NCBI RefSeq assembly: GCF_000819445.1
Contig: NZ_CP005286.1
Span: 372,001-436,000, forward strand
DNA length: 64,000 nt
DNA from: Corynebacterium humireducens NBRC 106098 = DSM 45392
GTDB taxonomy: Bacteria; Actinomycetota; Actinomycetes; Mycobacteriales; Mycobacteriaceae
Direction: 5' to 3'
Position numbers and translations under genes: made by a program. This document shows, in pieces, positions 1-64,000 of the stretch; position 1 is the first letter of the stretch; every line of letters begins with the position of its first letter. The notes beneath the pieces were generated by a model that saw only the letters and a program-made list of their open reading frames with translations, was not told the DNA's origin and did not search any database.

Positions 1-173
1 GGTGACCCGGTGGGTGAGCTTCGCACCGTCATCGGCACACGTCAGGGAGGCCTGGAAGATCTTCCTGCCGCAGGCTGGATAGCTGCAGGTGAACCTCGGG
101 GGACGCGCACGTGCAGACGGGTGGGAAACCCGACGACGGGAAGGTCGACCAGGGGCCGGACGGGTGACGTCCG
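1..173 (-). pseudogene. ISL3-family transposase fragment, frameshifted
   Basis: Read on the minus strand, one frame gives LVDLPVVGFPTRLHVRVPR and the next gives FTCSYPACGRKIFQAS followed by LTHRVT. Together these match the zinc-ribbon region of ISL3-type transposases of the IS1207/IS31831 kind common in corynebacteria. The frame changes at a run of five G (98-102 on the plus strand), so the gene is broken by an indel. Its 5' part is missing just where the IS256 element begins near 181, and its 3' part runs off the window. It is a relic and probably not functional. Recognition is from memory of the family. Confidence 0.6.
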
Positions 174-180
174 TTAGCGT

Positions 181-1561
181 GGTGTATCTGTAACTGCCGG
201 TGAGGACCCCATGGAAGATGTGGGCGACCACCGCAGTACCTTTCGAATCAACTCCTACATCTCCTCGAAAGGGACAACCCACGATGGCCGCTGGCCCCCA
301 TCATATCGACCCGACCACCTACCTCGACGACCTACTGTCTCAAGCCTCCCCGGACCTGATGAGACAGATGCTGCAGAATTTCATCAACCAGATCCTGTCC
401 ACCCAGGCCGACCAGATCTGCGGCGCCGATTACGCCACCACATCCGAGTCCCGCACCAACGTCCGCAACGGCTACCGCCACCGAGACCTCGACACCAGAG
501 TCGGCACCATCGACGTCGCCGTGCCGAAACTACGCACCGGTTCCTTCTTCCCGGACTGGCTGCTGGAACGACGCACCCGGGCCGAACGGGCCCTGACCAC
601 CGTGATCGCCACCTGCTACCTCAAAGGCGTGTCGACCCGCAGGATGAACGACCTGGTCGCCAGCTTGGGGATCAACAATCTCTCGAAATCACAGGTCTCA
701 GAGATGGCCAAAGATCTTGATCAGATGGTGGAGGATTTCCGGACCCGCCCGTTGGATTCTGGCCCGTATCTGTATGTTTCCTGCGACGCGTTGACCATGA
801 AGGTCCGTGAAGGCGGGCGGGTGGTCAAGACCTCCGTCCTGCTGGCCACCGGCGTCAATGCCGAAGGCTATCGGGAACTACTCGGTATGCAGGTCGCCAC
901 CTCGGAGTCGGTGGCCTCCTGGACCGGTTTCTTCCGCGATCTCAAGGCCCGGGGCCTGGACCAGGTGTACCTGGTCACCAGCGACGCGCACCTGGGGATC
1001 CAGCACGCCATCGGCGAGGTGCTGCCCAACGCCTCCTGGCAGCGGTGCCGCACGCACTTCGCTAAGAACCTCTCCGGGCTGGTGCCCAAGACGCAGTGGC
1101 CGACGTTGTCGGCGATGTTTCAGACGATCTTCCAGCAACCCGATGCCCAGGCTGTGTGGGATCAGGCACGGGAGGTGGTGGGCTTCTGTGAGCAGAAGTT
1201 CCCGCATGTCGCGGACTACCTCGAGGAGTCCCTCGACGAGCTGCTGGCTTTCACCCACGCCCCGAAGGCGGTGTGGACGAAGGTGTGGTCGAACAACCCG
1301 ACCGAAAGGCTCAACCGGGAGATCCGCCGGCGCACCGACGTCGTCGGGATCTTCCCCAACCGCGAGGCCGTGGTCCGCCTCGTGGGTGCCGTGTTGGCGG
1401 AGCAGCACGATGATTGGATCCAGCAGAAGCGCTACATGTCGCTGACGAGCCTGGAGCAGACGAAGGCGATGATGGCTGCCCACCTCATCGATGCCGGCGA
1501 AGCCACTCAGGAGGTCGCATGAGCCAGTCTCACCATCGGGCTCGTGCCGGTCCCTGACACC
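181..1561 (+). mobile_element. IS256-family insertion sequence (approximate ends)
   Basis: The element carries one IS256 transposase gene. The left boundary is placed at GGTGTATCTG (181) and the right boundary at the inverted CCCTGACACC ending at 1561. The two ends share GGTGT and scattered further bases, so the inverted repeat is imperfect. The 8-bp flanks (GTTAGCGT and GTCATGCT) are not a clear target duplication, so the true ends may lie some bases away or the insertion was followed by a deletion. An ISL3 relic lies to the left and an IS110-type relic to the right. Confidence 0.5.
284..1522 (+). CDS. IS256-family (mutator-type) transposase
   Basis: This DDE transposase catalyses cut-and-copy movement of its insertion sequence. 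Counting from the ATG at 284 the protein is 412 residues, normal for the family. The catalytic triad is visible as D168 (CDALT), D234 (SDAHLG) and E341 (NNPTERLNR), with the family signature WQRCRTHFAKNL at about 252-263. The ATG at 284 is preferred over an in-frame GTG at 200 because a GAAAGGGA Shine-Dalgarno sequence sits about 9 bases upstream and the extra 28 residues have no transposase character. The frame is uninterrupted, so the element may still be mobile. Confidence 0.95.
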   Translation: MAAGPHHIDPTTYLDDLLSQASPDLMRQMLQNFINQILSTQADQICGADYATTSESRTNVRNGYRHRDLDTRVGTIDVAVPKLRTGSFFPDWLLERRTRAERALTTVIATCYLKGVSTRRMNDLVASLGINNLSKSQVSEMAKDLDQMVEDFRTRPLDSGPYLYVSCDALTMKVREGGRVVKTSVLLATGVNAEGYRELLGMQVATSESVASWTGFFRDLKARGLDQVYLVTSDAHLGIQHAIGEVLPNASWQRCRTHFAKNLSGLVPKTQWPTLSAMFQTIFQQPDAQAVWDQAREVVGFCEQKFPHVADYLEESLDELLAFTHAPKAVWTKVWSNNPTERLNREIRRRTDVVGIFPNREAVVRLVGAVLAEQHDDWIQQKRYMSLTSLEQTKAMMAAHLIDAGEATQEVA

Positions 1562-1564
1562 GTC

Positions 1565-1909
1565 ATGCTGCTTGTTTTATCGAAAGGCAGATACACCACT
1601 CCCGCGGACTTGACCTACGTCGCCCGGCGTACCGAGGAGGGGTTGTCGAAAAGGGAGATTATTCGCTGCCTGAAGCGCGCGATCGTCCGGGAGATCTACC
1701 GGGTCATATGCACCAGGCGCAGTACGCCACAGCCCAGGGATCTTCGTCGGGATGAGTTGAAAGAACTGCGTATCGCGAAGCATCTCACCCAGGTGGTTGT
1801 AGCGAAGCATCTGGGGTGTGCCCCGGCGAGGATCAGTGACATCGAGACTGGAAAACGTCCGTTGACGGAATTAGCATCGGCCTACGAAAAATTTCTGAAA
1901 AGCGCTTGA
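1565..1909 (+). pseudogene. 3' remnant of an IS110-type transposase with C-terminal helix-turn-helix
   Basis: The first half of this 114-residue frame (YVARRTEEGLSKREIIRCLKR, split here only by reading) resembles the C-terminal end of IS110-family transposases. The second half (ELKELRIAKHLTQVVVAKHL, then ARISDIETGKR) is an XRE-type helix-turn-helix. Some actinobacterial IS110 proteins carry such a C-terminal helix-turn-helix, so the simplest reading is one gene whose 5' part was lost when the IS256 element landed. The alternative is a chimeric small DNA-binding protein started at the ATG at 1565. No good Shine-Dalgarno sequence is seen, so I treat it as a remnant. Confidence 0.55.
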
Positions 1910-2034
1910 CACAATATAGGAGCATCGCAACCCGAAGAGCCCGAAAAGGGGAGACCTTAGGCCGATATAACCGCACGTAGGGGCATATATTCTGCAAATT
2001 GGCCCACGGGGGCGTTGGCGCCTCTGTCGGGAAA

Positions 2035-2100
2035 CCTTCAGGGGAATATCCGGGGATACCCTGAGGCTCTGGGAGTCATAGGCCGTTACACTAGTTGCTG
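2035..2100 (+). promoter_or_regulatory. Promoter and possible operator of the efflux operon; leaderless start
   Basis: A -10 box TACACT lies at 2087-2092, seven bases before the GTG at 2100, so transcription is predicted to begin at or next to the start codon. There is no Shine-Dalgarno sequence. An imperfect inverted repeat, CCTTCAGGG (2035-2043) and CCCTGAGG (2059-2066), overlaps the -35 region and could bind a regulator. The rest of 1910-2034 is more AT-rich than its surroundings and shows nothing else I can name. Confidence 0.4.
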
Positions 2101-3710
2101 TGAAAAGTCTTACCTTCTCCCGTCTCTCTGACCGTCGTGTACTGCTGGCCCTCGGCGTGGTCCTGCTGCTGGCCCTCGGCGCAGCCGCCTGGGGGATCCT
2201 GCGCCCCGGGGCGGGCCCGGTGCTGGCCGCGAACGAGGTCACGGAGCTGCGGCCCCGGGAGGTGGTCTCGACGGTGCCGGTGACCGCCACGGTCGAGTCC
2301 CGGCACTCTGTGGCGCTGTCGACGCACCTCAGCGGTGCGGTGGAGGCCCTGCACGTGCGTGTCGGCGATCGGGTGCAGGAGGGGCAGGTCCTCGCGGAGA
2401 TCGACGTCTCGGGGGTGCAGAAGGAGATCGACACCCAGCTCTCCCAGCAGCTGGCCACCGACGCCGCGAACCTCTCCGCCGTCGAGAACGCCCAGCTGCA
2501 GCACCAGCACCTGCAGGACTCGGTGAATCAGGGACTCAATCCGCAGATCACCGCGGCCGAGGCGGCCCTGAGGCAGGCGGAGTCCCAGTACACGGAGGCC
2601 GAGGAGGCCTTCGCGGTGAAGCGCGCCAACGTCGAACAGGGGGCGGAGGCTGAGCTGCACTCGCAGGCGACCGCCGTCGACAATGCCCGACGGGACGTCT
2701 ACTCGGCGGCCCTGGACGCCGCGCGGGCCGGCATGGCCACCGTCAACACCGCCCTCGCCGCCGACGCCGACGCCGTCTCCCCGATCCTCGGTGAACTGCA
2801 GGCGGACCACCGCTACGACAGCGCCGACAAGTCCCTCACCACGGCGCAGGAGAGCTACGACCTCACCCTGCGCCGCCTCGACCAGGAGCTGGCCAACCAG
2901 CAGCGGGCCGTCGCCCAGGCCTTCGCCGCCCGGACCGAGGCGGCCGTCGCCCTGGAGGCGACGAAACTCGGTGTCCAGCAGCAGCTCGACACCAGTGCCG
3001 CCGCCGTGGACCAGGCCTGGCGGGGCATGGCGGCAGCGCAGTCGGCCGCCGGCCAGTCCGTGAGCCGCCTGCGCGTGGACATCTCCGCGCGGGAGGCGCG
3101 GGCCCCGATGGCGGGGGTGGTCACCGCGGTGGGGGCGAAGCAGGGGACGGCCGCCACCGGACCGCTGTTCACCATCGCCGACCCCGAGCGCCTCATTCTG
3201 CGTTCGAACGTGAAGGAGATCGACGCCGCGAAGATCTCCGTCGGTGACGAGGTCACCTTCACCACCCCCGGCACGGGGACGAAGAGGTACACCGGCCGCG
3301 TGCTCAGCGTGTCGCCGGTCGCCCAGGCCCCCGCGGCCGGCGCCGGTGAGTCCGGCGGGCAGTCCCCGCGCCCCGAGTTTCCGGTGGAGATCGAGGTGAC
3401 CGGTGACGTGGAGGGTCTGCGGATCGGTGGCAGCGCGAAGGTGCAGATCGTCACCGACAAGGAGACGAAGGGGCTGGCCGTGCCACGGGAGGCGCTTCTC
3501 GACGACAACGGCAGCCACCACGTCCTCGTACTGCGTCCGGTCGACGGTGGGCACGAGGTGACGAAGGTGCCGGTGACCATCGGCATCCTCACCGACCTCG
3601 AGGCCTCCGTCAGCGGCGTGGAGGCCGGTGACCTGGTGCTCAACCAGGCGGCGAATCACCGGGACTCGGTGGGCCAGCGGGTGAACGTCGAGAAGCAGGC
3701 CGATCAGTGA
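2100..3710 (+). CDS. HlyD/MacA-type membrane-fusion (adaptor) protein
   Basis: This is the adaptor subunit of a MacB-like ABC efflux system, anchored in the membrane and projecting outward. Of 536 residues, 14-37 form a hydrophobic anchor (VLLALGVVLLLALGAAAWGIL). A lipoyl-like half follows at about 60-100 (HLSGAVEALHVRVGDRVQEG). A long Ala/Gln/Glu-rich coiled-coil hairpin spans about 105-330. The second lipoyl half (APMAGVVTAVGAKQGTAATG) and beta-barrel follow at about 338-430. The protein is longer than the usual 350-400 residues because of the extended coiled coil. Its stop overlaps the ATPase start by four bases, so the three genes form one operon. Substrate is unknown; lipids, peptides or antibiotics are typical for the family. 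The GTG start is supported by the adjacent -10 box. Confidence 0.85.
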   Translation: MKSLTFSRLSDRRVLLALGVVLLLALGAAAWGILRPGAGPVLAANEVTELRPREVVSTVPVTATVESRHSVALSTHLSGAVEALHVRVGDRVQEGQVLAEIDVSGVQKEIDTQLSQQLATDAANLSAVENAQLQHQHLQDSVNQGLNPQITAAEAALRQAESQYTEAEEAFAVKRANVEQGAEAELHSQATAVDNARRDVYSAALDAARAGMATVNTALAADADAVSPILGELQADHRYDSADKSLTTAQESYDLTLRRLDQELANQQRAVAQAFAARTEAAVALEATKLGVQQQLDTSAAAVDQAWRGMAAAQSAAGQSVSRLRVDISAREARAPMAGVVTAVGAKQGTAATGPLFTIADPERLILRSNVKEIDAAKISVGDEVTFTTPGTGTKRYTGRVLSVSPVAQAPAAGAGESGGQSPRPEFPVEIEVTGDVEGLRIGGSAKVQIVTDKETKGLAVPREALLDDNGSHHVLVLRPVDGGHEVTKVPVTIGILTDLEASVSGVEAGDLVLNQAANHRDSVGQRVNVEKQADQ

Positions 3711-4381
3711 CCGCACTCATCGAGATGCGGGACATCGTCAAGACCTTCAACATCGGCACCCCGGCGGAGATCACGATCCTCCACGGCTGCGACGTCACCG
3801 TCGAGGAGGGCGAGTTCGTGTCCGTCATCGGCGCCTCCGGCTCCGGCAAGTCCACGCTCATGAACATCATCGGCCTGCTCGACCGGCCGACCTCGGGCAC
3901 GTACAGCCTCGCCGGGACCGACGTCCTCGGCATCTCGGACGACCAGCTGGCCCGGTTCCGCAGCCAGAAGATCGGCTTCGTGTTCCAGAACTTCAACCTC
4001 ATCGGGCGTATCGACGCCCTCCGCAACGTCGAGATGCCCATGATGTACGCAGGCGTCCCCGCGCGGGAGCGGCAGGAGCGGGCCCGGGAACTGCTTGAGC
4101 TGGTGGGCATGGGGGACCGGACCGGGCACCTGCCCAACGAACTGTCGGGTGGACAGAAGCAGCGCGTCGCCATCGCCCGTTCCCTGGCGAACTCACCTGA
4201 CCTGCTGCTCGCCGACGAACCGACCGGTGCCCTCGACTCCGCGACCGGACGCCTGGTCATGGACCTCTTCCACGAACTCCACCGGGACCACGGCATGACC
4301 ATCATGTTCATCACCCACAACCCGGAACTCGCCGAGGAGACCGGGAGGATCATCACCATGAGGGACGGACTCATCGCATGA
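3707..4381 (+). CDS. ABC transporter ATPase, MacB/LolD type
   Basis: This cytoplasmic ATPase powers the neighbouring permease. The 224-residue protein shows every expected motif: Walker A GASGSGKST (42-50), Q-loop FVFQNFNLIGRIDA, the signature LSGGQKQRVAIARSL, Walker B LLLADEPTGALD and the H-loop FITHNPELAEETGR. The FNLI sequence after the Q-loop and the overall length are typical of the LolD/MacB ATPases that partner FtsX-like permeases. It starts with GTG overlapping the adaptor stop by four bases and ends with an ATGA overlap into the permease, so the two are probably translationally coupled. Confidence 0.93.
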   Translation: MTALIEMRDIVKTFNIGTPAEITILHGCDVTVEEGEFVSVIGASGSGKSTLMNIIGLLDRPTSGTYSLAGTDVLGISDDQLARFRSQKIGFVFQNFNLIGRIDALRNVEMPMMYAGVPARERQERARELLELVGMGDRTGHLPNELSGGQKQRVAIARSLANSPDLLLADEPTGALDSATGRLVMDLFHELHRDHGMTIMFITHNPELAEETGRIITMRDGLIA

Positions 4382-5643
4382 GCATCTGGGAATCCGTGGG
4401 GCTCGCCCTGGGCAGCCTCCGCACGAACAAGATGCGTTCGATGCTCACGCTGCTCGGCGTCATCATCGGCATCGCCGCCGTCATCGCCATCATGACCCTG
4501 GGCAAGGCGATGCAGACCCAGACGATGAAGAGTCTCGAGCAGTTCGGCGTCAACGACATCACCCTGCAGGTCCAGTCCCGTGACGAGGATCAGGAGTCGG
4601 CCGGACCGGTGTTCTCCGCCGTCACCGTCGAACCCTCCGCGCAGATCACGCCCGACATGGTCGACGAACTGTCCCGCCGCTTCGCGGACCGCGTCAGCGG
4701 CGTCTCCCTTGAGGCGGGCAGCCACACGGGCAAGCTCACCCGGGGGCTGGCCACCGGGCAGGCGCGGGTGAGCTACGTCAACGCCGACGCCGTGAGCATG
4801 AACAACCACACGCTGTCGGCGGGGCGTCTCCTCTCGGCCGATGATGTGGCCGGTGACCGGGCGGTGGCGGTCATCTCGCCGGAGATCGTCCAGAGGTTCT
4901 TCAACGGTTCCCCGCAGCAGGCCATCGGCCAGGACCTCGACGTGGAGATCGACGGACAGTACCTCTCCCTCCAGGTGGTCGGGGCGTACGCGCCGGCCGG
5001 GCAGCAGTCCGTCCTCGTCGGCTCCATGGAGGAGGCGCTGGTGTACGCGCCCTACCCGTTGGAGTCGCGTATCTCCACCAAGGCGACCGGCAACGTCGAC
5101 TCCGTGCGGCTGCGCGTGGCGCCGGACGTGGAGGTGGAGTCCCTCAAACGGGACATCCAGGCGTGGGCCGACGTCCGCTACGACGACAACCCCGACTACC
5201 GCGCCAAGGTGCTGGACATGAAGAAGGAGGTCGAGCAGCTCAACCAGACGATGAACATGATGAGTGTCGCGATCTCCGCCATCGGCGGCATCTCGCTCCT
5301 CGTCGGCGGCATCGGTGTCATGAACATCATGCTCATCACCGTGACCGAGAGGACCCGGGAGATCGGTGTGCGCAAGGCACTGGGCGCCACACGCCGGCAC
5401 ATCCGCACCCAGTTCGTCGTCGAGGCGATGATCGTGTGCCTCATCGGCGGCGTCATCGGTGTGGTGCTCGGCGGTGGACTGGGCATGGTGGGCGCGAAAC
5501 TGCTGGGTCAGTTCGTGCTGCCCCCGGTGGCGGTCGTCATCGTCTCCCTGCTCTTCGCCCTCGGCATCGGCCTGTTCTTCGGCTACTACCCGGCGAACAA
5601 GGCCGCCAAGCTCGACCCCATCGAGGCGCTGCGCTACGAGTAG
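4378..5643 (+). CDS. MacB/FtsX-like ABC permease
   Basis: This 421-residue membrane subunit has the MacB layout. An N-terminal helix (about 20-42, SMLTLLGVIIGIAAVIAIMTLG) is followed by a long extracytoplasmic domain of about 230 residues. A C-terminal FtsX domain has three helices (about 298-323, 345-370 and 385-405). The sequence GGIGVMNIMLITVTERTREI with GVRKALGA is the usual FtsX-family hallmark. With the upstream adaptor and ATPase it forms a tripartite efflux or lipid-extraction machine. Such systems in Gram-positive bacteria often respond to cell-envelope stress, but that is inference here. The gene converges on the GTPase pair, with a small GC-rich hairpin in the 37-base gap. Confidence 0.9.
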   Translation: MSIWESVGLALGSLRTNKMRSMLTLLGVIIGIAAVIAIMTLGKAMQTQTMKSLEQFGVNDITLQVQSRDEDQESAGPVFSAVTVEPSAQITPDMVDELSRRFADRVSGVSLEAGSHTGKLTRGLATGQARVSYVNADAVSMNNHTLSAGRLLSADDVAGDRAVAVISPEIVQRFFNGSPQQAIGQDLDVEIDGQYLSLQVVGAYAPAGQQSVLVGSMEEALVYAPYPLESRISTKATGNVDSVRLRVAPDVEVESLKRDIQAWADVRYDDNPDYRAKVLDMKKEVEQLNQTMNMMSVAISAIGGISLLVGGIGVMNIMLITVTERTREIGVRKALGATRRHIRTQFVVEAMIVCLIGGVIGVVLGGGLGMVGAKLLGQFVLPPVAVVIVSLLFALGIGLFFGYYPANKAAKLDPIEALRYE

Positions 5644-5680
5644 GCCGTCCCGCCCTCCGGGGTGGGCCTGCGCCCCGCTC

Positions 5681-7282
5681 CTAGTTCCCGGCGTTCCCGG
5701 CCGCCCGCCGGATGGCGTCCAGGAACTCGAGGTAGCGGGCGCGCACCGCGAGGAGCGGTTCGACGACCTTCTCCTGGGAGATGGACGCCACCTCCCTGCG
5801 CAGGGCGCGCCGGGTCCGGTGTTTCACGCCGGAGCCGATCGCCAGGCCGAAAACCCCGGTGAACATGCCCAGCACGATGCCGAGCAGCAACCCGCCGACG
5901 ATGAGCAGCGTCGGGATCGGCCAGCCCTCGATGTCGGGGATGATCTCGTCCATGAAGGGGTAGAGCACCCCGGGCAGGAAGGCGGCGAGCAGGTACCAGC
6001 CGATGCCCACCAGCGCGGCGACGAGCGCCAGCCACTGGACCACGGTGAACAGCCCCCAGGCCCGCGAGGGCTGGGCGGGCAGCTTCGTGCGTGCCGCGGC
6101 GCGGTCGAGGTCCTCGGGCAGCGAGTCGACGATCTGCTCCGTCTGGTCCACCACCGCCGACGCCCAGCGGTCCGGCAGTCCGGCGGACACCGCCTGGGCG
6201 TAACCACGTACACCCCGGTTGGCCACAGCCCGGCCGGAGGCGTCGAGCTGCGGGATCGAGGAACGGTGTACGCCGGTCTCGTCGGCGTCCTCCCGCAGAC
6301 CCAGCCGCTTGAGGGGGTCGGCGCGCAGCCGCAGCAGCCAGGAGGTGAGCAGCCAGCCCGTCTTCTGTCCGAGCCGTTTGCGGTACGCCGCGGCGGTCGC
6401 GGCGGCGAGGCGGTCCGCGCCGGCGGCCTCCGCGAGATGGTCGTCGAGGCGCCGCTTGTCCGTCGCGGTGGGTTCCTTCAACGACTGCCTGCCGACGAAC
6501 GGGGCCGTCACCGTCCGCAGGTCCGCCTCGATGCGGGCCTGCTGTGCGGAGTGTGCGGAGGCGACCTTCGCGATCGCCTTCCGCAGGTCGTCGATGCCGG
6601 AACCGTCCCGGGCGGAGGTGCGGATGACGCTGACCTTCTTCAGACCGTCGTCGACGAGCAGCTGCTCCAGGGAGGCGGAGACGCGGCGGGCATCCTCCGC
6701 GGTGAGGCGGTCGGACTTGTTGAGCACCGCGAGGGTGACCGAGCTGTGCGAGGCGTGCGGGCGGATGAAGTGGTCGTGGATGATCGAGTCGGCGTACTTT
6801 TCCGGGTCGGTCACCCACACCAGCACGTCGACCTGGCCGGCCAGGCGGGTGGCGATGGCCCGGTGCTCCGGCTCCACCGAGTCGAAGTCCGGCAGGTCCA
6901 GCAGGATCACGGGGCCCGCGCCGGGCGCGAAGTCGCCGGTGCGGTTGCGGCGGTCCTCGACCTGCAGCCAGTCCAGCAGCTCTTCGGAACCCGCGGGGTC
7001 CCACACCGCCGCCAGCGGGGAGGAGGTGGTGGGACGGCGGGCGGCGGTCTTGCCCAGGTCCTCGCCCACCACCGCGTTGAACAGGGAGGTCTTGCCGGAG
7101 CCGGTGGCGCCGAAGAAGCCGACGACGGTGTGCTCGCCGGACAGTGCGCGTCGTTCCGCGGCGGCGTCCGCCACCCGGGCCAGGGCGGCGTGCTCGGCGG
7201 GGGAGACGAGGCCCTCGCCCAGGTCGGTGGCCTCCCGCAGGGCCTCCAGGCGTTCGGTGAGGCTCAGTTTCTTCCGGAACAT
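5681..7282 (-). CDS. Membrane-associated GTPase, second of a tandem pair
   Basis: A 533-residue dynamin/Era-like GTPase. The P-loop is GATGSGKTS (58-66). The G3 motif appears as LLDLPDFDS and the base-specificity motif G4 as LNKSD. A C-terminal hydrophobic segment of two to three helices (FTVVQWLALVAALVGIGWYL, then PTLLIVGGLLLGIVLGMFTG) predicts membrane attachment. Its ATG overlaps the stop of the preceding GTPase by one base (TGATG), so the two are co-translated. The pairing of two similar GTPases with C-terminal membrane segments recalls dynamin-like pairs acting on membranes. The exact role is unknown, and older annotations of relatives as ABC transporters are misleading. Confidence 0.8.
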   Translation of the reverse strand: MFRKKLSLTERLEALREATDLGEGLVSPAEHAALARVADAAAERRALSGEHTVVGFFGATGSGKTSLFNAVVGEDLGKTAARRPTTSSPLAAVWDPAGSEELLDWLQVEDRRNRTGDFAPGAGPVILLDLPDFDSVEPEHRAIATRLAGQVDVLVWVTDPEKYADSIIHDHFIRPHASHSSVTLAVLNKSDRLTAEDARRVSASLEQLLVDDGLKKVSVIRTSARDGSGIDDLRKAIAKVASAHSAQQARIEADLRTVTAPFVGRQSLKEPTATDKRRLDDHLAEAAGADRLAAATAAAYRKRLGQKTGWLLTSWLLRLRADPLKRLGLREDADETGVHRSSIPQLDASGRAVANRGVRGYAQAVSAGLPDRWASAVVDQTEQIVDSLPEDLDRAAARTKLPAQPSRAWGLFTVVQWLALVAALVGIGWYLLAAFLPGVLYPFMDEIIPDIEGWPIPTLLIVGGLLLGIVLGMFTGVFGLAIGSGVKHRTRRALRREVASISQEKVVEPLLAVRARYLEFLDAIRRAAGNAGN

Positions 7283-8979
7283 CAGGCTTCTCCCGTCTGG
7301 GTGCGGACATCGCGTTCGGCGGAGGCGGCGGCGTCGAGAAGCTCCCCGGCGGAGGTGCCGGCGGTGAGCTCGTCGGTGATGTCCCAGTAGCGGGCACGCT
7401 CGGCGTCGAGCAGCGCGGTGGTGCGCTCGTCGAGGTCCTCGCGGGCGCGGGCGGCCATGCGGCGCACCGCCTCCTCACCGAACACCGTCTCCAGGAGTTT
7501 CTGGCCGACGACCGCGGAACCACCGGCGATGGCGATCTCGCCGCCGGTGAGCCCGGCGGTGGAGGCGAAGACGATGAGCATCAGCGCCACGGTGACCACG
7601 TTGAGGCCCAGGGACATGATGCGGGCCTTCATGCGCTTGTCGCCGGCGGTGGACTGGATCGTCTCGACGAGCCCGGCCTGCCAGTCACGGACCAGCCGCG
7701 CGGCGATCTCGTCGATGCCCGGGCTGGCGTGGGCCAGACCCGGGTGGGCGGCGGCGCGCAGCTCCGGGGCGACGGAGCCGAGGTGGGACCAGCTGCGGGT
7801 GGCGGCGGTCTCGGCGGCGTCGACGATGACGGCGTGGAGGCCGGCCTCGATCTCCGTCTCCACCTCCCGCACCGGGGCGGGACGGCCGGTGAAGAAGCTG
7901 CCGATCGCGTCCAGCGCCGCCGAGTACCAGCGCTCGATGGTGCGGAAGGCGTCCGAGGTGCCCACGAAGTCCTGCCAGCGCTGCAGCACCTCCTGCCGCA
8001 GCAGGTTGCCGTCGGAGGTCGCGTCGATGACGTGACGACGCGCGGAGGCGTAGGTCTCGTCGAGGGCGTCGCCGAGCATCCCGGCGAACTCCTCCTGCCG
8101 CTGCCGGGTGTCCGCCAGCGCCTCCACCCGCTTGTTCACGCTGCCCAGGGCGCCGAGCACCGTCTTCGCGGCCATGGTGCGGCGGGCCGCGGCGTCCGCG
8201 GCGAGGTGGTCGAGGTGGGTGCGCAGGGGATTGACCAGGGCGGCGGGCAGCAGATCCTCCACCTGGCCGGCGTCCGGCACCGTGAACATGGTGGCGTCGC
8301 CGAGGCCCGCCTCCGTCATCATGCGGCGCAGATCATCGGGCACGGTGGCCAGCGCGTCCTCGTCCACGCGGTTGAGCACCACGATGACCTCGATGTCCCG
8401 CCCGGCGGCGTCGTGCAGGAAGTTCCACACCAGCTGGTCGGCGTAGCGCGAGGGCGTGGTCACGAACACCCACAGGTCGGCCGCGGCCAGCAGCTGGGAG
8501 GCGAGGGCGCGGTTACGGTCGTCGATGGAGTCGAAGTCGGGGGCGTCGAGAAGCGCCAGCCCGGGGCTGATCGACTCGGTGCTCACCAGGCGCAGCGACG
8601 TCGCCGAGGGGTTCGCGCCGGGTTCGCCCTGTTCCCGGGCCAGGCCCGGGAGGACCCGGGTGGAGTGGAACCAGGCGGAGTCGGAGGGGTGGCTCACCAG
8701 CACCGGCTGCCGGGTGGTGGGGCGGATGACTCCCGAGGTGGACACCTGCCTGCCGACGAGGGCGTTGACCAGCGTCGACTTGCCGGATCCGGTGGAGCCA
8801 CCGACCACCGCCAGCAGCGGGGCGTCGATGTGGGCCAGGCGGGGCAGGATGTAGTCGTCGATCTGGGCGACGACGGCGCGGGCCTCCGCCTCTGCTGTCG
8901 GGTTGGTGGAGAACTCCGTGGCGGCCACCGCGTCACGCAGCCTGCCGACGGACTCCAGGGTTGTTTCGGTCACAGTCAC
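7282..8979 (-). CDS. Membrane-associated GTPase, first of a tandem pair
   Basis: A 565-residue GTPase paralogous to its downstream partner. It shows P-loop GGSTGSGKST (60-69), G3 LLDAPDFDSID and G4 LNRVDED. A helical middle region follows, then a C-terminal hydrophobic segment (LNVVTVALMLIVFASTAGLT). The start is GTG at 8979; a second in-frame GTG at 8973 is an alternative. It heads a two-gene minus-strand operon that diverges from the broken gene at 9055. The length and domain order suit a dynamin-like membrane GTPase acting as a hetero-oligomer with the neighbour, but this is inference. Confidence 0.8.
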   Translation of the reverse strand: MTVTETTLESVGRLRDAVAATEFSTNPTAEAEARAVVAQIDDYILPRLAHIDAPLLAVVGGSTGSGKSTLVNALVGRQVSTSGVIRPTTRQPVLVSHPSDSAWFHSTRVLPGLAREQGEPGANPSATSLRLVSTESISPGLALLDAPDFDSIDDRNRALASQLLAAADLWVFVTTPSRYADQLVWNFLHDAAGRDIEVIVVLNRVDEDALATVPDDLRRMMTEAGLGDATMFTVPDAGQVEDLLPAALVNPLRTHLDHLAADAAARRTMAAKTVLGALGSVNKRVEALADTRQRQEEFAGMLGDALDETYASARRHVIDATSDGNLLRQEVLQRWQDFVGTSDAFRTIERWYSAALDAIGSFFTGRPAPVREVETEIEAGLHAVIVDAAETAATRSWSHLGSVAPELRAAAHPGLAHASPGIDEIAARLVRDWQAGLVETIQSTAGDKRMKARIMSLGLNVVTVALMLIVFASTAGLTGGEIAIAGGSAVVGQKLLETVFGEEAVRRMAARAREDLDERTTALLDAERARYWDITDELTAGTSAGELLDAAASAERDVRTQTGEA

Positions 8980-9054
8980 ATTCTTTCAGAATTCACTCAG
9001 GTTGGCCCGAACTCCCGCCACCCGGACCGCGCGGTTCTGTGCTTGACTGGGGCC

Positions 9055-9561
9055 ATGTTCCGCAGCCTGCGCAATACCGTCACCGGCCTCGTCGCCCTCG
9101 ACGGACTGGCGGTGACGGCCGCCTGCGGACTCCTGCCCGATGCCGGCCCCGCCGTGGAGAGGATGCAGCACAACGCCGCTGAACAGGGGCTGGACGGGGA
9201 GGTCCGCTTCCTGGCCCGTTCCATCGGCGGACTGGGGACCGCCCCGCACGTCACGGTCTCGGGGTAGCGGGCCACGCCGGAGGATCTGGAGAGACTGCTC
9301 GAGCTTCTCCGGCAGAGCGAGCAGGTGGCCCGCGACATGAGGACGGAGCGGCTGGGTGTGAGCGTGAGGATGACGGTGGAGGACGGCCACGCCGACCTGC
9401 TGCCGACGCTCGCCGGGCGACTGCGTTCCCTGGACCGGGGGACGTGGGCCTTCGCGCGGGTCGACGGCATGACGCTGAAGACCGTCGTCGGGGGAGCCTG
9501 GGAGCACCCCGCGGAGAGCCCGGAGGAGGAGGCGTGGCGGGCGATCCTCGAGAAGCGGTGA
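9055..9561 (+). pseudogene. Small exported protein interrupted by an in-frame TAG
   Basis: From the ATG at 9055 the frame runs 70 codons to a TAG at 9265-9267 and continues in the same frame to a TGA at 9559-9561, which would make 168 residues. The first part has a hydrophobic N-terminus ending in VTAACG, like a weak lipobox or signal peptide. The second part (TPEDLERLLELLRQSEQVAR onward) is an ordinary amphipathic sequence that looks like the rest of the same protein. A single C-to-T change in CAG would explain the break. Function not recognised. An internal start at 9325 could still express a 78-residue tail. Confidence 0.55.
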
Positions 9562-9587
9562 TTTGGATTCCCACCTGCCCCTATGGT
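9559..9587 (+). promoter_or_regulatory. Candidate promoter of the rplN operon
   Basis: TGATTT (9559-9564), a 17-base spacer and TATGGT (9582-9587) form a plausible sigma-A promoter of the corynebacterial TAnnnT type. It would give a leader of about 170 bases before rplN. The leader contains a small hairpin (CCCTGAACAGGGG at about 9657-9668). This fits a second promoter placed inside the ribosomal region, because rplN here does not follow rpsQ directly. Confidence 0.35.
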
Positions 9588-9762
9588 TGAATATCCGGGT
9601 TGACCGTGCTGGTCGGCGACGTGTGCTTTTCCGGACGCGACGCCGAGACCCTTCGACCCTGAACAGGGGTTCGTCGATAAGCGCGGAAAACTGCAAGACA
9701 TAGACCAGGTGCGTTCAGGCCGGAAATCTGACGCACGTCAATCCAGGTCAAGGAGACCCATC

Positions 9763-10131
9763 GTGATCCAGCAGGAATCGCGTCTCAAGGTCGCCGACAA
9801 CACCGGTGCACGTGAAATTCTGTGCATCCGCGTGCTCGGCGGTTCCGGTCGACGCTTTGCTGGCATTGGCGACGTCATCGTCGCCACTGTCAAGGAGGCC
9901 GCCCCGGGCGGCAACGTGAAGGCCGGCGAGATCGTCAAGGCCGTCATCGTCCGCGCCAAGAAGGAGACCCGTCGCACCGACGGCTCCTACATCCGCTTTG
10001 ATGAGAACGCTGCCGTCATCATCAAGCCCGACAACGAGCCCCGTGGTACCCGTATCTTCGGCCCTGTCGCCCGCGAGCTGCGCGACAAGAAGTTCATGAA
10101 GATCGTGTCCCTGGCTCCGGAGGTGATCTAG
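9763..10131 (+). CDS. rplN: 50S ribosomal protein L14
   Basis: L14 sits at the 30S-50S interface and contacts 16S and 23S rRNA. The 122-residue length and the opening [20 protein letters not shown] are typical for the family. The GTG start at 9763 is chosen because AAGGAGA lies six to seven bases upstream. The gene is the first of a rplN-rplX-rplE operon, with rplX starting immediately after its stop. Upstream are the GTPase pair and a broken gene rather than rpsQ, so the ribosomal cluster is split here, as in other corynebacteria. Confidence 0.98.
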
Positions 10132-10446
10132 TTGAAGATTCACAAGGGCGATATGGTCCTCGTCATCTCTGGCCCCGACAAGGGTGCCAAGGGCAAGGTC
10201 ATCCAGGCGTTCCCGCAGACCGAGAAGGTTCTCGTCGAGGGCGTCAACCGCATCAAGAAGCACGTCGCCGACTCCTCCCAGGAGCGTGGCGCACAGTCCG
10301 GCGGCATCGTCACCCAGGAGGCCCCGATCCACGTCTCCAACGTGATGGTCCTGGACTCCGACGGCAACCCGACCCGCGTCGGCTACCGCTTCGACGAGAA
10401 CGGCAAGAAGGTCCGTGTCTCGCGTCGTAACGGGAAGGACATCTAG
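10132..10446 (+). CDS. rplX: 50S ribosomal protein L24
   Basis: L24 is an early assembly protein of the large subunit. The 104-residue product carries the KOW motif near its N-terminus ([19 protein letters not shown]), which is diagnostic. It starts with TTG directly after the rplN stop, with no intervening base, and its Shine-Dalgarno sequence (GGAGG) lies inside the end of rplN. Translational coupling to rplN is therefore likely. Length and ending ([11 protein letters not shown]) are normal for actinobacteria. Confidence 0.97.
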
Positions 10447-10448
10447 GC

Positions 10449-11003
10449 ATGAGCGAGAACTACACCCCCCGTCTGAAGACCCGTTACCGTGAGGAGATCC
10501 GCACCAAGCTCGGTGAGGAGTTCTCCTACGACAACGTCATGCAGATCCCGGGCGTCGAGAAGGTCGTCGTCAACATGGGCGTCGGCGAGGCTGCCCGTGA
10601 CTCCAAGCTGATCAACGGCGCACTCGAGGACCTGACCCTCATCACCGGTCAGAAGCCGCAGCTGCGTCGCGCCAAGCAGTCCATCGCGAACTTCAAGCTC
10701 CGCGAGGGCATGCCGATCGGTGCCCGCGTCACCCTGCGTGGCGACCGTATGTGGGAGTTCCTCGACCGTCTGCTGACCGTCGCCCTCCCGCGTATCCGTG
10801 ACTTCCGCGGTCTCTCCGACCAGCAGTTCGACGGCCACGGCAACTACACCTTCGGCCTCACCGAGCAGACCATGTTCTACGAGATCGACGTCGACAAGGT
10901 CGACCGCCCGCGTGGTATGGACATCACCGTCGTCACCACCGCGACCAACAACGACGAGGGTCGTGCTCTGCTCCGCGAGCTCGGCTTCCCGTTCAAGAAG
11001 TAA
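10449..11003 (+). CDS. rplE: 50S ribosomal protein L5
   Basis: L5 binds 5S rRNA and forms an inter-subunit bridge. The 184-residue product contains the family signature around [20 protein letters not shown] and the C-terminal [20 protein letters not shown]. It begins two bases after the rplX stop and ends the rplN-rplX-rplE operon; a strong hairpin terminator follows at 11016-11049. In many bacteria rpsN (S14) and rpsH would follow directly. Here rpsH comes only after two unrelated genes and S14 is absent from this stretch. Confidence 0.98.
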
Positions 11004-11015
11004 CCACTTCTTCCC

Positions 11016-11049
11016 GACGCCCCCTTCCCCTCGTGGGAAGGGGGCGTTC
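11016..11049 (+). terminator. Rho-independent terminator after rplE
   Basis: GACGCCCCCTTCCC (11016-11029) pairs with GGGAAGGGGGCGTT (11035-11048) around a five-base loop. The T tract is short (GTTCGTCGTT), as is common in GC-rich genomes. It separates rplE from the channel gene at 11077. Confidence 0.8.
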
Positions 11050-11076
11050 GTCGTTGCCGGGGGAGGGGCTGGTTCA

Positions 11077-11895
11077 ATGGCGGGTATGCAGCCGATCCAC
11101 TCCAGCGCGACTGCCGCGATCACCGCGAAGGTCGCGCTTTTCGACGCCGACCTCCCCCGCTTCGCCGTCCGCTCCATCCTGGCGGGCGTCTACCTCACCC
11201 TCGGCACCGCTTTCGCGGTGGTGGCCGGCAACGCGGTCGAGGTCCTGGCCCCCGGGCTCGGGGGCGTCGTCTTCGCCCTGCTCTTCGGCCTGGGACTGTT
11301 CTCCATCGTGGTGCTGGACTCCGAGCTGGTGACGGGCAACATGATGTCCATGTCCTACGGGGTGGTCGCCCGCCTGGTGTCCGTGCCGAAGGCCCTGTGG
11401 CTGCTGGTGGTGTGCACCGTGTTCAACCTGGTCGGCGCCCTGCTGGTGGGGCTGGCGCTGGGGCAGGCGGCGAAGTTCTCGGGCCTGACACCGGACCACC
11501 TGCTGGGTGTCCTCACCGCGGGCAAGCTGGTGAAGGGGCCGGCGCTGGTGGAGGCGATCCTGGCGAACTTCGTGGTGAACATGGGCATCCTCGCGGCCCT
11601 GCGGACCCCGGACATCACCGCCAAGTTCTTCAGCATCGTGCCGCTCATCGCCATCTTCGTCGGGCTGGGGCTGGAGCACGTCGTGGCCAATTTCTCCCTG
11701 TTCAGTCTGGCGTTGTTCTCGGTGCCGTCCGTGCTGTCCGCCCCGGCGGTGGCCCTCAACTGGTCCGTCGTGTGGCTGGGCAACCTCATCGGCGGGGGAC
11801 TGCTCATCGGAGGGGTCTACGCCTGGCTGGCGGGTGGGGAGGCGGACGCGGAGGCGCCGGTGAGGTCTCCCGCGACTCCGGGACGTCCGGGCTAA
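11077..11895 (+). CDS. Formate/nitrite transporter (FNT) family channel
   Basis: FNT proteins are pentameric channels for small monovalent anions such as formate, nitrite or hydrosulfide. This 272-residue protein has six predicted helices. It shows the family sequences DSELVTGNMM (second helix region), NFVVNMG (half-helix) and LGLEHVVANFSLF, which correspond to the conserved SELFTGN and EHxVAN motifs. The ATG at 11077 is preferred because GGAGG lies ten bases upstream; an ATG at 11086 is a weaker choice. It lies alone after the rplE terminator and overlaps the convergent ATP-grasp gene by four bases. The transported ion cannot be told from sequence. Confidence 0.85.
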   Translation: MAGMQPIHSSATAAITAKVALFDADLPRFAVRSILAGVYLTLGTAFAVVAGNAVEVLAPGLGGVVFALLFGLGLFSIVVLDSELVTGNMMSMSYGVVARLVSVPKALWLLVVCTVFNLVGALLVGLALGQAAKFSGLTPDHLLGVLTAGKLVKGPALVEAILANFVVNMGILAALRTPDITAKFFSIVPLIAIFVGLGLEHVVANFSLFSLALFSVPSVLSAPAVALNWSVVWLGNLIGGGLLIGGVYAWLAGGEADAEAPVRSPATPGRPG

Positions 11896-12816
11896 CGGCA
11901 ACCCAAGTCAGGGGAGAGCCCCGGCTCGAGGTCCGCGGTGAGGTCCTCCAGGAGGGCGTCGAGGATCTCCGGCGCCAGGGCGCTGTGCGCGCCGAAGCGG
12001 GCGTTGACCGAGAGGACCACGGGGCGTCCGTCGGCCAGGCAGCGGAGACTGACGTTGACGGGGCCCCGCAGCCCGAGCGCCCGGGCCGCCCCCAGGGCGA
12101 TCCGGCCGACCTCCGGGTGCTCGTCCGCGGGGAGGCGCTGGACCTCGCGCCCACTGCCGTCCTCTCCGCCGAGCTTCTCGACGACGACCACTGTCGGCGG
12201 TTTGTCCCCTGGGGGGGGGGAGGTAGACCATCGGGGCGAACTCCTGCCCCGGTGCGAACTCCTGGAGGAGGACGTTCTCGCCGACGTCCGCCCACTCGGA
12301 CTCCGCCATCAGGCCCGGGTGGATCTCCCGTACCCAGCGGGGACCGCGGCACTCCCGGGGCTGGATGACGGCGCGGTCACCGACCGCCTCCACCATGGTG
12401 GCCGGATCCTGGTGGAACTCCGGACGGGTGAAACGGGGGATGGGGACCCAGCTCTCCTCCAGGAGCAGCATGGTGCGGTACCTGTCGCAGGAGACCTCCA
12501 CGTCAGCGGGCTCCGGGACCACGACCCGGGCCGGGTAGAAACGACACTCCCGGGCGGCCCGGGCCAGGGCCGGGAGCTCCTCCTGGACGGTGGGGATGAT
12601 CACGTCGACGTCGTGGCGCCGGACGAGGTCGCTGAGGTTGTCGATCAGGTCCGGGTCGCTGGCCGCCGGCACCTGTTCGGCGGCGTGGAGGGCGGGGTGG
12701 TCGACGGGTTCCGTGTCGACCCCGATGATGCGGTGGTGGCTGTGGCGTGCCTCCGCGAACTGGGCGAGGAGGGCTTCACCGGCCGGGCCCTGGACACCAG
12801 TGATGAGGATGTTCAT
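11892..12816 (-). pseudogene. ATP-grasp-type protein with a frameshift in a ten-G tract
   Basis: From the ATG at 12816 the frame reads MNILITGVQGPAGEALLAQF, a nucleotide-binding-like N-terminus followed by the pre-ATP-grasp pattern of carbamoyl-phosphate-synthase-like ligases. After MVYLPPP the frame fails in a run of ten G on the plus strand (12211-12220). The correct continuation (GDKPPTVVVVEKLG to VLSVNARFG, an ATP-grasp C-terminal pattern) lies in another frame and ends at 11892. Nine or twelve C on the coding strand would restore a protein of about 307 residues. The gene has a strong Shine-Dalgarno sequence (AAGGAGGTAG) and promoter. It may be a pseudogene, a phase-variable gene or a sequencing error. 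Substrate unknown. Confidence 0.7.
12211..12220. repeat. Ten-G homopolymer within a coding region
   Basis: An uninterrupted run of ten G on the plus strand lies inside the ATP-grasp gene. Loss of one base would restore the reading frame. Such tracts slip during replication and are also error-prone in sequencing. Confidence 0.95.
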
Positions 12817-12936
12817 GGGACTACCTCCTTCGCTGTGTCGGTCGGGGCCCGGCAGCGGGCGTGCAACGCGGGCCCGGACCGGCAGGGGCTGGAGCCCCGT
12901 GGTTCCCGGGACGGTGGTCGGTGTAACGTCACTACA

Positions 12937-12965
12937 ATTTTAGGACCATCGCCTGAGGCCGTCAA
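12937..12965 (-). promoter_or_regulatory. Promoter of the ATP-grasp gene
   Basis: Read on the minus strand, TTGACG (12965-12960), a 17-base spacer and TAAAAT (12942-12937) form a near-consensus sigma-A promoter. It would start transcription at about 12930 with a leader of about 114 bases. The region 12817-13102 holds this promoter in a short AT-rich patch (about 12925-13000) and otherwise shows nothing I can identify. Confidence 0.6.
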
Positions 12966-13102
12966 TCAATTGTATAGAGGTATTATCACTCTGACCTGCA
13001 GTTTTGCCGGGGATAGCTTTGTGTCGGGGGGATTGCGGGAAGCGGTGGGGGTGCGCCGGGGTGTGCTGTGACGCCCGGACGAGGTGAGAATCCGGAGGGA
13101 TT

Positions 13103-13131
13103 TTGGTATCCGGGGCGCGGACCTGTAGTCT
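13103..13131 (+). promoter_or_regulatory. Promoter of the rpsH-rplO operon
   Basis: TTGGTA (13103-13108), a 17-base spacer and TAGTCT (13126-13131) fit the corynebacterial sigma-A pattern. The same TTGG(T)-17/18-TAnnnT form is seen before infA and rplM in this window. Predicted transcription start is about 13138. Confidence 0.6.
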
Positions 13132-13137
13132 TGACCG

Positions 13138-13358
13138 CTGGACTTGTGTTCCCGTGAGGGAACGCCGGCCAATCCAAGAACTGAACATCCCAACTTTGTT
13201 GCAGGCCCCCCGCCAATCTGTGGCGACCGGGTGAAAAGCGGCAGCGAGCGCCCCAGACTACTGAGTCTGCGGGAGCGTCAAGTGGCCCGACGGAACACCC
13301 TGTTAACGCCCCTCGGTGGGAGCGGAACCGTGACGAGAAAGGTATACGGTCACAACAC
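13138..13358 (+). promoter_or_regulatory. Long 5' leader of the rpsH operon
   Basis: About 220 bases separate the predicted transcription start from rpsH, with no convincing gene. The leader contains two clear small hairpins: GTTCCC-gtga-GGGAAC (13148-13163) and CAGACT-actg-AGTCTG (13254-13269). A structured leader here could bind a ribosomal protein for autoregulation, S8 being the usual repressor of this operon in other bacteria. That role is inference. Confidence 0.35.
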
Positions 13359-13757
13359 ATGACCATGACTGACCCCATTGCCGACATGCTGTCGCGCGTG
13401 CGCAACGCAAACCATGCGCACCACGACACCGTGTCGATGCCGTCCTCGAAGATCAAGGTGAACATCGCCGAGATCCTCAAGCAGGAGGGCTACATCGCCA
13501 ACTACACCGTCGAGGACGCCAAGGTCGGCAAGACCCTGTCCCTCGAGCTGAAGTACGGCCCGTCCCGCGAGCGTTCCATCGCTGGTGTCCGCCGCGTCTC
13601 CAAGCCGGGTCTGCGCGTGTACGCCAAGTCCACCAACCTGCCGCAGGTCCTCGGTGGCCTGGGCGTGGCGATCATCTCCACGTCCCAGGGCCTCCTGACC
13701 GACCGCCAGGCTACCGAGAAGGGTGTGGGCGGAGAAGTTCTCGCCTACGTCTGGTAA
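13359..13757 (+). CDS. rpsH: 30S ribosomal protein S8
   Basis: S8 binds the central domain of 16S rRNA and in enterobacteria represses the spc operon by binding its mRNA. The 132-residue product begins [18 protein letters not shown] and ends with the conserved [11 protein letters not shown], both standard. It heads the operon rpsH-rplF-rplR-rpsE-rpmD-rplO. The start at 13359 follows AGAAAGG; a second ATG two codons later is an alternative that would not change function. Confidence 0.98.
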
Positions 13758-13774
13758 CAGGGAGGATTTGAACA

Positions 13775-14311
13775 ATGTCGCGTATCGGTAAGAACCCGAT
13801 CACCATCCCGTCCGGCGTCACCACCTCGGTGAACGGCCAGCTCGTCGAGGTCAAGGGCCCGAAGGGCACCCTGTCCTTCGAGGTCCCGGCCCCGATCACC
13901 GTCGCCGTCGAGGACAACGAGATCGTTGTCTCCCGTCCGGACGATCACCGCCAGAACCGCGCACTCCACGGTCTGTCCCGCTCCCTCGTCAACAACCTGG
14001 TTGTCGGCGTGACCGAGGGCTACACCATCAAGATGGAGATCTTCGGCGTCGGTTACCGTGTCCAGGCCAAGGGCAAGAACCTCGAGTTCTCCCTGGGCTA
14101 CTCCCACCCGATCCTGATCGAGGCTCCGGAGGGCGTCACCTTCGCGGTCGACGGCACCACCAAGTTCTCCATCACGGGTATTGACAAGCAGCAGGTCGGA
14201 CAGATCGCAGCCAACATCCGTCGTCTGCGGAAGGACGACCCCTACAAGGGCAAGGGCATCCGCTACGAGGGTGAGCAGGTCCGTCGCAAGGTCGGAAAGA
14301 CGGGTAAGTAA
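13775..14311 (+). CDS. rplF: 50S ribosomal protein L6
   Basis: L6 lies near the factor-binding site of the large subunit. The 178-residue product starts [15 protein letters not shown], and its C-terminus contains the family signature [27 protein letters not shown] Shine-Dalgarno sequence precedes the ATG, 17 bases after the rpsH stop. The rplR start follows within four bases. Nothing unusual is seen. Confidence 0.98.
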
Positions 14312-14314
14312 GCA

Positions 14315-14713
14315 ATGAGCACTGAGAACACCAAGCGCACCCCGGTCGGCAAGGACATCTCCACCCGCCGTCGCGAGGCTCGCGCACGTCGTCACTTCCG
14401 TATCCGCAAGACCCTGCGTGGCACCCCCGAGGCGCCGCGTCTGGTCGTGCACCGCAGCTCCCGCCACCTGCACGTCCAGGTCATCGACGACCTGGCCGGC
14501 CACACCCTGGTCGCCGCCTCCTCCATGGAGCCGGAGATCCGCTCCTTCGAGGGCGACAAGAAGGCCAAGGGCGCAGAGGTCGGCAAGCTCATCGCTGAGC
14601 GTGCCAAGGCCGCAGGCATCGAGCAGGTCGTCTTCGACCGTGCGGGCTACAAGTACCACGGCCGCATCGCCGCTCTGGCTGATGCCGCTCGTGAAGGTGG
14701 TCTGAAGTTCTAA
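14315..14713 (+). CDS. rplR: 50S ribosomal protein L18
   Basis: L18 helps attach 5S rRNA to the large subunit. The 132-residue protein shows [18 protein letters not shown] and the C-terminal [20 protein letters not shown] expected for the family. It starts at an ATG three bases after the rplF stop and is separated from rpsE by 40 bases that hold only a Shine-Dalgarno sequence. Confidence 0.98.
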
Positions 14714-14753
14714 TGACCATCTCCATCAAGAACATCAACGGAAGGAATGCGTA

Positions 14754-15395
14754 ATGCCGGGACGTGAACGGCGTGACGGCGGACGCTCCGCCGACAACAC
14801 CAACGAGCGCAACGAGCGCCAGGGCCGCGGCGGCAACCGTCGCGACCGCGACGATCGTCGCAACCAGCAGCAGGACGAGCGCGACAAGTACATCGAGCGC
14901 GTCGTCACCATCAACCGTGTCTCCAAGGTCGTCAAGGGTGGTCGTCGCTTCAGCTTCACCGCTCTCGTGATCGTCGGCGACGGCCAGGGCATGGTCGGCG
15001 TCGGCTACGGCAAGGCCAAGGAAGTTCCCGCCGCCATCCAGAAGGGTGCAGAAGAGGCTCGCAAGAACTTCTTCCGCGTCCCGATGGTCGGTGGCACCAT
15101 CACCCACCCGGTCCAGGGTGAGGCTGCAGCGGGCATCGTCATGCTCCGCCCGGCCGCCCCGGGTACCGGTGTCATCGCCGGTGGCGCAGCCCGCCCGGTG
15201 CTTGAGTGCGCCGGTGTCCAGGACATCCTCTCGAAGTCCCTGGGTTCCGACAACGCCATCAACGTCGTCCACGCCACCGTGGCCGGCCTGAAGCAGCTGG
15301 TCCGCCCCGAGGAGGTCGCCGCACGTCGCGGTAAGACCCTCGAGGAGGTCGCCCCGGCTCGTATGCTGCGCGCACGCGCAGGTCAGGAGGCGTAA
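14754..15395 (+). CDS. rpsE: 30S ribosomal protein S5
   Basis: S5 contributes to decoding accuracy and mRNA unwinding at the ribosome entry. The product has 213 residues. A highly charged N-terminal extension of about 50 residues, rich in Arg, Asp and Asn, precedes the conserved core ([20 protein letters not shown] to [15 protein letters not shown]). Such extensions are normal in actinobacterial S5. The ATG follows GGAAGGAAT. It lies between rplR and rpmD in the expected order. Confidence 0.98.
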
Positions 15396-15398
15396 ACC

Positions 15399-15584
15399 AT
15401 GGCACTGAAGATCACCCTCGACAAGGGTTACATCGGTGAGAAGCCGAAGACCCGTGCAAATCTGCAGGCCCTCGGCCTGCGGAAGATCCGCCAGTCCGTG
15501 ATCAAGCAGGACAACGAGGCCGTCCGCGGTCAGATCCACGTTGTCCGCCACCTGGTCACGGTCGAAGAAGTGGCAGGGGAGTAG
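15399..15584 (+). CDS. rpmD: 50S ribosomal protein L30
   Basis: A 61-residue L30, the normal length. It contains the family sequence [20 protein letters not shown] followed by GLRKIRQSV. It begins three bases after the rpsE stop and ends six bases before rplO, so the three genes are tightly packed in one operon. No anomalies. Confidence 0.97.
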
Positions 15585-15589
15585 GAACC

Positions 15590-16039
15590 ATGAGCGATAT
15601 CATCAAGCTCCACGATCTGCGTCCCGCAAAGGGCGCCAACAAGCCCAAGCACCGCGTCGGTCGCGGTGAGGGTGGCAAGGGCGGCAAGACTGCCGGCCGC
15701 GGCACCAAGGGCACCAAGGCCCGCAACAAGGTTTCCGCAGCGTTCGAGGGTGGCCAGATGCCGCTCCAGATGCGTCTGCCGAAGCTCAAGGGCTTCAAGA
15801 ACCCGAACAAGGTCACCTTCCAGGTCGTCAACGTCGTCGACCTCGAGAAGGCCTTCCCGAACGGTGGCGACGTCACCGTGGCCGACATCGTTGCAGCGGG
15901 CCTCGTGCGCCCGAAGCAGCCGGTGAAGGTCCTGGGCAACGGCGACCTCGGCGTCAAGCTGAACGTCACCGCGACCAAGTTCTCCAAGTCTGCCGTCGAG
16001 AAGATCGAGGCAGCCGGCGGAACCGTCACCGAGGCCTAA
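15590..16039 (+). CDS. rplO: 50S ribosomal protein L15
   Basis: L15 is a late-assembly protein of the large subunit. The 149-residue product shows the basic glycine-rich N-terminus ([21 protein letters not shown], read here as [18 protein letters not shown]) and the C-terminal [14 protein letters not shown]. It ends the spc-type operon and is followed by a very strong hairpin terminator. secY, which in many bacteria is directly downstream, lies 2.3 kb further on. Confidence 0.98.
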
Positions 16040-16064
16040 GACAGCTTCGCGACGCCACGTCGTC

Positions 16065-16102
16065 ACAGCACCCCCGCACCGTCCACCGGTGCGGGGGTGC
16101 TG
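16065..16102 (+). terminator. Rho-independent terminator after rplO
   Basis: ACAGCACCCCCGCACC (16065-16080) pairs with GGTGCGGGGGTGCTGT (16087-16102 region) around a short loop, followed by CGTTGG. The stem is about 16 pairs. It also lies at the 3' end of the convergent membrane gene and may act on both strands. Confidence 0.85.
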
Positions 16103-16113
16103 TCGTTGGCGGG

Positions 16114-16413
16114 TCAGTCGGTCACGGGTTGGGGGTGGGAGAAGCCGAAGATGGCGAAGCCGAGAAGCAGGACGAGGAAGGGGGCGGCGATGGCCACCAG
16201 CGCGACGATCCCCAGGATCCACCTGCGCTGTGCGAGGGCGACGAGGGTGGCGAAGATCAGCACCGGCACCAGGACGACGTAGTAGCTCGTGTACATGGTC
16301 TGACCCCACTCGTGCGGGACCGTCCAGATGACGTAGCTGAAGGCCCACTGCAGGGCCACGAGGGTCCAGGCGAGAGGGCCGAAGGAGGGGCGTCGGAATG
16401 CATCGAGTCGCAT
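16114..16413 (-). CDS. Small membrane protein, three predicted helices
   Basis: A 99-residue protein starting at the ATG at 16413, with hydrophobic segments at about 13-32, 41-60 and 66-90 (GILVALVAIAAPFLVLLLGF-like). I do not recognise the family; it resembles short SPW- or DUF-type membrane proteins. It is divergent from the MarR regulator with 63 bases between starts. On its own strand a -10 box CATACT sits six bases before the ATG, suggesting a leaderless transcript. The shared upstream region contains the putative MarR operator, so it is the most likely regulated target. Confidence 0.7.
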   Translation of the reverse strand: MRLDAFRRPSFGPLAWTLVALQWAFSYVIWTVPHEWGQTMYTSYYVVLVPVLIFATLVALAQRRWILGIVALVAIAAPFLVLLLGFAIFGFSHPQPVTD

Positions 16414-16457
16414 GAAAACAGTATGACATGTGGTACGGCCACGCGCCTGATATGTAA

Positions 16458-16473
16458 CCAGTTGTACAATTGG
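16458..16473. promoter_or_regulatory. Palindromic operator overlapping the marR -10 box
   Basis: CCAGTTGTACAATTGG is a near-perfect 16-base palindrome (one mismatched pair). Its centre contains TACAAT (16465-16470), a good -10 box placed six bases before the regulator's ATG. A regulator bound here would block its own promoter and could also affect the divergent gene. MarR-family proteins typically bind 16-20 base palindromes of this kind. Confidence 0.55.
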
Positions 16474-16476
16474 GGC

Positions 16477-16941
16477 ATGGACACCTCCGCCGACCACACC
16501 CGTGAGGCGCTCTTCGCCGGCGTCCTCCTCCTGGCCAACCGCATGCAGCGCGAGTACGACTCCCGGCTCGCGCCCCTCACCCTCAAGCAGTGGCTGGCGC
16601 TGGCGGTGGTGGACAACCTCCCGCAGCCCGTGCCCTCGGTGGGCGTCATCGCGCGGGCTCTGGGCACCACACACCAGAACACCAGCAAGCTCCTCAGGGC
16701 GCTGGAGGCCCGCGGACTGCTGGAGTCCGCCCCGTCGCCGGAGGACCAGCGCGCCCGCACGATCGCGGTGACCCCGGCGGCCCGGATGTCGCCGGAACAG
16801 GAGGAGTGGGGGCAGCGGATGCTCGACGAGCTGTACGCGGGCGTCGACAAGCAGGAGCTGGCCACCTGCCTGCACGTGCTGGAGCGCATGTCCCGCAACC
16901 TGTGCGGCGAGAGCCTGCTGCCGCCGAAAGGGGAGGGGTGA
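16477..16941 (+). CDS. MarR-family transcriptional regulator
   Basis: A 154-residue winged-helix regulator. The DNA-binding part lies at about 38-100 (LTLKQWLALAVVDNL, SVGVIARALGTTHQNTSKLL, then the wing GLLESAPSPEDQRARTIAVT), with dimerisation helices at both ends. The DQRARTIAVT wing with its Asp and Arg is typical of MarR. The ATG at 16477 is only six bases after a TACAAT -10 box, so the transcript is probably leaderless. It likely represses itself and the divergent membrane gene through the palindrome at 16458-16473. The effector is unknown. Confidence 0.85.
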   Translation: MDTSADHTREALFAGVLLLANRMQREYDSRLAPLTLKQWLALAVVDNLPQPVPSVGVIARALGTTHQNTSKLLRALEARGLLESAPSPEDQRARTIAVTPAARMSPEQEEWGQRMLDELYAGVDKQELATCLHVLERMSRNLCGESLLPPKGEG

Positions 16942-16960
16942 CCGTGTCCGTCCTCGCCTG

Positions 16961-18244
16961 GTGCTCGCACTGCTGGCGTTCCTCGCCGCGCCGCTCAGTC
17001 TCGTGGCGGGTGCCGTCCTGCTGGTGCTCTCACTACTGTCCGCCGGCGGGCACCTGCGGCGGGGGACCGGACGCCGGGTCCTCGGGGTCGCTCTCGTGTG
17101 CGCGCTCGCGGCCGGCGGCCTGCTCGCCTTCGAGACCTGGGAACGGTACCGGCCCCCGGGGATGGCGGCAGTGGACACGGCCGCCTACGAGCGGCCCGGC
17201 ACCGACCGTGACGTGTGGCTGCCGCTGACCGCCGCCCGCTACGAGGTCACGGCGCTGGCGCTGCTGGAACTGGAATCTGACGCCGATCCCGTCTACTCGG
17301 GCTTCGAGCCCCAGTTCATCGACCGCGGCGCGGAACGCGGCTACCGGGTCATCGGCTACCGCCACGACGGCTACGCCGACTTCTTCGACGACCTGACGCT
17401 GCGCCCCGACACCGGGCTGAGCAGCGGCGTCACCGGCAAGGGGCTGGGGGAGTACTCCCGGCAGGACCTCGGGGACCCGACGATCGAGGTCGACGGGCAC
17501 GGCCGGGCGACCATCCGTTTCCGCCTGGTGGATCCCGCGGGCCGCCGGGTGAGCGTGGACATCCGCGAGGGCGTCACCGCACGCTCGGTGCCCCTCAACG
17601 TGCTCGCCCCGATCGGCATGTCCTCCACCGACCCGGAGGAGTTCCCGCTGTTCATGGTCAACGACCTCGAGTTCCTGCGTACCCGTCACCTGACGTCCGA
17701 GGTGCTTGTCGACGACACCCCGGTGGCACTGCTCGACTTCCCCGGGCCCGTCCCCCTGCAGGGGCAGGTGCGCAGCTGGGCCAAGTACACCCTCGACGCC
17801 GAGATCATGGAGATATTCCCCACCGACGGGGCAGAGATTACCCGGGTGCGCACCACCGGCGACCGCTACGAGGAGGACGGCACCCGCTACCTCTTCGCCG
17901 GCGACGCCCTCGAACGGATCCACCTCGTGGACACCGAGATCGTCTTCGACCCGCCACTGGACATCGCGGTGGCCGGGAAGGGCCGGGTCACCATGACCTC
18001 CTACCCCGATCGGGGTCACGTCGCCGGGGACTGGAGCGTCACCCGGACGGGGCAGCGCAGCGAGCTGCACATCGCCCTCGACGAGGTCCGGGTGCCCCGG
18101 CAGCGGGGGCTGATCTACCGGCTCATCGTCAACGACCGCTCCCTCTTCGCTGCCTGGCCCAGGGAGTACTCCTTCACTGCCCGCGTCGATCTTGGCACGG
18201 GGCAGCGGGAGGCGCAGTGGCGCAACGCGGATCCGCAGGGGTGA
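16961..18244 (+). CDS. Membrane-anchored protein of unknown function
   Basis: A 427-residue protein with two N-terminal membrane helices (about 2-25, LALLAFLAAPLSLVAGAVLL; about 43-60, VLGVALVCALAAGGLLAF). A long hydrophilic, beta-rich domain follows, presumably outside the cell. I do not recognise the family. The GTG at 16961 is the best in-frame start I see, although its Shine-Dalgarno sequence is weak. The MarR stop is 19 bases upstream, so the gene is probably co-transcribed with the regulator. The last part (VRVPRQRGLIYRLIVNDRSL) has no motif I can place. Confidence 0.7.
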   Translation: MLALLAFLAAPLSLVAGAVLLVLSLLSAGGHLRRGTGRRVLGVALVCALAAGGLLAFETWERYRPPGMAAVDTAAYERPGTDRDVWLPLTAARYEVTALALLELESDADPVYSGFEPQFIDRGAERGYRVIGYRHDGYADFFDDLTLRPDTGLSSGVTGKGLGEYSRQDLGDPTIEVDGHGRATIRFRLVDPAGRRVSVDIREGVTARSVPLNVLAPIGMSSTDPEEFPLFMVNDLEFLRTRHLTSEVLVDDTPVALLDFPGPVPLQGQVRSWAKYTLDAEIMEIFPTDGAEITRVRTTGDRYEEDGTRYLFAGDALERIHLVDTEIVFDPPLDIAVAGKGRVTMTSYPDRGHVAGDWSVTRTGQRSELHIALDEVRVPRQRGLIYRLIVNDRSLFAAWPREYSFTARVDLGTGQREAQWRNADPQG

Positions 18245-18249
18245 GCGGG

Positions 18250-18318
18250 GCGTCGGGAAGCGGGGGAGAGACAGACAGCCACCGTGACTGAGCCGTTACA
18301 TGAGGGCGCTGGTAGGCT
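18250..18318 (+). promoter_or_regulatory. Intergenic word GCGTCGGGAAGC and weak secY promoter
   Basis: GCGTCGGGAAGCGGGGGAGAG (18250-18270) is repeated almost exactly at 21860. Downstream, TAGGCT at 18313-18318 is a possible -10 box for secY, but no convincing -35 precedes it at the right distance. Promoter confidence is therefore low; the repeated word is directly visible. Confidence 0.3.
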
Positions 18319-18391
18319 GAACCAGTCAATCTTGTCAATTCCCTCACCCCCTTCCGCTCCGCGCGCGGGGGGAGTGTGGCCAGGAGGATCC

Positions 18392-19714
18392 GTGTCCGCC
18401 ATTATCCAGGCATTCAAGGACGTCGACCTGCGGAAGAAGATCATCTTCACCGTGCTCATGGTGATCATCTACCGCATCGGTGCGCAGATTCCGTCGCCCG
18501 GCGTCGACTACGCGTCGATCAGTGGTCGACTCCGCGAGCTCACCCAGGAGCAGGGCAGCGTCTACTCGCTGATCAACCTGTTCTCCGGTGGTGCGCTGCT
18601 GCAGTTGTCGATCTTCGCGATCGGCATCATGCCGTACATCACGGCGTCGATCATCACCCAGCTGCTCACCGTCGTCATCCCCCACTTCGAGGAGCTGAAG
18701 AAGGAGGGGCAGTCCGGTCAGTCGAAGATGACGCAGTACACGCGTTACCTCACCCTGGCGCTGGCGCTCCTGCAGTCCGCGGGCATCGTCGCCCTCGCCG
18801 ACCGCGAGCAGCTCCTGGGCCAGGGCATCTCCGTGCTCATCCCCGACCGCACCATCTGGGACCTCATCCTGCTGGTGCTGGTCATGACCTCGGGTGCCGT
18901 CCTCGTCATGTGGCTCGGTGAGCTGATCACCGAGAAGGGCGTGGGCAACGGCATGTCGCTGCTCATCTTCGCCGGTATCGCCACCCGTCTGCCCACCGAC
19001 GGCATGAACATCCTCCAGACCTCCGGTGGAGTCGTGTTCGCGGTGGTCGTCGCCGCCGTCGTCGCCCTCGTCGTGGGCGTCGTGTTCGTCGAGCAGGGCC
19101 AGCGCCGCATCCCGGTGCAGTACGCCAAGCGCATGGTGGGACGTCGCCAGTACGGCGGCACGTCCACCTACCTGCCGCTCAAGGTCAACCAGGCCGGCGT
19201 CATCCCGGTCATCTTCGCGTCCTCCCTGATCTACATGCCGGTGCTCATCACCGAGATCGTCAACTCGGGCAACGCGGGGGCGGCCGACAACTGGTGGCAG
19301 CGCAACGTCATCCAGTACCTGATGACCCCGTCGTCGTGGCAGTACATCCTCCTGTACTTCGTCCTCATCATCTTCTTCTCCTACTTTTATGTGTCGGTTC
19401 AGTACGACCCGGCCGAGCAGGCGGATAACATGAAGAAGTACGGCGGCTTCATCCCGGGCATCCGCCCGGGGCGACCGACCGCGGAGTACCTCGGTTTCGT
19501 CATGAACCGACTGCTCTTCGTCGGCGCCGCCTACCTCGGCATCATCGCTGTGCTGCCGAACATCGCTCTCGACCTGGGTGTGGGCAACGCCAGCGCAGGC
19601 ATGACGGCGTTCGGTGGTACCGCCATCCTGATTATGGTGTCGGTCGCCCTGACCACTGTGAAGCAGATTGAATCCCAGCTTCTCCAAAGCAACTACGAAG
19701 GACTCCTCAAATGA
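18392..19714 (+). CDS. secY: Protein translocase subunit SecY
   Basis: SecY forms the protein-conducting channel of the Sec system in the cytoplasmic membrane. Starting at the GTG at 18392 (AGGAGG four bases upstream) it has 440 residues and ten predicted helices, the standard size. The plug-region sequence ([12 protein letters not shown]) and the loop [20 protein letters not shown] are characteristic. An upstream in-frame GTG would add 36 residues without SecY character and is rejected. The stop overlaps the adk start (ATGA), coupling the two genes. Confidence 0.97.
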
Positions 19715-20256
19715 GACTTGTACTCCTCGGACCCCCCGGTGCCGGCAAGGGCACCCAGGCCGTTCTCCTCTCAGAGAAGCTGGGTGTGCCGCACATCTCC
19801 ACCGGCGACCTCTTCCGCGCCAACATCGGCGAGGGCACCCCGCTGGGTGTCGAGGCCAAGAGCTACATCGACGCGGGCAAGCTCGTCCCGACCGACGTCA
19901 CCGCACGCATGGTGAAGTCCCGTCTCGAGGAGGCCGACGCAGCTGAGGGTTTCCTCCTCGACGGCTTCCCGCGCACCGTCGAGCAGGCCGAGATCCTCCA
20001 GGACCTGCTCGCCGAGAACGGCCAGAACCTGGACGGCGTGCTGAACTTCGTCGTCGCCGAGGACGTCGTGGTCGAGCGCATGCTCGCCCGTGGCCGTGCC
20101 GACGACAATGAGGAGACCATCCGCACCCGTCTCGGCGTCTACCGTGACGAGACCGCCCCGCTCATCGAGCACTACGGCGATCAGATCATCTCCATCGAGG
20201 CGGAGGGCGAGGTCGAGGAGATCAACGACCGCGCCATGGCAGCCCTCGGTAAGTAA
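19711..20256 (+). CDS. adk: Adenylate kinase
   Basis: Adenylate kinase interconverts ATP plus AMP and two ADP. The 181-residue protein is the short form, lacking the long zinc-type lid, as is usual in actinobacteria. The P-loop is [11 protein letters not shown] (residues 7-17), the AMP-binding part is [11 protein letters not shown], and [13 protein letters not shown] carries the signature Asp-Gly-Phe-Pro-Arg. It overlaps secY by four bases. A strong hairpin in the gap to map may partly terminate or set the ratio between genes. Confidence 0.97.
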
Positions 20257-20271
20257 GACCCGCACCACCCT

Positions 20272-20303
20272 CCGGCCGCGACCCGTCCACGGGCCGCGGC
20301 CGG
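20272..20303 (+). terminator. Hairpin between adk and map
   Basis: CCGGCCGCGACCCGT (20272-20286) pairs with ACGGGCCGCGGCCGG (20289-20303) with one mismatch, followed by TTCCCTTTTCC. It has the form of an intrinsic terminator or attenuator. It lies within what is otherwise a continuous secY-adk-map gene string. Confidence 0.6.
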
Positions 20304-20330
20304 TTCCCTTTTCCCCACAGGAGCATCCAC

Positions 20331-21125
20331 ATGGGATTCCGATCCAAGCGCCGTGTCATCCCGGCCAAGTCCCCCGGCGAACTCGACGCCATGCAGGCCG
20401 CCGGCGAGATCGTCGGCCGGGCCCTGCAGGCCGTGAAGGCCGCCGCCGCCCCCGGCGTGAGCACCCTCGAGCTCGACCAGATCGCGGAGCAGACCATCCG
20501 CGACGCCGGCGCCGTCCCGAGCTTCCTCGGCTACGAGGGCTTCCCCGGCTCCATCTGCGCCTCCCCCAACGACGTCATCGTCCACGGCATCCCCTCCGCG
20601 GACGTCGTGCTGCAGGAGGGAGACCTGCTCTCCGTCGACTGCGGCGCCACCTTCGAGGGCTGGGTCGGTGACTCGGCGTGGACCTTCGGCATCGGGGAGG
20701 TCGACGAGGACATCGAGAAGCTCAACCTGGCGACCGAGTGGGTCCTCCACGAGGGACTCAAGGCCATGGTCCCCGGCAACCGCCTCACGGACGTCTCGCA
20801 CGCCCTGGAGCAGGCCACCCGCGCAGCGGAGCAGAAGTTCGGCGTGCAGCTCGGCATCGTCGAGGGCTACGGCGGGCACGGCATCGGGCGCACCATGCAC
20901 GAGGAGCCCTTCCTGGCCAACGAGGGCCGCCCCGGCCGGGGGCCGCGTATCCAGGCGGGTTCGGTGCTGGCGATCGAGCCGATGCTCACGCTCGGTACGA
21001 CGGACTCCGCCGTCCTCGAGGACGACTGGACCGTGGTCACCCTCGACGGTTCCTTCTCCTCGCACTGGGAGCACACGGTCGCCGCGACCGACACGGGGCC
21101 GCGGATCCTCACCCCTAGGCGGTAG
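20331..21125 (+). CDS. map: Methionine aminopeptidase, type I
   Basis: This enzyme removes the initiator methionine from new proteins. The 264-residue protein carries the metal ligands in [19 protein letters not shown] (two Asp), the His in [15 protein letters not shown], and the Glu residues in IEPMLTL and SHWEHTVA. There is no N-terminal zinc-finger or SH3-binding extension. It begins at the ATG at 20331 after CAGGAG. It sits in its usual place between adk and infA. Confidence 0.96.
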
Positions 21126-21142
21126 AAAACCTCTTTCGGGTT

Positions 21143-21155
21143 TATACTTTACGCA
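21143..21155 (+). promoter_or_regulatory. -10 box and leaderless start of the L,D-transpeptidase
   Basis: TATACT (21143-21148) lies six bases before the ATG at 21155, and no Shine-Dalgarno sequence is present. The spacing predicts transcription beginning at the start codon. Confidence 0.45.
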
Positions 21156-21835
21156 TGCGTTCCATTTCCCGCCGTTTCGGTGCTGTTCTCGCCTCCGTCG
21201 TCACCGCCGCCACCCTGCTCGTGGCGCCCGCCGCCGCCCAGGCGCAGGACCTGTCGTCGCAGGTCGGTTCCTCGCAGCAGGACCTGCAGGATGCGGCGTG
21301 GAACACCCGCAACCAGATCCACCGTCAGACCCGGGTGCTCGACCCGCAGTCGTCCAACGCCGTGCGAGGTGCGGTGGACGCGGCCCTCGAGTCCGCCTAC
21401 CCGGGCCTGATCAACCAGCGCATGGAGGCCGCCCGCCCGAAGCCGGCACCGGCGCCCGCCCCGGCTCCGAAGCCGTCCTTCGACTACGGCCCGTGCCCGG
21501 CTGACGCGAAGGTCTGCGTCGACATCGACGGCCGCCGCACCTGGCTGCAGAACAACGGCGAGCTCTACTACGGCCCCGCCTACCACGCGCCGGGCAAGCC
21601 GGGCGAGGAGACCCCGCGCGGCACCTTCTGGGTCAACCGCAAGGTCAAGGACGAGGTGTCCTACCTCTTCAACAACGCCCCGATGCCGTACGCCGTGTAC
21701 TTCACCTACAACGGCCACGCCTTCCACCAGGGCAACACCTACTACGAGTCCGCCGGCTGCGTCCGTCTCGCACCGCAGGACGCGCAGAAGTACTTCAACG
21801 ATCTGCAGATCGGCGACAAGGTCTTCATCTACTAG
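21155..21835 (+). CDS. Secreted L,D-transpeptidase (YkuD domain)
   Basis: L,D-transpeptidases make 3-3 cross-links in peptidoglycan outside the cell. The 226-residue precursor has a Sec signal peptide ending at about AQA-QD (residue 30). A helical region and a Pro/Ala linker (about 95-107) follow, then a YkuD domain. Its catalytic pattern is H191 (HQGN) with SAGCVRL, where C202 is the nucleophile. Several conserved positions around GTFWVN also fit. It is a compact single-domain enzyme without the large actinobacterial Ig-like modules. It lies between map and infA but has its own promoter and terminator. The alternative of a non-catalytic homologue is unlikely because the motif is complete. 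Confidence 0.85.
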   Translation: MRSISRRFGAVLASVVTAATLLVAPAAAQAQDLSSQVGSSQQDLQDAAWNTRNQIHRQTRVLDPQSSNAVRGAVDAALESAYPGLINQRMEAARPKPAPAPAPAPKPSFDYGPCPADAKVCVDIDGRRTWLQNNGELYYGPAYHAPGKPGEETPRGTFWVNRKVKDEVSYLFNNAPMPYAVYFTYNGHAFHQGNTYYESAGCVRLAPQDAQKYFNDLQIGDKVFIY

Positions 21836-21859
21836 GACCGGTTTCTCCGGGTTTGAGGG

Positions 21860-21891
21860 GCGTCGGGAAGCGGGGGAGAGCTTCCCGACGC
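21860..21891 (+). terminator. Perfect-stem terminator after the L,D-transpeptidase
   Basis: GCGTCGGGAAGC (21860-21871) and GCTTCCCGACGC (21880-21891) are a perfect 12-base inverted repeat around an eight-base loop, followed by a T-containing stretch (GGGTTTGGTTTT). Each arm is also a copy of the dispersed word described in the findings. Confidence 0.75.
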
Positions 21892-21900
21892 AACGGGGGT

Positions 21901-21929
21901 TTGGTTTTCCACGCCTGTGCAGGTAGTGT
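21901..21929 (+). promoter_or_regulatory. Promoter of the infA-rpsM operon
   Basis: TTGGTT (21901-21906), a 17-base spacer and TAGTGT (21924-21929) fit the form seen before rpsH and rplM. Predicted start is about 21936, giving a leader of about 90 bases. The leader contains the inverted repeat GTGTATACGCGAATGCGCATAC. Confidence 0.6.
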
Positions 21930-22024
21930 GTCTGTTTGGTGTATACGCGAATGCGCATACCCCTGCAGTAGATCTGTGAAACCAGCACGGTAGCCGCTCA
22001 GACGGCACCAGGAATGTGGAGGAT

Positions 22025-22243
22025 ATGGCTAAGGAAGGCGCCATCGAGGTTGAGGGCCGCATTGTCGAGCCCCTGCCGAATGCAATGTTCCGTGTCGAGC
22101 TCGACAACGGACACAAGGTTCTCGCTCACATCAGTGGCAAGATGCGCCAGCACTACATCCGTATCCTCCCCGAGGATCGCGTCGTTGTGGAGCTGTCTCC
22201 GTACGACCTGACCCGCGGACGCATCGTCTACCGCTACAAGTAA
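22025..22243 (+). CDS. infA: Translation initiation factor IF-1
   Basis: IF-1 occupies the A site of the small subunit during initiation. The 72-residue protein is a single OB-fold with the standard sequences ([20 protein letters not shown] and [20 protein letters not shown]). The ATG at 22025 is chosen because GGAGG lies just upstream and the length then equals the family norm. It heads the operon that continues to rplQ. No rpmJ gene is seen between it and rpsM. Confidence 0.98.
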
Positions 22244-22312
22244 GAACACCCGCCTCCTTACTCACCGGCGTGGCACCCGGGGCGCATCACTGTGCCCCGC
22301 ACGCCCGTTCAC

Positions 22313-22333
22313 CTTCAGCCGCGGTGGCTGAAG
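22313..22333 (+). promoter_or_regulatory. Hairpin in the infA-rpsM spacer
   Basis: CTTCAGCC (22313-22320) pairs perfectly with GGCTGAAG (22326-22333) around GCGGT. The 198-base spacer between infA and rpsM also holds GGGGC/GCCCC at about 22278-22298. It could be a regulatory leader for the S13-S11-S4-alpha part of the operon, S4 being the usual repressor elsewhere. No terminator T tract follows. Confidence 0.4.
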
Positions 22334-22441
22334 CCCCACGAAACACGATCCATCGTCCGGTCATCGGTCCGGGCAAAGCATCGCCAGGTGGGGACGAGTA
22401 GGGAGAAAACCACCGTAAACAACCCGAAAGGTACGTACCAC

Positions 22442-22810
22442 ATGGCACGTCTTGCAGGTGTTGACCTTCCGCGCAACAAGCGCATGGAGGTCGCACTCAC
22501 TTACATCTACGGCATCGGCCCCGCCCGTGCCGCCCAGCTTCTCGCAGAGACCGGCATCTCTCCCGACCTGCGCACCGACAACCTGTCCGATGACCAGGTT
22601 GCCGCCCTCCGTGACGTTATCGAGTCCTCCTGGAAGGTCGAGGGTGACCTCCGCCGCGAGGTGCAGGCCGATATCCGTCGCAAGATTGAGATCGGCTGCT
22701 ACCAGGGTCTGCGCCACCGTCGTGGCCTGCCCGTCCGTGGCCAGCGCACCAAGACCAACGCACGTACGCGTAAGGGTCCGAAGAAGACGATCGCCGGAAA
22801 GAAGAAGTAG
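22442..22810 (+). CDS. rpsM: 30S ribosomal protein S13
   Basis: S13 contacts the P-site tRNA and the large subunit from the head of the 30S. Starting at the ATG at 22442 it has 122 residues: [20 protein letters not shown], the helix-hairpin-helix [14 protein letters not shown], and the basic C-terminal tail ending [12 protein letters not shown]. An upstream in-frame start would add 50 residues of leader and is rejected. rpsK follows after three bases. Confidence 0.98.
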
Positions 22811-22813
22811 AAC

Positions 22814-23218
22814 ATGCCTCCGAAGACTCGCTCTGGCGCGCGCCGCACTGGTCGTCGCGTCGTCAAGAAGAACGTGGCCCAGGGCCACGCCTACATCAAG
22901 TCCACCTTCAACAACACCATCGTGTCCATCACCGACACCACCGGTGCTGTCGTGTCCTGGGCCTCCTCCGGCCACGTCGGGTTCAAGGGCTCCCGTAAGT
23001 CCACCCCGTTCGCCGCGCAGATGGCCGCCGAGAACGCTGCCCGCAAGGCAATGGACCACGGCATGAAGAAGGTCGACGTGTTCGTCAAGGGCCCGGGTTC
23101 GGGCCGCGAGACCGCAATCCGTTCCCTCCAGGCCGCCGGCCTCGAGGTGTCCTCCATCTCGGACGTCACCCCCCAGCCGCACAACGGCTGCCGTCCGCCG
23201 AAGCGTCGTCGCGTCTAA
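22814..23218 (+). CDS. rpsK: 30S ribosomal protein S11
   Basis: S11 lies on the platform of the small subunit and contributes to mRNA selection. The 134-residue product shows the basic N-terminus, the core [20 protein letters not shown], and the conserved C-terminal [18 protein letters not shown]. It is tightly packed between rpsM and rpsD, as expected for the alpha operon. Confidence 0.98.
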
Positions 23219-23239
23219 GAAAGGAAGAGGTAACTTACC

Positions 23240-23845
23240 ATGGCTCGTTACACCGGCCCTGTCACCCGTAAGTCCCGCCGCCTCCGCGTCGACCTCGTCG
23301 GCGGAGACATGGCATTCGAGCGTCGCCCCTACCCCCCGGGTCAGGCTGGCCGCGCCCGCATCAAGGAGTCCGAGTACCTCCTGCAGCTGCAGGAGAAGCA
23401 GAAGGCGAAGTACACCTACGGTGTGCTCGAGAAGCAGTTCCGCCGCTACTACGCCGAGGCGAACCGTCGCCCCGGCAAGACCGGTGACAACCTGCTCGTC
23501 CTGCTGGAGTCCCGTCTGGACAACGTCGTCTACCGTGCAGGCCTCGCCCGCACCCGTCGTCAGGCACGTCAGCTCGTCTCCCACGGTCACTTCCTCGTCA
23601 ACGGCAAGAAGGTCAACGTGCCTTCCTACCAGGTGTCCCAGTACGACATCATCGACGTGCGTGACAAGTCCCAGAAGATGATCTGGTTCGAGGAGGCCCA
23701 GGACGGCCTCGTCGACGCTGTCGTCCCGGCCTGGCTGCAGGTCGTTCCGTCCACCCTGCGCATCCTCGTGCACCAGCTGCCCGAGCGCGCCCAGATCGAC
23801 GTTCCGCTGCAGGAGCAGCTCATCGTCGAGCTCTACTCGAAGTAA
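23240..23845 (+). CDS. rpsD: 30S ribosomal protein S4
   Basis: S4 starts assembly of the 30S subunit and often represses the alpha operon. The 201-residue protein has an S4 RNA-binding domain at about 92-150 (LESRLDNVVYRAGLARTRRQ, LVSHGHFLVNGKKVNVPSYQ). There are no zinc-binding cysteines at the N-terminus, so it is the zinc-independent form. A GAAAGGAAGAGG Shine-Dalgarno sequence lies upstream of the ATG. Confidence 0.98.
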   Translation: MARYTGPVTRKSRRLRVDLVGGDMAFERRPYPPGQAGRARIKESEYLLQLQEKQKAKYTYGVLEKQFRRYYAEANRRPGKTGDNLLVLLESRLDNVVYRAGLARTRRQARQLVSHGHFLVNGKKVNVPSYQVSQYDIIDVRDKSQKMIWFEEAQDGLVDAVVPAWLQVVPSTLRILVHQLPERAQIDVPLQEQLIVELYSK

Positions 23846-23964
23846 GACTTCCCCTCCGGCGCGGCTCTGCCGTGCCGCGAGGAGAAATCCTCTTCATCTG
23901 CATCAACGCATCCCTCGTTTTCTTCACCGACGTCAAATAGCGGGCGTCGACAAAGGAGAGTCCC

Positions 23965-24987
23965 ATGCTCATTTCCCAGCGTCCTGTGCTCACCGAGGAG
24001 TACATCGATACCGCTCGTTCCCGGTTCATCATTGAGCCGCTCGAGCCGGGCTTCGGCTACACCCTCGGCAACTCGCTGCGCCGTACCCTGCTGTCGTCCA
24101 TCCCGGGCGCAGCCGTCACCTCCGTCAAGATCGACGGTGTGCTCCACGAGTTCACCACGATCAGCGGTGTGAAGGAGGATGTCTCCGAGATCATCCTCAA
24201 CATCAAGGGTCTGGTCCTGTCCTCCGACTCCGACGAGCCGGTGGTCATGTACCTGAGCAAGGAAGGCCCGGGAGAGGTCACCGCAGGCGACATCCAGCCG
24301 CCGGCCGGTGTGGAGATCCACAACCCGGACATGCACATCGCGACCCTCAATGAGCAGGCACGTCTGGACATCGAGTTCATCGTCGAGCGTGGCCGCGGCT
24401 ACGTTCCGGCGGCCCTCACCGCTGGTGGTGGAGACATCGGCCGTATCCCGGTCGACCAGATCTACTCCCCGGTGCTGAAGGTCACCTACAAGGTCGAGGC
24501 CACCCGTGTCGAGCAGCGCACGGACTTCGACAAGCTGATCATCGACGTCGAGACCAAGAACTCCATCACCGCCCGTGACGCCGTCGCGTCCGCCGGCAAG
24601 ACCCTCGTCGAGCTCTTCGGCCTCGCCCGTGAGCTCAACGTCGCCGCAGAAGGCATCGAGATCGGTCCCTCCCCGCAGGAGACCGAGTACATCGCCGCCT
24701 ACGGCATGCCGATCGAGGACCTGAACTTCTCCGTTCGTTCGTACAACTGCCTGAAGCGTCAGGAGATCCACACCGTCGGTGAGCTCGCAGAGTGCACCGA
24801 GTCGGACCTGCTGGACATCCGCAACTTCGGTCAGAAGTCCATAAACGAAGTGAAGATCAAGCTCGCCGGCCTGGGTCTGACCCTGAAGGACGCACCGGAG
24901 GACTTCGACCCCTCCACCATCGAGGGCTATGACGCCGCCACCGGCGACTTCGTCGACAGCGAGCCTGCAGCTGAGGAAACCGAGTAG
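23965..24987 (+). CDS. rpoA: RNA polymerase alpha subunit
   Basis: RpoA scaffolds RNA polymerase assembly and its C-terminal domain contacts activators and UP elements. The 340-residue protein has the dimerisation domain at 1-230 ([20 protein letters not shown]), a linker, and the C-terminal domain at about 250-310 ([20 protein letters not shown] and [19 protein letters not shown]). An acidic tail ends the protein. The ATG at 23965 follows AAAGGAGAG. The 119-base gap after rpsD holds only the leader. Confidence 0.99.
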
Positions 24988-25057
24988 CACGCCCCCGCGG
25001 CCCCCGGTCTGACCGGGAGCCCACGCGCTCACCAATACGTACCCGAGGAGTACCAAC

Positions 25058-25651
25058 ATGCCTACCCCCAAGAAGGGCGCCCGTCTCGGCGGCTCCGCAA
25101 GCAACCAGAAGAAGATCCTCTCTAACCTGGCTGCCTCGCTGTTCGAGCACGGTGCAATCAAGACCACCGACGCCAAGGCCAAGACCCTGCGTCCGTTCGC
25201 GGAGAAGCTGATCACCAAGGCCAAGGACGGCTCCGTCGCCGCCCGCCGCCAGGTGCTCGCCGAGCTGCCGCAGAAGGACGTCGTCGCCTACCTCTTCAAC
25301 GAGCTGGCGCCGAAGTTCGAGAACCGCCAGGGTGGTTACACCCGCATCATCAAGCTGGAGAACCGCGCCGGCGACAACGCCCCGATGTCTCAGATCTCCC
25401 TCGTTCTCGAGGAGACCGTGAGCGCCGAGGCCACCCGCGCCACCCGCGCCGCAGCCTCCAAGAAGGCTGCCGAGGAGTCCGCCGAGGAGTCCGAGGTCAA
25501 GACCGAGAACGTCGAGGTCAACGCCGAGGACACCGCGGCTGACCCGGCTGAGCCGGCCGAGGGCGACGTCTCCGCTGAGGCTCCGGCCCAGGAGGGCTCC
25601 GTCGCCGAGGCCGAGGCTGAGGCCAAGGCTGAGGAGACCGAGGACAAGTAG
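25058..25651 (+). CDS. rplQ: 50S ribosomal protein L17 with acidic C-terminal extension
   Basis: L17 lies near the exit tunnel of the large subunit. Residues 1-120 are the conserved domain ([20 protein letters not shown] and [20 protein letters not shown]). Residues 121-197 are a low-complexity tail rich in Ala and Glu ([20 protein letters not shown]), longer than the bacterial norm but usual in actinobacteria. It ends the infA-rplQ operon and is followed by a strong terminator. The tail is presumably disordered. Confidence 0.97.
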
Positions 25652-25671
25652 GTCCCCGTCCCCCCGCAGAC

Positions 25672-25709
25672 ACACCGCACGCTCCCTCCGGGGAGTGTGC
25701 GGTGTCTCT
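25672..25709 (+). terminator. Rho-independent terminator after rplQ
   Basis: ACACCGCACGCTCCC (25672-25686) pairs with GGGAGTGTGCGGTGT (25691-25705) around TCCG, with one G-T pair, followed by CTCTCTTTT. This is a textbook intrinsic terminator. Confidence 0.9.
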
Positions 25710-25757
25710 CTTTTCCGGGCCCTCCCGTCGACACCGGTGCAGGCGTAGTCTGAGTCC

Positions 25758-25964
25758 ATGAACCTGACACCGAATGAGTCCCCCGTCGACCGCGGCGCCC
25801 GCGGTCTCGTCGCCGTCCTCGCCGCGATCCTGGCCTTCACCGTCACTGAGCCGGGCAAGCCCGCCGGCATCGGCCTGCTCGCTGTCTCCGCCATCATGGG
25901 GCTGACCGCCGTGGTCGGCTTCTGCCCGATCTACCGTCTGCTGGGTATCGGCACCCGGAAGTAG
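25758..25964 (+). CDS. DUF2892-type small membrane protein
   Basis: A 68-residue protein with two short hydrophobic helices and the pattern DRGARGLVAVLAAILAFTV ... VVGFCPIYRLLGIGT. The GxCPxYxLLGI ending is typical of the DUF2892 family, also found fused to rhodanese domains. Function is unknown, but family members often sit near sulfur-related genes. A TAGTCT -10 box ends six bases before the ATG, so it is probably leaderless and transcribed on its own after the rplQ terminator. Confidence 0.75.
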   Translation: MNLTPNESPVDRGARGLVAVLAAILAFTVTEPGKPAGIGLLAVSAIMGLTAVVGFCPIYRLLGIGTRK

Positions 25965-25980
25965 GCGACGGGGCAGGGGG

Positions 25981-25996
25981 TAGTCTTGACTGACCA
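25981..25996 (+). promoter_or_regulatory. -10 box and near-leaderless start of truA
   Basis: TAGTCT (25981-25986) lies nine bases before the ATG at 25996, with no Shine-Dalgarno sequence between. The transcript would begin at or within a few bases of the start codon. Confidence 0.4.
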
Positions 25997-26844
25997 TGAC
26001 TGACCACCTCATCCGCCTGCGCCTGGACCTGGCGTACGACGGCACCGACTTCCACGGCTGGGCACGTCAGAAGCAGCCCGGCCTGCGCACCGTGCAGGGC
26101 GTCCTCGAGGACGCCCTGTCACTGATTCTGCGTATCGACGCCGCCCTCACCGTCGCCGGCCGCACCGACGCCGGGGTGCACGCCGCCTGGCAGGTCGCCC
26201 ACCTCGACGTGCCGGCCTCCAGCCTCGCGCAGCGCAGCATCGACGGCGACCCCGGGCGTCTGGTCCGCCGCCTCGCGCGGCTGCTCCCCGCCGACGTCCG
26301 CGTCCACGCGATCACGGAGGCCCCACCGGGTTTCGACGCCCGCTTCTCCGCCCTGCGCCGCCACTACGTCTACCGTGTGACCACGCACCCGCGGGGCCCG
26401 CTGCCCACCCGGGCACGTGACACGGCGCACTGGCCGCGCCCGGTCGTCTTCGAGGACCTGCAGGCGGTCGCCGACGTCCTCGTCGGGCTGCACGACTTCG
26501 TGGCCTTCTGCCGCGCCCGGGAGCACGCCACCACGATCCGGGAGCTCCAGGAGTTCACCTGGCACGACGTGTCCACCCGCACGGAGCCGCAGCTCTACGA
26601 GGCCCACGTCACCGCCGACGCCTTCTGCTGGAACATGGTCCGCTCCCTCGTGGGGACGTGCCTGACGGTGGGGGAGGGGCGTCGGGAAGCATCTCTGGCG
26701 GGACAGCTGCTCACGGAGACGGAACGCTCGCCCCTCGTCCCCCTCGCCCCGGCGAAGGGCCTGAGCCTGCACGGCGTGGACTACCCCGCGGACGAGGAAC
26801 TCGCGTCCCGGGCGGAAGTGACCCGTGACCGGCGGAGCCTGTGA
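25996..26844 (+). CDS. truA: tRNA pseudouridine synthase A
   Basis: TruA converts uridines 38-40 of the tRNA anticodon arm to pseudouridine. The 282-residue protein carries the catalytic aspartate in [11 protein letters not shown], the N-terminal [16 protein letters not shown], and the later motif [19 protein letters not shown]. All are standard. It contains a copy of the dispersed 13-bp word at 26678-26690, read there as Gly-Arg-Arg-Glu-Ala. It lies just after rplQ, as in mycobacteria and other corynebacteria. Confidence 0.95.
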
Positions 26845-26906
26845 CGTGTAAACCCGCGGGGTTGTAGAGTAATGGCTTGTTTGTGATTGAACCACTTGAG
26901 TGAGAG

Positions 26907-29201
26907 GTGTCCGGGGTGGAGATGTACCAGCTGGTGCTGATTGCGGCGCTGGTGTTCACCATGCCCGGTGCGGCGGTGGGATGGGTGTCGGGCCTGCGGC
27001 TGCCGTGGGCGCTGGCGACCTCCATCCCGGTGACCTTCGGCCTGTTCGGACTGGCGGGCTGGGTGCTCGGCCAGCTGGACATCCGTTACGACTGGCTCTC
27101 CTTCGTCATCTTCTGGCTCCTCGTCCTCGTCCTGGCGGCGCTGTGGCGGGGTGGTTTCCTCCTCGTCGCCCGCCGTCGGCGTCCCGCCGCAGACCCGGAG
27201 GAACCCCGCGGCAGCCCCTGGTCCCGGGTGTGGGAGAACAGGCAGGGCGGCGTCCTCGACCCGGCCTGGATCCTTCCGGCGGCGGGCGTCATCACCGGCG
27301 GGTGGCTCATCATCGACCACAGCATGAGGCTGTTCGAGAAGGTCCCCCGTGGCCTGGGCAACATCGTCCAGGGCTGGGACGTCCACTGGCACGCGTCGAT
27401 GGTGCGGTGGTTCATGGACGCCGGCATCGGCGACCCGACCCGCATGGGCGAGCTCCGGCACCTGGAGACCGGCGACCACATGTACTACCCCTCGGCGTGG
27501 CACGTCGGGGCGGGCCTGGCCGGCGAGGCCGCGAACATCAACCCCATTGAGGCGCTCAACCTCACCAGCGTCGTGCTGCCCGGCATGCTGCTGCCGCTGT
27601 CCGTCGCGATGATCGCCTGGAAGATGGTCGGTCGCGGTGGCCTCACGGCCCAGCTGGCGGCCGGTGTCGCCGGTATCGCCGTGTTCGGTTCCCCGGTGCT
27701 CATGTGGGTCGGCTACTACGTCGGCGTGTGGCCCTACCTGGGGTCCCTGGCGGCCTCGGGTGTGGTCATCGCGCTGTTCATGCACGTGCCCTACCGTCCG
27801 GTGGCGGCGTTCGCGGCGATGATCTCGCTGACCGGCATGGTGCAGATGCACCCGGCCCCGGTGACCATCGTCGTCCTCGCGCTGGCCCTGTGGTGGCTGC
27901 TGTACCTGGTGTGGGTGCCGTCGCACCGCCCGGACACGGGGAGGCAGGCGCTGTTCGTGCGTCTGCGGGACGTCGGGTGGCTGGCGTTGGCCGGTGGCCT
28001 GGGCGTGGCGATCCTCCTGCCGCAGCTGCTCTCCGGTTCGGAGGCCAGCGAGGAGGTCTCCTCGTGGACCGCGTTCGAGGACGTCACCCGCGCGGAGTCC
28101 TGGGCGAAGGCCCTCGAGATGCAGACCCGCCACACGGACATGTTCCCCGACTTCAACCAGACCCTGCTGCTGTGGCTGGCCGGCCTCGGCGGCGTCGCGC
28201 TGCTCGTGTGGCGCCGCAACCTGTGGGCGCCGCTGTTCTGGTTCCTCTCCGCCGCGATGACCGCCAACGCCCTCATGCTCTTCGGGGAGCCGTGGGGCGA
28301 CTGGCTCAACATCATCGGCACCCTGCACTACGCCACGGCACACCGTCTGGTCATGCCGGTGGCCATGTTCACCTACGCCGCCGCCGCGGTGGGTGTCGCG
28401 GTGCTCATCCGCCTCATCAGCCTGGCGCCGCTGAAGATGAACACCACGTGGGCCCGGGTGTCGGTGGCGCTGTCGGTCATCCTCGGCGTCGGTGCCGGCT
28501 ACGGCACCGCCCTGTGGGCCACCCGCGACAGCGTCCTCGAGGGCGTGGAGGCCACCCTCAACAGCCCGCGTGTCGACGACCGCATGGTCAGCGAGGCCGA
28601 TATCCGCGCCTTCGACTGGCTCTCCGCGCAGCCCGGCGCGTACGAGGGCTCCATCTTCGGTGAGCCCGCCGACGGGCACGGCTGGATGTACGCCTACAAC
28701 GGCCTGCCCGCGGTGATGCGGCACTACCTGTGGCCGGACGTGCACCGCACCTCGGCCACGGACCTGCTCTACTGGCACCCGGATCTGCTGGGCGTGGGGA
28801 ACCACGGTGACCCCGACCAGATGAACAATGTCGACAAGGCGGCGGAGCAGCTGGACGTGCGTTTCTACTTCGTCTCGCCGTGGAGTTTCTGGGAGTTCCA
28901 GGAGCCGCGCTTCCAGATGATCGACGGGCTGTGGGAGACCCCGGGCGTCACCCCGGTGTACCGGGACCACAACGTCTCGATCTTCGCGGTGAACCGGGCG
29001 TTCACCGACGAGGAGCTGCTGCGGATGCGCGCCCCGGGGAACTCCCCGGAGGAGCTGCCGCCGCTGCCTCTCGACGCCACCGGCGCCCCCACCTTCCACC
29101 GGCCCACGAAGCCGGACATGGGCGGCGCGAATCCCCTGGAGACCCCGGGGAACCCGGCCCTCGACGACCCTCCGGTTGAGATCCCCGCGACCCGGCCTTA
29201 G
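26907..29201 (+). CDS. Large polytopic membrane protein (DUF6541-like)
   Basis: A 764-residue protein with roughly 12-14 hydrophobic segments in the first 530 residues and a hydrophilic C-terminal domain. The architecture is like GT-C type glycosyltransferases or related envelope-biogenesis proteins, but I see no clear DD/DE donor motif. A corynebacterial conserved membrane protein occupies this place next to truA in related genomes. The start is uncertain: GTG 26907 directly abuts GAGAGG, whereas GTG 26916 and ATG 26922 have better spacing and would shorten it by three or five residues. A TAGAGT box lies upstream at about 26864-26869. Confidence 0.75.
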   Translation: MSGVEMYQLVLIAALVFTMPGAAVGWVSGLRLPWALATSIPVTFGLFGLAGWVLGQLDIRYDWLSFVIFWLLVLVLAALWRGGFLLVARRRRPAADPEEPRGSPWSRVWENRQGGVLDPAWILPAAGVITGGWLIIDHSMRLFEKVPRGLGNIVQGWDVHWHASMVRWFMDAGIGDPTRMGELRHLETGDHMYYPSAWHVGAGLAGEAANINPIEALNLTSVVLPGMLLPLSVAMIAWKMVGRGGLTAQLAAGVAGIAVFGSPVLMWVGYYVGVWPYLGSLAASGVVIALFMHVPYRPVAAFAAMISLTGMVQMHPAPVTIVVLALALWWLLYLVWVPSHRPDTGRQALFVRLRDVGWLALAGGLGVAILLPQLLSGSEASEEVSSWTAFEDVTRAESWAKALEMQTRHTDMFPDFNQTLLLWLAGLGGVALLVWRRNLWAPLFWFLSAAMTANALMLFGEPWGDWLNIIGTLHYATAHRLVMPVAMFTYAAAAVGVAVLIRLISLAPLKMNTTWARVSVALSVILGVGAGYGTALWATRDSVLEGVEATLNSPRVDDRMVSEADIRAFDWLSAQPGAYEGSIFGEPADGHGWMYAYNGLPAVMRHYLWPDVHRTSATDLLYWHPDLLGVGNHGDPDQMNNVDKAAEQLDVRFYFVSPWSFWEFQEPRFQMIDGLWETPGVTPVYRDHNVSIFAVNRAFTDEELLRMRAPGNSPEELPPLPLDATGAPTFHRPTKPDMGGANPLETPGNPALDDPPVEIPATRP

Positions 29202-29231
29202 TCTGACGCCGTACACCGTCACAGTCATTCA

Positions 29232-29240
29232 GGGGGGGGG
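29232..29240. repeat. Nine-G tract at the eccB ribosome-binding site
   Basis: Nine consecutive G lie five bases before the GTG start of eccB and form or replace its Shine-Dalgarno sequence. Change in tract length would alter the spacing between anti-SD pairing and the start codon. An ATG at 29241 directly after the tract opens a different, unrelated frame. Confidence 0.9.
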
Positions 29241-29245
29241 ATGGC

Positions 29246-30472
29246 GTGGGTCAGTCAGTGCTGCCGACCACCCGCGCGCAGGTGTCCGGTCACCGGTTCC
29301 TGCGCCGCCGGGTCGAGCACGGCCTCGTGCTCGGTGACATCCGCATGATCCACGACCCGTTGGCCGCCCGCTCGCGGGCGCTGCTCTTCGGTGTGGTGGC
29401 GGTGGTGATGATCGGGCTAGGCGCGGGGCTGCTCGCCTGGCTGCGACCCGCCGCGCACCCGGGGGAGGCGCCGATCCTGCAGACCTCCGGGGGCGCGTTG
29501 TTCGTGCGTGTCGACGACCGCGTCCACCCCGTCACCAACCTCGCCTCCGCGCGGCTCATCGCCGGCGGTGACGAGGACCCGGCGCGGATCGGGGACGGGG
29601 TGCTCGCGGAGCTGGAACGGGGCGTGCCGGTGGGGATCCACCCGGCGCCGCTGGTGCTGGGGGAGTCCCCGGCCGGGGAGCCGGAGTGGTCGGCCTGCGC
29701 GGACGGCGAGGGCGTGGTGACCGTGGCGGTCGGCGACCACACCAACCCCCTCGGCGGGCACCGGGGCGTGCTGGCCACCGGGGCGGGCGCGGACTGGCTG
29801 CTTACCACCGCGGGGCGGCACCGCCTGCCGCACCCGGAGTCCCCGGAGGGACGGACCGTGCGCCGGGCCCTCGGGGTGACGCCCACGACCCCGCGCTGGG
29901 AGCCGCCCGTCGAGGTGCTCAACGCCGTGCGGGAGCTCGATCCGGTGCTGCTGCCGGAGGCCCCCGCGGAGATCCTCGACACGGGGACGGGGCTGTGGGC
30001 GCTGCTGCCGACGGGCGTCGCCCCTCTCAGCGACACGCAGGCGGAGGTGCTCGCCGCGACCGGCGTGCCGCGCCGGGCCGTTCCCCGGGAGGAGCTGTCC
30101 CACCACCCGGACACCCCCTATGACGTGCGGCTGCCCGCCGTCGCCCCGCTCTTCCTCGATCCGCGGGAGGTCACCGTGTGCGCCACGGACGGACAGGTGG
30201 CCACGCTCGTCTCCGACACCCGGCCGGTGGCCCTGTCCGGGACGGGGGTGGCGGACGAGTTCCGGGGCGGGGTCCGCGCGGCCCTGGCGGTGGACACGGG
30301 CCACGGGCACCACGTGGTGGACACGACCGGCCTGCGGCACCCGGTACCCGAGCGGGAGGATCTGGTGGCGCTGGGGCTGCCGGAACCCGTCGCCGCCCCC
30401 TGGTCGGTGGTCCGCCTGCTGCCGGAGGGACCACCCCTGTCGCGGGTGGCGGCCCTGCAGGCCAGCTACTGA
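29246..30472 (+). CDS. eccB: Type VII secretion protein EccB (ESX-4)
   Basis: EccB is a core membrane component of the ESX machine with a single helix and a large outer domain. The 408-residue protein begins with the family sequence PTTRAQVSGHRFLRRRVEHG and continues LGDIRMIHDPLAARSRALLF. The helix lies at about 50-72 and the rest is extracytoplasmic, with repeated domains. It starts with GTG at 29246, where the family motif requires the frame. It is the first gene of an ESX-4 locus spread over both strands. No EccE is found, as is normal for ESX-4. Confidence 0.93.
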   Translation: MGQSVLPTTRAQVSGHRFLRRRVEHGLVLGDIRMIHDPLAARSRALLFGVVAVVMIGLGAGLLAWLRPAAHPGEAPILQTSGGALFVRVDDRVHPVTNLASARLIAGGDEDPARIGDGVLAELERGVPVGIHPAPLVLGESPAGEPEWSACADGEGVVTVAVGDHTNPLGGHRGVLATGAGADWLLTTAGRHRLPHPESPEGRTVRRALGVTPTTPRWEPPVEVLNAVRELDPVLLPEAPAEILDTGTGLWALLPTGVAPLSDTQAEVLAATGVPRRAVPREELSHHPDTPYDVRLPAVAPLFLDPREVTVCATDGQVATLVSDTRPVALSGTGVADEFRGGVRAALAVDTGHGHHVVDTTGLRHPVPEREDLVALGLPEPVAAPWSVVRLLPEGPPLSRVAALQASY

Positions 30473-30507
30473 GGGAACTTCCGCGCGGGGCCGGGCGTTG
30501 AACATGC

Positions 30508-30936
30508 ATGCCGTCGATGAGAGAGATGGTGTCGGACCGCATCGACCGGATCAAGGACACCCACTCCCGCGCCAAGGAGGGCCGTTACGGCTTCCTGGTG
30601 CGGCCGCTGACACTCACCCTCGGGTGGACGATCCTCATCATCGGCGTCGTCACCATCCCGCTGCCCGGGCAGGGGTGGCTGACCACCTTCATCGGCGTGG
30701 GCATCCTCTCCCTGGAGCAGGCGTGGGCGAAGAATCTGCTCGTCCGGGGCGTGCACGTCTACGACCGTTTCTTCGACTGGTTCCACCGGCAGCGGCAGTC
30801 GGTGCGGATCACCCTGGTGACCCTGCTCATCGTCGTCATCTGGATCGTGTTCCTCGGCGTCGGCTACGGCATGTGGCGGGCCGGCACCCTCGACTTCCTC
30901 ACGCCCTGGGCCCACGAGCTCGAACTGGTGCGGTGA
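30508..30936 (+). CDS. PGPGW-type (TIGR02611-like) membrane protein
   Basis: A 142-residue protein with the sequence TIPLPGQGWLTTFIGVGILSLE, the hallmark of a small actinobacterial transmembrane family (PGPGW). A second hydrophobic segment follows at about 99-122 (ITLVTLLIVVIWIVFLGVGYG). Function is unknown. It sits inside the ESX-4 locus, 35 bases after eccB, and overlaps the 3' end of the convergent mycosin gene by 38 bases. Whether it takes part in secretion is not known. Another ATG at 30504 is out of frame. Confidence 0.75.
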   Translation: MPSMREMVSDRIDRIKDTHSRAKEGRYGFLVRPLTLTLGWTILIIGVVTIPLPGQGWLTTFIGVGILSLEQAWAKNLLVRGVHVYDRFFDWFHRQRQSVRITLVTLLIVVIWIVFLGVGYGMWRAGTLDFLTPWAHELELVR

Positions 30937-31978
30937 GCAGCACGGCGAGCAGCGCCACCAGGAGGAGGGTTCCTGCCCGGGCGGGCACGCCGCCGGTCTC
31001 CGCCCGGTGCTTCTCGACGCCCACCTCCCGCCCCTCCCGCGCGTAGTCACCCGCCAGGTGGGTCACCGTCGTGTGCGTGTCGACGACACCATGCCCCGGT
31101 TCCGCGGCCTCCACGATGCGGTGCCGCAGGTCAGCGGCCGAGTCGAAGGGGTGCCGTTCCCGCAGCAGCGCCGCCACGCCGGACACCACGGGGGCGGCGA
31201 AGCTCGTGCCCTCGAAGGAGGCCTCCTGCCCCTGGGCGTTGACGGTGCCCGTGGCATGGCCGTGCCCGGCAGGCGACAGCCCCACCGGGACCCGTCCGGC
31301 GGCGGCGACCTGCCCGCCGGGCAGCACGTACCCGGCCAGGGCGTGCGGGTCCCCGGGGTGGACCGCCCCGACGGCGAGGACGGTCTCCTCGTGCGCCGGG
31401 TGGACCACCATGCCCGGCTGGCACTGGCCACCCGCGTTGCCGGCGGCCGCGACGACGACCACCCCGTCCTCCTCCGCGCGCCGGAGGGCGTGGTGGAGCG
31501 GGGCGGCGTCGAGAAGCACCGCGGGATCGAGGCAGGACACGACGGAGATGTTGATCACCCCGGCGCCCGCGTCGAGGGCGGCGTGGACCGCCTGCGTGAG
31601 GGTGTCGAGGGTGCCGCCGGAGGAGTCGCGGTAGTGGCCGCTCGACTGCCGGATGCTGAGGATCTCCGCACCCGGGGCGACCTCCCGGATGACACCGGCG
31701 ACGACCGTCCCGTGGCCGTCGCAGTCGAACCAGGGGTCCGGCGCCCACGGGGAGACCAGGTCCGCGACCGGCTCCACGTGCCCCAGGGAGGGGTGCGGGG
31801 CGACGCCGGTGTCAATGACCGCCACCCGGACACCCTCCCCGCGGGCGATGCGGTGCACGTCGGGTTCCGCGGCGACCGGGGGCGGCGCCTCGACCGGGCG
31901 GACGCAGGCGACGTCCTGGGCCGCCGCCGGGGGAGCGAGCAGCAGCGCGGGGACGAGCAGCCCCGCGGCGCGCCTCAC
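30899..31978 (-). CDS. mycP: Mycosin (subtilisin-like serine protease) of ESX-4
   Basis: Mycosins are membrane-anchored subtilases required for the stability of ESX machines. Starting at the GTG at 31978 the 359-residue protein has a signal peptide (about 1-21). The catalytic triad is D56 (VIDTG), H89 (DGHGT) and S259 (EGTSFAAP), and a C-terminal membrane helix (GTLLLVALLAVLLTA) is present. The start overlaps the eccD stop by four bases (GTGA), which supports it; the longer upstream reading has no subtilase features. The oxyanion Asn lies in AAAGNAGGQ. Confidence 0.93.
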   Translation of the reverse strand: MRRAAGLLVPALLLAPPAAAQDVACVRPVEAPPPVAAEPDVHRIARGEGVRVAVIDTGVAPHPSLGHVEPVADLVSPWAPDPWFDCDGHGTVVAGVIREVAPGAEILSIRQSSGHYRDSSGGTLDTLTQAVHAALDAGAGVINISVVSCLDPAVLLDAAPLHHALRRAEEDGVVVVAAAGNAGGQCQPGMVVHPAHEETVLAVGAVHPGDPHALAGYVLPGGQVAAAGRVPVGLSPAGHGHATGTVNAQGQEASFEGTSFAAPVVSGVAALLRERHPFDSAADLRHRIVEAAEPGHGVVDTHTTVTHLAGDYAREGREVGVEKHRAETGGVPARAGTLLLVALLAVLLTAPVRARGPRA

Positions 31979-33321
31979 CCCAGCCCCCGGATGAGCACGA
32001 AGAACCCGGCCAGGTGGGCGGCCAGCGGCAGGGACGCCGCCAGGGCCAGGGACTCGGCGTGCTCCCACCACACGACGGTGGTCGGCTCCACCTCCGGGAC
32101 CCGGGGCACCCACAGCGGGGCGGTGAGTGCGGTCGCGGCGCACGCGAGGGCCGGCACCCACTGCGCCGGGTGACCGGGGTCGGTGGCGGCCCACACCCCG
32201 GCGAGGCAGGCGACGAACCCGACCGACATCCACGACCACGCCGGCACCACCTGCCGGTGCCGGGAGGCGTGGAGGGCGACGGCCCCCAGGGCCGCCACGC
32301 ACAGGGCCTGCGCGAAACCTCCGCCGTGGGCACCGACGGTGAGCAGCGCCGGGGTAAGGGCCAGGGCGGCGCCGAGGGCGGCCCCGTCGTGGAGGCGGCG
32401 GGCGCGCCGGGCGCGGGCGTCGACGTCTGCGGGGCCGCCGTCACCGCCGTCGGAGTTGTCCGCCACCCCGAGATCCTGTCCCGCGGTGGGTAGCCGCGGC
32501 ACCCGCAGCCCGGCGACGCGGATGACCAGGTCCGGCAGCTGCCCGGTGAACACCACCCCGGCGGCGATGACCAGCGCCGCGGCCGCCACGGCGGGGTCGG
32601 CGGCATGCGCGGGGAGGAAGGCCCCGACGGCGCCGACCGCGCCCAGTCCGAGCAGCGTGGCGGTGGCTGCGGCGGTGCGGGGGCCGGTCCCGCGGAGGAC
32701 GATGAGCAGGACCAGCACGGCCGTGGCCGTCGCCGCCGCGCTGAGGGCGGCCCAGCCGAATGTGTGCGGGTGGGTGAGCTCCTCCGGGCGGGCGGCCTCC
32801 ACCACGGCGGCGGCCGCGGCCCCGGCCGCCAGCAGACAGATGACCGGGGCGAGGACACGGACCTCACGGCGGGCGAGGAGCAGCAGGAGGGCGACCCCCG
32901 CCGCCAACGCCAGGGCCTGTGACCAGGGAAGATACGTACCGGCGAGGATGAGCGACGCCAGGGTGCCGGTCACCGACCCGGCCGCCGCCAGCCCCCGGGT
33001 GTCGGCGTCGACGTCCGCCTCGACGAGGGCCTCGGCGGCGTCGCGGATGACGGGCAGGGTGCCCTCGTGACGCGGGGAGAGGACCACCACCGCCCCGTGG
33101 TCGAGCGACGTCCGGTGCAGCGGGACCGCCGGGCCCAGCGGGGTACCCGCGGCCGTGGTCGCCAGCCAGGGCCGGGAGATCCGGGGCGCGCCCACCAGGG
33201 TGACGATCTCCGGGATCACCTCCGCCAGCGTGGAACCCGCCGGGACCGCGACGTCCGCCTCCCGCAGGTAGGTGCCGATCTGGAAACGGGTGGTCAGACG
33301 CAGGACATGGTCCACGGACAC
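31975..33321 (-). CDS. eccD: Type VII secretion protein EccD (ESX-4)
   Basis: EccD forms the channel-like membrane part of ESX systems. The 448-residue protein has a ubiquitin-like N-terminal domain (about 1-90, LRLTTRFQIGTYLREADVAV) followed by eleven predicted helices. The length and organisation match the family. It starts with GTG at 33321 after a GGGGGA-type ribosome-binding site and is translationally coupled to mycP. It is divergent from eccC with about 187 bases between starts. Confidence 0.9.
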   Translation of the reverse strand: MSVDHVLRLTTRFQIGTYLREADVAVPAGSTLAEVIPEIVTLVGAPRISRPWLATTAAGTPLGPAVPLHRTSLDHGAVVVLSPRHEGTLPVIRDAAEALVEADVDADTRGLAAAGSVTGTLASLILAGTYLPWSQALALAAGVALLLLLARREVRVLAPVICLLAAGAAAAAVVEAARPEELTHPHTFGWAALSAAATATAVLVLLIVLRGTGPRTAAATATLLGLGAVGAVGAFLPAHAADPAVAAAALVIAAGVVFTGQLPDLVIRVAGLRVPRLPTAGQDLGVADNSDGGDGGPADVDARARRARRLHDGAALGAALALTPALLTVGAHGGGFAQALCVAALGAVALHASRHRQVVPAWSWMSVGFVACLAGVWAATDPGHPAQWVPALACAATALTAPLWVPRVPEVEPTTVVWWEHAESLALAASLPLAAHLAGFFVLIRGLG

Positions 33322-33429
33322 AGTGGGATCCCCCTCGGATCGGCGGGCGCACCCCCTGTGCCTCCCGCATCACCGGGCATTGTCCACCGGGGAGGGCGGG
33401 CTGTCCACCGGAGGGACGGCGGCGAGCGG

Positions 33430-33508
33430 GCGTCGGGAAGCTGTCCTATCATGACGGGCGACTGCGCCGGTTGGGGTGACCGGCGGGCACATCCGGAGGG
33501 GGATGGGG
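33430..33508 (+). promoter_or_regulatory. eccD-eccC divergent region
   Basis: The region carries a copy of the dispersed word (GCGTCGGGAAGC, 33430-33441). TATCAT (33447-33452) is a possible -10 box for eccC. GGAGGGGG at 33495-33502 is the ribosome-binding site that favours the ATG at 33509 over the in-frame ATG at 33503. The element found before the WXG100 pair is not present here. Confidence 0.35.
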
Positions 33509-36500
33509 ATGTCTCTGCCCATGGACGCCGTCAGCACCGGCGTCATCGTCACACCGCTCACGCCTGCCGAGAGGGAACCGGCGCCGCCGTTGCCGCAGGG
33601 CACGCTCAGCGTCGAGCAGGTGCCGGCGGCGCACCGGCCGGGACCGGTGCCGCTCATCCGGATCCTCATGCCGGTCATCATGGTGGCCGGCATGGTCGCG
33701 ATGGTGGGGCTCATGCTGCTCGGCGGGGCCGGAGCCAACCCGATGTTCCTGCTGTTCCCGCTGATGATGGCGATGTCGATGCTCATGATGTTCGCGCCCC
33801 CGCAGGGCGAGGACGCCGACGACACGCGCCGCACCTACCTGCGGCACCTCGGGGCGCTGCGGGAGCAGGCCCTGCGCAACGCCGCACGCCAGCGGGCGCA
33901 CGAACTGCACCGGCACCCGGAGCCGACGGAGCTGTGGACGCAGGTCGACGGGCCCCGCCTGTGGGAACGCGGGCCGGAGGACCCGGACACGCTGGAGGTG
34001 CGCATCGGCACCGGGGACACCGCCCTGTGCACCCCCGTGCAGGTGCCGGACTCCGGCGCGGCGGAGGACCTTGACCCGGTGTGCGCGGTGAGTCTGCGTC
34101 GCACGGTGCAGGCGGTGGGCACCTGCCCGGCGATGCCGGTGGCGGTGCAGCTGCAGGCCTTCCGGTTCCTCGCCATCGGCGGCCCCGGGGCCGGGGACCT
34201 GGCGCGGGCGATGGTCGCGCAGCTGGTGGTCGCGCACGGCCCGGAGACGGTGGCGGTCTCCGCGGTCGGCGGCGGCTGGGACTGGCTCAAGTGGCTGCCG
34301 CACACCCGCCGCCCGGAGCAGGCCCGCCACCGGATCCTCGTCGTCGACCACACCACCACGACCGGCGCCGAACCCTACCTCGACGACCCCACGTGGACCA
34401 CGATCATCGACGTCGGCTCGTGCGCCACCACCGCCCTCGGGATGCGGGCGGAGCAGGAGGGACTGTCGCTGTCCGCGGACGGGGACCTGGTGGCGCACAC
34501 GGCGGCGGGCGTCGAGAAGCTCGGGCGGGCCGACCGCCTGCGGCCGGCGGAGGCGTTGATCCTGGCCCGCGCCCTGACACGTTTCCGCCGGGCGGACGGC
34601 GCGACAGCCGACGGCGGCCGCGACCTCACCGCGCTCCTCGGCCTGGCCGACATCGAGCAGCTCACCCCGGAGACCATGTGGCCGGGGCGGGAGCTGAGCC
34701 CCCACCGCCTCGTGGTGCCGATCGGGACGACGCCGCAGGGGGTGCCCGTGCGGCTCGACCTCAAGGAGTCCGCGCACGGCGGCATGGGGCCGCACGGGCT
34801 GTGCATCGGCGCCACCGGGTCCGGCAAATCAGAGCTGCTGCGCACCCTGGTGGTGTCGCTGGCGGCGACGCACAGCCCCGAGGAACTCAACCTCGTGCTC
34901 GTCGACTTCAAGGGCGGTGCCACGTTCCTCGGGCTCGAGGGCCTGCCGCACACCTCGGCGGTGATCACCAACCTGGCGGACGAGGCCGTGCTCGTGGAGC
35001 GCATGTACGACGCCCTCTCCGGGGAGCTCAACCGCCGCCAGGAGGTGCTGCGGGAAGCGGGCAACTTCGCCAACGTCACCGAGTACACGACCGCCCGCCT
35101 CGGAGGCCGTGACCTGCCGCCGCTCCCGGCGCTGGTCATCGTGGTCGACGAGTTCTCCGAGCTGCTGGCCGCGCACCCCGACTTCGCGGACCTCTTCGTC
35201 GCCGTCGGCCGCCTGGGACGTTCCCTGCACGTGCATCTGCTGCTGGCCAGCCAGCGCCTCGAGGAGGGACGTCTGCGCGGCCTCGACTCCCACCTGTCCT
35301 ACCGGATCGGCCTGAAGACCTTCTCCGCCGCCGAGTCACGCCAGGTCCTCGGCGTCACCGACGCCCACCACCTGCCGGCCGAACCCGGCGCGGGCTTCCT
35401 GCGTCACGACGCCGACCAGCTCCTCCGCTTCCGGGCCGCCTACGTCTCCGGCCCGCTGGAACGCCGCGCCGTGCCGACCGGCGCGCCGGGCCGGGTGGAG
35501 CTGTTCACCGGCTGGGAGCAGTTCGATGAGGCGGAGGCGCCCACGGTCATCGACGAGTCCACGACGCTTCTCGACGCCGTCGTCACCCGCGCCCGCGCCA
35601 CCGCCGCCGCCCGCCGGCAGGAGGCGCACCGGGTGTGGCTGCCGCCCCTGCCCGCGGCGGTGGAGCTGGCCGGCGTCGCCGAGGACGTCGGTGACCTGCG
35701 GGCGGCGGTGGGCATCATCGACCTGCCCTACCACCAGCGCCAGGACCCGCTGGTGCTGGACCTGGCGGCGGCCGGCGGGCACGTGGCGGTGTGCGGCGGC
35801 CCGCAGACCGGCAAGTCGACGGCGCTGCGCACCATCGTCGCGTCCCTGGCCGCCACCCACGGGACCGACCGGGTGCGCTTCTACGTCATCGACCTCGGCG
35901 GCGACCAGCTCGCCACCCTGGATCGCCTGCCGCACGTCGCCGGCGTGGCCGGGCGCGCGGACCCGGAGCGGGTGCGCCGCATCGTCGACGAGGTCACCGG
36001 CCTCGTCGAGGACCCCGCGGAGGAACGTCGGCACACCTTCCTCGTCGTCGACGGCTGGCACGCCCTGGCCGCAGACTTCGAGGACCTCCTGGAGCCGTTG
36101 ACGGGGCTGGCGGCGGACGGGCCGTCGAAAAGTGTGCACCTCATCGTGTCCACCCCACGGTGGACGGTGCTGCGGCCTGCGGTCCGGGACCTCATCGCGC
36201 ACCGCCTCGAACTCAAGCTCGGGGAGGCGATGGACTCGCTCATCGACCGCCGGGTGCAGCAGAAACTGCCCGCCCTGCCCGGTCGGGGGCTGGACCCGGA
36301 GGGACGGCCGATGCTCGTGGCCCGCAGCTCCAACCAGGACCTCGCGCACATCGCGGCGGCGTCGGCCGGGCAGGAACCGGTGCCCGCGCTCAAGGTGCTC
36401 CCGCCGCTGGTGCACGCGGCGGAACTCGCGCCGGGCGGGCCGGGGATCGCGTTCGGAGTCGGTGGCCCGCGCCTGGCGACCCTGTGCTGGGACCCCGCCA

Positions 36501-37123
36501 CCAGCCCCCACCTGCTGTGCATCGGCGGGCAGGGCGCGGGCAAGTCGACGCTGCTGGCCACCGTCATGGAGGGCATCGCCCGACTGGGGCGGGAGGCGGC
36601 GAGGATGGTCGTCATCGACCACCGGCGGGCGCACCTCGGGCGTGTCGACGACTCCCTCCTCGCCGCCTACTCCGCCACGACCACGGCGACCGCGGAGACG
36701 CTCCGCGACGTGGTGACGACCCTGAACGCCCGCCTGCCGGGTCCCGACATCACCCCGGCGCAGCTCGCCGCCCGCGACTGGTGGAGCGGCCCGGACATCC
36801 ACCTGGTCATCGACGACCTCGACCTCGTCGCCGACCACGACCTCACCCGCCTCACCGGGCTGCTGCCGCACGCCCGCGACATCGGCCTCCACCTCATCCT
36901 CGCGCGTAAGTCCGGCGGCATCGGCCGCGCGCTGTTCGCACCGTTCCTGTCCGCCGTCCGTGACCAGTCCCCGGCCGTCCTGCTTCTCGACGCCGACCGC
37001 GACGAAGGCACCGTCCTCGGAATCCGCCCCGTCCCGCAGCCACCCGGACGCGGCACGTGGCAGGTCCGCGGAGAGACGGTCGGGGTGTGCCAGGTCGCCG
37101 TCCCCACCCAGGAGAAACCATGA
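33509..37123 (+). CDS. eccC: Type VII secretion ATPase EccC (ESX-4)
   Basis: EccC is the FtsK/SpoIIIE-type motor that recognises and drives ESX substrates. The protein has about 1204 residues. Two N-terminal helices (IRILMPVIMVAGMVAMVGLM) and a DUF domain precede three ATPase domains. Walker A motifs are GATGSGKSE (nucleotides near 34808), GGPQTGKST (near 35795) and GGQGAGKST (near 36526). The first domain also shows Walker B (ALVIVVDEFSE). It is one continuous polypeptide, not split into Ca/Cb, as in ESX-4. The stop overlaps the next gene (ATGA). Confidence 0.95.
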   Translation: MSLPMDAVSTGVIVTPLTPAEREPAPPLPQGTLSVEQVPAAHRPGPVPLIRILMPVIMVAGMVAMVGLMLLGGAGANPMFLLFPLMMAMSMLMMFAPPQGEDADDTRRTYLRHLGALREQALRNAARQRAHELHRHPEPTELWTQVDGPRLWERGPEDPDTLEVRIGTGDTALCTPVQVPDSGAAEDLDPVCAVSLRRTVQAVGTCPAMPVAVQLQAFRFLAIGGPGAGDLARAMVAQLVVAHGPETVAVSAVGGGWDWLKWLPHTRRPEQARHRILVVDHTTTTGAEPYLDDPTWTTIIDVGSCATTALGMRAEQEGLSLSADGDLVAHTAAGVEKLGRADRLRPAEALILARALTRFRRADGATADGGRDLTALLGLADIEQLTPETMWPGRELSPHRLVVPIGTTPQGVPVRLDLKESAHGGMGPHGLCIGATGSGKSELLRTLVVSLAATHSPEELNLVLVDFKGGATFLGLEGLPHTSAVITNLADEAVLVERMYDALSGELNRRQEVLREAGNFANVTEYTTARLGGRDLPPLPALVIVVDEFSELLAAHPDFADLFVAVGRLGRSLHVHLLLASQRLEEGRLRGLDSHLSYRIGLKTFSAAESRQVLGVTDAHHLPAEPGAGFLRHDADQLLRFRAAYVSGPLERRAVPTGAPGRVELFTGWEQFDEAEAPTVIDESTTLLDAVVTRARATAAARRQEAHRVWLPPLPAAVELAGVAEDVGDLRAAVGIIDLPYHQRQDPLVLDLAAAGGHVAVCGGPQTGKSTALRTIVASLAATHGTDRVRFYVIDLGGDQLATLDRLPHVAGVAGRADPERVRRIVDEVTGLVEDPAEERRHTFLVVDGWHALAADFEDLLEPLTGLAADGPSKSVHLIVSTPRWTVLRPAVRDLIAHRLELKLGEAMDSLIDRRVQQKLPALPGRGLDPEGRPMLVARSSNQDLAHIAAASAGQEPVPALKVLPPLVHAAELAPGGPGIAFGVGGPRLATLCWDPATSPHLLCIGGQGAGKSTLLATVMEGIARLGREAARMVVIDHRRAHLGRVDDSLLAAYSATTTATAETLRDVVTTLNARLPGPDITPAQLAARDWWSGPDIHLVIDDLDLVADHDLTRLTGLLPHARDIGLHLILARKSGGIGRALFAPFLSAVRDQSPAVLLLDADRDEGTVLGIRPVPQPPGRGTWQVRGETVGVCQVAVPTQEKP

Positions 37124-38076
37124 GCGCACCCACCCTGCCCGGCACTCTGACCATCACCGTCCTCGACACCGCCACCATCTTCGAGGGCCCCGACACCGTC
37201 TACCGCTACGACCTGCCCGGCACCGGCATCATCGACGGCTGGGCCCTGCCCGCCGTCCTCGACCAGGCGAAGGAACTGTGCAGCCTCAACTGGCCCGACG
37301 TGGAGGTCATCGTCGACGCCGACGACCCCACCACCGAGGTGCTCACCCGCTCCCTGCTCAACAAGGGCGTGGCCGCCTACCCCTCGGAGGTGCTGCGGGA
37401 GAAGGCCCTGCCTGAACCGGAGGAGGTGCCCCTCACCCGTCCCACCCGGCGCGCCGGACGACACCGCCTGGAGGGACTGCCCGTCGACCCCTTCCACGTG
37501 ATCGTCGGGGTGGTCGTCCTCGCGATCCTCGGGCTGAGCTGGTGGGTCGTCGGCGGGACGCGGTCCCCGGCGCCGGCTGCGGCACCCGCGTCGACGGCGC
37601 CGGCTGCACCCCCGGTGACGACGAGTGCGGAACCGGTGACGTCGACAAGCAGCACACCGGAACCCCGCGCCGTCCTGGAGCACGAGTCCCTCCGGGTGGA
37701 GGTGCCGCGCGGCTTCCACCTCGAGGACCGCGAGGGCCTGCTCCTGGCCACCGGCGACGACCCCGACCTGCGGATCCGGCTGGCCGCCGACCCCGTGTTC
37801 ACCGTGCCGCCGGAGGAGGTGGAGGCGCAGATCCACGCGATGATCGACACCGACGACACCCTGCACCCCCTCGACCCCGAACGCGCGGCGCGGGGCCTGC
37901 AGGTCATCCGCTACCGGGAGACCCCCGGCGACGGCTCCGAGGTCACCTGGCACACCTGGATCGAGGACGCCCACCAGCTCTCCGTGGGCTGCCACACCCG
38001 CACCGAACCGACCCTCCCGCAGAAGGCGGCCTGCCGCATGGCCTTCGACTCGGTGGAGCTCCTCGGGGCCCACTGA
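37120..38076 (+). CDS. Type VII secretion-associated protein (Rv3446c-like)
   Basis: A 318-residue protein in the position of Mycobacterium tuberculosis Rv3446c, between eccC and the WXG100 genes. The N-terminal 105 residues form a soluble domain (LTITVLDTATIFEGPDTVYR). One membrane helix (about 126-146, HVIVGVVVLAILGLSWWVV) follows, then a Thr/Pro/Ala-rich linker and an outer domain of about 140 residues. This is the layout of the TIGR03931 family of ESX-associated proteins. It overlaps eccC by four bases and so is co-translated. Its mechanism is not known. Confidence 0.8.
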   Translation: MSAPTLPGTLTITVLDTATIFEGPDTVYRYDLPGTGIIDGWALPAVLDQAKELCSLNWPDVEVIVDADDPTTEVLTRSLLNKGVAAYPSEVLREKALPEPEEVPLTRPTRRAGRHRLEGLPVDPFHVIVGVVVLAILGLSWWVVGGTRSPAPAAAPASTAPAAPPVTTSAEPVTSTSSTPEPRAVLEHESLRVEVPRGFHLEDREGLLLATGDDPDLRIRLAADPVFTVPPEEVEAQIHAMIDTDDTLHPLDPERAARGLQVIRYRETPGDGSEVTWHTWIEDAHQLSVGCHTRTEPTLPQKAACRMAFDSVELLGAH

Positions 38077-38116
38077 CCTGCGGGTACGAGGTGGGGGAAA
38101 GTATTTCGCCGGGCGC

Positions 38117-38144
38117 GGGAACCTTTGGCGGGTTTCCGGAGTCC
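38117..38144 (+). promoter_or_regulatory. Extracytoplasmic-sigma-like promoter of the WXG100 pair
   Basis: GGGAAC (38117-38122), an 18-base spacer and GTCC (38141-38144) resemble promoters of ECF sigma factors such as SigM or SigE, rather than the TAnnnT form used elsewhere in the window. The flanking context (CTTT after the first box, AGTCCAAnnATGGTG around the second) recurs with identical spacing before the operon at 41835. In M. tuberculosis SigM is reported to control the orthologous esx genes, which makes this attractive. Confidence 0.6.
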
Positions 38145-38245
38145 AACAATGGTGGAGAGGCCGCGGAGACGGCCCTCCGGGGGACGGTCGGGGAGGGGCC
38201 CCGACTCCGGACCCCGCACACACATCAACTCGGGAGGGGCAAGAC

Positions 38246-38563
38246 ATGACACAGATGTTCAGGACCGAAGCCGACGTGATGCTGGCGACCGCCGGCCACG
38301 TCGACACCACCAACAACGAGGTACAGGGCGAACTGACCCGCCTCCAGGGCGTCGTCGACGGCGTCCGCGGCAGCTGGGCCGGCAGCGCCCAGGTGTCCTT
38401 CGACCAGCTCATGCAGCGGTGGAACACCTCCGCGCGGGAGCTGCGCGAGGCGCTGACCAGCATCTCGGACAACATTCGTCACAACGCGCGCTCCTTCGAG
38501 TCCATGGAGGCCCAGAACGCGCAGGCATTCACCAACGTCGGCGGCCAGGGCCTCGCGCTCTAG
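38246..38563 (+). CDS. esxU: WXG100-family protein, EsxU-like
   Basis: Small helical-hairpin proteins of this family are secreted by ESX as heterodimers. The 105-residue protein has the central WAG motif (SWAGSA, the variant of WXG) between two amphipathic helices (about 8-42 and 50-92). No signal peptide is present, as expected. Its position, directly before a second WXG100 gene and rplM, equals that of esxU. The symbol rests on synteny. A GGGAGGGG ribosome-binding site precedes the ATG. It is transcribed from the ECF-like promoter upstream. Confidence 0.88.
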   Translation: MTQMFRTEADVMLATAGHVDTTNNEVQGELTRLQGVVDGVRGSWAGSAQVSFDQLMQRWNTSARELREALTSISDNIRHNARSFESMEAQNAQAFTNVGGQGLAL

Positions 38564-38584
38564 CCACAGGAAAGGACACAGACA

Positions 38585-38872
38585 ATGGACGCAATCAAGT
38601 ACCAGTTCGGCGCCATCGCAGCCGCCGCCGGCGACATCAACGCCACCTCTGGCCGCATCAACGCGCTTCTCGACGACCTCAAGTCCCAGCTCCAGCCCAT
38701 GGTCGCGACCTGGGAGGGCGAGTCCGCCACTGCCTACGCCGAGGCGCAGGCAAAGTGGGACCGTTCCGCCGCGGAGCTCAACACCATCCTGGCCACCATC
38801 TCCCGCACCGTCTCGGAGGGCAATGACCGCATGTCGGACGTCAACCGCATGGCGGCCGCCAGCTGGGGCTGA
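38585..38872 (+). CDS. esxT: WXG100-family protein, EsxT-like
   Basis: The second member of the WXG100 pair, 95 residues, with TWEGES at the turn between helices (about 5-40 and 46-90). It begins 21 bases after its partner's stop with AGGAAAGGA upstream, so the two are made together and probably form a heterodimer that exits via EccC. The symbol is by synteny with mycobacterial esxT. A strong terminator follows at 38998-39038. Confidence 0.88.
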   Translation: MDAIKYQFGAIAAAAGDINATSGRINALLDDLKSQLQPMVATWEGESATAYAEAQAKWDRSAAELNTILATISRTVSEGNDRMSDVNRMAAASWG

Positions 38873-38997
38873 TCCCGCATGATCCTGCTGCGGCGGTGCC
38901 GGACCGTCCCTGACACTGACAGGGCACGGACGCGACCCTGGTCCGGCACCGGGTGCGGTCACCCGGGCAGGTGACCGCGCCGTCACTGCGGCTTGCT

Positions 38998-39038
38998 ACC
39001 GCCCGTCCTCTCCGTCGCCGGGGAGGGCGGGCGGTTTT
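38998..39038 (+). terminator. Terminator after the WXG100 pair
   Basis: ACCGCCCGTCCTCTCC (38998-39013) pairs with GGGGAGGGCGGGCGGT (39020-39035) with few mismatches, followed by TTTCTG. It closes the ESX-4 transcript before the rplM leader. Confidence 0.8.
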
Positions 39039-39054
39039 CTGCGTGGTGCCGCGG

Positions 39055-39132
39055 GGCGTCGGCAAGGTCGAGACGACATCGTCGAACTCACATCGTCGGG
39101 AGGGCGCCCCACGGCGTCGGCAAGGTCGAGAC
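39055..39132 (+). repeat. Direct repeat in the rplM upstream region
   Basis: GGCGTCGGCAAGGTCGAGAC occurs at 39055-39074 and again at 39113-39132, 58 bases apart. Between them are GACATCGTCGA and CACATCGTCGGGA. The unit begins like the dispersed word GGCGTCGRGAAGC. The 460-base gap between the WXG100 pair and rplM also holds the terminator before and the promoter after this repeat; nothing else is evident. Confidence 0.75.
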
Positions 39133-39190
39133 CACTCTCCCTCCGACCATCTCCTCTCGAACCTGCGCCAGGGGCCACCAGGAGGCGGTT

Positions 39191-39220
39191 TGGTTTCCGT
39201 GGCCCCCACCCCTTACACTG
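39191..39220 (+). promoter_or_regulatory. Promoter of the rplM-rpsI operon
   Basis: TTGGTT (39191-39196), an 18-base spacer and TACACT (39215-39220) form a good corynebacterial promoter. It predicts a start near 39227 and a leader of about 105 bases. Confidence 0.6.
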
Positions 39221-39332
39221 GACAAGTTGTGTGCGCTGTGCACGGGTCTCCACCGGCCGCCGTGTCCAGCTATGCACCCACCAGCACGATCCATGGCCGG
39301 CAGCCCCCAGACAGACTTTCAAGGAGTCATTA

Positions 39333-39776
39333 GTGTCTACTTACCACCCGAAGAGCGGTGACATCACCCGTAAGTGGTACGTCATCGACGCCACCGACGT
39401 GGTGCTGGGCCGACTCGCCACCCACGCAGCAGGCCTGCTGCGCGGCAAGGGCAAGCCCCAGTACGCACCCAACGTTGACTGCGGTGACCACGTCATCGTC
39501 ATCAACGCCGACAAGGTTCACGTGTCCTCCAACAAGCGTGACCGCGAGATGCGCTACCGCCACACCGGTTACCCGGGTGGTCTGCGCTCCATGACCCTGG
39601 GCAAGGCTCTGGACACCCGTCCGGAGCGCGTGGTCGAGGAGGCTATCACCGGCATGATGCCGCACAACAAGCTCTCCCGCGCTTCCGTCAAGAAGCTCCA
39701 CGTTTTCGCCGGCTCTGAGCACCCGTACGCCGGCCAGCAGCCCGAGACCTACGAGATCAAGCAGGTGGCACAGTGA
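39333..39776 (+). CDS. rplM: 50S ribosomal protein L13
   Basis: L13 is an early assembly protein of the large subunit. Starting at the GTG at 39333, with AAGGAG seven bases upstream, it has 147 residues, the normal length. It begins [20 protein letters not shown] and contains the core [20 protein letters not shown]. An upstream in-frame start would add 34 residues of leader and is rejected. Its stop overlaps the rpsI start by four bases (GTGA). Confidence 0.97.
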
Positions 39777-40321
39777 CCGAGCAGAACCAGAACGAAGATC
39801 TGAACGTGGCTGAGGCTGGCGACATCGAGGCCGCCACCGCCGCCACCGAGGAGTTCAACTACACCATCGGCGATGCCGTCGCTCCGGAGGTTTCCGAAGA
39901 CGAGGCCGCCGAGATCGCCGCTCCGATCGAGCTGGACGGTCCGATCCAGACCGTCGGTCGTCGTAAGCGCGCCATCGCCCGCGTCCACCTGGTCGCCGGC
40001 TCCGGTGAGATCACCTGCAACGGCCGCTCCCTCGAGGAGTACTTCCCGAACAAGCTGCACCAGCAGGACATCATGCAGCCGCTCGCTCTCCTGGAGCGCG
40101 AGGGCCAGTTCGACATCCAGGCGAACATCGCCGGCGGTGGCCCGACCGGCCAGTCCGGTGCCCTGCGTCTGGCTATCGCCCGTGCGCTGAACCTGTACAA
40201 CCCGGCTGACCGCGCCGCCCTGAAGAAGGCCGGACTGCTCACCCGTGACGCTCGTGCAGTCGAGCGTAAGAAGGCTGGTCTGCACAAGGCACGTCGTGCC
40301 CCGCAGTACTCCAAGCGTTAA
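39773..40321 (+). CDS. rpsI: 30S ribosomal protein S9 with N-terminal extension
   Basis: S9 reaches the P-site tRNA with its C-terminal tail. The core starts at about residue 58 ([20 protein letters not shown]) and ends with the universal [17 protein letters not shown]. An acidic Glu/Ala-rich extension of about 55 residues precedes it, common in corynebacterial S9. The GTG at 39773 overlaps the rplM stop. A strong terminator follows before glmM. Confidence 0.97.
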
Positions 40322-40340
40322 GCTCCGTCTTCGCCTGTCG

Positions 40341-40370
40341 ACGCCGCTCCACCACACGGTGGGGCGGCGT
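40341..40370 (+). terminator. Rho-independent terminator after rpsI
   Basis: ACGCCGCTCCACC (40341-40353) pairs with GGTGGGGCGGCGT (40358-40370) around ACAC with one G-T type pair, followed by TCGCCGTTCC. It separates rpsI from the independently transcribed glmM. Confidence 0.85.
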
Positions 40371-40394
40371 TCGCCGTTCCCGGGCGGGGCGGGG

Positions 40395-40408
40395 CATAAT
40401 GTCCGTCA
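40395..40408 (+). promoter_or_regulatory. -10 box and leaderless start of glmM
   Basis: CATAAT (40395-40400) ends seven bases before the ATG at 40408, so transcription should begin at that ATG. This argues against the alternative ATG at 40399, which lies inside the -10 box. Confidence 0.5.
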
Positions 40409-41751
40409 TGACTCGACTTTTCGGTACTGACGGTGTTCGTGGACTGGCGAACAAGGATCTGACTGTCTCCCTGGCGTTGCAGCTGGGTGCGGCGGCGGCG
40501 GATGTGCTCACGAAGCACCGTAAGTCGAGTGAGCGTCGTCCCACCGCGATCGTCGGTCGTGATCCGCGTGTCTCGGGTGAGATGCTCGCCGCCGCCCTGT
40601 CGGCCGGCATGGCGTCCCGTGGCGTCGATGTACTGCGTGTCGGTGTGATCCCGACCCCGGGCGTGGCCTTCCTCACCGACGACTACGGTGCGGACATGGG
40701 CGTGATGATCTCCGCGTCGCACAACCCGATGCCGGACAACGGCATCAAGTTCTTCTCGGCGGGTGGCCGGAAGCTGCCGGACGCCGTCGAGGACGAGATC
40801 GAGGCGGCGATGGCGTCCCTGCCGGAGAACGGTCCGACGGGCACGGGTGTGGGCCGTGTCATCGAGGAGTCCCCGGACGCGCAGGACCGTTACCTCAAGC
40901 ACCTGGCGGCGTCCTCCCCGGTCAGCGTCGCGGGCATCAAGGTGGTCGTCGACGCCGCGAACGGTGCGGCCTCGGTCGTCGCCCCGAAGGCCTATGAGGC
41001 GGCGGGTGCGGAGGTCATCGCGATCCACAACAAGCCGAACGCCTACAACATCAACGACAACTGCGGTTCCACCCACATCGGGCAGCTGCAGAAGGCGGTC
41101 ATCGAGCACGGTGCGGACCTGGGTCTGGCGCACGACGGTGACGCGGACCGTTGCCTGGCGGTCGACGCGGAGGGCAACCTCATCGACGGTGACCAGATCA
41201 TGGCGATCCTGGCGGTGGCGATGAAGGAGAAGTCCGAGCTGCGGAAGAACACGCTCGTCGCCACGGTGATGTCGAACCTGGGTCTGCGTCTGGCGATGGA
41301 GGAGCAGGGCATCACCATGCTGGAGACGAAGGTCGGCGACCGGTATGTCCTCGAGGAGCTCAACGCCGGTGACTACCGCCTGGGTGGGGAGCAGTCGGGG
41401 CACATCGTCCTGCCGGTGCACTGCACCACCGGTGACGGCACCCTCACCGGTCTGAAGCTGATGGCGCGGATGGCGGAGACCGGGAAGTCCCTGGCGGAGC
41501 TGGCCGGCGTGATGAAGGTCCTGCCGCAGGTGCTCATCAACGTGCCGGTGGAGAACAAGGCCGGGATCATGGGCTCCCCCGAGGTGCAGGCCGCCATCGA
41601 GGCCGCCGAGGCCGAGCTGGGTCACTCCGGCCGTGTCCTGCTGCGTCCCTCGGGTACGGAGGAGCTGTTCCGCGTCATGGTCGAGGCCGCGGAGACCGAG
41701 CAGGCGCGTCGCGTCGCGGGTCGCCTCGCGGCGGTGGTGGCCGCCGTCTAG
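40408..41751 (+). CDS. glmM: Phosphoglucosamine mutase
   Basis: GlmM converts glucosamine-6-phosphate to glucosamine-1-phosphate on the way to UDP-GlcNAc for peptidoglycan. Starting at the ATG at 40408 the protein has 447 residues. The phosphorylated serine is S102 (ISASHNP), the metal-binding loop is DGDADRC, the sugar-binding loop GGEQSGHI, and the phosphate-binding site [10 protein letters not shown]. All parts are intact. With glmS in the same window the cell has two successive steps of the pathway close together but in separate operons. Confidence 0.97.
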
Positions 41752-41759
41752 CCACCCCC

Positions 41760-41787
41760 GGGAACCTTTCGCCCCCTTGAGCAGTCC
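41760..41787 (+). promoter_or_regulatory. Second copy of the ECF-like promoter
   Basis: GGGAAC (41760-41765), an 18-base spacer and GTCC (41784-41787) have the same spacing and flanking bases (CTTT, AGTCCAAnnATGGTG) as the element before the WXG100 pair at 38117. The predicted start is about 41794, with a leader of about 40 bases. Two copies in one window before ESX-type genes suggest a shared sigma factor. Confidence 0.6.
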
Positions 41788-41834
41788 AATGATGGTGAAC
41801 CCATCCACCACGGACGCCACAAGGGGGATTTCTC

Positions 41835-42134
41835 ATGTCCGGGATCCATCTCGACCACGGGGCCGCGCTGCAGGCGCTGTCCCGTCTGCTTCTCGACGGC
41901 GAGGAGCAGCACCGCCGCCACCTCAGCACCCGACCCGCCCTGCCGGTCGCCGCTCTCGGCCGTGACTTCGCCGCACACGGCGCGCAGATCGCGGCGATGC
42001 TGCACCGTGTCCACGACACCGGCAGGGAGCGTATCGACGCCCTGCGTACCACCGCCGAGTCCGCCGCGGCGCAGGTGCGGGTGTTCGGGGACATCGACAA
42101 GCACCTGGGCGCGCACCTGCGGGGTGTCCACTGA
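41835..42134 (+). CDS. Small helical protein, EspC/ESX-substrate-like
   Basis: A 99-residue protein without signal peptide, predicted as two long helices (about 8-30, HGAALQALSRLLLDGEEQHR; about 43-95). The sequence LGRDFAAHGAQIAAMLHRVH followed by RIDALRTTAESAAAQVRVFG resembles the EspC (DUF2580) type of ESX-associated proteins rather than classic WXG100, since no WXG is present. It heads a three-gene operon driven by the ECF-like promoter and overlaps the next gene by one base (TGATG). I infer an ESX-4 substrate or chaperone role; no experimental basis is known to me. Confidence 0.6.
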   Translation: MSGIHLDHGAALQALSRLLLDGEEQHRRHLSTRPALPVAALGRDFAAHGAQIAAMLHRVHDTGRERIDALRTTAESAAAQVRVFGDIDKHLGAHLRGVH

Positions 42135-43522
42135 TGTCGGGCCCGCTGATAGCGGAGGGATTCAGCAGCGTGACCCGGATGCTCGCGGGCGCCTCACACG
42201 GCGCGTACCGCGGGCCGGGGGTCTCCGCGGACACCATCGCGCAGGCCGTGTCCGCGACGGAGGGACTCGACGCGGGGCAGCTGGTCACCGCCACCCGGGC
42301 CGCCGTCGGCGAGGCGGACGCGACGACGCTGCAGGGTGGGATCCTCGGGCAGGTCGCGTCGACCCTCGGTGAGGTCGCGATGGGGGAGATCCTCCGCCGG
42401 GTGGTGGACCACGCCCGGGACTGGTTCGACAACCGCGACCGCTCCGGGGAGCTTCTCGACGACTCCCGGCACGCCGCCGACGCCCTCGAGGACATCGACG
42501 CCGTCGCCGAGACCGCCTGCACCGAGGTGGTGCTCGCGCTGCGGGCGGTCATCGCGCAGCTGTGCACCTTCCTCAACCACCTCGATCCCGCAGTGCACAC
42601 GCGGGAGTTCTCCGAGTGCGTCGGCGCGGGCGCCGCACTCATCGAGGACGCCGGGCAGCTGATCCTCGACTGCTGCCAGGACCGCGACACCGCCGTCGCG
42701 GCCTGCCTCGACGAGTTCCTCGCCCGGGGCACAGCCCTCTGCGAGGCACCCGTGTGCCGCACCGAGGTCGTGGACTGCCCACCAGCGGTGCCTCCCGCAC
42801 CGGAATCTGCGCCGGAGCCCGTGGCACCGCCGAAGAAACTGGTGGAGGTGTCGGCCATCCCGCAGGCGGTGGAACCACCGGCCCCTGAACCGGTGGAACC
42901 TGCACCGCCGCCGAAGAAACAGGTGGAGGTGCCGGTCGCCCAGTCCGCACCGGAGCCGCCTGCCCCGGCCCCTGAGCCGGCAGAACCCACTCCACCGCCG
43001 AAGATGGTGGAACCGTCGACCCCTGAGCCGGCAGACCCCACTCCGCCGCCGAAGAAACAGATGGAGGTACCGACGACGCCGCAGTCCGCACTCGTAGAGG
43101 AGCCGGTGGAACCACCGGTTACTGAACCGGCCCCGGAGGAACCCGCCGTCACGGAGGAGGTGTGCGTGGAGACCCCGGCGGGGGAGGTTCACTGCGGAGT
43201 GCTCGGGGAGGTCGGCATGGGCATCGCCCTGCTGGGGCTGGCCCTGCTGATCGGGGCCCTGGAGGACTGCCTTGTGGAGATCGAGGCCCCGGTGGAACCG
43301 GAGCCGCTGCCGGAACCTGAGCTCCCGGTGGAACCTGCGGCGGTGGAGCCTCCGCCGCCGCCCAAGCAGGTGGAGAACCCACCGACACCGGTCGCTCCAC
43401 CTGCGCCGGAGACACCCCTGACGTCCCCGGTTCCCCCGGCACCTGCGCCGGAAGCACCACCGACACCACCATCCCCACCGGCCGCGGTGCCGGGTAGCGC
43501 ACGAAAGGCAGGAGCCTGGTAA
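42134..43522 (+). CDS. Cys-containing protein with Pro/Glu-rich repeats, possible ESX-4 client
   Basis: A 462-residue protein with three parts. Residues 1-215 are helical and contain about ten cysteines (for example ETACTEVV, LDCCQDRD, VCRTEVVDC). Residues about 216-350 are repeats of the type PEPVEPAPPPKKQVEVP. Residues about 360-400 include one hydrophobic segment (GEVGMGIALLGLALLIGALE), followed by another Pro-rich tail. I do not recognise the family and see no N-terminal signal peptide. The operon position after an EspC-like gene and the shared promoter suggest export or a surface role linked to ESX-4. The Pro repeats may span the cell wall. Confidence 0.65.
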   Translation: MSGPLIAEGFSSVTRMLAGASHGAYRGPGVSADTIAQAVSATEGLDAGQLVTATRAAVGEADATTLQGGILGQVASTLGEVAMGEILRRVVDHARDWFDNRDRSGELLDDSRHAADALEDIDAVAETACTEVVLALRAVIAQLCTFLNHLDPAVHTREFSECVGAGAALIEDAGQLILDCCQDRDTAVAACLDEFLARGTALCEAPVCRTEVVDCPPAVPPAPESAPEPVAPPKKLVEVSAIPQAVEPPAPEPVEPAPPPKKQVEVPVAQSAPEPPAPAPEPAEPTPPPKMVEPSTPEPADPTPPPKKQMEVPTTPQSALVEEPVEPPVTEPAPEEPAVTEEVCVETPAGEVHCGVLGEVGMGIALLGLALLIGALEDCLVEIEAPVEPEPLPEPELPVEPAAVEPPPPPKQVENPPTPVAPPAPETPLTSPVPPAPAPEAPPTPPSPPAAVPGSARKAGAW

Positions 43523-43752
43523 TGGAGTTCGAGGAGTTCGCCAAGCAGTTCCGGCAGCGTACGACGCAGCGGATGATGGAGTTCGAGAAGGCGTTGGCTG
43601 CGGCGCAGCAGCGGGTGGAGCACGCGGTCGCGGCCCCGGCCCCGCGCAGGACACCACCGGCGTCACAGACATCACCGCAAGCCGAGCAGCCCCTGCGCAC
43701 CCGGCGCGGTGCGGCGCGCGGGCAGGTGCAGGGGCTGCTGCGGAAGGGCTGA
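43522..43752 (+). CDS. Small basic protein, third gene of the accessory operon
   Basis: A 76-residue protein, MEFEEFAKQFRQRTTQRMME followed by a basic, Pro-containing tail ending GQVQGLLRKG. The N-terminal 35 residues form an amphipathic helix. No family recognised. It starts by a one-base TAATG overlap with the previous gene, so it belongs to the same transcript. It may be an accessory factor for the upstream protein. Confidence 0.6.
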   Translation: MEFEEFAKQFRQRTTQRMMEFEKALAAAQQRVEHAVAAPAPRRTPPASQTSPQAEQPLRTRRGAARGQVQGLLRKG

Positions 43753-43762
43753 GGACACGAAC

Positions 43763-43796
43763 GGGGTCGCCCCACCGCACGGGCAGGGGCGACCCC
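43763..43796. terminator. Bidirectional terminator between convergent genes
   Basis: GGGGTCGCCCC (43763-43773) and GGGGCGACCCC (43786-43796) form a perfect 11-base stem between the accessory operon and the hydrolase-like gene on the other strand. Confidence 0.75.
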
Positions 43797-43815
43797 GGTC
43801 GGGGACCGGCCTGAA

Positions 43816-44673
43816 TTACAGGCGGGTGCTGGAGGTCAGGTCGATGTTGGCCTTGTCTGCGAGGTCGGCGTCGCTGAAGGAGGTGACGTTCCTGCCCTCG
43901 GCCAGCTGCGCGGAGAAGGCGGCGTACTTGCGCTCGCCGCCCAGCTGGTGGAGGAGGAAGCCGGTGAGCAGGCCGCGGGCGGTCTCCTGGGCGGAGTAGC
44001 GCGGGATGCCCTGGCCGAGTGCGAGCTTGATGAGGGTGTCCTCGGAGAAGCCGGCCTGGTTGCCGTTCTTCACCTCGCGGTAGACCACGTCGCCGCCCCA
44101 GTTGAAGGCCACGCGGGCGGGGTTGCCGGGGTCGAGGAGGTCGCCGACGAGTCCGGGGTGGCCGCCGCCGATGACCAGGCCGGGGGCCTTGACCGCGCGG
44201 GCGGCCTCCGTGGCGGGCGGGGCGGTGACGGCGGGGTAGAGGGCGCCGACGGCCTTGATGCGGGGGTTGTTGGCTGCGCAGAGGATGGCGGCACCGGCTC
44301 CCATGCCGTGGCCGGCGATGCCGAGCTTGCCGGGGGAGACGGTGACCTTGCCCTGGCCGAGTTTCACGCCGGCGGCGATCTGCAGGGCGGTCTCCAGGTC
44401 GGAGGAGAAGCCGCGGTGGTCGGGGACGAGGCCGGTCTCGGTGTCGGGGGCGGTGACGACGATGCCCCAGCTGGCGAGGTGGCGCAGGGTGGCGTGGTAG
44501 GTCCGGACGGGCTTCATCCAGTCGTGTCCGAAGGCGATGGCCGGCACGCTGTTGCCTTCCGCGGGGGCGTAGACCTTGCCGGGCAGTCCGGCGTAGTCGA
44601 GGTCGCCGACGAGCACGCGGTGGGGGCCGCGCTTGGACAACTGGGCCAGGTGCTTCTTCAGATTCGCAGACAC
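43816..44673 (-). CDS. Alpha/beta-hydrolase-like protein lacking the usual serine
   Basis: A 285-residue protein of the dienelactone-hydrolase/PET-hydrolase-like fold. It has VPAIAFGHDWMKPVRTYHATL near the oxyanion region and LGIAGHGMGAGAAILCA at the nucleophile elbow. The expected GxSxG reads G-H-G-M-G, with Gly (codon GGC) in place of the catalytic Ser. Downstream elements (KAPGLVIGGGHPGLVGD) also deviate. It may therefore be non-catalytic, for example a binding or scaffolding protein. The GTG at 44673 is chosen as start; no better start lies upstream in frame. It is divergent from glmS. Confidence 0.7.
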   Translation of the reverse strand: MSANLKKHLAQLSKRGPHRVLVGDLDYAGLPGKVYAPAEGNSVPAIAFGHDWMKPVRTYHATLRHLASWGIVVTAPDTETGLVPDHRGFSSDLETALQIAAGVKLGQGKVTVSPGKLGIAGHGMGAGAAILCAANNPRIKAVGALYPAVTAPPATEAARAVKAPGLVIGGGHPGLVGDLLDPGNPARVAFNWGGDVVYREVKNGNQAGFSEDTLIKLALGQGIPRYSAQETARGLLTGFLLHQLGGERKYAAFSAQLAEGRNVTSFSDADLADKANIDLTSSTRL

Positions 44674-44782
44674 GAACCCAGGATAACGGATGGGCGGCGT
44701 TATGAATGTCACACCACGGAAAACCCCGTGTTGAGGGGCGGGTGAGGGGTTGGGCGGGGCGTCGGAAAGCATCTTGTACCTG

Positions 44783-44818
44783 TTGTGCGACAGGGGGATT
44801 CCTCTACGATTCTCCCCA
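44783..44818 (+). promoter_or_regulatory. Promoter and leaderless start of glmS
   Basis: TTGTGC (44783-44788), a 16-base spacer and TACGAT (44805-44810) precede the ATG at 44818 by seven bases, so the mRNA is expected to be leaderless. The word GGCGTCGGAAAGC lies just upstream at 44758-44770. No glmS ribozyme is possible in so short a leader. Confidence 0.5.
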
Positions 44819-46668
44819 TGTGTGGAATCGTTGGATACGTCGGTGAACGACAGGGACTGGGCCTCGCGCTGGAGGCGCTGCGACGCATGGAGTACCGCGG
44901 CTACGACTCGTCGGGTATCGCCGTCAATGACGGCACCATCGACGTGGTGAAGAAGGCCGGCAAGCTGGCGAACCTCGAGGAGATCCTCGACCCCGCGGCG
45001 CTGCCGGGCACCACCGCGATCGGCCACACCCGCTGGGCCACCCACGGCCGCCCCACGGACGCGAACGCGCACCCGCACGTCAGTTTCGACGGCCGCGTGG
45101 CCATCGTGCACAACGGCATCATCGAGAACTTCGCGCCGTTGCGGCAGGAGCTTCTCGACGCCGGCGTGACCCTCCACTCCGACACCGACTCGGAGGTCGC
45201 CTCGCATCTGCTGGCGCGCGCCTACAACGAGGGGGAGACCGCCGGGGACTTCCGCGCCTCGGCGCTGGCCGTGCTGGGCCGCCTGGAGGGCGCCTTCACG
45301 CTGTTGTTCACGCACGCCGACCACCCGGACCAGATCATCGCCGCCCGCCGCTCGACGCCGCTGATCGTGGGCGTCGGGGAGGGGGAGATGTTCCTCGGTT
45401 CCGACGTCGCCGCGTTCATCGAGTACACCCGCAACGCGGTGGAGCTGGACCAGGACAACGTCGTCGTCATCACGCGGGACGGGTACGAGGTCCTCAACTT
45501 CGACGGCTCGCCCGCCGAGGGCCGTCCCTTCACCATCGACTGGGACCTGGCCGCCGCGGAGAAGGGCGGCTTCGACTCCTTCATGATGAAGGAGATCCAC
45601 GAGCAGCCGGCGGCCGTCCGCGACACCCTCGGCGGGCACTTCCACGACGGGCGCGTCTTCCTCGACGAGTCCCGCATCTCCGAGCAGGACCTCAAGTCGG
45701 TCAACCAGGTCTTCGTCGTGGCCTGCGGCTCCGCGTACCACTCGGGCCTGCTGGCCAAGTACGCCATCGAGCACTGGGTGCGTGTCCCGGTGCAGATCGA
45801 GGTGGCCTCCGAGTTCCGTTACCGGGACCCGGTCCTCGACGAGCGGACGCTGGTGCTGGCCATCTCCCAGTCGGGGGAGACCGCCGACACCCTGGAGGCC
45901 GTCCGTCACGCGCGTGCCCAGGGGGCGAAGGTGCTCGCCGTGTGCAACACGAACGGCTCGCAGATCCCGCGGGAGTCCGACGCGGTGCTGTACACCCACG
46001 CGGGCCCCGAGATCGGCGTCGCCTCGACGAAGGCGTTCCTCGCGCAGGTCGCCGCGAACTACATCGTCGGGCTCGCCCTGGCCCAGGCGAAGGGCACGAA
46101 GTACCCCGACGAGATCGCGGAGATCTGGCAGTCGCTGGAGGAGATCCCCACCCGGATCGAGGAGCTTCTCGACGTCCGCGGGCAGGTCGCCGGCATCGCC
46201 GCGGAGCTCGGCGCGGTGCAGACCATGCTCTTCCTCGGCCGCGGCGTCGGTTTCCCCGTCGCCCTCGAGGGGGCGCTCAAGCTCAAGGAGCTGGCCTATA
46301 TCCACGCGGAGGGTTTCCCGGCCGGGGAGCTCAAGCACGGCCCGATCGCCCTCATCGAGGAGGACCTGCCGGTGGTCGTCGTCGTGCCCTCCCCGCGGGG
46401 CGTGAAGCTGCTGCACTCCAAGATCGTGTCCAACATCCAGGAGATCCGGGCCCGCGGGGCACGCACCATCGTCATCGCGGAGGAGGGGGACGAGGCAGTC
46501 CGGGAGTTCGCCAACTACCTCATAGAGATCCCCGCGACCTCCTCCATCATGCAGCCGCTGCTGGCGACGGTGCCGCTGCAGTTCCTCGCCGCCGACATCG
46601 CCCGGCAGTGCGGCAACGAGGACATCGACAAGCCGCGCAACCTGGCCAAGTCGGTGACGGTCGAGTAG
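44818..46668 (+). CDS. glmS: Glutamine-fructose-6-phosphate aminotransferase
   Basis: GlmS makes glucosamine-6-phosphate from fructose-6-phosphate and glutamine, the first step to UDP-GlcNAc. The 616-residue protein starts Met-Cys (MCGIVGYVGERQ), where Cys2 becomes the N-terminal nucleophile of the glutaminase domain. HTRWATHGRP and HNGIIENF are further glutaminase motifs. Two SIS domains follow (about 290-430 and 460-600, SQSGETADT and LGRGVGFPVALEGALKLKE), and the C-terminus NLAKSVTVE is standard. An upstream in-frame start is rejected because Cys must follow Met. Confidence 0.98.
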   Translation: MCGIVGYVGERQGLGLALEALRRMEYRGYDSSGIAVNDGTIDVVKKAGKLANLEEILDPAALPGTTAIGHTRWATHGRPTDANAHPHVSFDGRVAIVHNGIIENFAPLRQELLDAGVTLHSDTDSEVASHLLARAYNEGETAGDFRASALAVLGRLEGAFTLLFTHADHPDQIIAARRSTPLIVGVGEGEMFLGSDVAAFIEYTRNAVELDQDNVVVITRDGYEVLNFDGSPAEGRPFTIDWDLAAAEKGGFDSFMMKEIHEQPAAVRDTLGGHFHDGRVFLDESRISEQDLKSVNQVFVVACGSAYHSGLLAKYAIEHWVRVPVQIEVASEFRYRDPVLDERTLVLAISQSGETADTLEAVRHARAQGAKVLAVCNTNGSQIPRESDAVLYTHAGPEIGVASTKAFLAQVAANYIVGLALAQAKGTKYPDEIAEIWQSLEEIPTRIEELLDVRGQVAGIAAELGAVQTMLFLGRGVGFPVALEGALKLKELAYIHAEGFPAGELKHGPIALIEEDLPVVVVVPSPRGVKLLHSKIVSNIQEIRARGARTIVIAEEGDEAVREFANYLIEIPATSSIMQPLLATVPLQFLAADIARQCGNEDIDKPRNLAKSVTVE

Positions 46669-46681
46669 ACCGCCGCCGGTC

Positions 46682-47821
46682 TCAGCCCTCCCCGGCCGCC
46701 AGCCTGTGCAGCCGGGGGATCGGCATGCGCATGTCCAGGGCCGCCGCCGCGTGGTGCTCCGGCCAGCGGATGACGAAGGCGCGTTCCTCCAGGGAACCCT
46801 TCACCACCTCCGGGGCGACGTCCTCCCGTGGCGGGGAGCCGGACACCTTGAGGCCCACGCCCCACTGGTCGGTCCAGAAGTAGAAGGGGTGGTCGCGTTC
46901 GGCGGCGGCGTCGCCGTTGAGCAGGCCGTCCGCGGCGACGCGCCCCTGCTCGATGGCGGACGTCCACACCGGGGAGCGGCGGGGCCCGTCCGGGCCGTCG
47001 AGCCAGCATACGTCCCCCGCGGCGACGATCCCCGGGTGCCCGGGGACGCGCTGGCGGGAGTCGACGATGAGGCGGCCGTCGGCAAGTAGTCCGGAGTCGG
47101 CGAGCCAGTCGACGGCCGGGTCGTCGCCGATGCCGGTGAACACGATGTCCGACTCGATGACCTCACCCGAGGGCAGCGTCACGGCCATGCCGTCCGCGGT
47201 CTCCGCGACGGAGTCGACGAGGGTGTCGAGGATGCGCACGCCCGCCTCCTCCGCCAGCGTCGTGAGGAGGCCTCCCAGCAGGGGACCCAGGTGCATGGAC
47301 AGCGGGACCCCCGGGTTGAGCAGGGTGACCTCGCAGCCCAGGCCGACGGCCGCGGAGGCGACCTCCATGCCGAGCGGGCCACCACCGATGAAGGTCACGC
47401 GCGGCCGCTCGAGGAGCTTGGCCCGCAGCCTCTCCGCGTCCGCCAGGGAACGCAGCGTGAACTCGCGGGGGGAGTCCGTGAGGTGGCGCGCCCGCGAACC
47501 GGTGGCGATGACCAGTCCGTCGTAGGGGAGGGAGGTGCCGTCGTCGAGAAGCACCGTCCGGGCGTCCGTGTCGAGGGAGACCGCCCGACGCCCGAGGAGT
47601 TCGACGGTGTCGTCCGTGTCCGCGCTGATGCGCGGCAGCGGGGCGAGGTGGATGCCGCCGTCGCCGGGGGCGAGCGCCGCCTTGGACAGCGAGGGGCGGG
47701 AGTACGCCTCGACGTCCTCGGCACCGACGTAGGTCAGGGTGCCGGTGAAGCCGAGACGGCGGAGGTTGTCGCCGACGGTCAGCCCCGCGATGCTGTGGCC
47801 GACGATGACGATCCGGTCCAT
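46682..47821 (-). CDS. FAD-dependent ferredoxin/rubredoxin-type reductase
   Basis: A 379-residue flavoprotein that passes electrons from NAD(P)H to a small iron-sulfur partner. The FAD-binding motif is IVIVGHSIAGLTVGDNLRR, with the second Gly of GxGxxG replaced (GHSIAG). The NAD(P) motif is VTFIGGGPLGMEVASAAVGL, and the C-terminal FAD contact is GIVAAGDVCWLDG. The adjacent ferredoxin overlaps its start (GTGATG), so the two work as a pair. Such pairs commonly serve cytochrome P450s or oxygenases, none of which is in this window. The start could also be the GTG at 47824. Confidence 0.88.
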   Translation of the reverse strand: MDRIVIVGHSIAGLTVGDNLRRLGFTGTLTYVGAEDVEAYSRPSLSKAALAPGDGGIHLAPLPRISADTDDTVELLGRRAVSLDTDARTVLLDDGTSLPYDGLVIATGSRARHLTDSPREFTLRSLADAERLRAKLLERPRVTFIGGGPLGMEVASAAVGLGCEVTLLNPGVPLSMHLGPLLGGLLTTLAEEAGVRILDTLVDSVAETADGMAVTLPSGEVIESDIVFTGIGDDPAVDWLADSGLLADGRLIVDSRQRVPGHPGIVAAGDVCWLDGPDGPRRSPVWTSAIEQGRVAADGLLNGDAAAERDHPFYFWTDQWGVGLKVSGSPPREDVAPEVVKGSLEERAFVIRWPEHHAAAALDMRMPIPRLHRLAAGEG

Positions 47822-48018
47822 CACTCCACCAGCCGGAGCGCGGAGACGGGGCAGACCCGGACGGCGTCGCGGGCGTCGTCGAGCTGTGAGGGGCTGAGGT
47901 CGCCGGGGACATCGATGATGAGGTTGTCGTCGTCATCGAGGTGGACGAGGTCCGGGGCGGCCTGCTCGCACAGTCCGTGGGCCTCGCAGCGGTCCTTGTC
48001 GAGTTCCAGTCGGGTCAT
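47821..48018 (-). CDS. [3Fe-4S]-type ferredoxin
   Basis: A 65-residue ferredoxin. Three cysteines C11, C17 and C56 (in RVCPVSAL) and H14 at the position of the usual fourth ligand (CxxHxxCx~38CP) mark the 3Fe-4S type associated with actinobacterial P450 systems. A strong ribosome-binding site (AAGGAGG) precedes the ATG at 48018. The start region on this strand has TTAAAC-16-TATTCT as a possible promoter at about 48083-48056. It overlaps the reductase gene and is probably its electron acceptor. Confidence 0.9.
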   Translation of the reverse strand: MTRLELDKDRCEAHGLCEQAAPDLVHLDDDDNLIIDVPGDLSPSQLDDARDAVRVCPVSALRLVE

Positions 48019-48158
48019 GATTCCTCCTTGTGAGACGGGTATGTGACCAGCGTCGCAGAATATGAACGGAAAAACCAGGTTTAAGGAAAAATGGGTGCCG
48101 GATCATGGCGTGCCCCGCCTCCGGAGGGCGGGACTGCGGCACGCCGGGCCGGGAGTGG

Positions 48159-48172
48159 CACAATGTCACCCA
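48159..48172 (+). promoter_or_regulatory. -10 box and probable leaderless start of alr
   Basis: CACAAT (48159-48164) ends seven bases before the ATG at 48172. The in-frame ATG at 48163 overlaps this box and is therefore rejected. A GC-rich inverted repeat (GGCGTGCC to GGCACGCC, about 48107-48147) lies upstream and may end the neighbouring transcript. Confidence 0.45.
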
Positions 48173-49269
48173 TGGAGCTCTTGACCACCCGCATCGACCT
48201 GGATGCCATCGCACACAACACCCGCCTGCTCAAGGACCTGGTGGGTGACGTGCGGCTCATGGCCGTGGTCAAGGCGGACGGTTACGGGCACGGCGCCGGC
48301 CGCGTCGCGCAGGTCATGGCGGAGAACGGCGCCGACTGCTTCGGCGTCGCCACCCTGCAGGAGGCCGTCGACCTGCGCAACGAGGGCATCGCCAAACCCA
48401 TCCTCGCCTGGATCTGGTCCCCGGAACAGGACCTCACCGAGGCGCTCTCCCTCAACATCCAGCTCGGCATCCCCTCGGTGGCGCACGCGCAGGCGCTTGT
48501 CGACGCCGCCGTGCCCGCCCGCGTCTCCGTCAAGGTGGACACCGGGCTGCACCGCTCGGGCGTCGACGAGGCGGACTGGGCCCGCGTGTTCACCCTCCTG
48601 CACGAGGCGGAGCACCTCACCGTCACCGGCGTGTTCTCCCACCTGGCCTGCGCCGATGAGCCGGACAACCCCACCAACGACGCCCAGGCCGCCGCCCTCG
48701 GGAGGGCCATCGACCTGGCCCGTTCCCTGGGCCTGGACATCCCGGTCAACCACCTGTGCAACTCACCCGGCACGCTCACCCGTCCCGACCTGCACCACGA
48801 GCAGGTGCGCGTCGGCCTGGCGCTCTACGGGCTCTCCCCGCTCCCGGACGTCGACCCCGGACTGCGTCCGGCGATGAGCTGGATCGGGCGGATCACCGTG
48901 GTCAAGCCGATCGAGCCGGGCGAGTCCACCTCCTACAACCACACCTGGACTGCCGAGGAGCCCGGCTGGCTGGCGGTCGTCCCCGCCGGATACGCCGACG
49001 GCGTGCCGCGCTCCTGGCAGGGAGACCTGCAGGTGGGCATCGGCGGCAAGCTGTACCCGCAGGTCGGGCGCGTGTGCATGGACCAGATCGTCGTCTCCCT
49101 GGGGGCCAACGAGTTCGGGGTCCAGCCCGGCGACGAGGCCGTCATCTTCGGTGAGGGAGGACTCAGCGCCACCGAACTGGCCGCCGCCACCGGCACCATC
49201 AACTACGAGATCATCTGCCGGCCCACCGGCCGCACCGTCCGTGAGTACGAGGGAGGGATCGACCTGTGA
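48172..49269 (+). CDS. alr: Alanine racemase
   Basis: Alr makes D-alanine for peptidoglycan. The 365-residue PLP enzyme has K34 in AVVKADGYGHG as the cofactor lysine. The catalytic tyrosine lies in STSYNHTWTAEEPGW, with GRVCMDQIVV and PAGYADG as further family sequences. Both domains are complete. It precedes tsaE with a four-base overlap (GTGA), the same order as in mycobacteria. Confidence 0.96.
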   Translation: MELLTTRIDLDAIAHNTRLLKDLVGDVRLMAVVKADGYGHGAGRVAQVMAENGADCFGVATLQEAVDLRNEGIAKPILAWIWSPEQDLTEALSLNIQLGIPSVAHAQALVDAAVPARVSVKVDTGLHRSGVDEADWARVFTLLHEAEHLTVTGVFSHLACADEPDNPTNDAQAAALGRAIDLARSLGLDIPVNHLCNSPGTLTRPDLHHEQVRVGLALYGLSPLPDVDPGLRPAMSWIGRITVVKPIEPGESTSYNHTWTAEEPGWLAVVPAGYADGVPRSWQGDLQVGIGGKLYPQVGRVCMDQIVVSLGANEFGVQPGDEAVIFGEGGLSATELAAATGTINYEIICRPTGRTVREYEGGIDL

Positions 49270-49754
49270 GCTTCCCCGCGGAAGGCACCCGGGAACTGAC
49301 CACCGCCGAGGACACCCAGGCCTTCGCCGAGGAACTGGGCCGCACCCTGCAGGCCGGGGACGTGGTCATCCTCGACGGCCCGCTCGGCGCCGGCAAGACC
49401 ACCTTCACCCAGGGCCTGGCCCGGGGCCTGCAGGTCAAGGGGCGTGTGACCTCGCCGACCTTCGTCATCGCCCGTGAGCACCGCTCCACGGTCGGCGGGC
49501 CGACGCTCATCCACCTCGACGCCTACCGGCTCCTCGGGGAGGGCTCCTCGGGGGACCCGCTCGGGGAGCTCGACGCGCTCGACCTGGACACCGAACTCGC
49601 CGACGCCGTCGTGGTCGCCGAATGGGGCGGCGGGCTGGTGGAGCAGATCGCCGAACGCTACCTGCTCGTCCAGTTCGACCGGGAGACGGCCGTGCTCCGC
49701 GACCCGGACTCGGAGGCGCGGATCATCACCTGGCGGTGGGTGGACGCGGCCTGA
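49266..49754 (+). CDS. tsaE: tRNA threonylcarbamoyladenosine biosynthesis ATPase TsaE
   Basis: TsaE is the ATPase partner of TsaB-TsaD in making t6A at position 37 of ANN-decoding tRNAs. The 162-residue protein has the P-loop LDGPLGAGKTTFTQGLARGL and the following VTSPTFVIAREH. The Walker-B-like LIHLDAYRL and the conserved Glu-Trp (VVAEWGGG) complete it. It starts with GTG overlapping alr. Its partners tsaB and tsaD lie 11 kb downstream, separated by the accessory block. Confidence 0.95.
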   Translation: MSFPAEGTRELTTAEDTQAFAEELGRTLQAGDVVILDGPLGAGKTTFTQGLARGLQVKGRVTSPTFVIAREHRSTVGGPTLIHLDAYRLLGEGSSGDPLGELDALDLDTELADAVVVAEWGGGLVEQIAERYLLVQFDRETAVLRDPDSEARIITWRWVDAA

Positions 49755-49755
49755 C

Positions 49756-50241
49756 TCAGGCCGCGAACAGCCGCGCGGCCTGCAGGTAGTAGGGCTCGGA
49801 CTCGCGGCCGGCGTTGAGGCTGCCGAAGGTGCCCGGCTCGATGGTGCCCTCCCCGTCGGCCCGGCGGTCGAAGATGTAGAGGATGGGCTCCGCGCCGAGG
49901 CGGGCGAAGGTCTGCCGGACGTCGTGCGAGCCTAAGGCCCGGGCCAGCGCGGGGGCGGCGTCGAGGTGGGCGTCGAAAAGCGCGCACACCTCGGTGAGCC
50001 GCGGGGTCCGCAGGGCGATGCCGGAACGCTCCGGGCACCAGCGGGCCACCGGGGAGGCGTCCGCGCCGGGGCCGTCGGAGTCGCCGAGGTCGGCGAGGAC
50101 GGCGAACCAGGGGAGGAGGGTCTCCTCGGTGCGCACGAGGGTGGCGCCGTAGATCTTGTCGCCGGGGAGGTGGTCGGTGTGTTGCTCGAGGGCCTCGACG
50201 AGCGCCGAGGACAGTACATGGCTGAACGGTGTGATGGTCAT
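49756..50241 (-). CDS. Protein of unknown function (possibly DUF4303-like)
   Basis: A 161-residue soluble protein beginning MTITPFSHVLSSALVEALEQ and containing PGDKIYGATLVRTEETLLPWF. The pattern faintly resembles DUF4303/immunity-type proteins, but I cannot assign it. No membrane segment or signal peptide. It is on the minus strand, convergent with tsaE (one base apart), and about 50 bases downstream of the CHAT gene. A GGAGGCACC ribosome-binding site precedes the ATG at 50241, so it is probably the last gene of the CHAT-containing string. Confidence 0.6.
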   Translation of the reverse strand: MTITPFSHVLSSALVEALEQHTDHLPGDKIYGATLVRTEETLLPWFAVLADLGDSDGPGADASPVARWCPERSGIALRTPRLTEVCALFDAHLDAAPALARALGSHDVRQTFARLGAEPILYIFDRRADGEGTIEPGTFGSLNAGRESEPYYLQAARLFAA

Positions 50242-50290
50242 GGTGCCTCCTGGGATGAGGTCGAGCACACCACACCCTAATCGTTGGGGG

Positions 50291-51430
50291 TCAGCCCTGC
50301 CTGTCGAGACGCCAGACCGCCGGTGCCGCCCACCAGGCAGGATTGTCCGCGGCACGTCCCTCCGCGTACCAGGCGCGCGCCTTCGCGAGCTGCCAGTCCA
50401 GCAGCGACCGCACCGGGTCCTCCGCCCGCAGCGCACGGTCGGTGGCCAGGATCAGCTCCCGCAGCGGCTGCACCCCGGCGTCCAGGGTGTCCAGGGCGGC
50501 CTCGGTGGGCAGGGTCCACAGGCTGGCCACGACCGTGTCCGCGCCGCAGGCCACGGCGGTGGTCGCCAGGCCGAAGGGTTCGGGGTAGCGCAGGTCGGAA
50601 CCCGAACCGCAGCCGAGGAGACCGACCCGCGCCGGGGCCTGCCATCCCGCACGCAGCAGGTCACCGGCACTCACCGGCTCCGCGAGGTGCAGCGTCGAGG
50701 ACTCCGCGGAGGCGGACTCCACACCCGCGGCCGACACGTGGCCGACGAACAGCAGACTCCGGGCCCGCGCCGACAGGGAGAGGAACTCCTCCCGCCCGAG
50801 GGTGGTGCGGGCGAGCTCCGGGTAGGTCACCGCCTCCGGGACGGTGGTGGGGCGCAGGAGGGCGGCCAGGGGGTCCGTGGGCGTCGGCCTGCCGAGCACC
50901 GACCCCAGGGGGCCGGTGGGTGGCTGGCCGGGGATCTTCGGGTCGATGACCATGAGCTCCCCCGCGGGCTGCGCGCCGGGACGCGGCTCCGGGGCGAGGG
51001 CGACCACCGAGTCGGGGGCGTAGAGGCTCACGTCGGCGACGTCACCGAGCATCCTGTCCTTCCTGCCTGTCGGCAGCAGCGCCCAGGGCACCTGCGCGAG
51101 GCCCGGGGAGGGACGGATCAGCAGCTGTCGGCGGCGCGCAGGGTGGAAGTTACGGAGCAGCTCAGGCGGGAGGAGCAGCTGGGAGAGCTGCGAGAGGTAC
51201 GTCCACGTGTCCTGGGGGGAACGGAAGGCCCCGTCGTGGAACGTGCGTCGCAGGGCCTCCTCCTGGGTCTCTCCGGGGACGGCGTCGGGGAAGCTGCGTG
51301 CGAAGGAGTCCCGCAGGGCGGCGTTCCGCTCCGGGCTGATCCGGGCGGTGCGCACCTCCGCGGAACCCTCCACCCGCCAGGAGAAGTAGGTGTGGACGGC
51401 ATCCGCGTACGTGAGGAAGACCCTGCTCAT
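50291..51430 (-). CDS. CHAT-domain (caspase-like) protein
   Basis: A 379-residue protein whose C-terminal two thirds show the CHAT (caspase HetF-associated with TPRs) pattern. LIRPSPGLAQVPWALL is followed by the dyad histidine H231 in LLFVGHVSAAG and cysteine C274 in GLLGCGSGSD, then GLATTAVACGADTVVASLWT. Both catalytic residues are present, so it is probably an active cysteine protease. The N-terminal 90 residues are unassigned. The ATG at 51430 is preferred because TAACGT lies just before it (leaderless); an upstream GTG at 51472 is less likely. Neighbours are an LpqH-like lipoprotein and two unknown proteins on the same strand and a TPR-like protein opposite. Substrate unknown. Confidence 0.82.
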   Translation of the reverse strand: MSRVFLTYADAVHTYFSWRVEGSAEVRTARISPERNAALRDSFARSFPDAVPGETQEEALRRTFHDGAFRSPQDTWTYLSQLSQLLLPPELLRNFHPARRRQLLIRPSPGLAQVPWALLPTGRKDRMLGDVADVSLYAPDSVVALAPEPRPGAQPAGELMVIDPKIPGQPPTGPLGSVLGRPTPTDPLAALLRPTTVPEAVTYPELARTTLGREEFLSLSARARSLLFVGHVSAAGVESASAESSTLHLAEPVSAGDLLRAGWQAPARVGLLGCGSGSDLRYPEPFGLATTAVACGADTVVASLWTLPTEAALDTLDAGVQPLRELILATDRALRAEDPVRSLLDWQLAKARAWYAEGRAADNPAWWAAPAVWRLDRQG

Positions 51431-51480
51431 GAGGGTCCACGTTAGACCAGGGGTCCCCGGACAGCAGCGCAACGTTAAAG

Positions 51481-51501
51481 GCCCCGGCCGTGGGCCGGGG
51501 C
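51481..51501 (-). terminator. Terminator after the LpqH-like gene
   Basis: On the minus strand GCCCCGGCC-cac-GGCCGGGGC is followed by CTTTAACG. The perfect nine-base stem stands between the lipoprotein stop and the CHAT start, so the CHAT gene likely needs its own promoter. Confidence 0.8.
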
Positions 51502-51517
51502 AGAGGGGTCGGGCGGA

Positions 51518-52096
51518 CTAGGGGCAGGTGACCGAGAGCTCGAAGGACTTCTCCTGCGGGCCGGCCATCGGGTTGTTCATGTCCGCCGCGGTGAGGACAC
51601 CGGTGATCTCGTAGGTGTTGCCGTTCTTCGTGGCGGTGGCCTCGTTGCCGGGGATGCCTGCGGCGTAGGCCAGGGCCTCGCCGGTCTCGGTGGAGCCCAT
51701 GCCGACCGCCTGGACCTCCGGGTTGTCGCCGGTGCTGAGGACAGCGCTCAGACCGGTGGCGGAGTCCATCGTGGCGGAGGTGGAGCCGACCGAGAGGGAG
51801 ATGGTGTCGCCCTGCTCGGCGCAGACCACGGTGGCGTCGGTGATCTCGACCGGGGTGCCGTCGACGGAGGCGCTCCACTCGCCGCCGGTGGTGACGGTGG
51901 TGTCACCCGCGGTGATGGTCGTGGCGTCGCCGGACTTGCCGGACTTGCCGGACTTGCCGGAGTCGGCCGCCGCAGCCGCGGTGGTGGTGGCGGAGTCGCC
52001 GGAGTCGGCGGAGGAGTCGGAGCAGGCGGTCAGACCGAGGCCACCGATGAGGGCGGCGGCAGCGGCGGCGGTGAGCTTGAGGGCGGTGCGGTTCAT
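51518..52096 (-). CDS. LpqH-type (19-kDa antigen-like) lipoprotein
   Basis: A 192-residue lipoprotein precursor. The signal peptide ends in the lipobox LTAC (Cys25). A Ser/Ala/Thr-rich linker contains a triple Gly-Lys-Ser repeat (KSGKSGKSG). A beta-rich domain follows, with conserved Cys in VVCAEQGD and the C-terminal FELSVTCP. The order TATKNGNTYEITG and DMNNPMAG is strikingly like mycobacterial LpqH. It is exported and attached to the outer face of the membrane. A good ribosome-binding site (AAGGAGAAGATC) precedes the ATG at 52096. Function of the family is unclear; it is immunogenic in mycobacteria. Confidence 0.82.
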   Translation of the reverse strand: MNRTALKLTAAAAAALIGGLGLTACSDSSADSGDSATTTAAAAADSGKSGKSGKSGDATTITAGDTTVTTGGEWSASVDGTPVEITDATVVCAEQGDTISLSVGSTSATMDSATGLSAVLSTGDNPEVQAVGMGSTETGEALAYAAGIPGNEATATKNGNTYEITGVLTAADMNNPMAGPQEKSFELSVTCP

Positions 52097-52184
52097 GATC
52101 TTCTCCTTGGCTTCCCGGTCAGCCCCTGTGGCTGTCCGGTGATCTCAAGGTATGAAGGGGCCGCGGCTACCGTTCACAAAAAGC

Positions 52185-53114
52185 TCACCAGTCCTCGATG
52201 ATGAGTTCGCGTTCCGCCTGGTAGAGGGGGCCGTTGTGGTCGGGGGTCCCGGTGCGGCGCTGCGCGACAAGCGTGCGTACCGACGCCCGCTCCTCACCGT
52301 CCTCCGCCACGTCCACGCCGATCCGGACGTCGACGTCGGCGGCGGTGAGGGCCCACGCGGCGGCCGGTTCCAGGGGCAGGGACAGCTGCGCGGTCCCGGC
52401 GGCGTCGAGGACGCCCGCGGCCTGCGCCGCACCGGCGGTGGCGCGCACGGCGATGCCCGCCACCTGCGCGCCGGGCAGCAGCTGGACCGCGACGGACAGC
52501 TCGGGGTGGTCGGTGACCTCGAGGACCCAGGCGACGGCGTGTTCGGAGGCGTCGATACGCCCGGCCGGCACCGCCGCCCAGGCGTGCGGGCTGGTGCCGC
52601 TCAGCACGGCGGTGGCCCCCGGGGTGAGGCGGTCACCGGCGACCAGCGCGTAGTCCTCGCGGGTGGGGACGGTCGGGGCCGGGACCGCCACCCCGAGGAG
52701 CTCCAGGGCCCGGGCAGCCAGCGGGTGGCGCAGGGTGCGCAGCGCCTCCTCGTCGAGGGGGATCTCCCCGTCGGGGGAGAACGCCATGATCTCGTCGAGG
52801 TCGTCGGTGAGCAGGGCGAGCTCGGCGTCGAGAAGCGTCCGGTCCAGGGGTGGGACGCCGTCGAGGACGCTGGTCGGCCACCAGGCACGCAGCCAGTGGC
52901 CGAAGGCGAGGTGACGCAGCCGCGCCGCCAGGGGCCGGTTCCACGCCGGGGCGTGATCCTCGCCGCGGAGCAGCCCGACGTGGGCGGCCTCGCCGATGAG
53001 GAGATGCAGCCAGTCGGCCTCGGCCGGGTCGTGGACGGTGAGGCGGGGGAGGGTGTCGTCCCGGAGCGGCCACTCGAGGGTGGCGCCACGGGCCTGCAGT
53101 GCGAGGGTGATCAT
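52185..53114 (-). CDS. Protein of unknown function in the CHAT block (second gene)
   Basis: A 309-residue soluble protein, start ATG at 53114, overlapping the stop of the upstream gene by four bases. The N-terminal part is helical (ITLALQARGATLEWPLRDDT, then a long Leu/Ala-rich region). The last 150 residues look beta-rich (SGTSPHAWAAVPAGRIDASE to LVAQRRTGTPDHNGPLYQAE). I find no nucleotide-binding or catalytic motif and no membrane segment. Tight coupling to the 53111-54337 gene suggests a complex with it. Confidence 0.65.
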   Translation of the reverse strand: MITLALQARGATLEWPLRDDTLPRLTVHDPAEADWLHLLIGEAAHVGLLRGEDHAPAWNRPLAARLRHLAFGHWLRAWWPTSVLDGVPPLDRTLLDAELALLTDDLDEIMAFSPDGEIPLDEEALRTLRHPLAARALELLGVAVPAPTVPTREDYALVAGDRLTPGATAVLSGTSPHAWAAVPAGRIDASEHAVAWVLEVTDHPELSVAVQLLPGAQVAGIAVRATAGAAQAAGVLDAAGTAQLSLPLEPAAAWALTAADVDVRIGVDVAEDGEERASVRTLVAQRRTGTPDHNGPLYQAERELIIEDW

Positions 53115-54337
53115 GCGGCGGACTCCAGGGCGTCGCGGATGAGCTGGCGGTGGTCGTACATGACGGAACGGGCCACACCCGTGAGCAGGTCCCACACCTC
53201 GTCGGTGTCGGCGGGGGAACGGCCCAGGACGTCGAGGCCGTGGAGCCGGGCCCACAGGCGGTTGAGGTAGGGCAGCCAGAAGGCGTGGAGCTCGGCGACG
53301 ACCTTCTCCTGCCGGGGGTCGATCGCCTGGCCGGCGGCGAGCAGGCGACGCAGGTGCAGGACGTAGGCCTCCTTCGCCAGACGGGACTGCACCTGCCGCA
53401 GCAGGGTGGGACCGAAGTCCCGTCGTCCGGCGAGGGGCTCCAGACCGGCGGCCAGGAGCACGCCGGCGGCGAAGGTGGAACGCCAGAAGGGGTCGTGCAG
53501 GCCGAGCGGGGCGAGCGCGCGGTCGACCTCGGCGGCGAGCAGGTCAGCGGCGGAATCGGCCTGCTCCCGGGCGCGGCGCAGGGCGGCGCGGGCGCGGATC
53601 TCCAGGGAGCGGTCGAGGGCGTGGGTGGACTCGCCGCGCAGGGGCGGGGCCGGCAGGGGGTCCGCCGCGGACAGACGCAGTCCCGCGACCGGGCCGGGCC
53701 ACTCGAGTGCGGTGAACAGGGCGTCGAGCTGGCCCGGCGTGTGCCGCAGCGCCGTGCCCCACACGGCCACCTCGTGTGACTCCTCGAGGGTCTCCCCGGA
53801 GTCGAGCAGGTCCCACAGCTCGGCGGCGAGCGTCCCGAGGTCCGGGGCGGGGCCGGGGGCGTCCCACCCGGGGAAGGGGTCGGCGGGGAGGGCGTCGAGA
53901 AGCGGGGCGAGGTCGCCGACGGAGACCTCGCCGTGGACCGCCGCGATGACCCCGTCGCACAGGTCGGCGGCGTCCGCGCCGGGGGCTCCGTGGAGGCTGG
54001 CGAGCTCGAAGGCGCGGGGGAAGTAGAGCTCCTGGGCGTTGCCGTCGGTGATACGCGCGCGGCGCCGCGCGGCACGCAGCAGCAGGAACCAGTCGCTCGT
54101 GTGCTCCAGGCGGGTGCGGTGGGCGTCGAAGAGCTCGGTGAGCGCGGACGCCTCCGCCGGGCCGAGCAGCGGGGCGGCGAGTTCCGGGCGCAGACGGGGC
54201 CGGATGACGAGGGGATCGAGCAGACACTTGACCGCGCGGGCCACCGGCAGACCGTCGCGGGTCAGCGCGGGGGCGTTCACCGACGCCGCCACCCAGCTCT
54301 CCGCGAGCACCGCCCGCCGCGGACGCATGTCACCCAT
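53111..54337 (-). CDS. Protein of unknown function in the CHAT block (first gene)
   Basis: A 408-residue, mostly helical soluble protein (MGDMRPRRAVLAESWVAASV onward), ending LLTGVARSVMYDHRQLIRDA followed by LESAA. No motif recognised. Start: the ATG at 54337 has GGAAGGGA just upstream, whereas the ATG at 54352 would place that ribosome-binding site inside the gene. It overlaps its downstream neighbour by four bases and is divergent from the TPR-like gene with 21 bases between starts. The three genes plus the CHAT protein look like one functional module. Confidence 0.65.
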   Translation of the reverse strand: MGDMRPRRAVLAESWVAASVNAPALTRDGLPVARAVKCLLDPLVIRPRLRPELAAPLLGPAEASALTELFDAHRTRLEHTSDWFLLLRAARRRARITDGNAQELYFPRAFELASLHGAPGADAADLCDGVIAAVHGEVSVGDLAPLLDALPADPFPGWDAPGPAPDLGTLAAELWDLLDSGETLEESHEVAVWGTALRHTPGQLDALFTALEWPGPVAGLRLSAADPLPAPPLRGESTHALDRSLEIRARAALRRAREQADSAADLLAAEVDRALAPLGLHDPFWRSTFAAGVLLAAGLEPLAGRRDFGPTLLRQVQSRLAKEAYVLHLRRLLAAGQAIDPRQEKVVAELHAFWLPYLNRLWARLHGLDVLGRSPADTDEVWDLLTGVARSVMYDHRQLIRDALESAA

Positions 54338-54358
54338 GTTTCCCTTCCTCATGAGACG

Positions 54359-55738
54359 ATGTGTGCCGTGCCCAGTGTAAACACGACAACGGAGTTCAGC
54401 GCCCTACTCGAGACCGTGACCGCGCAGATGGAGAGCGGTGACCCCGCGTGGGAGCGGTCCCTGGCGCAGGCCCGCGCGTCGGTGGGACGGCTGCCGGCCG
54501 CGGAGCAGACGGTGGCCGAGGTGCGGCTGCTCGTCCTCGACAACCGGGTGGCGATCCTCCGCGGAGACCTGCGGGCCGCCCGCTGCGCCATCGGGGAGGC
54601 CCTGTTCCTCGTCGACGACGAGGATCCCGGCAACGCCCAGATGCGTTTCCACCTGCTCGGGGCGCTGCTCGGGACCCATCTCCACGCCGAGGACCTCACG
54701 GCGGCATCCGGGGTGCTGGGGCTCATGCGGGAGGCCGGGTGGGATGACCCCCTGGCCGATGCGATGCTGCGCCTCCGCGAGGCGGACCTCGCCCTCCGGC
54801 AGCACGACTACCGGCTCGCGCAGGCCACCTACGCCGAGGCGGTCGACCTGCTGCGCAGGGACCCCACCCAGGGGGAACTGCTCGGATCGGCGCTGGTGAG
54901 CCTGGCGACGGCGCACTCCTTCGCCGGTGACGCCGATGCCGCGGAACGTACCGCCGCCCAGGCGCGTGGTCTCGCCTCCACCCGGGCCGAGGACCTCGCC
55001 GGGCTCCACGAGGTCGACATCAACGTCGCCCGCATCCGCGGGGACGTGGAGGAGATGCGCCGCCTCTACGCCGAGTACCAGCAGTTCGCGGCCGAGCGGG
55101 GAAGCGGACTGCGGACGGACCTGACCCTGGAGGCCGCCGCCGGGACCGCCCTGGAGGCCCAGGCCGCAGGTGACCACGTCGGCGCCGCCCACCTCTACCG
55201 GGAGCTGGCCCGGCAGCAGAGCACCCCGGCGAACGAGGCCCTGTCGCTCATGCGGGCCGCCGCCGCCACCTGGGACAGCGGGGACCACCGGGCGGCGTTC
55301 GCGCTGCTTGACGACGCCGCCGCGCTCCTCCGCGGCGACTCCTACCTCACCCTGCGGGCCAGCCTCGAGGTGTACCGGGCGCAGTTCCTGATGCAGCTGC
55401 CGCAGCTGTACATCCCCATGGTGCAGGCGCTGCTCCCGCGGGTCCAGGCCGCGGCGATCGTGCTGCGGCACCTGTCCTTCCAGGTGGACACGGCCCCGGC
55501 GCGCCGGGAGTTCGCACTCCACTGGGCGACCGAGGCCGTGGAGGTGAGCTGCCACCTCGCGTTCGAGATCGGCGACAACCGGGGCGTGGCCGACATGATC
55601 GAGCTCGTCGCGGCGACCCCGGCGGTGCGGGTCGCCGGACCGTCCCTGCTCATAAGTGCGCCGCCGCGAACCCGGGGCCTGGATGAGGCCTACGGGATCG
55701 CGGCGGCGGAGTACGGGGTGCTGATCCTGGAGGATTAG
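54359..55738 (+). CDS. TPR-like helical-repeat protein
   Basis: A 459-residue all-helical protein of TPR-type repeats (for example LADAMLRLREADLALRQHDY; LLGSALVSLATAHSFAGDAD; MRAAAATWDSGDHRAAFALL). No enzyme motif or membrane segment. TPR proteins are scaffolds, and CHAT proteases are classically found with TPRs, so it probably belongs to the CHAT module. The start is ATG 54359 or GTG 54368; no Shine-Dalgarno sequence is clear. The stop overlaps the convergent surface-protein gene by four bases. Confidence 0.7.
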   Translation: MCAVPSVNTTTEFSALLETVTAQMESGDPAWERSLAQARASVGRLPAAEQTVAEVRLLVLDNRVAILRGDLRAARCAIGEALFLVDDEDPGNAQMRFHLLGALLGTHLHAEDLTAASGVLGLMREAGWDDPLADAMLRLREADLALRQHDYRLAQATYAEAVDLLRRDPTQGELLGSALVSLATAHSFAGDADAAERTAAQARGLASTRAEDLAGLHEVDINVARIRGDVEEMRRLYAEYQQFAAERGSGLRTDLTLEAAAGTALEAQAAGDHVGAAHLYRELARQQSTPANEALSLMRAAAATWDSGDHRAAFALLDDAAALLRGDSYLTLRASLEVYRAQFLMQLPQLYIPMVQALLPRVQAAAIVLRHLSFQVDTAPARREFALHWATEAVEVSCHLAFEIGDNRGVADMIELVAATPAVRVAGPSLLISAPPRTRGLDEAYGIAAAEYGVLILED

Positions 55739-56550
55739 GCGGCGCGGCGCTTCAGGATGAGCGCGGCACCACCGGCGGCGGCCAGCAGACCGACGGCCAG
55801 GATGGTCAGGACACCGCTGATGCCGGTGTTGGCCAGCTGCTGCTGCTGGGCGGCCTGGGCGGCGGTGGCCGGGGCAGCTGCCGGGGCGGCGGCTGCGGTG
55901 TTGGCGGTGTTGGCGGCGGCCGGGGCGGCAGCCGGGGCGTTCACGGCCTGCTGCTGGGCCAGGACCTTGAAGTCGACGAAGTTCTCCTGGCCTGCGCCGA
56001 GGACCTGGGACTCGCTGCCCCGCTCGTTGCCCTGGCCCTCGCCACCGCGGGTGCGGTCACCTTCGCCACCCTCGCCGCGCTCGGTACGGGTCTCGTCCAT
56101 GCACGGGACCTCGTGGCGCTCGGTGCGGGTGCTGGACTCGGTGACGTCCTCCTCGACGACCTTGAAGGTGACGGTCTCGGAGACCTGGTTCTTGGAGAAG
56201 CTGAAGTGGAGTGCCTCGGCGGTGTACTCACCGGCCGGGGTGCCCTCCGGGATGTTGGCGGTGATCGCGTGGTTGGCGCGGTCCTGGCCCTCGCCGACGG
56301 CCTTCTGCTGGAAGGTCCAGCCCTGCGGGCCCTTGACCTCGCCGACCTGCCAGTCGCTGGCGCGGGTGCCGGTCTCGGCGACGGTGCGGGTGCCCACGAC
56401 CTTCTCCTCGGTGATGACCTTCTCCACGTAGCACTGGTCGCCGACCTTGATGATCTCCTCGGCGCCCTCGCCGGCGACGGCGGTGGGGAGGAAGGCGAAC
56501 GGGACGAGGGAGGCACCGGCGACCGCTGCGGCAATACGCTTGTTGAACAT
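55735..56550 (-). CDS. LANTG-type sortase-anchored surface protein
   Basis: A 271-residue exported protein. It has a signal peptide of about 27 residues (FAFLPTAVAGEG) and a beta-type region with Thr/Glu-rich stretches and Cys40 and Cys150. A Gly/Arg/Glu-rich linker and an Ala/Gln-rich stretch follow. The sorting signal is LANTG (239-243), then a membrane helix and KRRAA. LAxTG is the form used by class E sortases of high-GC Gram-positives, rather than LPxTG. The sortase is not in this window. A GAAGGAAAA ribosome-binding site precedes the ATG at 56550. Confidence 0.85.
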   Translation of the reverse strand: MFNKRIAAAVAGASLVPFAFLPTAVAGEGAEEIIKVGDQCYVEKVITEEKVVGTRTVAETGTRASDWQVGEVKGPQGWTFQQKAVGEGQDRANHAITANIPEGTPAGEYTAEALHFSFSKNQVSETVTFKVVEEDVTESSTRTERHEVPCMDETRTERGEGGEGDRTRGGEGQGNERGSESQVLGAGQENFVDFKVLAQQQAVNAPAAAPAAANTANTAAAAPAAAPATAAQAAQQQQLANTGISGVLTILAVGLLAAAGGAALILKRRAA

Positions 56551-56661
56551 GTTTTTCCTTCGTGTGATGTTTTGTTGTCGGTAGTCGCTCTGGGCTCGGG
56601 CCAGGCGGTGGAGATTTCGGGATTTGGTGCCGAACAGGTGGATTCCTTGCTGTGAGTACCA

Positions 56662-56739
56662 ACACTAAGCCACACCGTTGGGGGAGTGTTGATCGAGACG
56701 CGCCGCACACGCGAAAGGCCATTAAAATACTACGTATTT
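56662..56739. other. AT-rich intergenic region with an inverted repeat
   Basis: The gap 56551-57005 is less GC-rich than its neighbours between about 56720 and 56870. It holds a perfect 6-3-6 inverted repeat (AAATAC-tac-GTATTT, 56725-56739), a possible operator. On the minus strand TAGTGT (56667-56662) is a candidate -10 box for the surface-protein gene. The terminator of the lyase gene lies at 56934-56976. I see no further gene. Confidence 0.4.
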
Positions 56740-56933
56740 CAGCCCTTTACGGGGGTAAAAAGGGGCCGGCCCGGTCGTTCTGGTTGCGATTGTCAAAAAT
56801 CTCACGGACGAAATGTGACGGCGGTGAATTGGAGGGAAACGGGTGATTTTTGAGGAAAGCCATTGCGACGGAATTGTAGGCCGAAGCTATGGGCTAGATA
56901 GGTCGCTTGTTCTGCGATTTCGGGCAGCAAAAA

Positions 56934-56976
56934 GCCGGATGATGTCCGATTGTGTGGCAATCGGACATCATCCGGC
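56934..56976 (-). terminator. Terminator of the lyase gene
   Basis: GCCGGATGATGTCCGATTG (56934-56952) and its exact complement (56958-56976) form a 19-base perfect stem. Read on the minus strand it is followed by TTTTTGC, a strong intrinsic terminator 29 bases after the lyase stop. Confidence 0.9.
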
Positions 56977-57005
56977 GATGATGCGGGAGAGACCTCCGGG
57001 AGCGG

Positions 57006-58454
57006 CTAGAGCGAGTCGCCGAAGTCCTCGCGGAACTTCTCCACCAGCTGCTCCAGCCAGTCGTTCTTCGGCTTCAGGCGACCGTAGAAGAAGCGCAGGA
57101 TCTCCGGCTCCTCCTCCCACTCGAGGCCGCCGATGAGCTGACGGTTCTGGTACAGCCAGTCGAGACGGTCGATGACGTAGTTGACCTGGGAGAGGGTGAA
57201 CACGCGGCGCGGCATGGCCAGGCGGACCAGCTCCATGTCGGCCAGCGGCTCGACACCTTCTGCGTCACGTGCCTCGGACATCGTGCCGCGCTCCATGCCG
57301 CGGACGCCGGAGCAGACGTAGAGGGCGGCGGCGAGGGCGGCGGCCGGGTACTCGGTCTGCGGGATGTGGTCGACGAAGCGCATGGCGTCGACGTGGGCGC
57401 CGAGGCCGCCGGCCGGGGTGATGACCGGGATGTTGCGCTTGTCCAGCTCGGTGACCATGTACTCGATGAACTGCGGACCCTGGTTGATCATGTCCTCGTC
57501 CATGGTCTCGTCGAGACCGACGGTGATGGCCTCCATCTCACGGACGGACATGCCGCCGTAGGTGAGGAAGCCCTCGAACATCGGGACGTAGCCGCGCATC
57601 TTCTTGTACAGCTCCTCGTCGCGGATGCAGATGCCGCCGCCACGGCCGAAGCCGAGCTTGCGGGCGGAGAAGTACAGCACGTCGGAGAGGTCGGCGATCT
57701 CCTTGGTGATCTCGCGGATCGACTTGTCCCGGCAGGACTCCTCGCGGACCTTGTTGAAGTAGAGGTTGTCCGCCAGCAGGGAGGCGTCGAGAACGAGCGG
57801 GATGCCGTGCTCGCGGCAGACGGCGGAGACCTCGCGGAGGTTCTGCACGGAGAAGGGCTGGCCACCGATGAGGTTGGTGCCGGCCTCCATGCGGACGTAG
57901 GACAGGGCCTCGGCGCCGCGCTCGTCGATGAGCTTCCGGAGCGCGTCGACGTCGAGGTTGCCCTTGAACGGGTGGTCGGAGGTGACCTCGAGGCCCTCCG
58001 GGATGACGAGCTCCACGACCTCGCCGCCGTTGACGGTGATGTGCGCCAGGGTGGTGGTGAAGTGGTAGTTCATCGGCACGAGGGTGCCCTCGCGGACCAT
58101 GACCTTGGAGATGATGTTCTCCGCGGCGCGTCCCTGGTGGGCGGGCAGGAAGTACTCCATGTCGAAGATCTCGACGAGCTTGTCGTGCAGACGCGTGTAG
58201 GTGGCGGAGCCGGCGTAGGCGTCGTCGGCCATGAGCATGGCGGCCTGCTGGTCCTGGGACATGGCGTTGACACCGGAGTCGGTGAGCATGTCGAGGAAGA
58301 CGTCCTTGTTCTCCAGGAGGAAGGTGTTGTAGCCGGCCTCGGCCATCGCCTCCTTGCGCTCCTCGATGGGCAGAAGGGTGAGCTTCTGGATGATGCGGAC
58401 CTTGTGCATCTCGAGCGGCAGCTGCTGGCCGCGGAAGAACGTCACCTTCGACAC
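57006..58454 (-). CDS. Tryptophanase / tyrosine phenol-lyase family PLP enzyme
   Basis: A 482-residue beta-eliminating lyase that cleaves an aromatic amino acid to the ring compound, pyruvate and ammonia. Retained family residues are Y80 (AYAGS), R109 (HQGR), N194 (TNLIGGQP), D223 (LDAS) and the likely cofactor lysine K266 (SARKLGFG). Also present are VRGMERG and RLAMPRRVFT, whose Arg corresponds to the carboxylate-binding Arg. Arg in MERG and FTTT resemble tyrosine phenol-lyase more than tryptophanase. The usual DATR/DSAR is DASL here, losing one Arg, so the substrate may differ from both. The GTG at 58454 is the best start. It is divergent from an AspT-type carrier, 94 bases away. Confidence 0.82.
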   Translation of the reverse strand: MSKVTFFRGQQLPLEMHKVRIIQKLTLLPIEERKEAMAEAGYNTFLLENKDVFLDMLTDSGVNAMSQDQQAAMLMADDAYAGSATYTRLHDKLVEIFDMEYFLPAHQGRAAENIISKVMVREGTLVPMNYHFTTTLAHITVNGGEVVELVIPEGLEVTSDHPFKGNLDVDALRKLIDERGAEALSYVRMEAGTNLIGGQPFSVQNLREVSAVCREHGIPLVLDASLLADNLYFNKVREESCRDKSIREITKEIADLSDVLYFSARKLGFGRGGGICIRDEELYKKMRGYVPMFEGFLTYGGMSVREMEAITVGLDETMDEDMINQGPQFIEYMVTELDKRNIPVITPAGGLGAHVDAMRFVDHIPQTEYPAAALAAALYVCSGVRGMERGTMSEARDAEGVEPLADMELVRLAMPRRVFTLSQVNYVIDRLDWLYQNRQLIGGLEWEEEPEILRFFYGRLKPKNDWLEQLVEKFREDFGDSL

Positions 58455-58548
58455 GGTGAGACTCCTTGTTTGAATGAATGTAATTCGGCTGGACCGTCTG
58501 CCATTGTCCCACGCGCCACGGTTGCCCGTCCCGTCACCCGGGAGTTCA

Positions 58549-60171
58549 ATGGGATCTGTGCTGGATTTCCTCGTAGCCCAACCCCTCGTCGCCCTCGTCG
58601 CGATTCTCACCGTGGGCCTCGCCCTGGGGAAGATCCGCGTCCTCGGGATCTCCCTCGGTGCGGCGGCCGTCCTCTTCGTCGCGCTCGGCCTGTCGACGGT
58701 CGACCCGGGCATCCAGATCCCGCCCCTGCTCTACCAGCTCGGCCTGGCGATGTTCGTCTACGCGATCGGCCTGACCGCCGGCGCGCAGTTCTTCGCGGAG
58801 TTCCGGTCCCGCGGCTGGCGGCTCACCCTGTTCATGGTCGCGCTGCTGGCCACCCTCGTCGGCGTGGCCTACGGCGCCGTGAAACTCCTCGGACTCAACG
58901 AGCTCATCGGTGTCGGCATGTTCGCCGGCGCGCTGACCTCGACGCCCGGCATGGCCGCGGTCGTCGAGATGGTCGAGGGAGGGACGCTTGTCGACGCCTC
59001 CCGTTCCGCCGAACCCGTCATCGGCTACTCCCTGGCGTACCCCGGCGCGGTGATCGGCTCGATCCTCGTCGCCGCGGTGGGTGCGGCGCTGCTGAAGGTC
59101 AACCACGTGGAGGACGCGCGGAAGGAGGGCCTCATCATCGCGCCGCTGCAGTGGGACGGCGTGCTCATCGGCCCTGGCGTCGAGGGCACCGTCGCGCAGC
59201 TGCCGACGCTGGCGGGGGCGGAGATCATCGCCACCCGCATCGTCAACGGCCCCCACGACCACCGGCTGGCCGCCCCGACGGACCGTCTGCACGAGGGGAT
59301 GGTCCTGCTCATCAACGGCACGCAGGAGGCGATCACCACGGCGCAGCGCACCCTCGGGCAGCCGGCGCAGGTGACCATCGAGGGCACCGACCTGGTGTAC
59401 AAGCGCATCACGGTGTCTAACCCGCGGGTGGTGGGGCGGAGGATCGAGGACCTCGACACCGTCTCCGCCGGTTTCCAGATCGCCCGCATCCGGCGCGGCG
59501 ACGCCGATGAGGTCCCGCACCCGGACGACGTGCTCAACTACTCGGACCGCGTCCGCGTCGTCGCCCCACCCAACCGCATGGCCGAGGCCCGCGCCTTCCT
59601 CGGCGACTCGGAGCGTTCGCTCGCGGCCCCCGACCTCCTGCCCTTCGCCCTCGGGCTGCTCGCCGGTCTGCTGCTCGGTTTCATCCCGGTCCCGCTGCCC
59701 GGCGGCTCCGTCCTGTCGCTGGGCTTCGGTGGTGGCCCCATCGTCGCGGGGCTCATCCTCGGTGCGCTGCACCGCACGGGGCCGGTCACGTGGACGATGC
59801 CGTACCACGCGGTGCACACCCTCAGCACCCTGGGGCTCTCGCTCTTCCTCGCGGGCGTGGGCACCACCGCGGGCGCCGGATTCCGGAAGGCGCTCACCGA
59901 CCCCTCCTCGCTCACCGTCATGGCCGCGGGGCTGTTCATCACAGTCGTCTCGGCGCTCATCAGCGCGGTGGTCGGCATGCTGGTCCTGCGTCTGACGTGG
60001 GACGAGTCGATGGGTGTGGCGGCCGGTGCGACGACCAACCCGGCGATCATCTCCTACCTCAACGGGCAGACCGGCACCGAGCTCGCCACCCGTGGCTACG
60101 CCACGGTGTACCCGACGGCGATGATCGGCAAGATCGTCGCCAGCCAGATCCTGCTTCTCCTTCTTGTCTAG
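58549..60171 (+). CDS. AspT/YidE-type (AAE family) transporter
   Basis: A 540-residue membrane protein with the duplicated AAE layout. It has about five helices at 6-175, two central TrkA-C (RCK_C) domains at about 200-350 (DRLHEGMVLLINGTQEA; NYSDRVRVVAPPNRM), and about five helices at 365-540. The motifs LTSTPGMAAVVEM and TTNPAIISYLNG correspond to the conserved GxxTxTP/TxNPA pairs. The family includes aspartate:alanine exchangers and a dicarboxylate exporter of C. glutamicum. The divergent lyase suggests import or export linked to amino acids. The ATG at 58549 is preferred; an in-frame ATG at 58474 lies in the divergent promoter region. Confidence 0.82.
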   Translation: MGSVLDFLVAQPLVALVAILTVGLALGKIRVLGISLGAAAVLFVALGLSTVDPGIQIPPLLYQLGLAMFVYAIGLTAGAQFFAEFRSRGWRLTLFMVALLATLVGVAYGAVKLLGLNELIGVGMFAGALTSTPGMAAVVEMVEGGTLVDASRSAEPVIGYSLAYPGAVIGSILVAAVGAALLKVNHVEDARKEGLIIAPLQWDGVLIGPGVEGTVAQLPTLAGAEIIATRIVNGPHDHRLAAPTDRLHEGMVLLINGTQEAITTAQRTLGQPAQVTIEGTDLVYKRITVSNPRVVGRRIEDLDTVSAGFQIARIRRGDADEVPHPDDVLNYSDRVRVVAPPNRMAEARAFLGDSERSLAAPDLLPFALGLLAGLLLGFIPVPLPGGSVLSLGFGGGPIVAGLILGALHRTGPVTWTMPYHAVHTLSTLGLSLFLAGVGTTAGAGFRKALTDPSSLTVMAAGLFITVVSALISAVVGMLVLRLTWDESMGVAAGATTNPAIISYLNGQTGTELATRGYATVYPTAMIGKIVASQILLLLLV

Positions 60172-60249
60172 GCGGTGAGATTCAGCGGACTGCCAGACTG
60201 GGGGAGTACTGTGAGCGGGTCTGTCGATCAACCCCTCTAGGAGCCCTCT

Positions 60250-60726
60250 GTGTCGCTGTCCTCCACCGCCAAGTACCTCATCGCCATCGTCCTCGTCGCC
60301 TGGATCGGCGTCCTGGCGCTGCTGATCAGCCTGCGCCCCATGGCCGAGACCCGCTTCAGCACCGCCGGCGCCCTCGAGCAGGCCGTCGCCTCTGTGGCGT
60401 CGGGGCAGGGCATCGTGGGTCTGGTCCCGCAGGACCTCTACGGCGAGGAGTGGATCGCGGCGGCCATCGTCTGCCCGTACGCCACCGAGGAGGGCATCGC
60501 GCGCAACCTCGACGTCGACGCCTCCGAGCTGGAGCTGGGCGGCGCGGGCGTCCCGGAGGACACCAACTACCTGCTGCTGCGTTCCGCTGACGGCGGCCAC
60601 GCCTTCGACCGCATCGACCGCGCCGACATCGACCTGTGCACCGTCCCGCTGGGCCAGTACATCGACTCCCGCGCCATGCTCCCGCTGGGCAAGACCGAGC
60701 AGGGTGGCTGGGCACTGCTCAACTAG
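60250..60726 (+). CDS. Membrane-anchored protein of unknown function
   Basis: A 158-residue protein with one N-terminal helix (residues 8-28, KYLIAIVLVAWIGVLALLIS) and an outer domain (CPYATEEGIARNLDVDASEL to LCTVPLGQYIDSR) with two Cys that could form a disulfide. Family not recognised. It starts with GTG at 60250 following AGGAG; TACTGT at about 60206 may be its -10 box. It lies between the carrier and tsaB, with tsaB beginning 16 bases after its stop. Confidence 0.65.
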   Translation: MSLSSTAKYLIAIVLVAWIGVLALLISLRPMAETRFSTAGALEQAVASVASGQGIVGLVPQDLYGEEWIAAAIVCPYATEEGIARNLDVDASELELGGAGVPEDTNYLLLRSADGGHAFDRIDRADIDLCTVPLGQYIDSRAMLPLGKTEQGGWALLN

Positions 60727-60729
60727 CAC

Positions 60730-60743
60730 TAGGGTGGGTGTCG
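60730..60743 (+). promoter_or_regulatory. -10 box and leaderless start of tsaB
   Basis: TAGGGT (60730-60735) ends seven bases before the GTG at 60743, with no Shine-Dalgarno sequence, predicting a leaderless mRNA. Confidence 0.4.
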
Positions 60744-61405
60744 TGCTTGTACTGGCGATCGACACCTCCACCCCCGACCTGGTCACCGGCCTGGTCGACA
60801 CCTCCACCGGCCGCAGCTGGGACCGGGTGATACCCGGCACGCGCGCGCACAACGAGCAGCTCACGCCCACCGTCCGGGCCCTGCTTGCCGACGCCGCCGT
60901 CACCTTCCCCGACCTCGGGGCCGTCGTCGTCGGCTGTGGCCCGGGCCCCTTCACGGGGCTGCGCGTCGGCATGGCCTCGGCGGCCGCGTTCGGCGACGCC
61001 CTGGGCATCCCGGTGCACGGCGTCTGCTCCCACGACGCGATCGCCCGCCGCCTGCCTGCCGGACGGGCGCTGGTGGCCACCGACGCCCGCCGCCGGGAGA
61101 TCTACTGGGCCACCTACGCGGAAGGGGTGCGTACGGCGGGGCCGGACGTCGTGAAGCCTGCGGAGCTGCAGGTCCCGCACGACGTCGACGTGCTCTCCGT
61201 GCCGGAGCACCTGGCGTCGCAGCTGCCGGAGGCGCTCCATGCGGTCCCGCACCACGATCTCGTCCCGGACGCCGCCTCCCTGGTGGCCGTCGCGGACCTC
61301 GACGCCCCGCCGGAGCCGCTCGTCCCGCTCTACCTGCGCCGCCCCGACGCCAAGGAGCCGCAGCCGGCGCCCAGGTCCCCCGCGATCCCGGAGGTGGAGC
61401 TGTAG
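60743..61405 (+). CDS. tsaB: tRNA threonylcarbamoyladenosine biosynthesis protein TsaB
   Basis: TsaB is the scaffold partner of TsaD in t6A synthesis. The 220-residue protein opens VLVLAIDTSTPDLVTGLVDT and contains the family sequences VVVGCGPGPFTGLRVGMASA and DARRREIYWATY. It is a non-catalytic ASKHA-fold member. The GTG at 60743 is taken; its stop overlaps rimI by one base (TAGTG). Together with rimI and tsaD it forms the usual actinobacterial operon. Confidence 0.95.
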   Translation: MLVLAIDTSTPDLVTGLVDTSTGRSWDRVIPGTRAHNEQLTPTVRALLADAAVTFPDLGAVVVGCGPGPFTGLRVGMASAAAFGDALGIPVHGVCSHDAIARRLPAGRALVATDARRREIYWATYAEGVRTAGPDVVKPAELQVPHDVDVLSVPEHLASQLPEALHAVPHHDLVPDAASLVAVADLDAPPEPLVPLYLRRPDAKEPQPAPRSPAIPEVEL

Positions 61406-61875
61406 TGGAGATCCGCCGCCTCACCTTCGAGCACGCCGCCCGCTGCGCCGAGCTCGAGGAACTGCTCTTCCCCGGGGAGAACCCCTGGACGCGCGACATC
61501 TTCGTCGTCGAGTTCGCCCAGCCGAACCACCTCTACCTCGGTGTCTTCGACGATGACGAGCTGCTCGCCTACGGCGGCATCGCGCAGCTCGGCCCGCGGG
61601 AGGACCCGGAGTTCGAGATCCACACCATCGGCGTCGACCCCGCGCAGCAGCGCCGGGGGCTGGGACGCCTGCTCATGGACCAGCTCATGCGCCTGGCGGA
61701 CGGCCTCGACGGGGAGGTCTTCCTCGAGGTGCGCACCGACAACGAGGCCGCCATCGCCATGTACCGGTCCTTCGGTTTCGAGGTCATCGGCGAGCGCAAG
61801 GGCTACTACCAGCCCTCGGGCGCGGACGCGTACACGATGAAGCGGCCTGCGGGAAGCGACCGCCGCGGGGTGTAA
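61405..61875 (+). CDS. rimI: Ribosomal-protein-alanine N-acetyltransferase RimI
   Basis: A GNAT acetyltransferase that acetylates protein N-termini, typically S18. The 156-residue protein has the acetyl-CoA motif [19 protein letters not shown] (Q/RxxGxG/A, about 80-98), [20 protein letters not shown] and the catalytic-region Glu/Tyr near its end. It is enclosed by tsaB and tsaD. The GTG start overlaps the tsaB stop by one base, so translation is coupled. Confidence 0.93.
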
Positions 61876-61886
61876 CCTCAGGACCA
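61873..61886 (+). promoter_or_regulatory. -10 box and leaderless start of tsaD
   Basis: TAACCT (61873-61878) ends seven bases before the ATG at 61886, inside the rimI stop region, and no Shine-Dalgarno sequence is evident. An extra internal promoter for tsaD is possible. Confidence 0.35.
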
Positions 61887-62935
61887 TGATTGTCCTGGGT
61901 GTGGAGACCAGCTGCGACGAGACCGGTGTCGGCGTCGTCGAGCTCGCCGACGACGGCACCGTGACCATCCTCGCCGACACCGTGGCCTCGTCCATGGCCG
62001 AGCACGCCCGCTTCGGCGGTGTCGTGCCGGAGATCGCCTCCCGCGCGCATCTCGAGCAGATGGGCCCGGTGATGCGGGCGGCGCTGGAGGAGGCGGGCGT
62101 CGGGAAGCCTGATGCGGTGGCCGCCACCGTCGGCCCGGGGCTGGCTGGCGCGCTGCTCGTCGGCGCCTCCGCGGCGAAGGCCTACGCCGCCGCGTGGGAC
62201 GTCCCCTTCTACGGGGTCAACCACCTCGGCGGGCACGTCGCGGTGGCCAACCTGGAGGGGGAGGCGCTGCCGCACTCGGTGGCGCTGCTCGTCTCCGGGG
62301 GCCACACGCAGCTCCTCGAGGTGGAGGCCGTGGGGCGTCCGATGCGGGAGCTGGGTTCCACGCTCGACGACGCCGCCGGTGAGGCCTACGACAAGGTGGC
62401 CCGCCTCCTCGGGCTGGGGTACCCGGGTGGCCCGGTGATCGACAGGCTGGCCCAGCGCGGCGACCGGGACGCCGTCCCGTTCCCGCGCGGCCTGATGAAG
62501 CGGGTCGACGAGGAGCGGGGACACCGCCACAACTTCTCCTTCTCCGGGCTCAAGACCTCGGTGGCCCGCTACGTCGAGGCCGCCGAACGGGAGGGCCGGG
62601 TCATCTCCGTGGAGGACGTGTGCGCGTCCTTCCAGGAGGCCGTCTGCGACGTGCTCACCTTCAAGGCCGTCCGGGCCTGCCAGGACGTCGGGGCGCAGGT
62701 GCTGCTGCTCGGCGGCGGGGTGGCGGCGAACTCGCGGCTGCGGGAGCTGGCGGGGGAGCGCTGCGCCGCGGCCGGCATCGGGCTGCGTGTCCCGCGTTTC
62801 TCCCTGTGCACCGACAACGGCGTCATGATCGCCGCGCTGGCCGCCCAGCTCATCCACGAGGGCTCCGGGGCCAGTGATCTGGGCGTGGGCACCGACCCCT
62901 CGCTCGAGGTGGAGATCCCGCTCGTCTCGTCCTAG
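61886..62935 (+). CDS. tsaD: tRNA threonylcarbamoyltransferase TsaD
   Basis: TsaD transfers the threonylcarbamoyl group to A37 of tRNA. The 349-residue protein shows the ASKHA phosphate-binding start [19 protein letters not shown]. The metal-binding His lies in [13 protein letters not shown], with further family sequences [15 protein letters not shown] and [23 protein letters not shown] and [10 protein letters not shown] complete it. It belongs to the tsaB-rimI-tsaD string and uses TsaE (49266-49754). A copy of the dispersed word lies at 62096-62108. Confidence 0.96.
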
Positions 62936-63027
62936 GGGAACCCGGGGGGCCTGCGTTCGCGCTGCGCGACCGGGGGCGCGGGGTTACGGTGAGCGGTGAC
63001 ACGTTTTCCCGCTCCTAAGGACCGCTC

Positions 63028-63459
63028 ATGATCACCGGATTCCTGGTACGCCCTGACCTGACCCACAACATCGTCGAGTTCGAGCTGGACTCTGCCGCGC
63101 AGTTCCTCGGCGGCATCAGCCAGGACCGCGTCGCCGTCGCCTTCCAGGAGGACGGCACCGACTACGCGGCCCTGTTCAACCCGGAGGCCAAGAGCAACGG
63201 CGCCGAGCCGAACCCGGTCGCCTCCCTGGGCCGGAACGCCGCCGCCACGGGCAACGCCGCGTTCTTCTCCGATCCGACCGCCGCCATCTGCGGCACGGTC
63301 ATCTTCGTCGGCGCCGAGGGCGAGGACATCACCCTCGACGACATCCGGCGCGTCAAGGACGGCATCCGCGCCGTGCGCAACTACCAGGAGGACCAGCCGG
63401 AGGACTACCGCCTGTGGCGTGCCGCCGTCCTCAACATGGGGCAGCTGCGCATCGACTAG
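63028..63459 (+). CDS. Conserved protein of unknown function before groES
   Basis: A 143-residue soluble protein ([20 protein letters not shown] to [13 protein letters not shown]). No motif recognised. C. glutamicum has a similarly placed small gene between tsaD and groES. The ATG is at 63028 with CTAAGGA-like bases upstream. The 92-base gap after tsaD shows only GC-rich sequence, so it may be transcribed with or without tsaD. Confidence 0.6.
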
Positions 63460-63539
63460 CCCGCCGTCCCCGGCAGGCGGGTGGCGGTCCCCCGGGTGGG
63501 GGACTCCCGGCCTCCGGGGCGTGTTGGCAGCCCGAAAGG

Positions 63540-63568
63540 TTGAGTGCTGGCACTCGCGTAGGTAGAGT
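63540..63568 (+). promoter_or_regulatory. groES-groEL promoter
   Basis: TTGAGT (63540-63545), a 17-base spacer and TAGAGT (63563-63568) form the likely promoter. The CIRCE repeat covers the spacer and the -10 box, so repressor binding would directly exclude RNA polymerase. Confidence 0.6.
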
Positions 63569-63573
63569 GCCAG
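63547..63573. promoter_or_regulatory. CIRCE operator (HrcA-binding site)
   Basis: CTGGCACTC-N9-GAGTGCCAG is a perfect 9-9-9 inverted repeat of the CIRCE type (consensus TTAGCACTC-N9-GAGTGCTAA). HrcA binds it to repress chaperonin genes, with release on heat shock. hrcA itself is not in this window. Confidence 0.9.
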
Positions 63574-63671
63574 GAAGGTTGTCTCACCCACAGTTGTTCA
63601 CCCGCGACGACGGCTGTGCTGGCACCACAACCGGCACATACAACTCTCTCAACTTTTCACGGAGGAATATC

Positions 63672-63971
63672 GTGGCAAACGTCAACATCAAGCCGCTCGA
63701 GGACAAGGTCCTGGTCGAGATCACCGAGACCGAGAACACCACCGCCTCCGGCCTCGTCATCCCGGACTCCGCCAAGGAGAAGCGCCAGGAGGCGACCGTC
63801 GTCGCCGTCGGCCCGGGCCGCATGGACGATGACGGGGACCGCATCCCGGTGGACGTCAAGGTCGGCGACGTCGTCATCTTCTCCCCCTACGGTGGTACCG
63901 AGCTGAAGTACGAGGACAAGGAGTACCTCCTGCTCTCCGCTCGTGACCTGCTCGCCATCGTCGAGAAGTAG
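63672..63971 (+). CDS. groES: Co-chaperonin GroES
   Basis: GroES caps the GroEL folding chamber. The 99-residue protein starts at the GTG at 63672 behind GGAGGAATATC. The mobile-loop and core sequences are normal ([45 protein letters not shown]-type ending [17 protein letters not shown]). CIRCE and the promoter lie 100 bases upstream. Confidence 0.98.
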
Positions 63972-63990
63972 TCGGGGGTAACACAGCCCC

Positions 63991-64000
63991 ATGGCAAAGC
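63991..64000 (+). CDS. groEL: Chaperonin GroEL, first codons only
   Basis: ATGGCAAAG at 63991, 19 bases after the groES stop, matches the Met-Ala-Lys start of GroEL and runs off the window. Identification rests mainly on position after groES. Confidence 0.7.

Follow-up and report, generated by a model that had tools for sequence, protein, structure and literature searches.

What do two matching promoter-like words on either side of glmM control in a 64,000-nt stretch of the Corynebacterium humireducens genome (the window), given that one precedes a WXG100 gene pair and the other a three-gene operon? The pair (38246..38563 and 38585..38872, both + strand) encodes proteins of 105 and 95 aa that match Pfam PF06013 (E 9.9e-22 and 2.8e-20, respectively) and score above the cut-off of NCBIfam TIGR03930. 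Together with the pair, the window holds genes for EccB (29246..30472, +; PF05108, TIGR03919 above cut-off), EccD (31975..33321, -; PF19053, TIGR03920 above cut-off), the EccC ATPase (33476..37123, +; TIGR03924 and TIGR03925 above their cut-offs), and a mycosin-like protease, MycP (30899..32302, -), with a clear Peptidase_S8 match and 233 bits against the mycosin model TIGR03921, below its cut-off of 278.75. The joint occurrence of these components marks a type VII locus, which we take to be ESX-4 from its position beside rplM-rpsI-glmM. GlmM, taken from the open reading frame list (40399..41751, +) and 66-90% identical to the GlmM proteins of loci L077-L101, served as both locus anchor and phylogenetic control.

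A preliminary description had placed GGGAAC-N18-GTCC at 38117-38144 (GGGAACCTTTGGCGGGTTTCCGGAGTCC) and 41760-41787 (GGGAACCTTTCGCCCCCTTGAGCAGTCC), and the coordinates and + strand were verified, as were the equal spacing of the two sites, the CCTTT that follows the first box in each, and the AGTCCAAnnATGGTG in which the second box is embedded at both. In extended form, each site reads GGGAACC-N16-AGTCCAA, located at 38117..38146 (+) upstream of the WXG100 pair (promoter 1) and at 41760..41789 (+) 3' of glmM (promoter 2). Both display the architecture of an ECF promoter, with a GGAAC-type -35 and a GTC/GTT-type -10 at fixed spacing.

Two similar words could also arise by chance in a GC-rich window. 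The bare GGGAAC-N18-GTCC has exactly these two exact copies in the 64 kb, which is within the range of chance, since 0.48 copies are expected and 9 of 100 window shuffles contained at least two. Genome-wide, the loose word GGGAAC-N17-19-GTCC was mostly noise (32 copies compared to 25 for the reversed control) and was discarded as a test in favor of the extended word. In contrast, computation with the extended word GGGAACC-N16-AGTCYAA identified nine exact and two one-mismatch copies in the 2.68-Mb genome, and 20 copies at up to two mismatches compared to 5 for the reversed control. With independent bases at window composition, only 0.02 exact copies would be expected per genome and 0.0005 per window, where two were found. 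The genome-wide search that had been proposed thus failed with the loose word and succeeded with the extended one, and the concern that the word might be frequent and random applies to the former (32 versus 25) and not to the latter (9 versus 0.02). A variant of the word, GGGAACCT-N15-AGTCC, occurs as eight exact copies genome-wide, and lengthening its spacer by one base reduced this number to zero.

Scans of related genomes displayed the same sites. A site scoring at least 11.5 was present upstream of the WXG100 pair in 74 of the 80 Corynebacterium genomes scanned, and after glmM in 61 of 72, the latter denominator being the genomes that yielded any candidate at that place. Scores fell below 11.5 before the pair in six genomes (G001, G027, G044, G055, G057, and G099) and after glmM in 11 of the 72, while five stretches of the opposite-strand controls attained this score. 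Because of this conservation, the chance reading is already refuted, and we give it next to no credence. Across genomes, GGGAACCT-N15-AGTCC was found as 59 exact copies, 8 of them in C. humireducens itself, spread over 26 of 101 genomes, compared to 3 reversed-control copies. The 51 copies outside this genome correspond to 29 loci, 17 of which are upstream of orthologues of the same genes as judged by tblastn, and nine of which have no assigned target gene, with at least six of these nine resembling chance copies. The word was also found upstream of eccC in two other Corynebacterium genomes (L055 and L069), and of 19 loci from other genera of the family, 18 have GGAAC[CG]-N16/17-CGTC ahead of the WXG100 gene. 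The two window sites also co-vary, in that sites from the same genome shared 12.82 of 14 letters compared to 11.97 upon permutation (0 of 5000 permutations), and this result recurred when only the 36 distinct pairs were used (0 of 5000).

The placement of the sites relative to genes bears on whether they are promoters or, alternatively, binding sites for a regulator or a structural DNA element. For each of the 11 strong sites, a start codon lies on the same strand, 36-129 nt from the first base of the site, and in 6 of the 11 this distance is 36 or 37 nt, which implies leaderless mRNA. Among relatives, the promoter precedes 27 of 30 orthologues of an NlpC module and 25 of 30 orthologues of a nuclease (own genome included in both cases), compared to 0 of 30 on the opposite strand for each, and all 27 NlpC-module sites have the start codon at 36 or 37. 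Start points here are predicted from sequence, which leaves some room for a regulator site or structural element; however, the fixed spacing, the single orientation towards the gene, the start codons at 36 or 37, and the two-box form typical of ECF promoters all argue against this, and we regard it as highly improbable. Treating the words as promoters and extrapolating from the leaderless members of the set, transcription from promoter 1 would be predicted to start near 38153, with a leader of about 93 nt, and that from promoter 2 near 41796, with a leader of about 39 nt.

The next question is which sigma factor would read these promoters. The genome contains seven genes with sigma-70 region 2, five of which were labelled SigC, D, E, H, and M based on neighbours and length. 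The sigM gene is flanked by murJ and trxB, near 2.671 Mb (murJ-sigM-trxB order), and its product has the SigM model NF007225 as its best NCBIfam match, at 135.9 bits. This is below the cut-off of 190, yet the gene order points to an orthologue of SigM that has diverged. The gap between sigM and trxB is only about 60 nt, leaving no room there for an anti-sigma gene, and in this genome no GGAAC-N15-19-GTC indicative of autoregulation was found within 400 nt upstream of sigM.

The WXG100-pair site diverges between genomes in step with SigM, beyond what relatedness accounts for. In partial Mantel tests on 64 genomes, with SigM as the one sigma factor compared, the correlation between promoter distance and SigM distance was 0.531 given GlmM and 0.408 given TrxB (0 of 2000 permutations each), compared to -0.267 (GlmM) and -0.051 (TrxB) for the reverse partials. 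Moreover, the second base of the -35 is altered in eight of the scanned genomes, and in seven of these SigM carries an R-to-K substitution at the fourth residue of a KSRR motif, presumed to lie in the recognition helix, whereas K is found at this position in 0 of 77 other SigM sequences. The remaining genome, G065, retains R. These eight genomes fall within one clade of nine (with G080), so they represent one event. GTGAAC was also observed before the WXG100 gene in L162 and L163, both outside the R-to-K count. Sites of the AGTCTCTC type (three genomes) and the CGCC type (five genomes) each correspond to a single GlmM clade that has a SigM region 2 of its own. Two further comparisons carried no weight: presence of SigM against presence of ESX-4 was uninformative, with an ECF match in 101 of 101 genomes and a WXG100 protein in 99 of 101, and column-wise mutual information of SigM with promoter positions was dominated by clade and dropped as evidence.

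Alternatively, SigE, SigH, or more than one ECF factor among the seven region 2 proteins might read the promoters. In PMC10012870, C. glutamicum SigH/SigE promoters are given as GGAAC-N17-18-cGTT, sharing the -35 and the spacing, and counted alike the sites here are GGAAC-N17-[AC]GTC, so overlap is possible. Additionally, four C. glutamicum promoters formerly assigned to SigM were localized and tested, and depended on SigH alone, with no SigM promoter found, as described in PMC5483222, whose authors raised the possibility that their renatured SigM was inactive in vitro. However, the sites here have C as the third letter of the second box (GTC) where the SigH/SigE promoters have T (GTT), promoter divergence tracks SigM more than GlmM or TrxB, the recognition-helix change accompanies the -35 change in seven of eight genomes, and SigM activates the esx-4 genes, including the WXG100 pair, in M. 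tuberculosis, as PMC10117145 reports. On balance, we consider reading by SigE, SigH, or several factors unlikely. The preliminary description likewise noted that mycobacterial SigM is reported to control esx genes. Its proposal of co-induction of the WXG100 pair and the operon at 41835-43752 by a single alternative sigma factor gains support from the conservation of the sites, their co-variation, and the divergence of the WXG100-pair site in step with SigM.

Taken together, we are confident, short of certainty, that both words are promoters read by SigM, and that SigM acts through about 11 such sites, several of them conserved in the genus, to drive one programme that includes ESX-4. SigM RNA polymerase would contact GGGAACC, span 16 bases, and open the DNA at AGTCYAA, with transcription starting about 6-7 nt past this box; at six of the 11 sites, this position would coincide with the start codon's first base. 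Within the window, the programme would comprise the ESX-4 WXG100 pair and the p99/p462/p76 operon. It would further include an operon encoding p89 and an NlpC/P60 wall hydrolase, a DUF3558 lipoprotein with a 588-aa protein (some relatives of which are named PPE family), and an HNH (GmrSD_C) nuclease whose N-terminus is hydrophobic. For this species, the list also contains a SAF-domain protein, the DNA glycosylase Tag, AbiEi-like proteins, and a 191-aa gene product. It is thus very likely, judging from the promoters, that a single stress-type SigM switches on ESX-4 and the neighbouring operon, along with an enzyme that cuts the cell wall and a nuclease that looks secreted. We infer that the co-regulated products may work together with ESX-4, as its cargo or helpers, the candidates identified by the common promoter being p99/p462, p89/NlpC-P60, the PPE-like protein, and the HNH nuclease.

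The operon after glmM encodes p99 (41835..42134, +; 99 aa), p462 (42134..43522, +; 462 aa), which has a proline-rich C-terminal part and was taken from the open reading frame list and aligned in a 12-member alignment (A2), and p76 (43522..43752, +; 76 aa), which carries a FEEFAKQF...FEKALAAAQ motif and has similar short third reading frames as counterparts in several relatives. Neither p99 nor p462 matched any Pfam or NCBIfam model. Another operon of the promoter set begins with the gene for p89. BLASTP detected no similarity between p99 and p89, and their relation emerged by profile, with an HHalign probability of 95.5 (E 1.5e-8) between the two families. Neither could be classed as a WXG100 protein, given the lack of a Pfam WXG100 match and HHalign probabilities of 12.7 (p99) and 3.5 (p89) against the first WXG100 protein, and p462 was rejected as a paralogue of the NlpC protein because BLASTP similarity was not meaningful. 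The promoter word also precedes a p99-like short reading frame in Rhodococcus (L100), Rhodococcoides (L114), and Mycolicibacter (L144). The genes at this position in Rhodococcus and Mycolicibacter are only 21% and 14% identical to p99 and were not accepted as orthologues, so this link rests on place and promoter.

A more speculative possibility, which we hold to be rather doubtful, is that SigM commands a single, partly leaderless ESX-4 deployment programme serving contact-dependent DNA acquisition or cell-cell exchange. Such a programme would link the secretion pair with two related operons for a small partner and cargo, one with a wall hydrolase, and would add a PPE-like cargo, an HNH nuclease that is exported, and proteins that handle DNA (Tag, and YraN-ComM in at least one genome). 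A competence-type reading via yraN-comM was set aside and retained solely within this exchange scenario, as sites there were sparse, with one exact copy (L064, genome G041), 5 of 29 loci at threshold, and none found in the C. humireducens genome at up to two mismatches. A 2018 study by Clark reportedly concerns SigM and ESX-4 in M. smegmatis, and its title is consistent with this exchange scenario through a link to conjugation.

In corynebacteria, what SigM controls has been an open matter, to which the present set offers a candidate answer. PMC5483222 (2017) cites a C. glutamicum SigM regulon of 23 genes by microarray (Nakunst 2007) and states that finding SigM-dependent promoters needs further investigation. 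The sigma factor here corresponds to that of C. glutamicum by name and locus, whereas the set here differs, consisting of ESX-4, a wall hydrolase, and a nuclease; the precise, conserved promoter word and short gene list make it testable in C. glutamicum. The C. glutamicum SigH/SigE promoters (PMC10012870) share the -35 core and overlapping spacing and differ in having GTT rather than GTC. The type VII system of C. glutamicum is described in PMC12607788 as Fur-regulated, and the word sigM is absent from the main text of that paper. That locus is of a similar kind and has a secreted WXG protein (ExsI), but its Fur site is upstream of eccB, in contrast to the promoters here, which lie ahead of the WXG100 pair and of the operon after glmM. 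In its control, the system resembles the mycobacterial SigM/ESX-4 regulon (M. tuberculosis and M. smegmatis), in which a GGAAC-type word also precedes the WXG100 gene; the second box is AGTC in most of the examined Corynebacterium and CGTC in other genera, and SigM control of ESX-4, known in mycobacteria, would thereby extend to corynebacteria.

The two GGGAAC-N18-GTCC words lie where the preliminary description had placed them, within promoter 1 (38117..38146, forward strand), before the WXG100 pair of ESX-4, and promoter 2 (41760..41789, forward strand), after glmM, with identical spacing and flanks common to both. The bare word is weak evidence: of 100 shuffles of the window, 9 contained it two or more times. 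The extended word GGGAACC-N16-AGTCYAA is strong. The proposed genome-wide search of the host genome (a single contig of 2,681,312 bases) succeeded with the extended word only: the loose form, GGGAAC-N17-19-GTCC, gave 32 matches against 25 for its reversed control, whereas the extended word had 9 exact copies against 0.02 expected per genome (0.0005 per window) assuming independent bases. A further 2 copies had one mismatch and 9 had two, compared to 5 copies in total with 0-2 mismatches for the reversed control. As a control on spacing, GGGAACCT-N15-AGTCC had 8 exact copies in the host genome and none when the spacer was lengthened by one base. An identical 29-base word, GGTAACCTGCCACCATGCCGATCAAGACC, was also observed at 8 places of the host genome (e.g., G000:C1 115503-115531 and 2467870-2467898) and is probably part of a repeated mobile element.

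All 11 strong sites in the host genome, defined as those with 0 or 1 mismatch to the extended word, are followed by a same-strand start codon 36 to 129 nt from the first base of the site. For 6 of them the codon starts at position 36 or 37, which would make the mRNA leaderless. Promoter 1 precedes the WXG100 pair and promoter 2 an operon for 99-, 462- and 76-aa proteins (41835-43752), both on the forward strand. Outside the window, one strong site lies upstream of the genes for an 89-aa protein and an NlpC/P60 hydrolase. Others precede genes for a protein with a SAF domain, for the methyladenine glycosylase Tag, for an AbiEi-like protein of 306 aa and for a 311-aa protein that matches AbiEi only below the Pfam cut-off. 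A gene for a 191-aa protein, with what we take to be treY after it, also has such a site, as does a gene for a 217-aa protein that combines a hydrophobic N-terminal stretch with a GmrSD_C/HNH nuclease domain. A further one lies before the gene for a DUF3558 protein; the next gene encodes a 588-aa protein without a Pfam match, 5 of whose 47 relatives, among the matches listed, carry 'PPE' in the source name. A one-mismatch site on the reverse strand (L045, G000:C1:2060258-2060287) precedes what we read as a broken AbiEi-like frame. Between eccC and promoter 1, a 318-aa ORF (37120-38076, forward strand) encodes a hydrophobic segment and has no Pfam match.

The three forward-strand frames of the operon after glmM (p99, 41835-42134; p462, 42134-43522; p76, 43522-43752) had no Pfam match. 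The position of the operon beside rplM-rpsI-glmM presumably matches that of Rv3440c-Rv3439c in M. tuberculosis. Profile comparison related p99 to p89, the 89-aa protein encoded before the NlpC/P60 hydrolase (probability 95.5, E 1.5e-8), and pairwise BLAST between the two found nothing. Neither resembled WXG100 proteins in profile comparison at the depth used, so that assignment was not supported. We infer that p99 and p89 may each act as a small partner for the larger protein encoded by the neighbouring gene, and that these pairs may be ESX-4 cargo or helpers.

Across 101 Corynebacterium genomes, exact GGGAACCT-N15-AGTCC occurred in 59 copies in 26 genomes (8 of the 59 in the host) compared to 3 for the control, and the 51 copies outside the host genome fell into 29 loci. 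By tblastn, orthologues of the host's regulon genes were downstream of the site in 17 of these. At two loci (L055 and L069, in genomes G043 and G045) the word precedes eccC, so that the secretion ATPase EccC itself seems, judging from sequence, to be in the regulon in some species; at one (L064, genome G041) it precedes yraN and then a ComM-like frame. Nine loci were without an assigned target gene: in L061 the ORF after the site matches a p99-family member of alignment A1, with identity over the part compared, in L052 and L063 the site precedes short ORFs, and the other six look like chance copies.

A scored search allowing variation covered 80 of the 99 genomes having WXG100 protein 2, including nearly all with a diverged SigM; the 19 left out were the host genome, near-duplicates, contig-edge cases and close relatives. 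At a threshold of 11.5, a site preceded the WXG100 pair in 74 of 80 genomes and followed glmM in 61 of the 72 with any candidate in that stretch. Five control stretches on the opposite strand of these regions reached the threshold as well. Among the best 30 loci of each 101-genome search, a choice that favours close relatives, a site was found before the NlpC module in 27 and before the nuclease in 25, host included, compared to 0/30 on the opposite strand for each. Sites before yraN reached threshold at 5 of 29 loci, with none in the host genome. The spacer of the nuclease promoter (...GCCTCACACC-AGTCC) is nearly conserved in the host and four close genomes (L417-L420, L425), which suggests a second element that may overlap this promoter. 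The original observation is real and stronger than first described, the window promoters being two of about 11 regulon members, several of which are conserved in the genus.

In seven other genera, GGAAC[CG]-N16/17-CGTC was found before the WXG100 gene at 18 of 19 loci (the miss being L170), these loci being the best matches among 141 genomes. A site also precedes a short ORF downstream of glmM at one Rhodococcus, one Rhodococcoides and one Mycolicibacter locus; p99 shares 21% identity with the Rhodococcus ORF and 14% with that of Mycolicibacter. With sites at both places, their pairing seems to predate the separation of these genera.

Seven sigma-70 region 2 genes are present in the host genome, and we labelled five of them SigC, D, E, H and M from neighbours and length. 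The neighbours of sigM are murJ and trxB, and diverged SigM proteins of other genomes were identified by this neighbourhood: of the 82 SigM sequences used, 81 had a trxB match inside the stretch retrieved. The two window sites agreed within a genome at 12.82 of 14 letters compared to 11.97 with permuted pairing (0/5000 permutations), and again at 0/5000 for 36 distinct pairs. Sigma-factor covariation was computed for SigM, with GlmM and TrxB as controls. In 64 genomes, WXG100-pair promoter distance and SigM distance had a partial correlation of 0.531 with GlmM removed and 0.408 with the adjacent gene product TrxB removed (0/2000 each); the reverse partial correlations were -0.267 (GlmM) and -0.051 (TrxB). 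Moreover, 8 scanned genomes have lost the second G of the -35 (GTGAACC or similar), and in 7 of these (G065 keeps R) the fourth residue of the SigM KSRR motif is K instead of R, presumably within the helix expected to recognise the -35; K was found there in 0 of 77 other SigM sequences (71 R, 6 other residues). As all 8 fall within one GlmM-tree clade of 9, this R-to-K change counts as one event. GTGAAC also precedes the WXG100 gene in two further genomes (L162 and L163), beyond the set compared for SigM. Two other clades have altered -10 words (AGTCTCTC in 3 genomes, CGCC in 5), each with its own SigM region 2. Both the mutual covariation of the window sites and the covariation of the WXG100-pair promoter with SigM point to this sigma factor.

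SigM evolves very fast: over the same 64 genomes its mean pairwise distance is 0.62, whereas GlmM has 0.25 and TrxB 0.27. In L330 and L342 (genomes G013 and G076), sigM and trxB are separated by a 228-240 aa ORF that encodes a single hydrophobic stretch and is a candidate anti-sigma gene; the corresponding gap in the host genome is only about 60 nt.

Counted in the same way as the C. glutamicum SigH/SigE promoters, for which PMC10012870 gives GGAAC-N17-18-cGTT (SigH-only, GGAAt...GTT), window-type sites read GGAAC-N17-[AC]GTC, and this closeness makes some overlap with SigH/SigE recognition possible. The regulon of about 11 promoters is most probably that of SigM. For M. tuberculosis, activation of esx-4 genes by SigM, esxU and esxT among them, is stated in PMC10117145. 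In C. glutamicum, a microarray study had attributed 23 genes to SigM; four of the corresponding promoters, when assayed, depended on SigH alone, and no SigM promoter was found (PMC5483222). In a 2025 paper on the type VII system of C. glutamicum, a Fur site is located upstream of eccB (PMC12607788), and the word sigM is absent from its main text. SigM control of ESX-4 in corynebacteria was not found in titles and abstract openings of the open-access literature listed by the searches. SigM control of ESX-4 is of a known kind, while the corynebacterial SigM regulon, its partly leaderless predicted promoters and the partner operons appear to be new within that literature.
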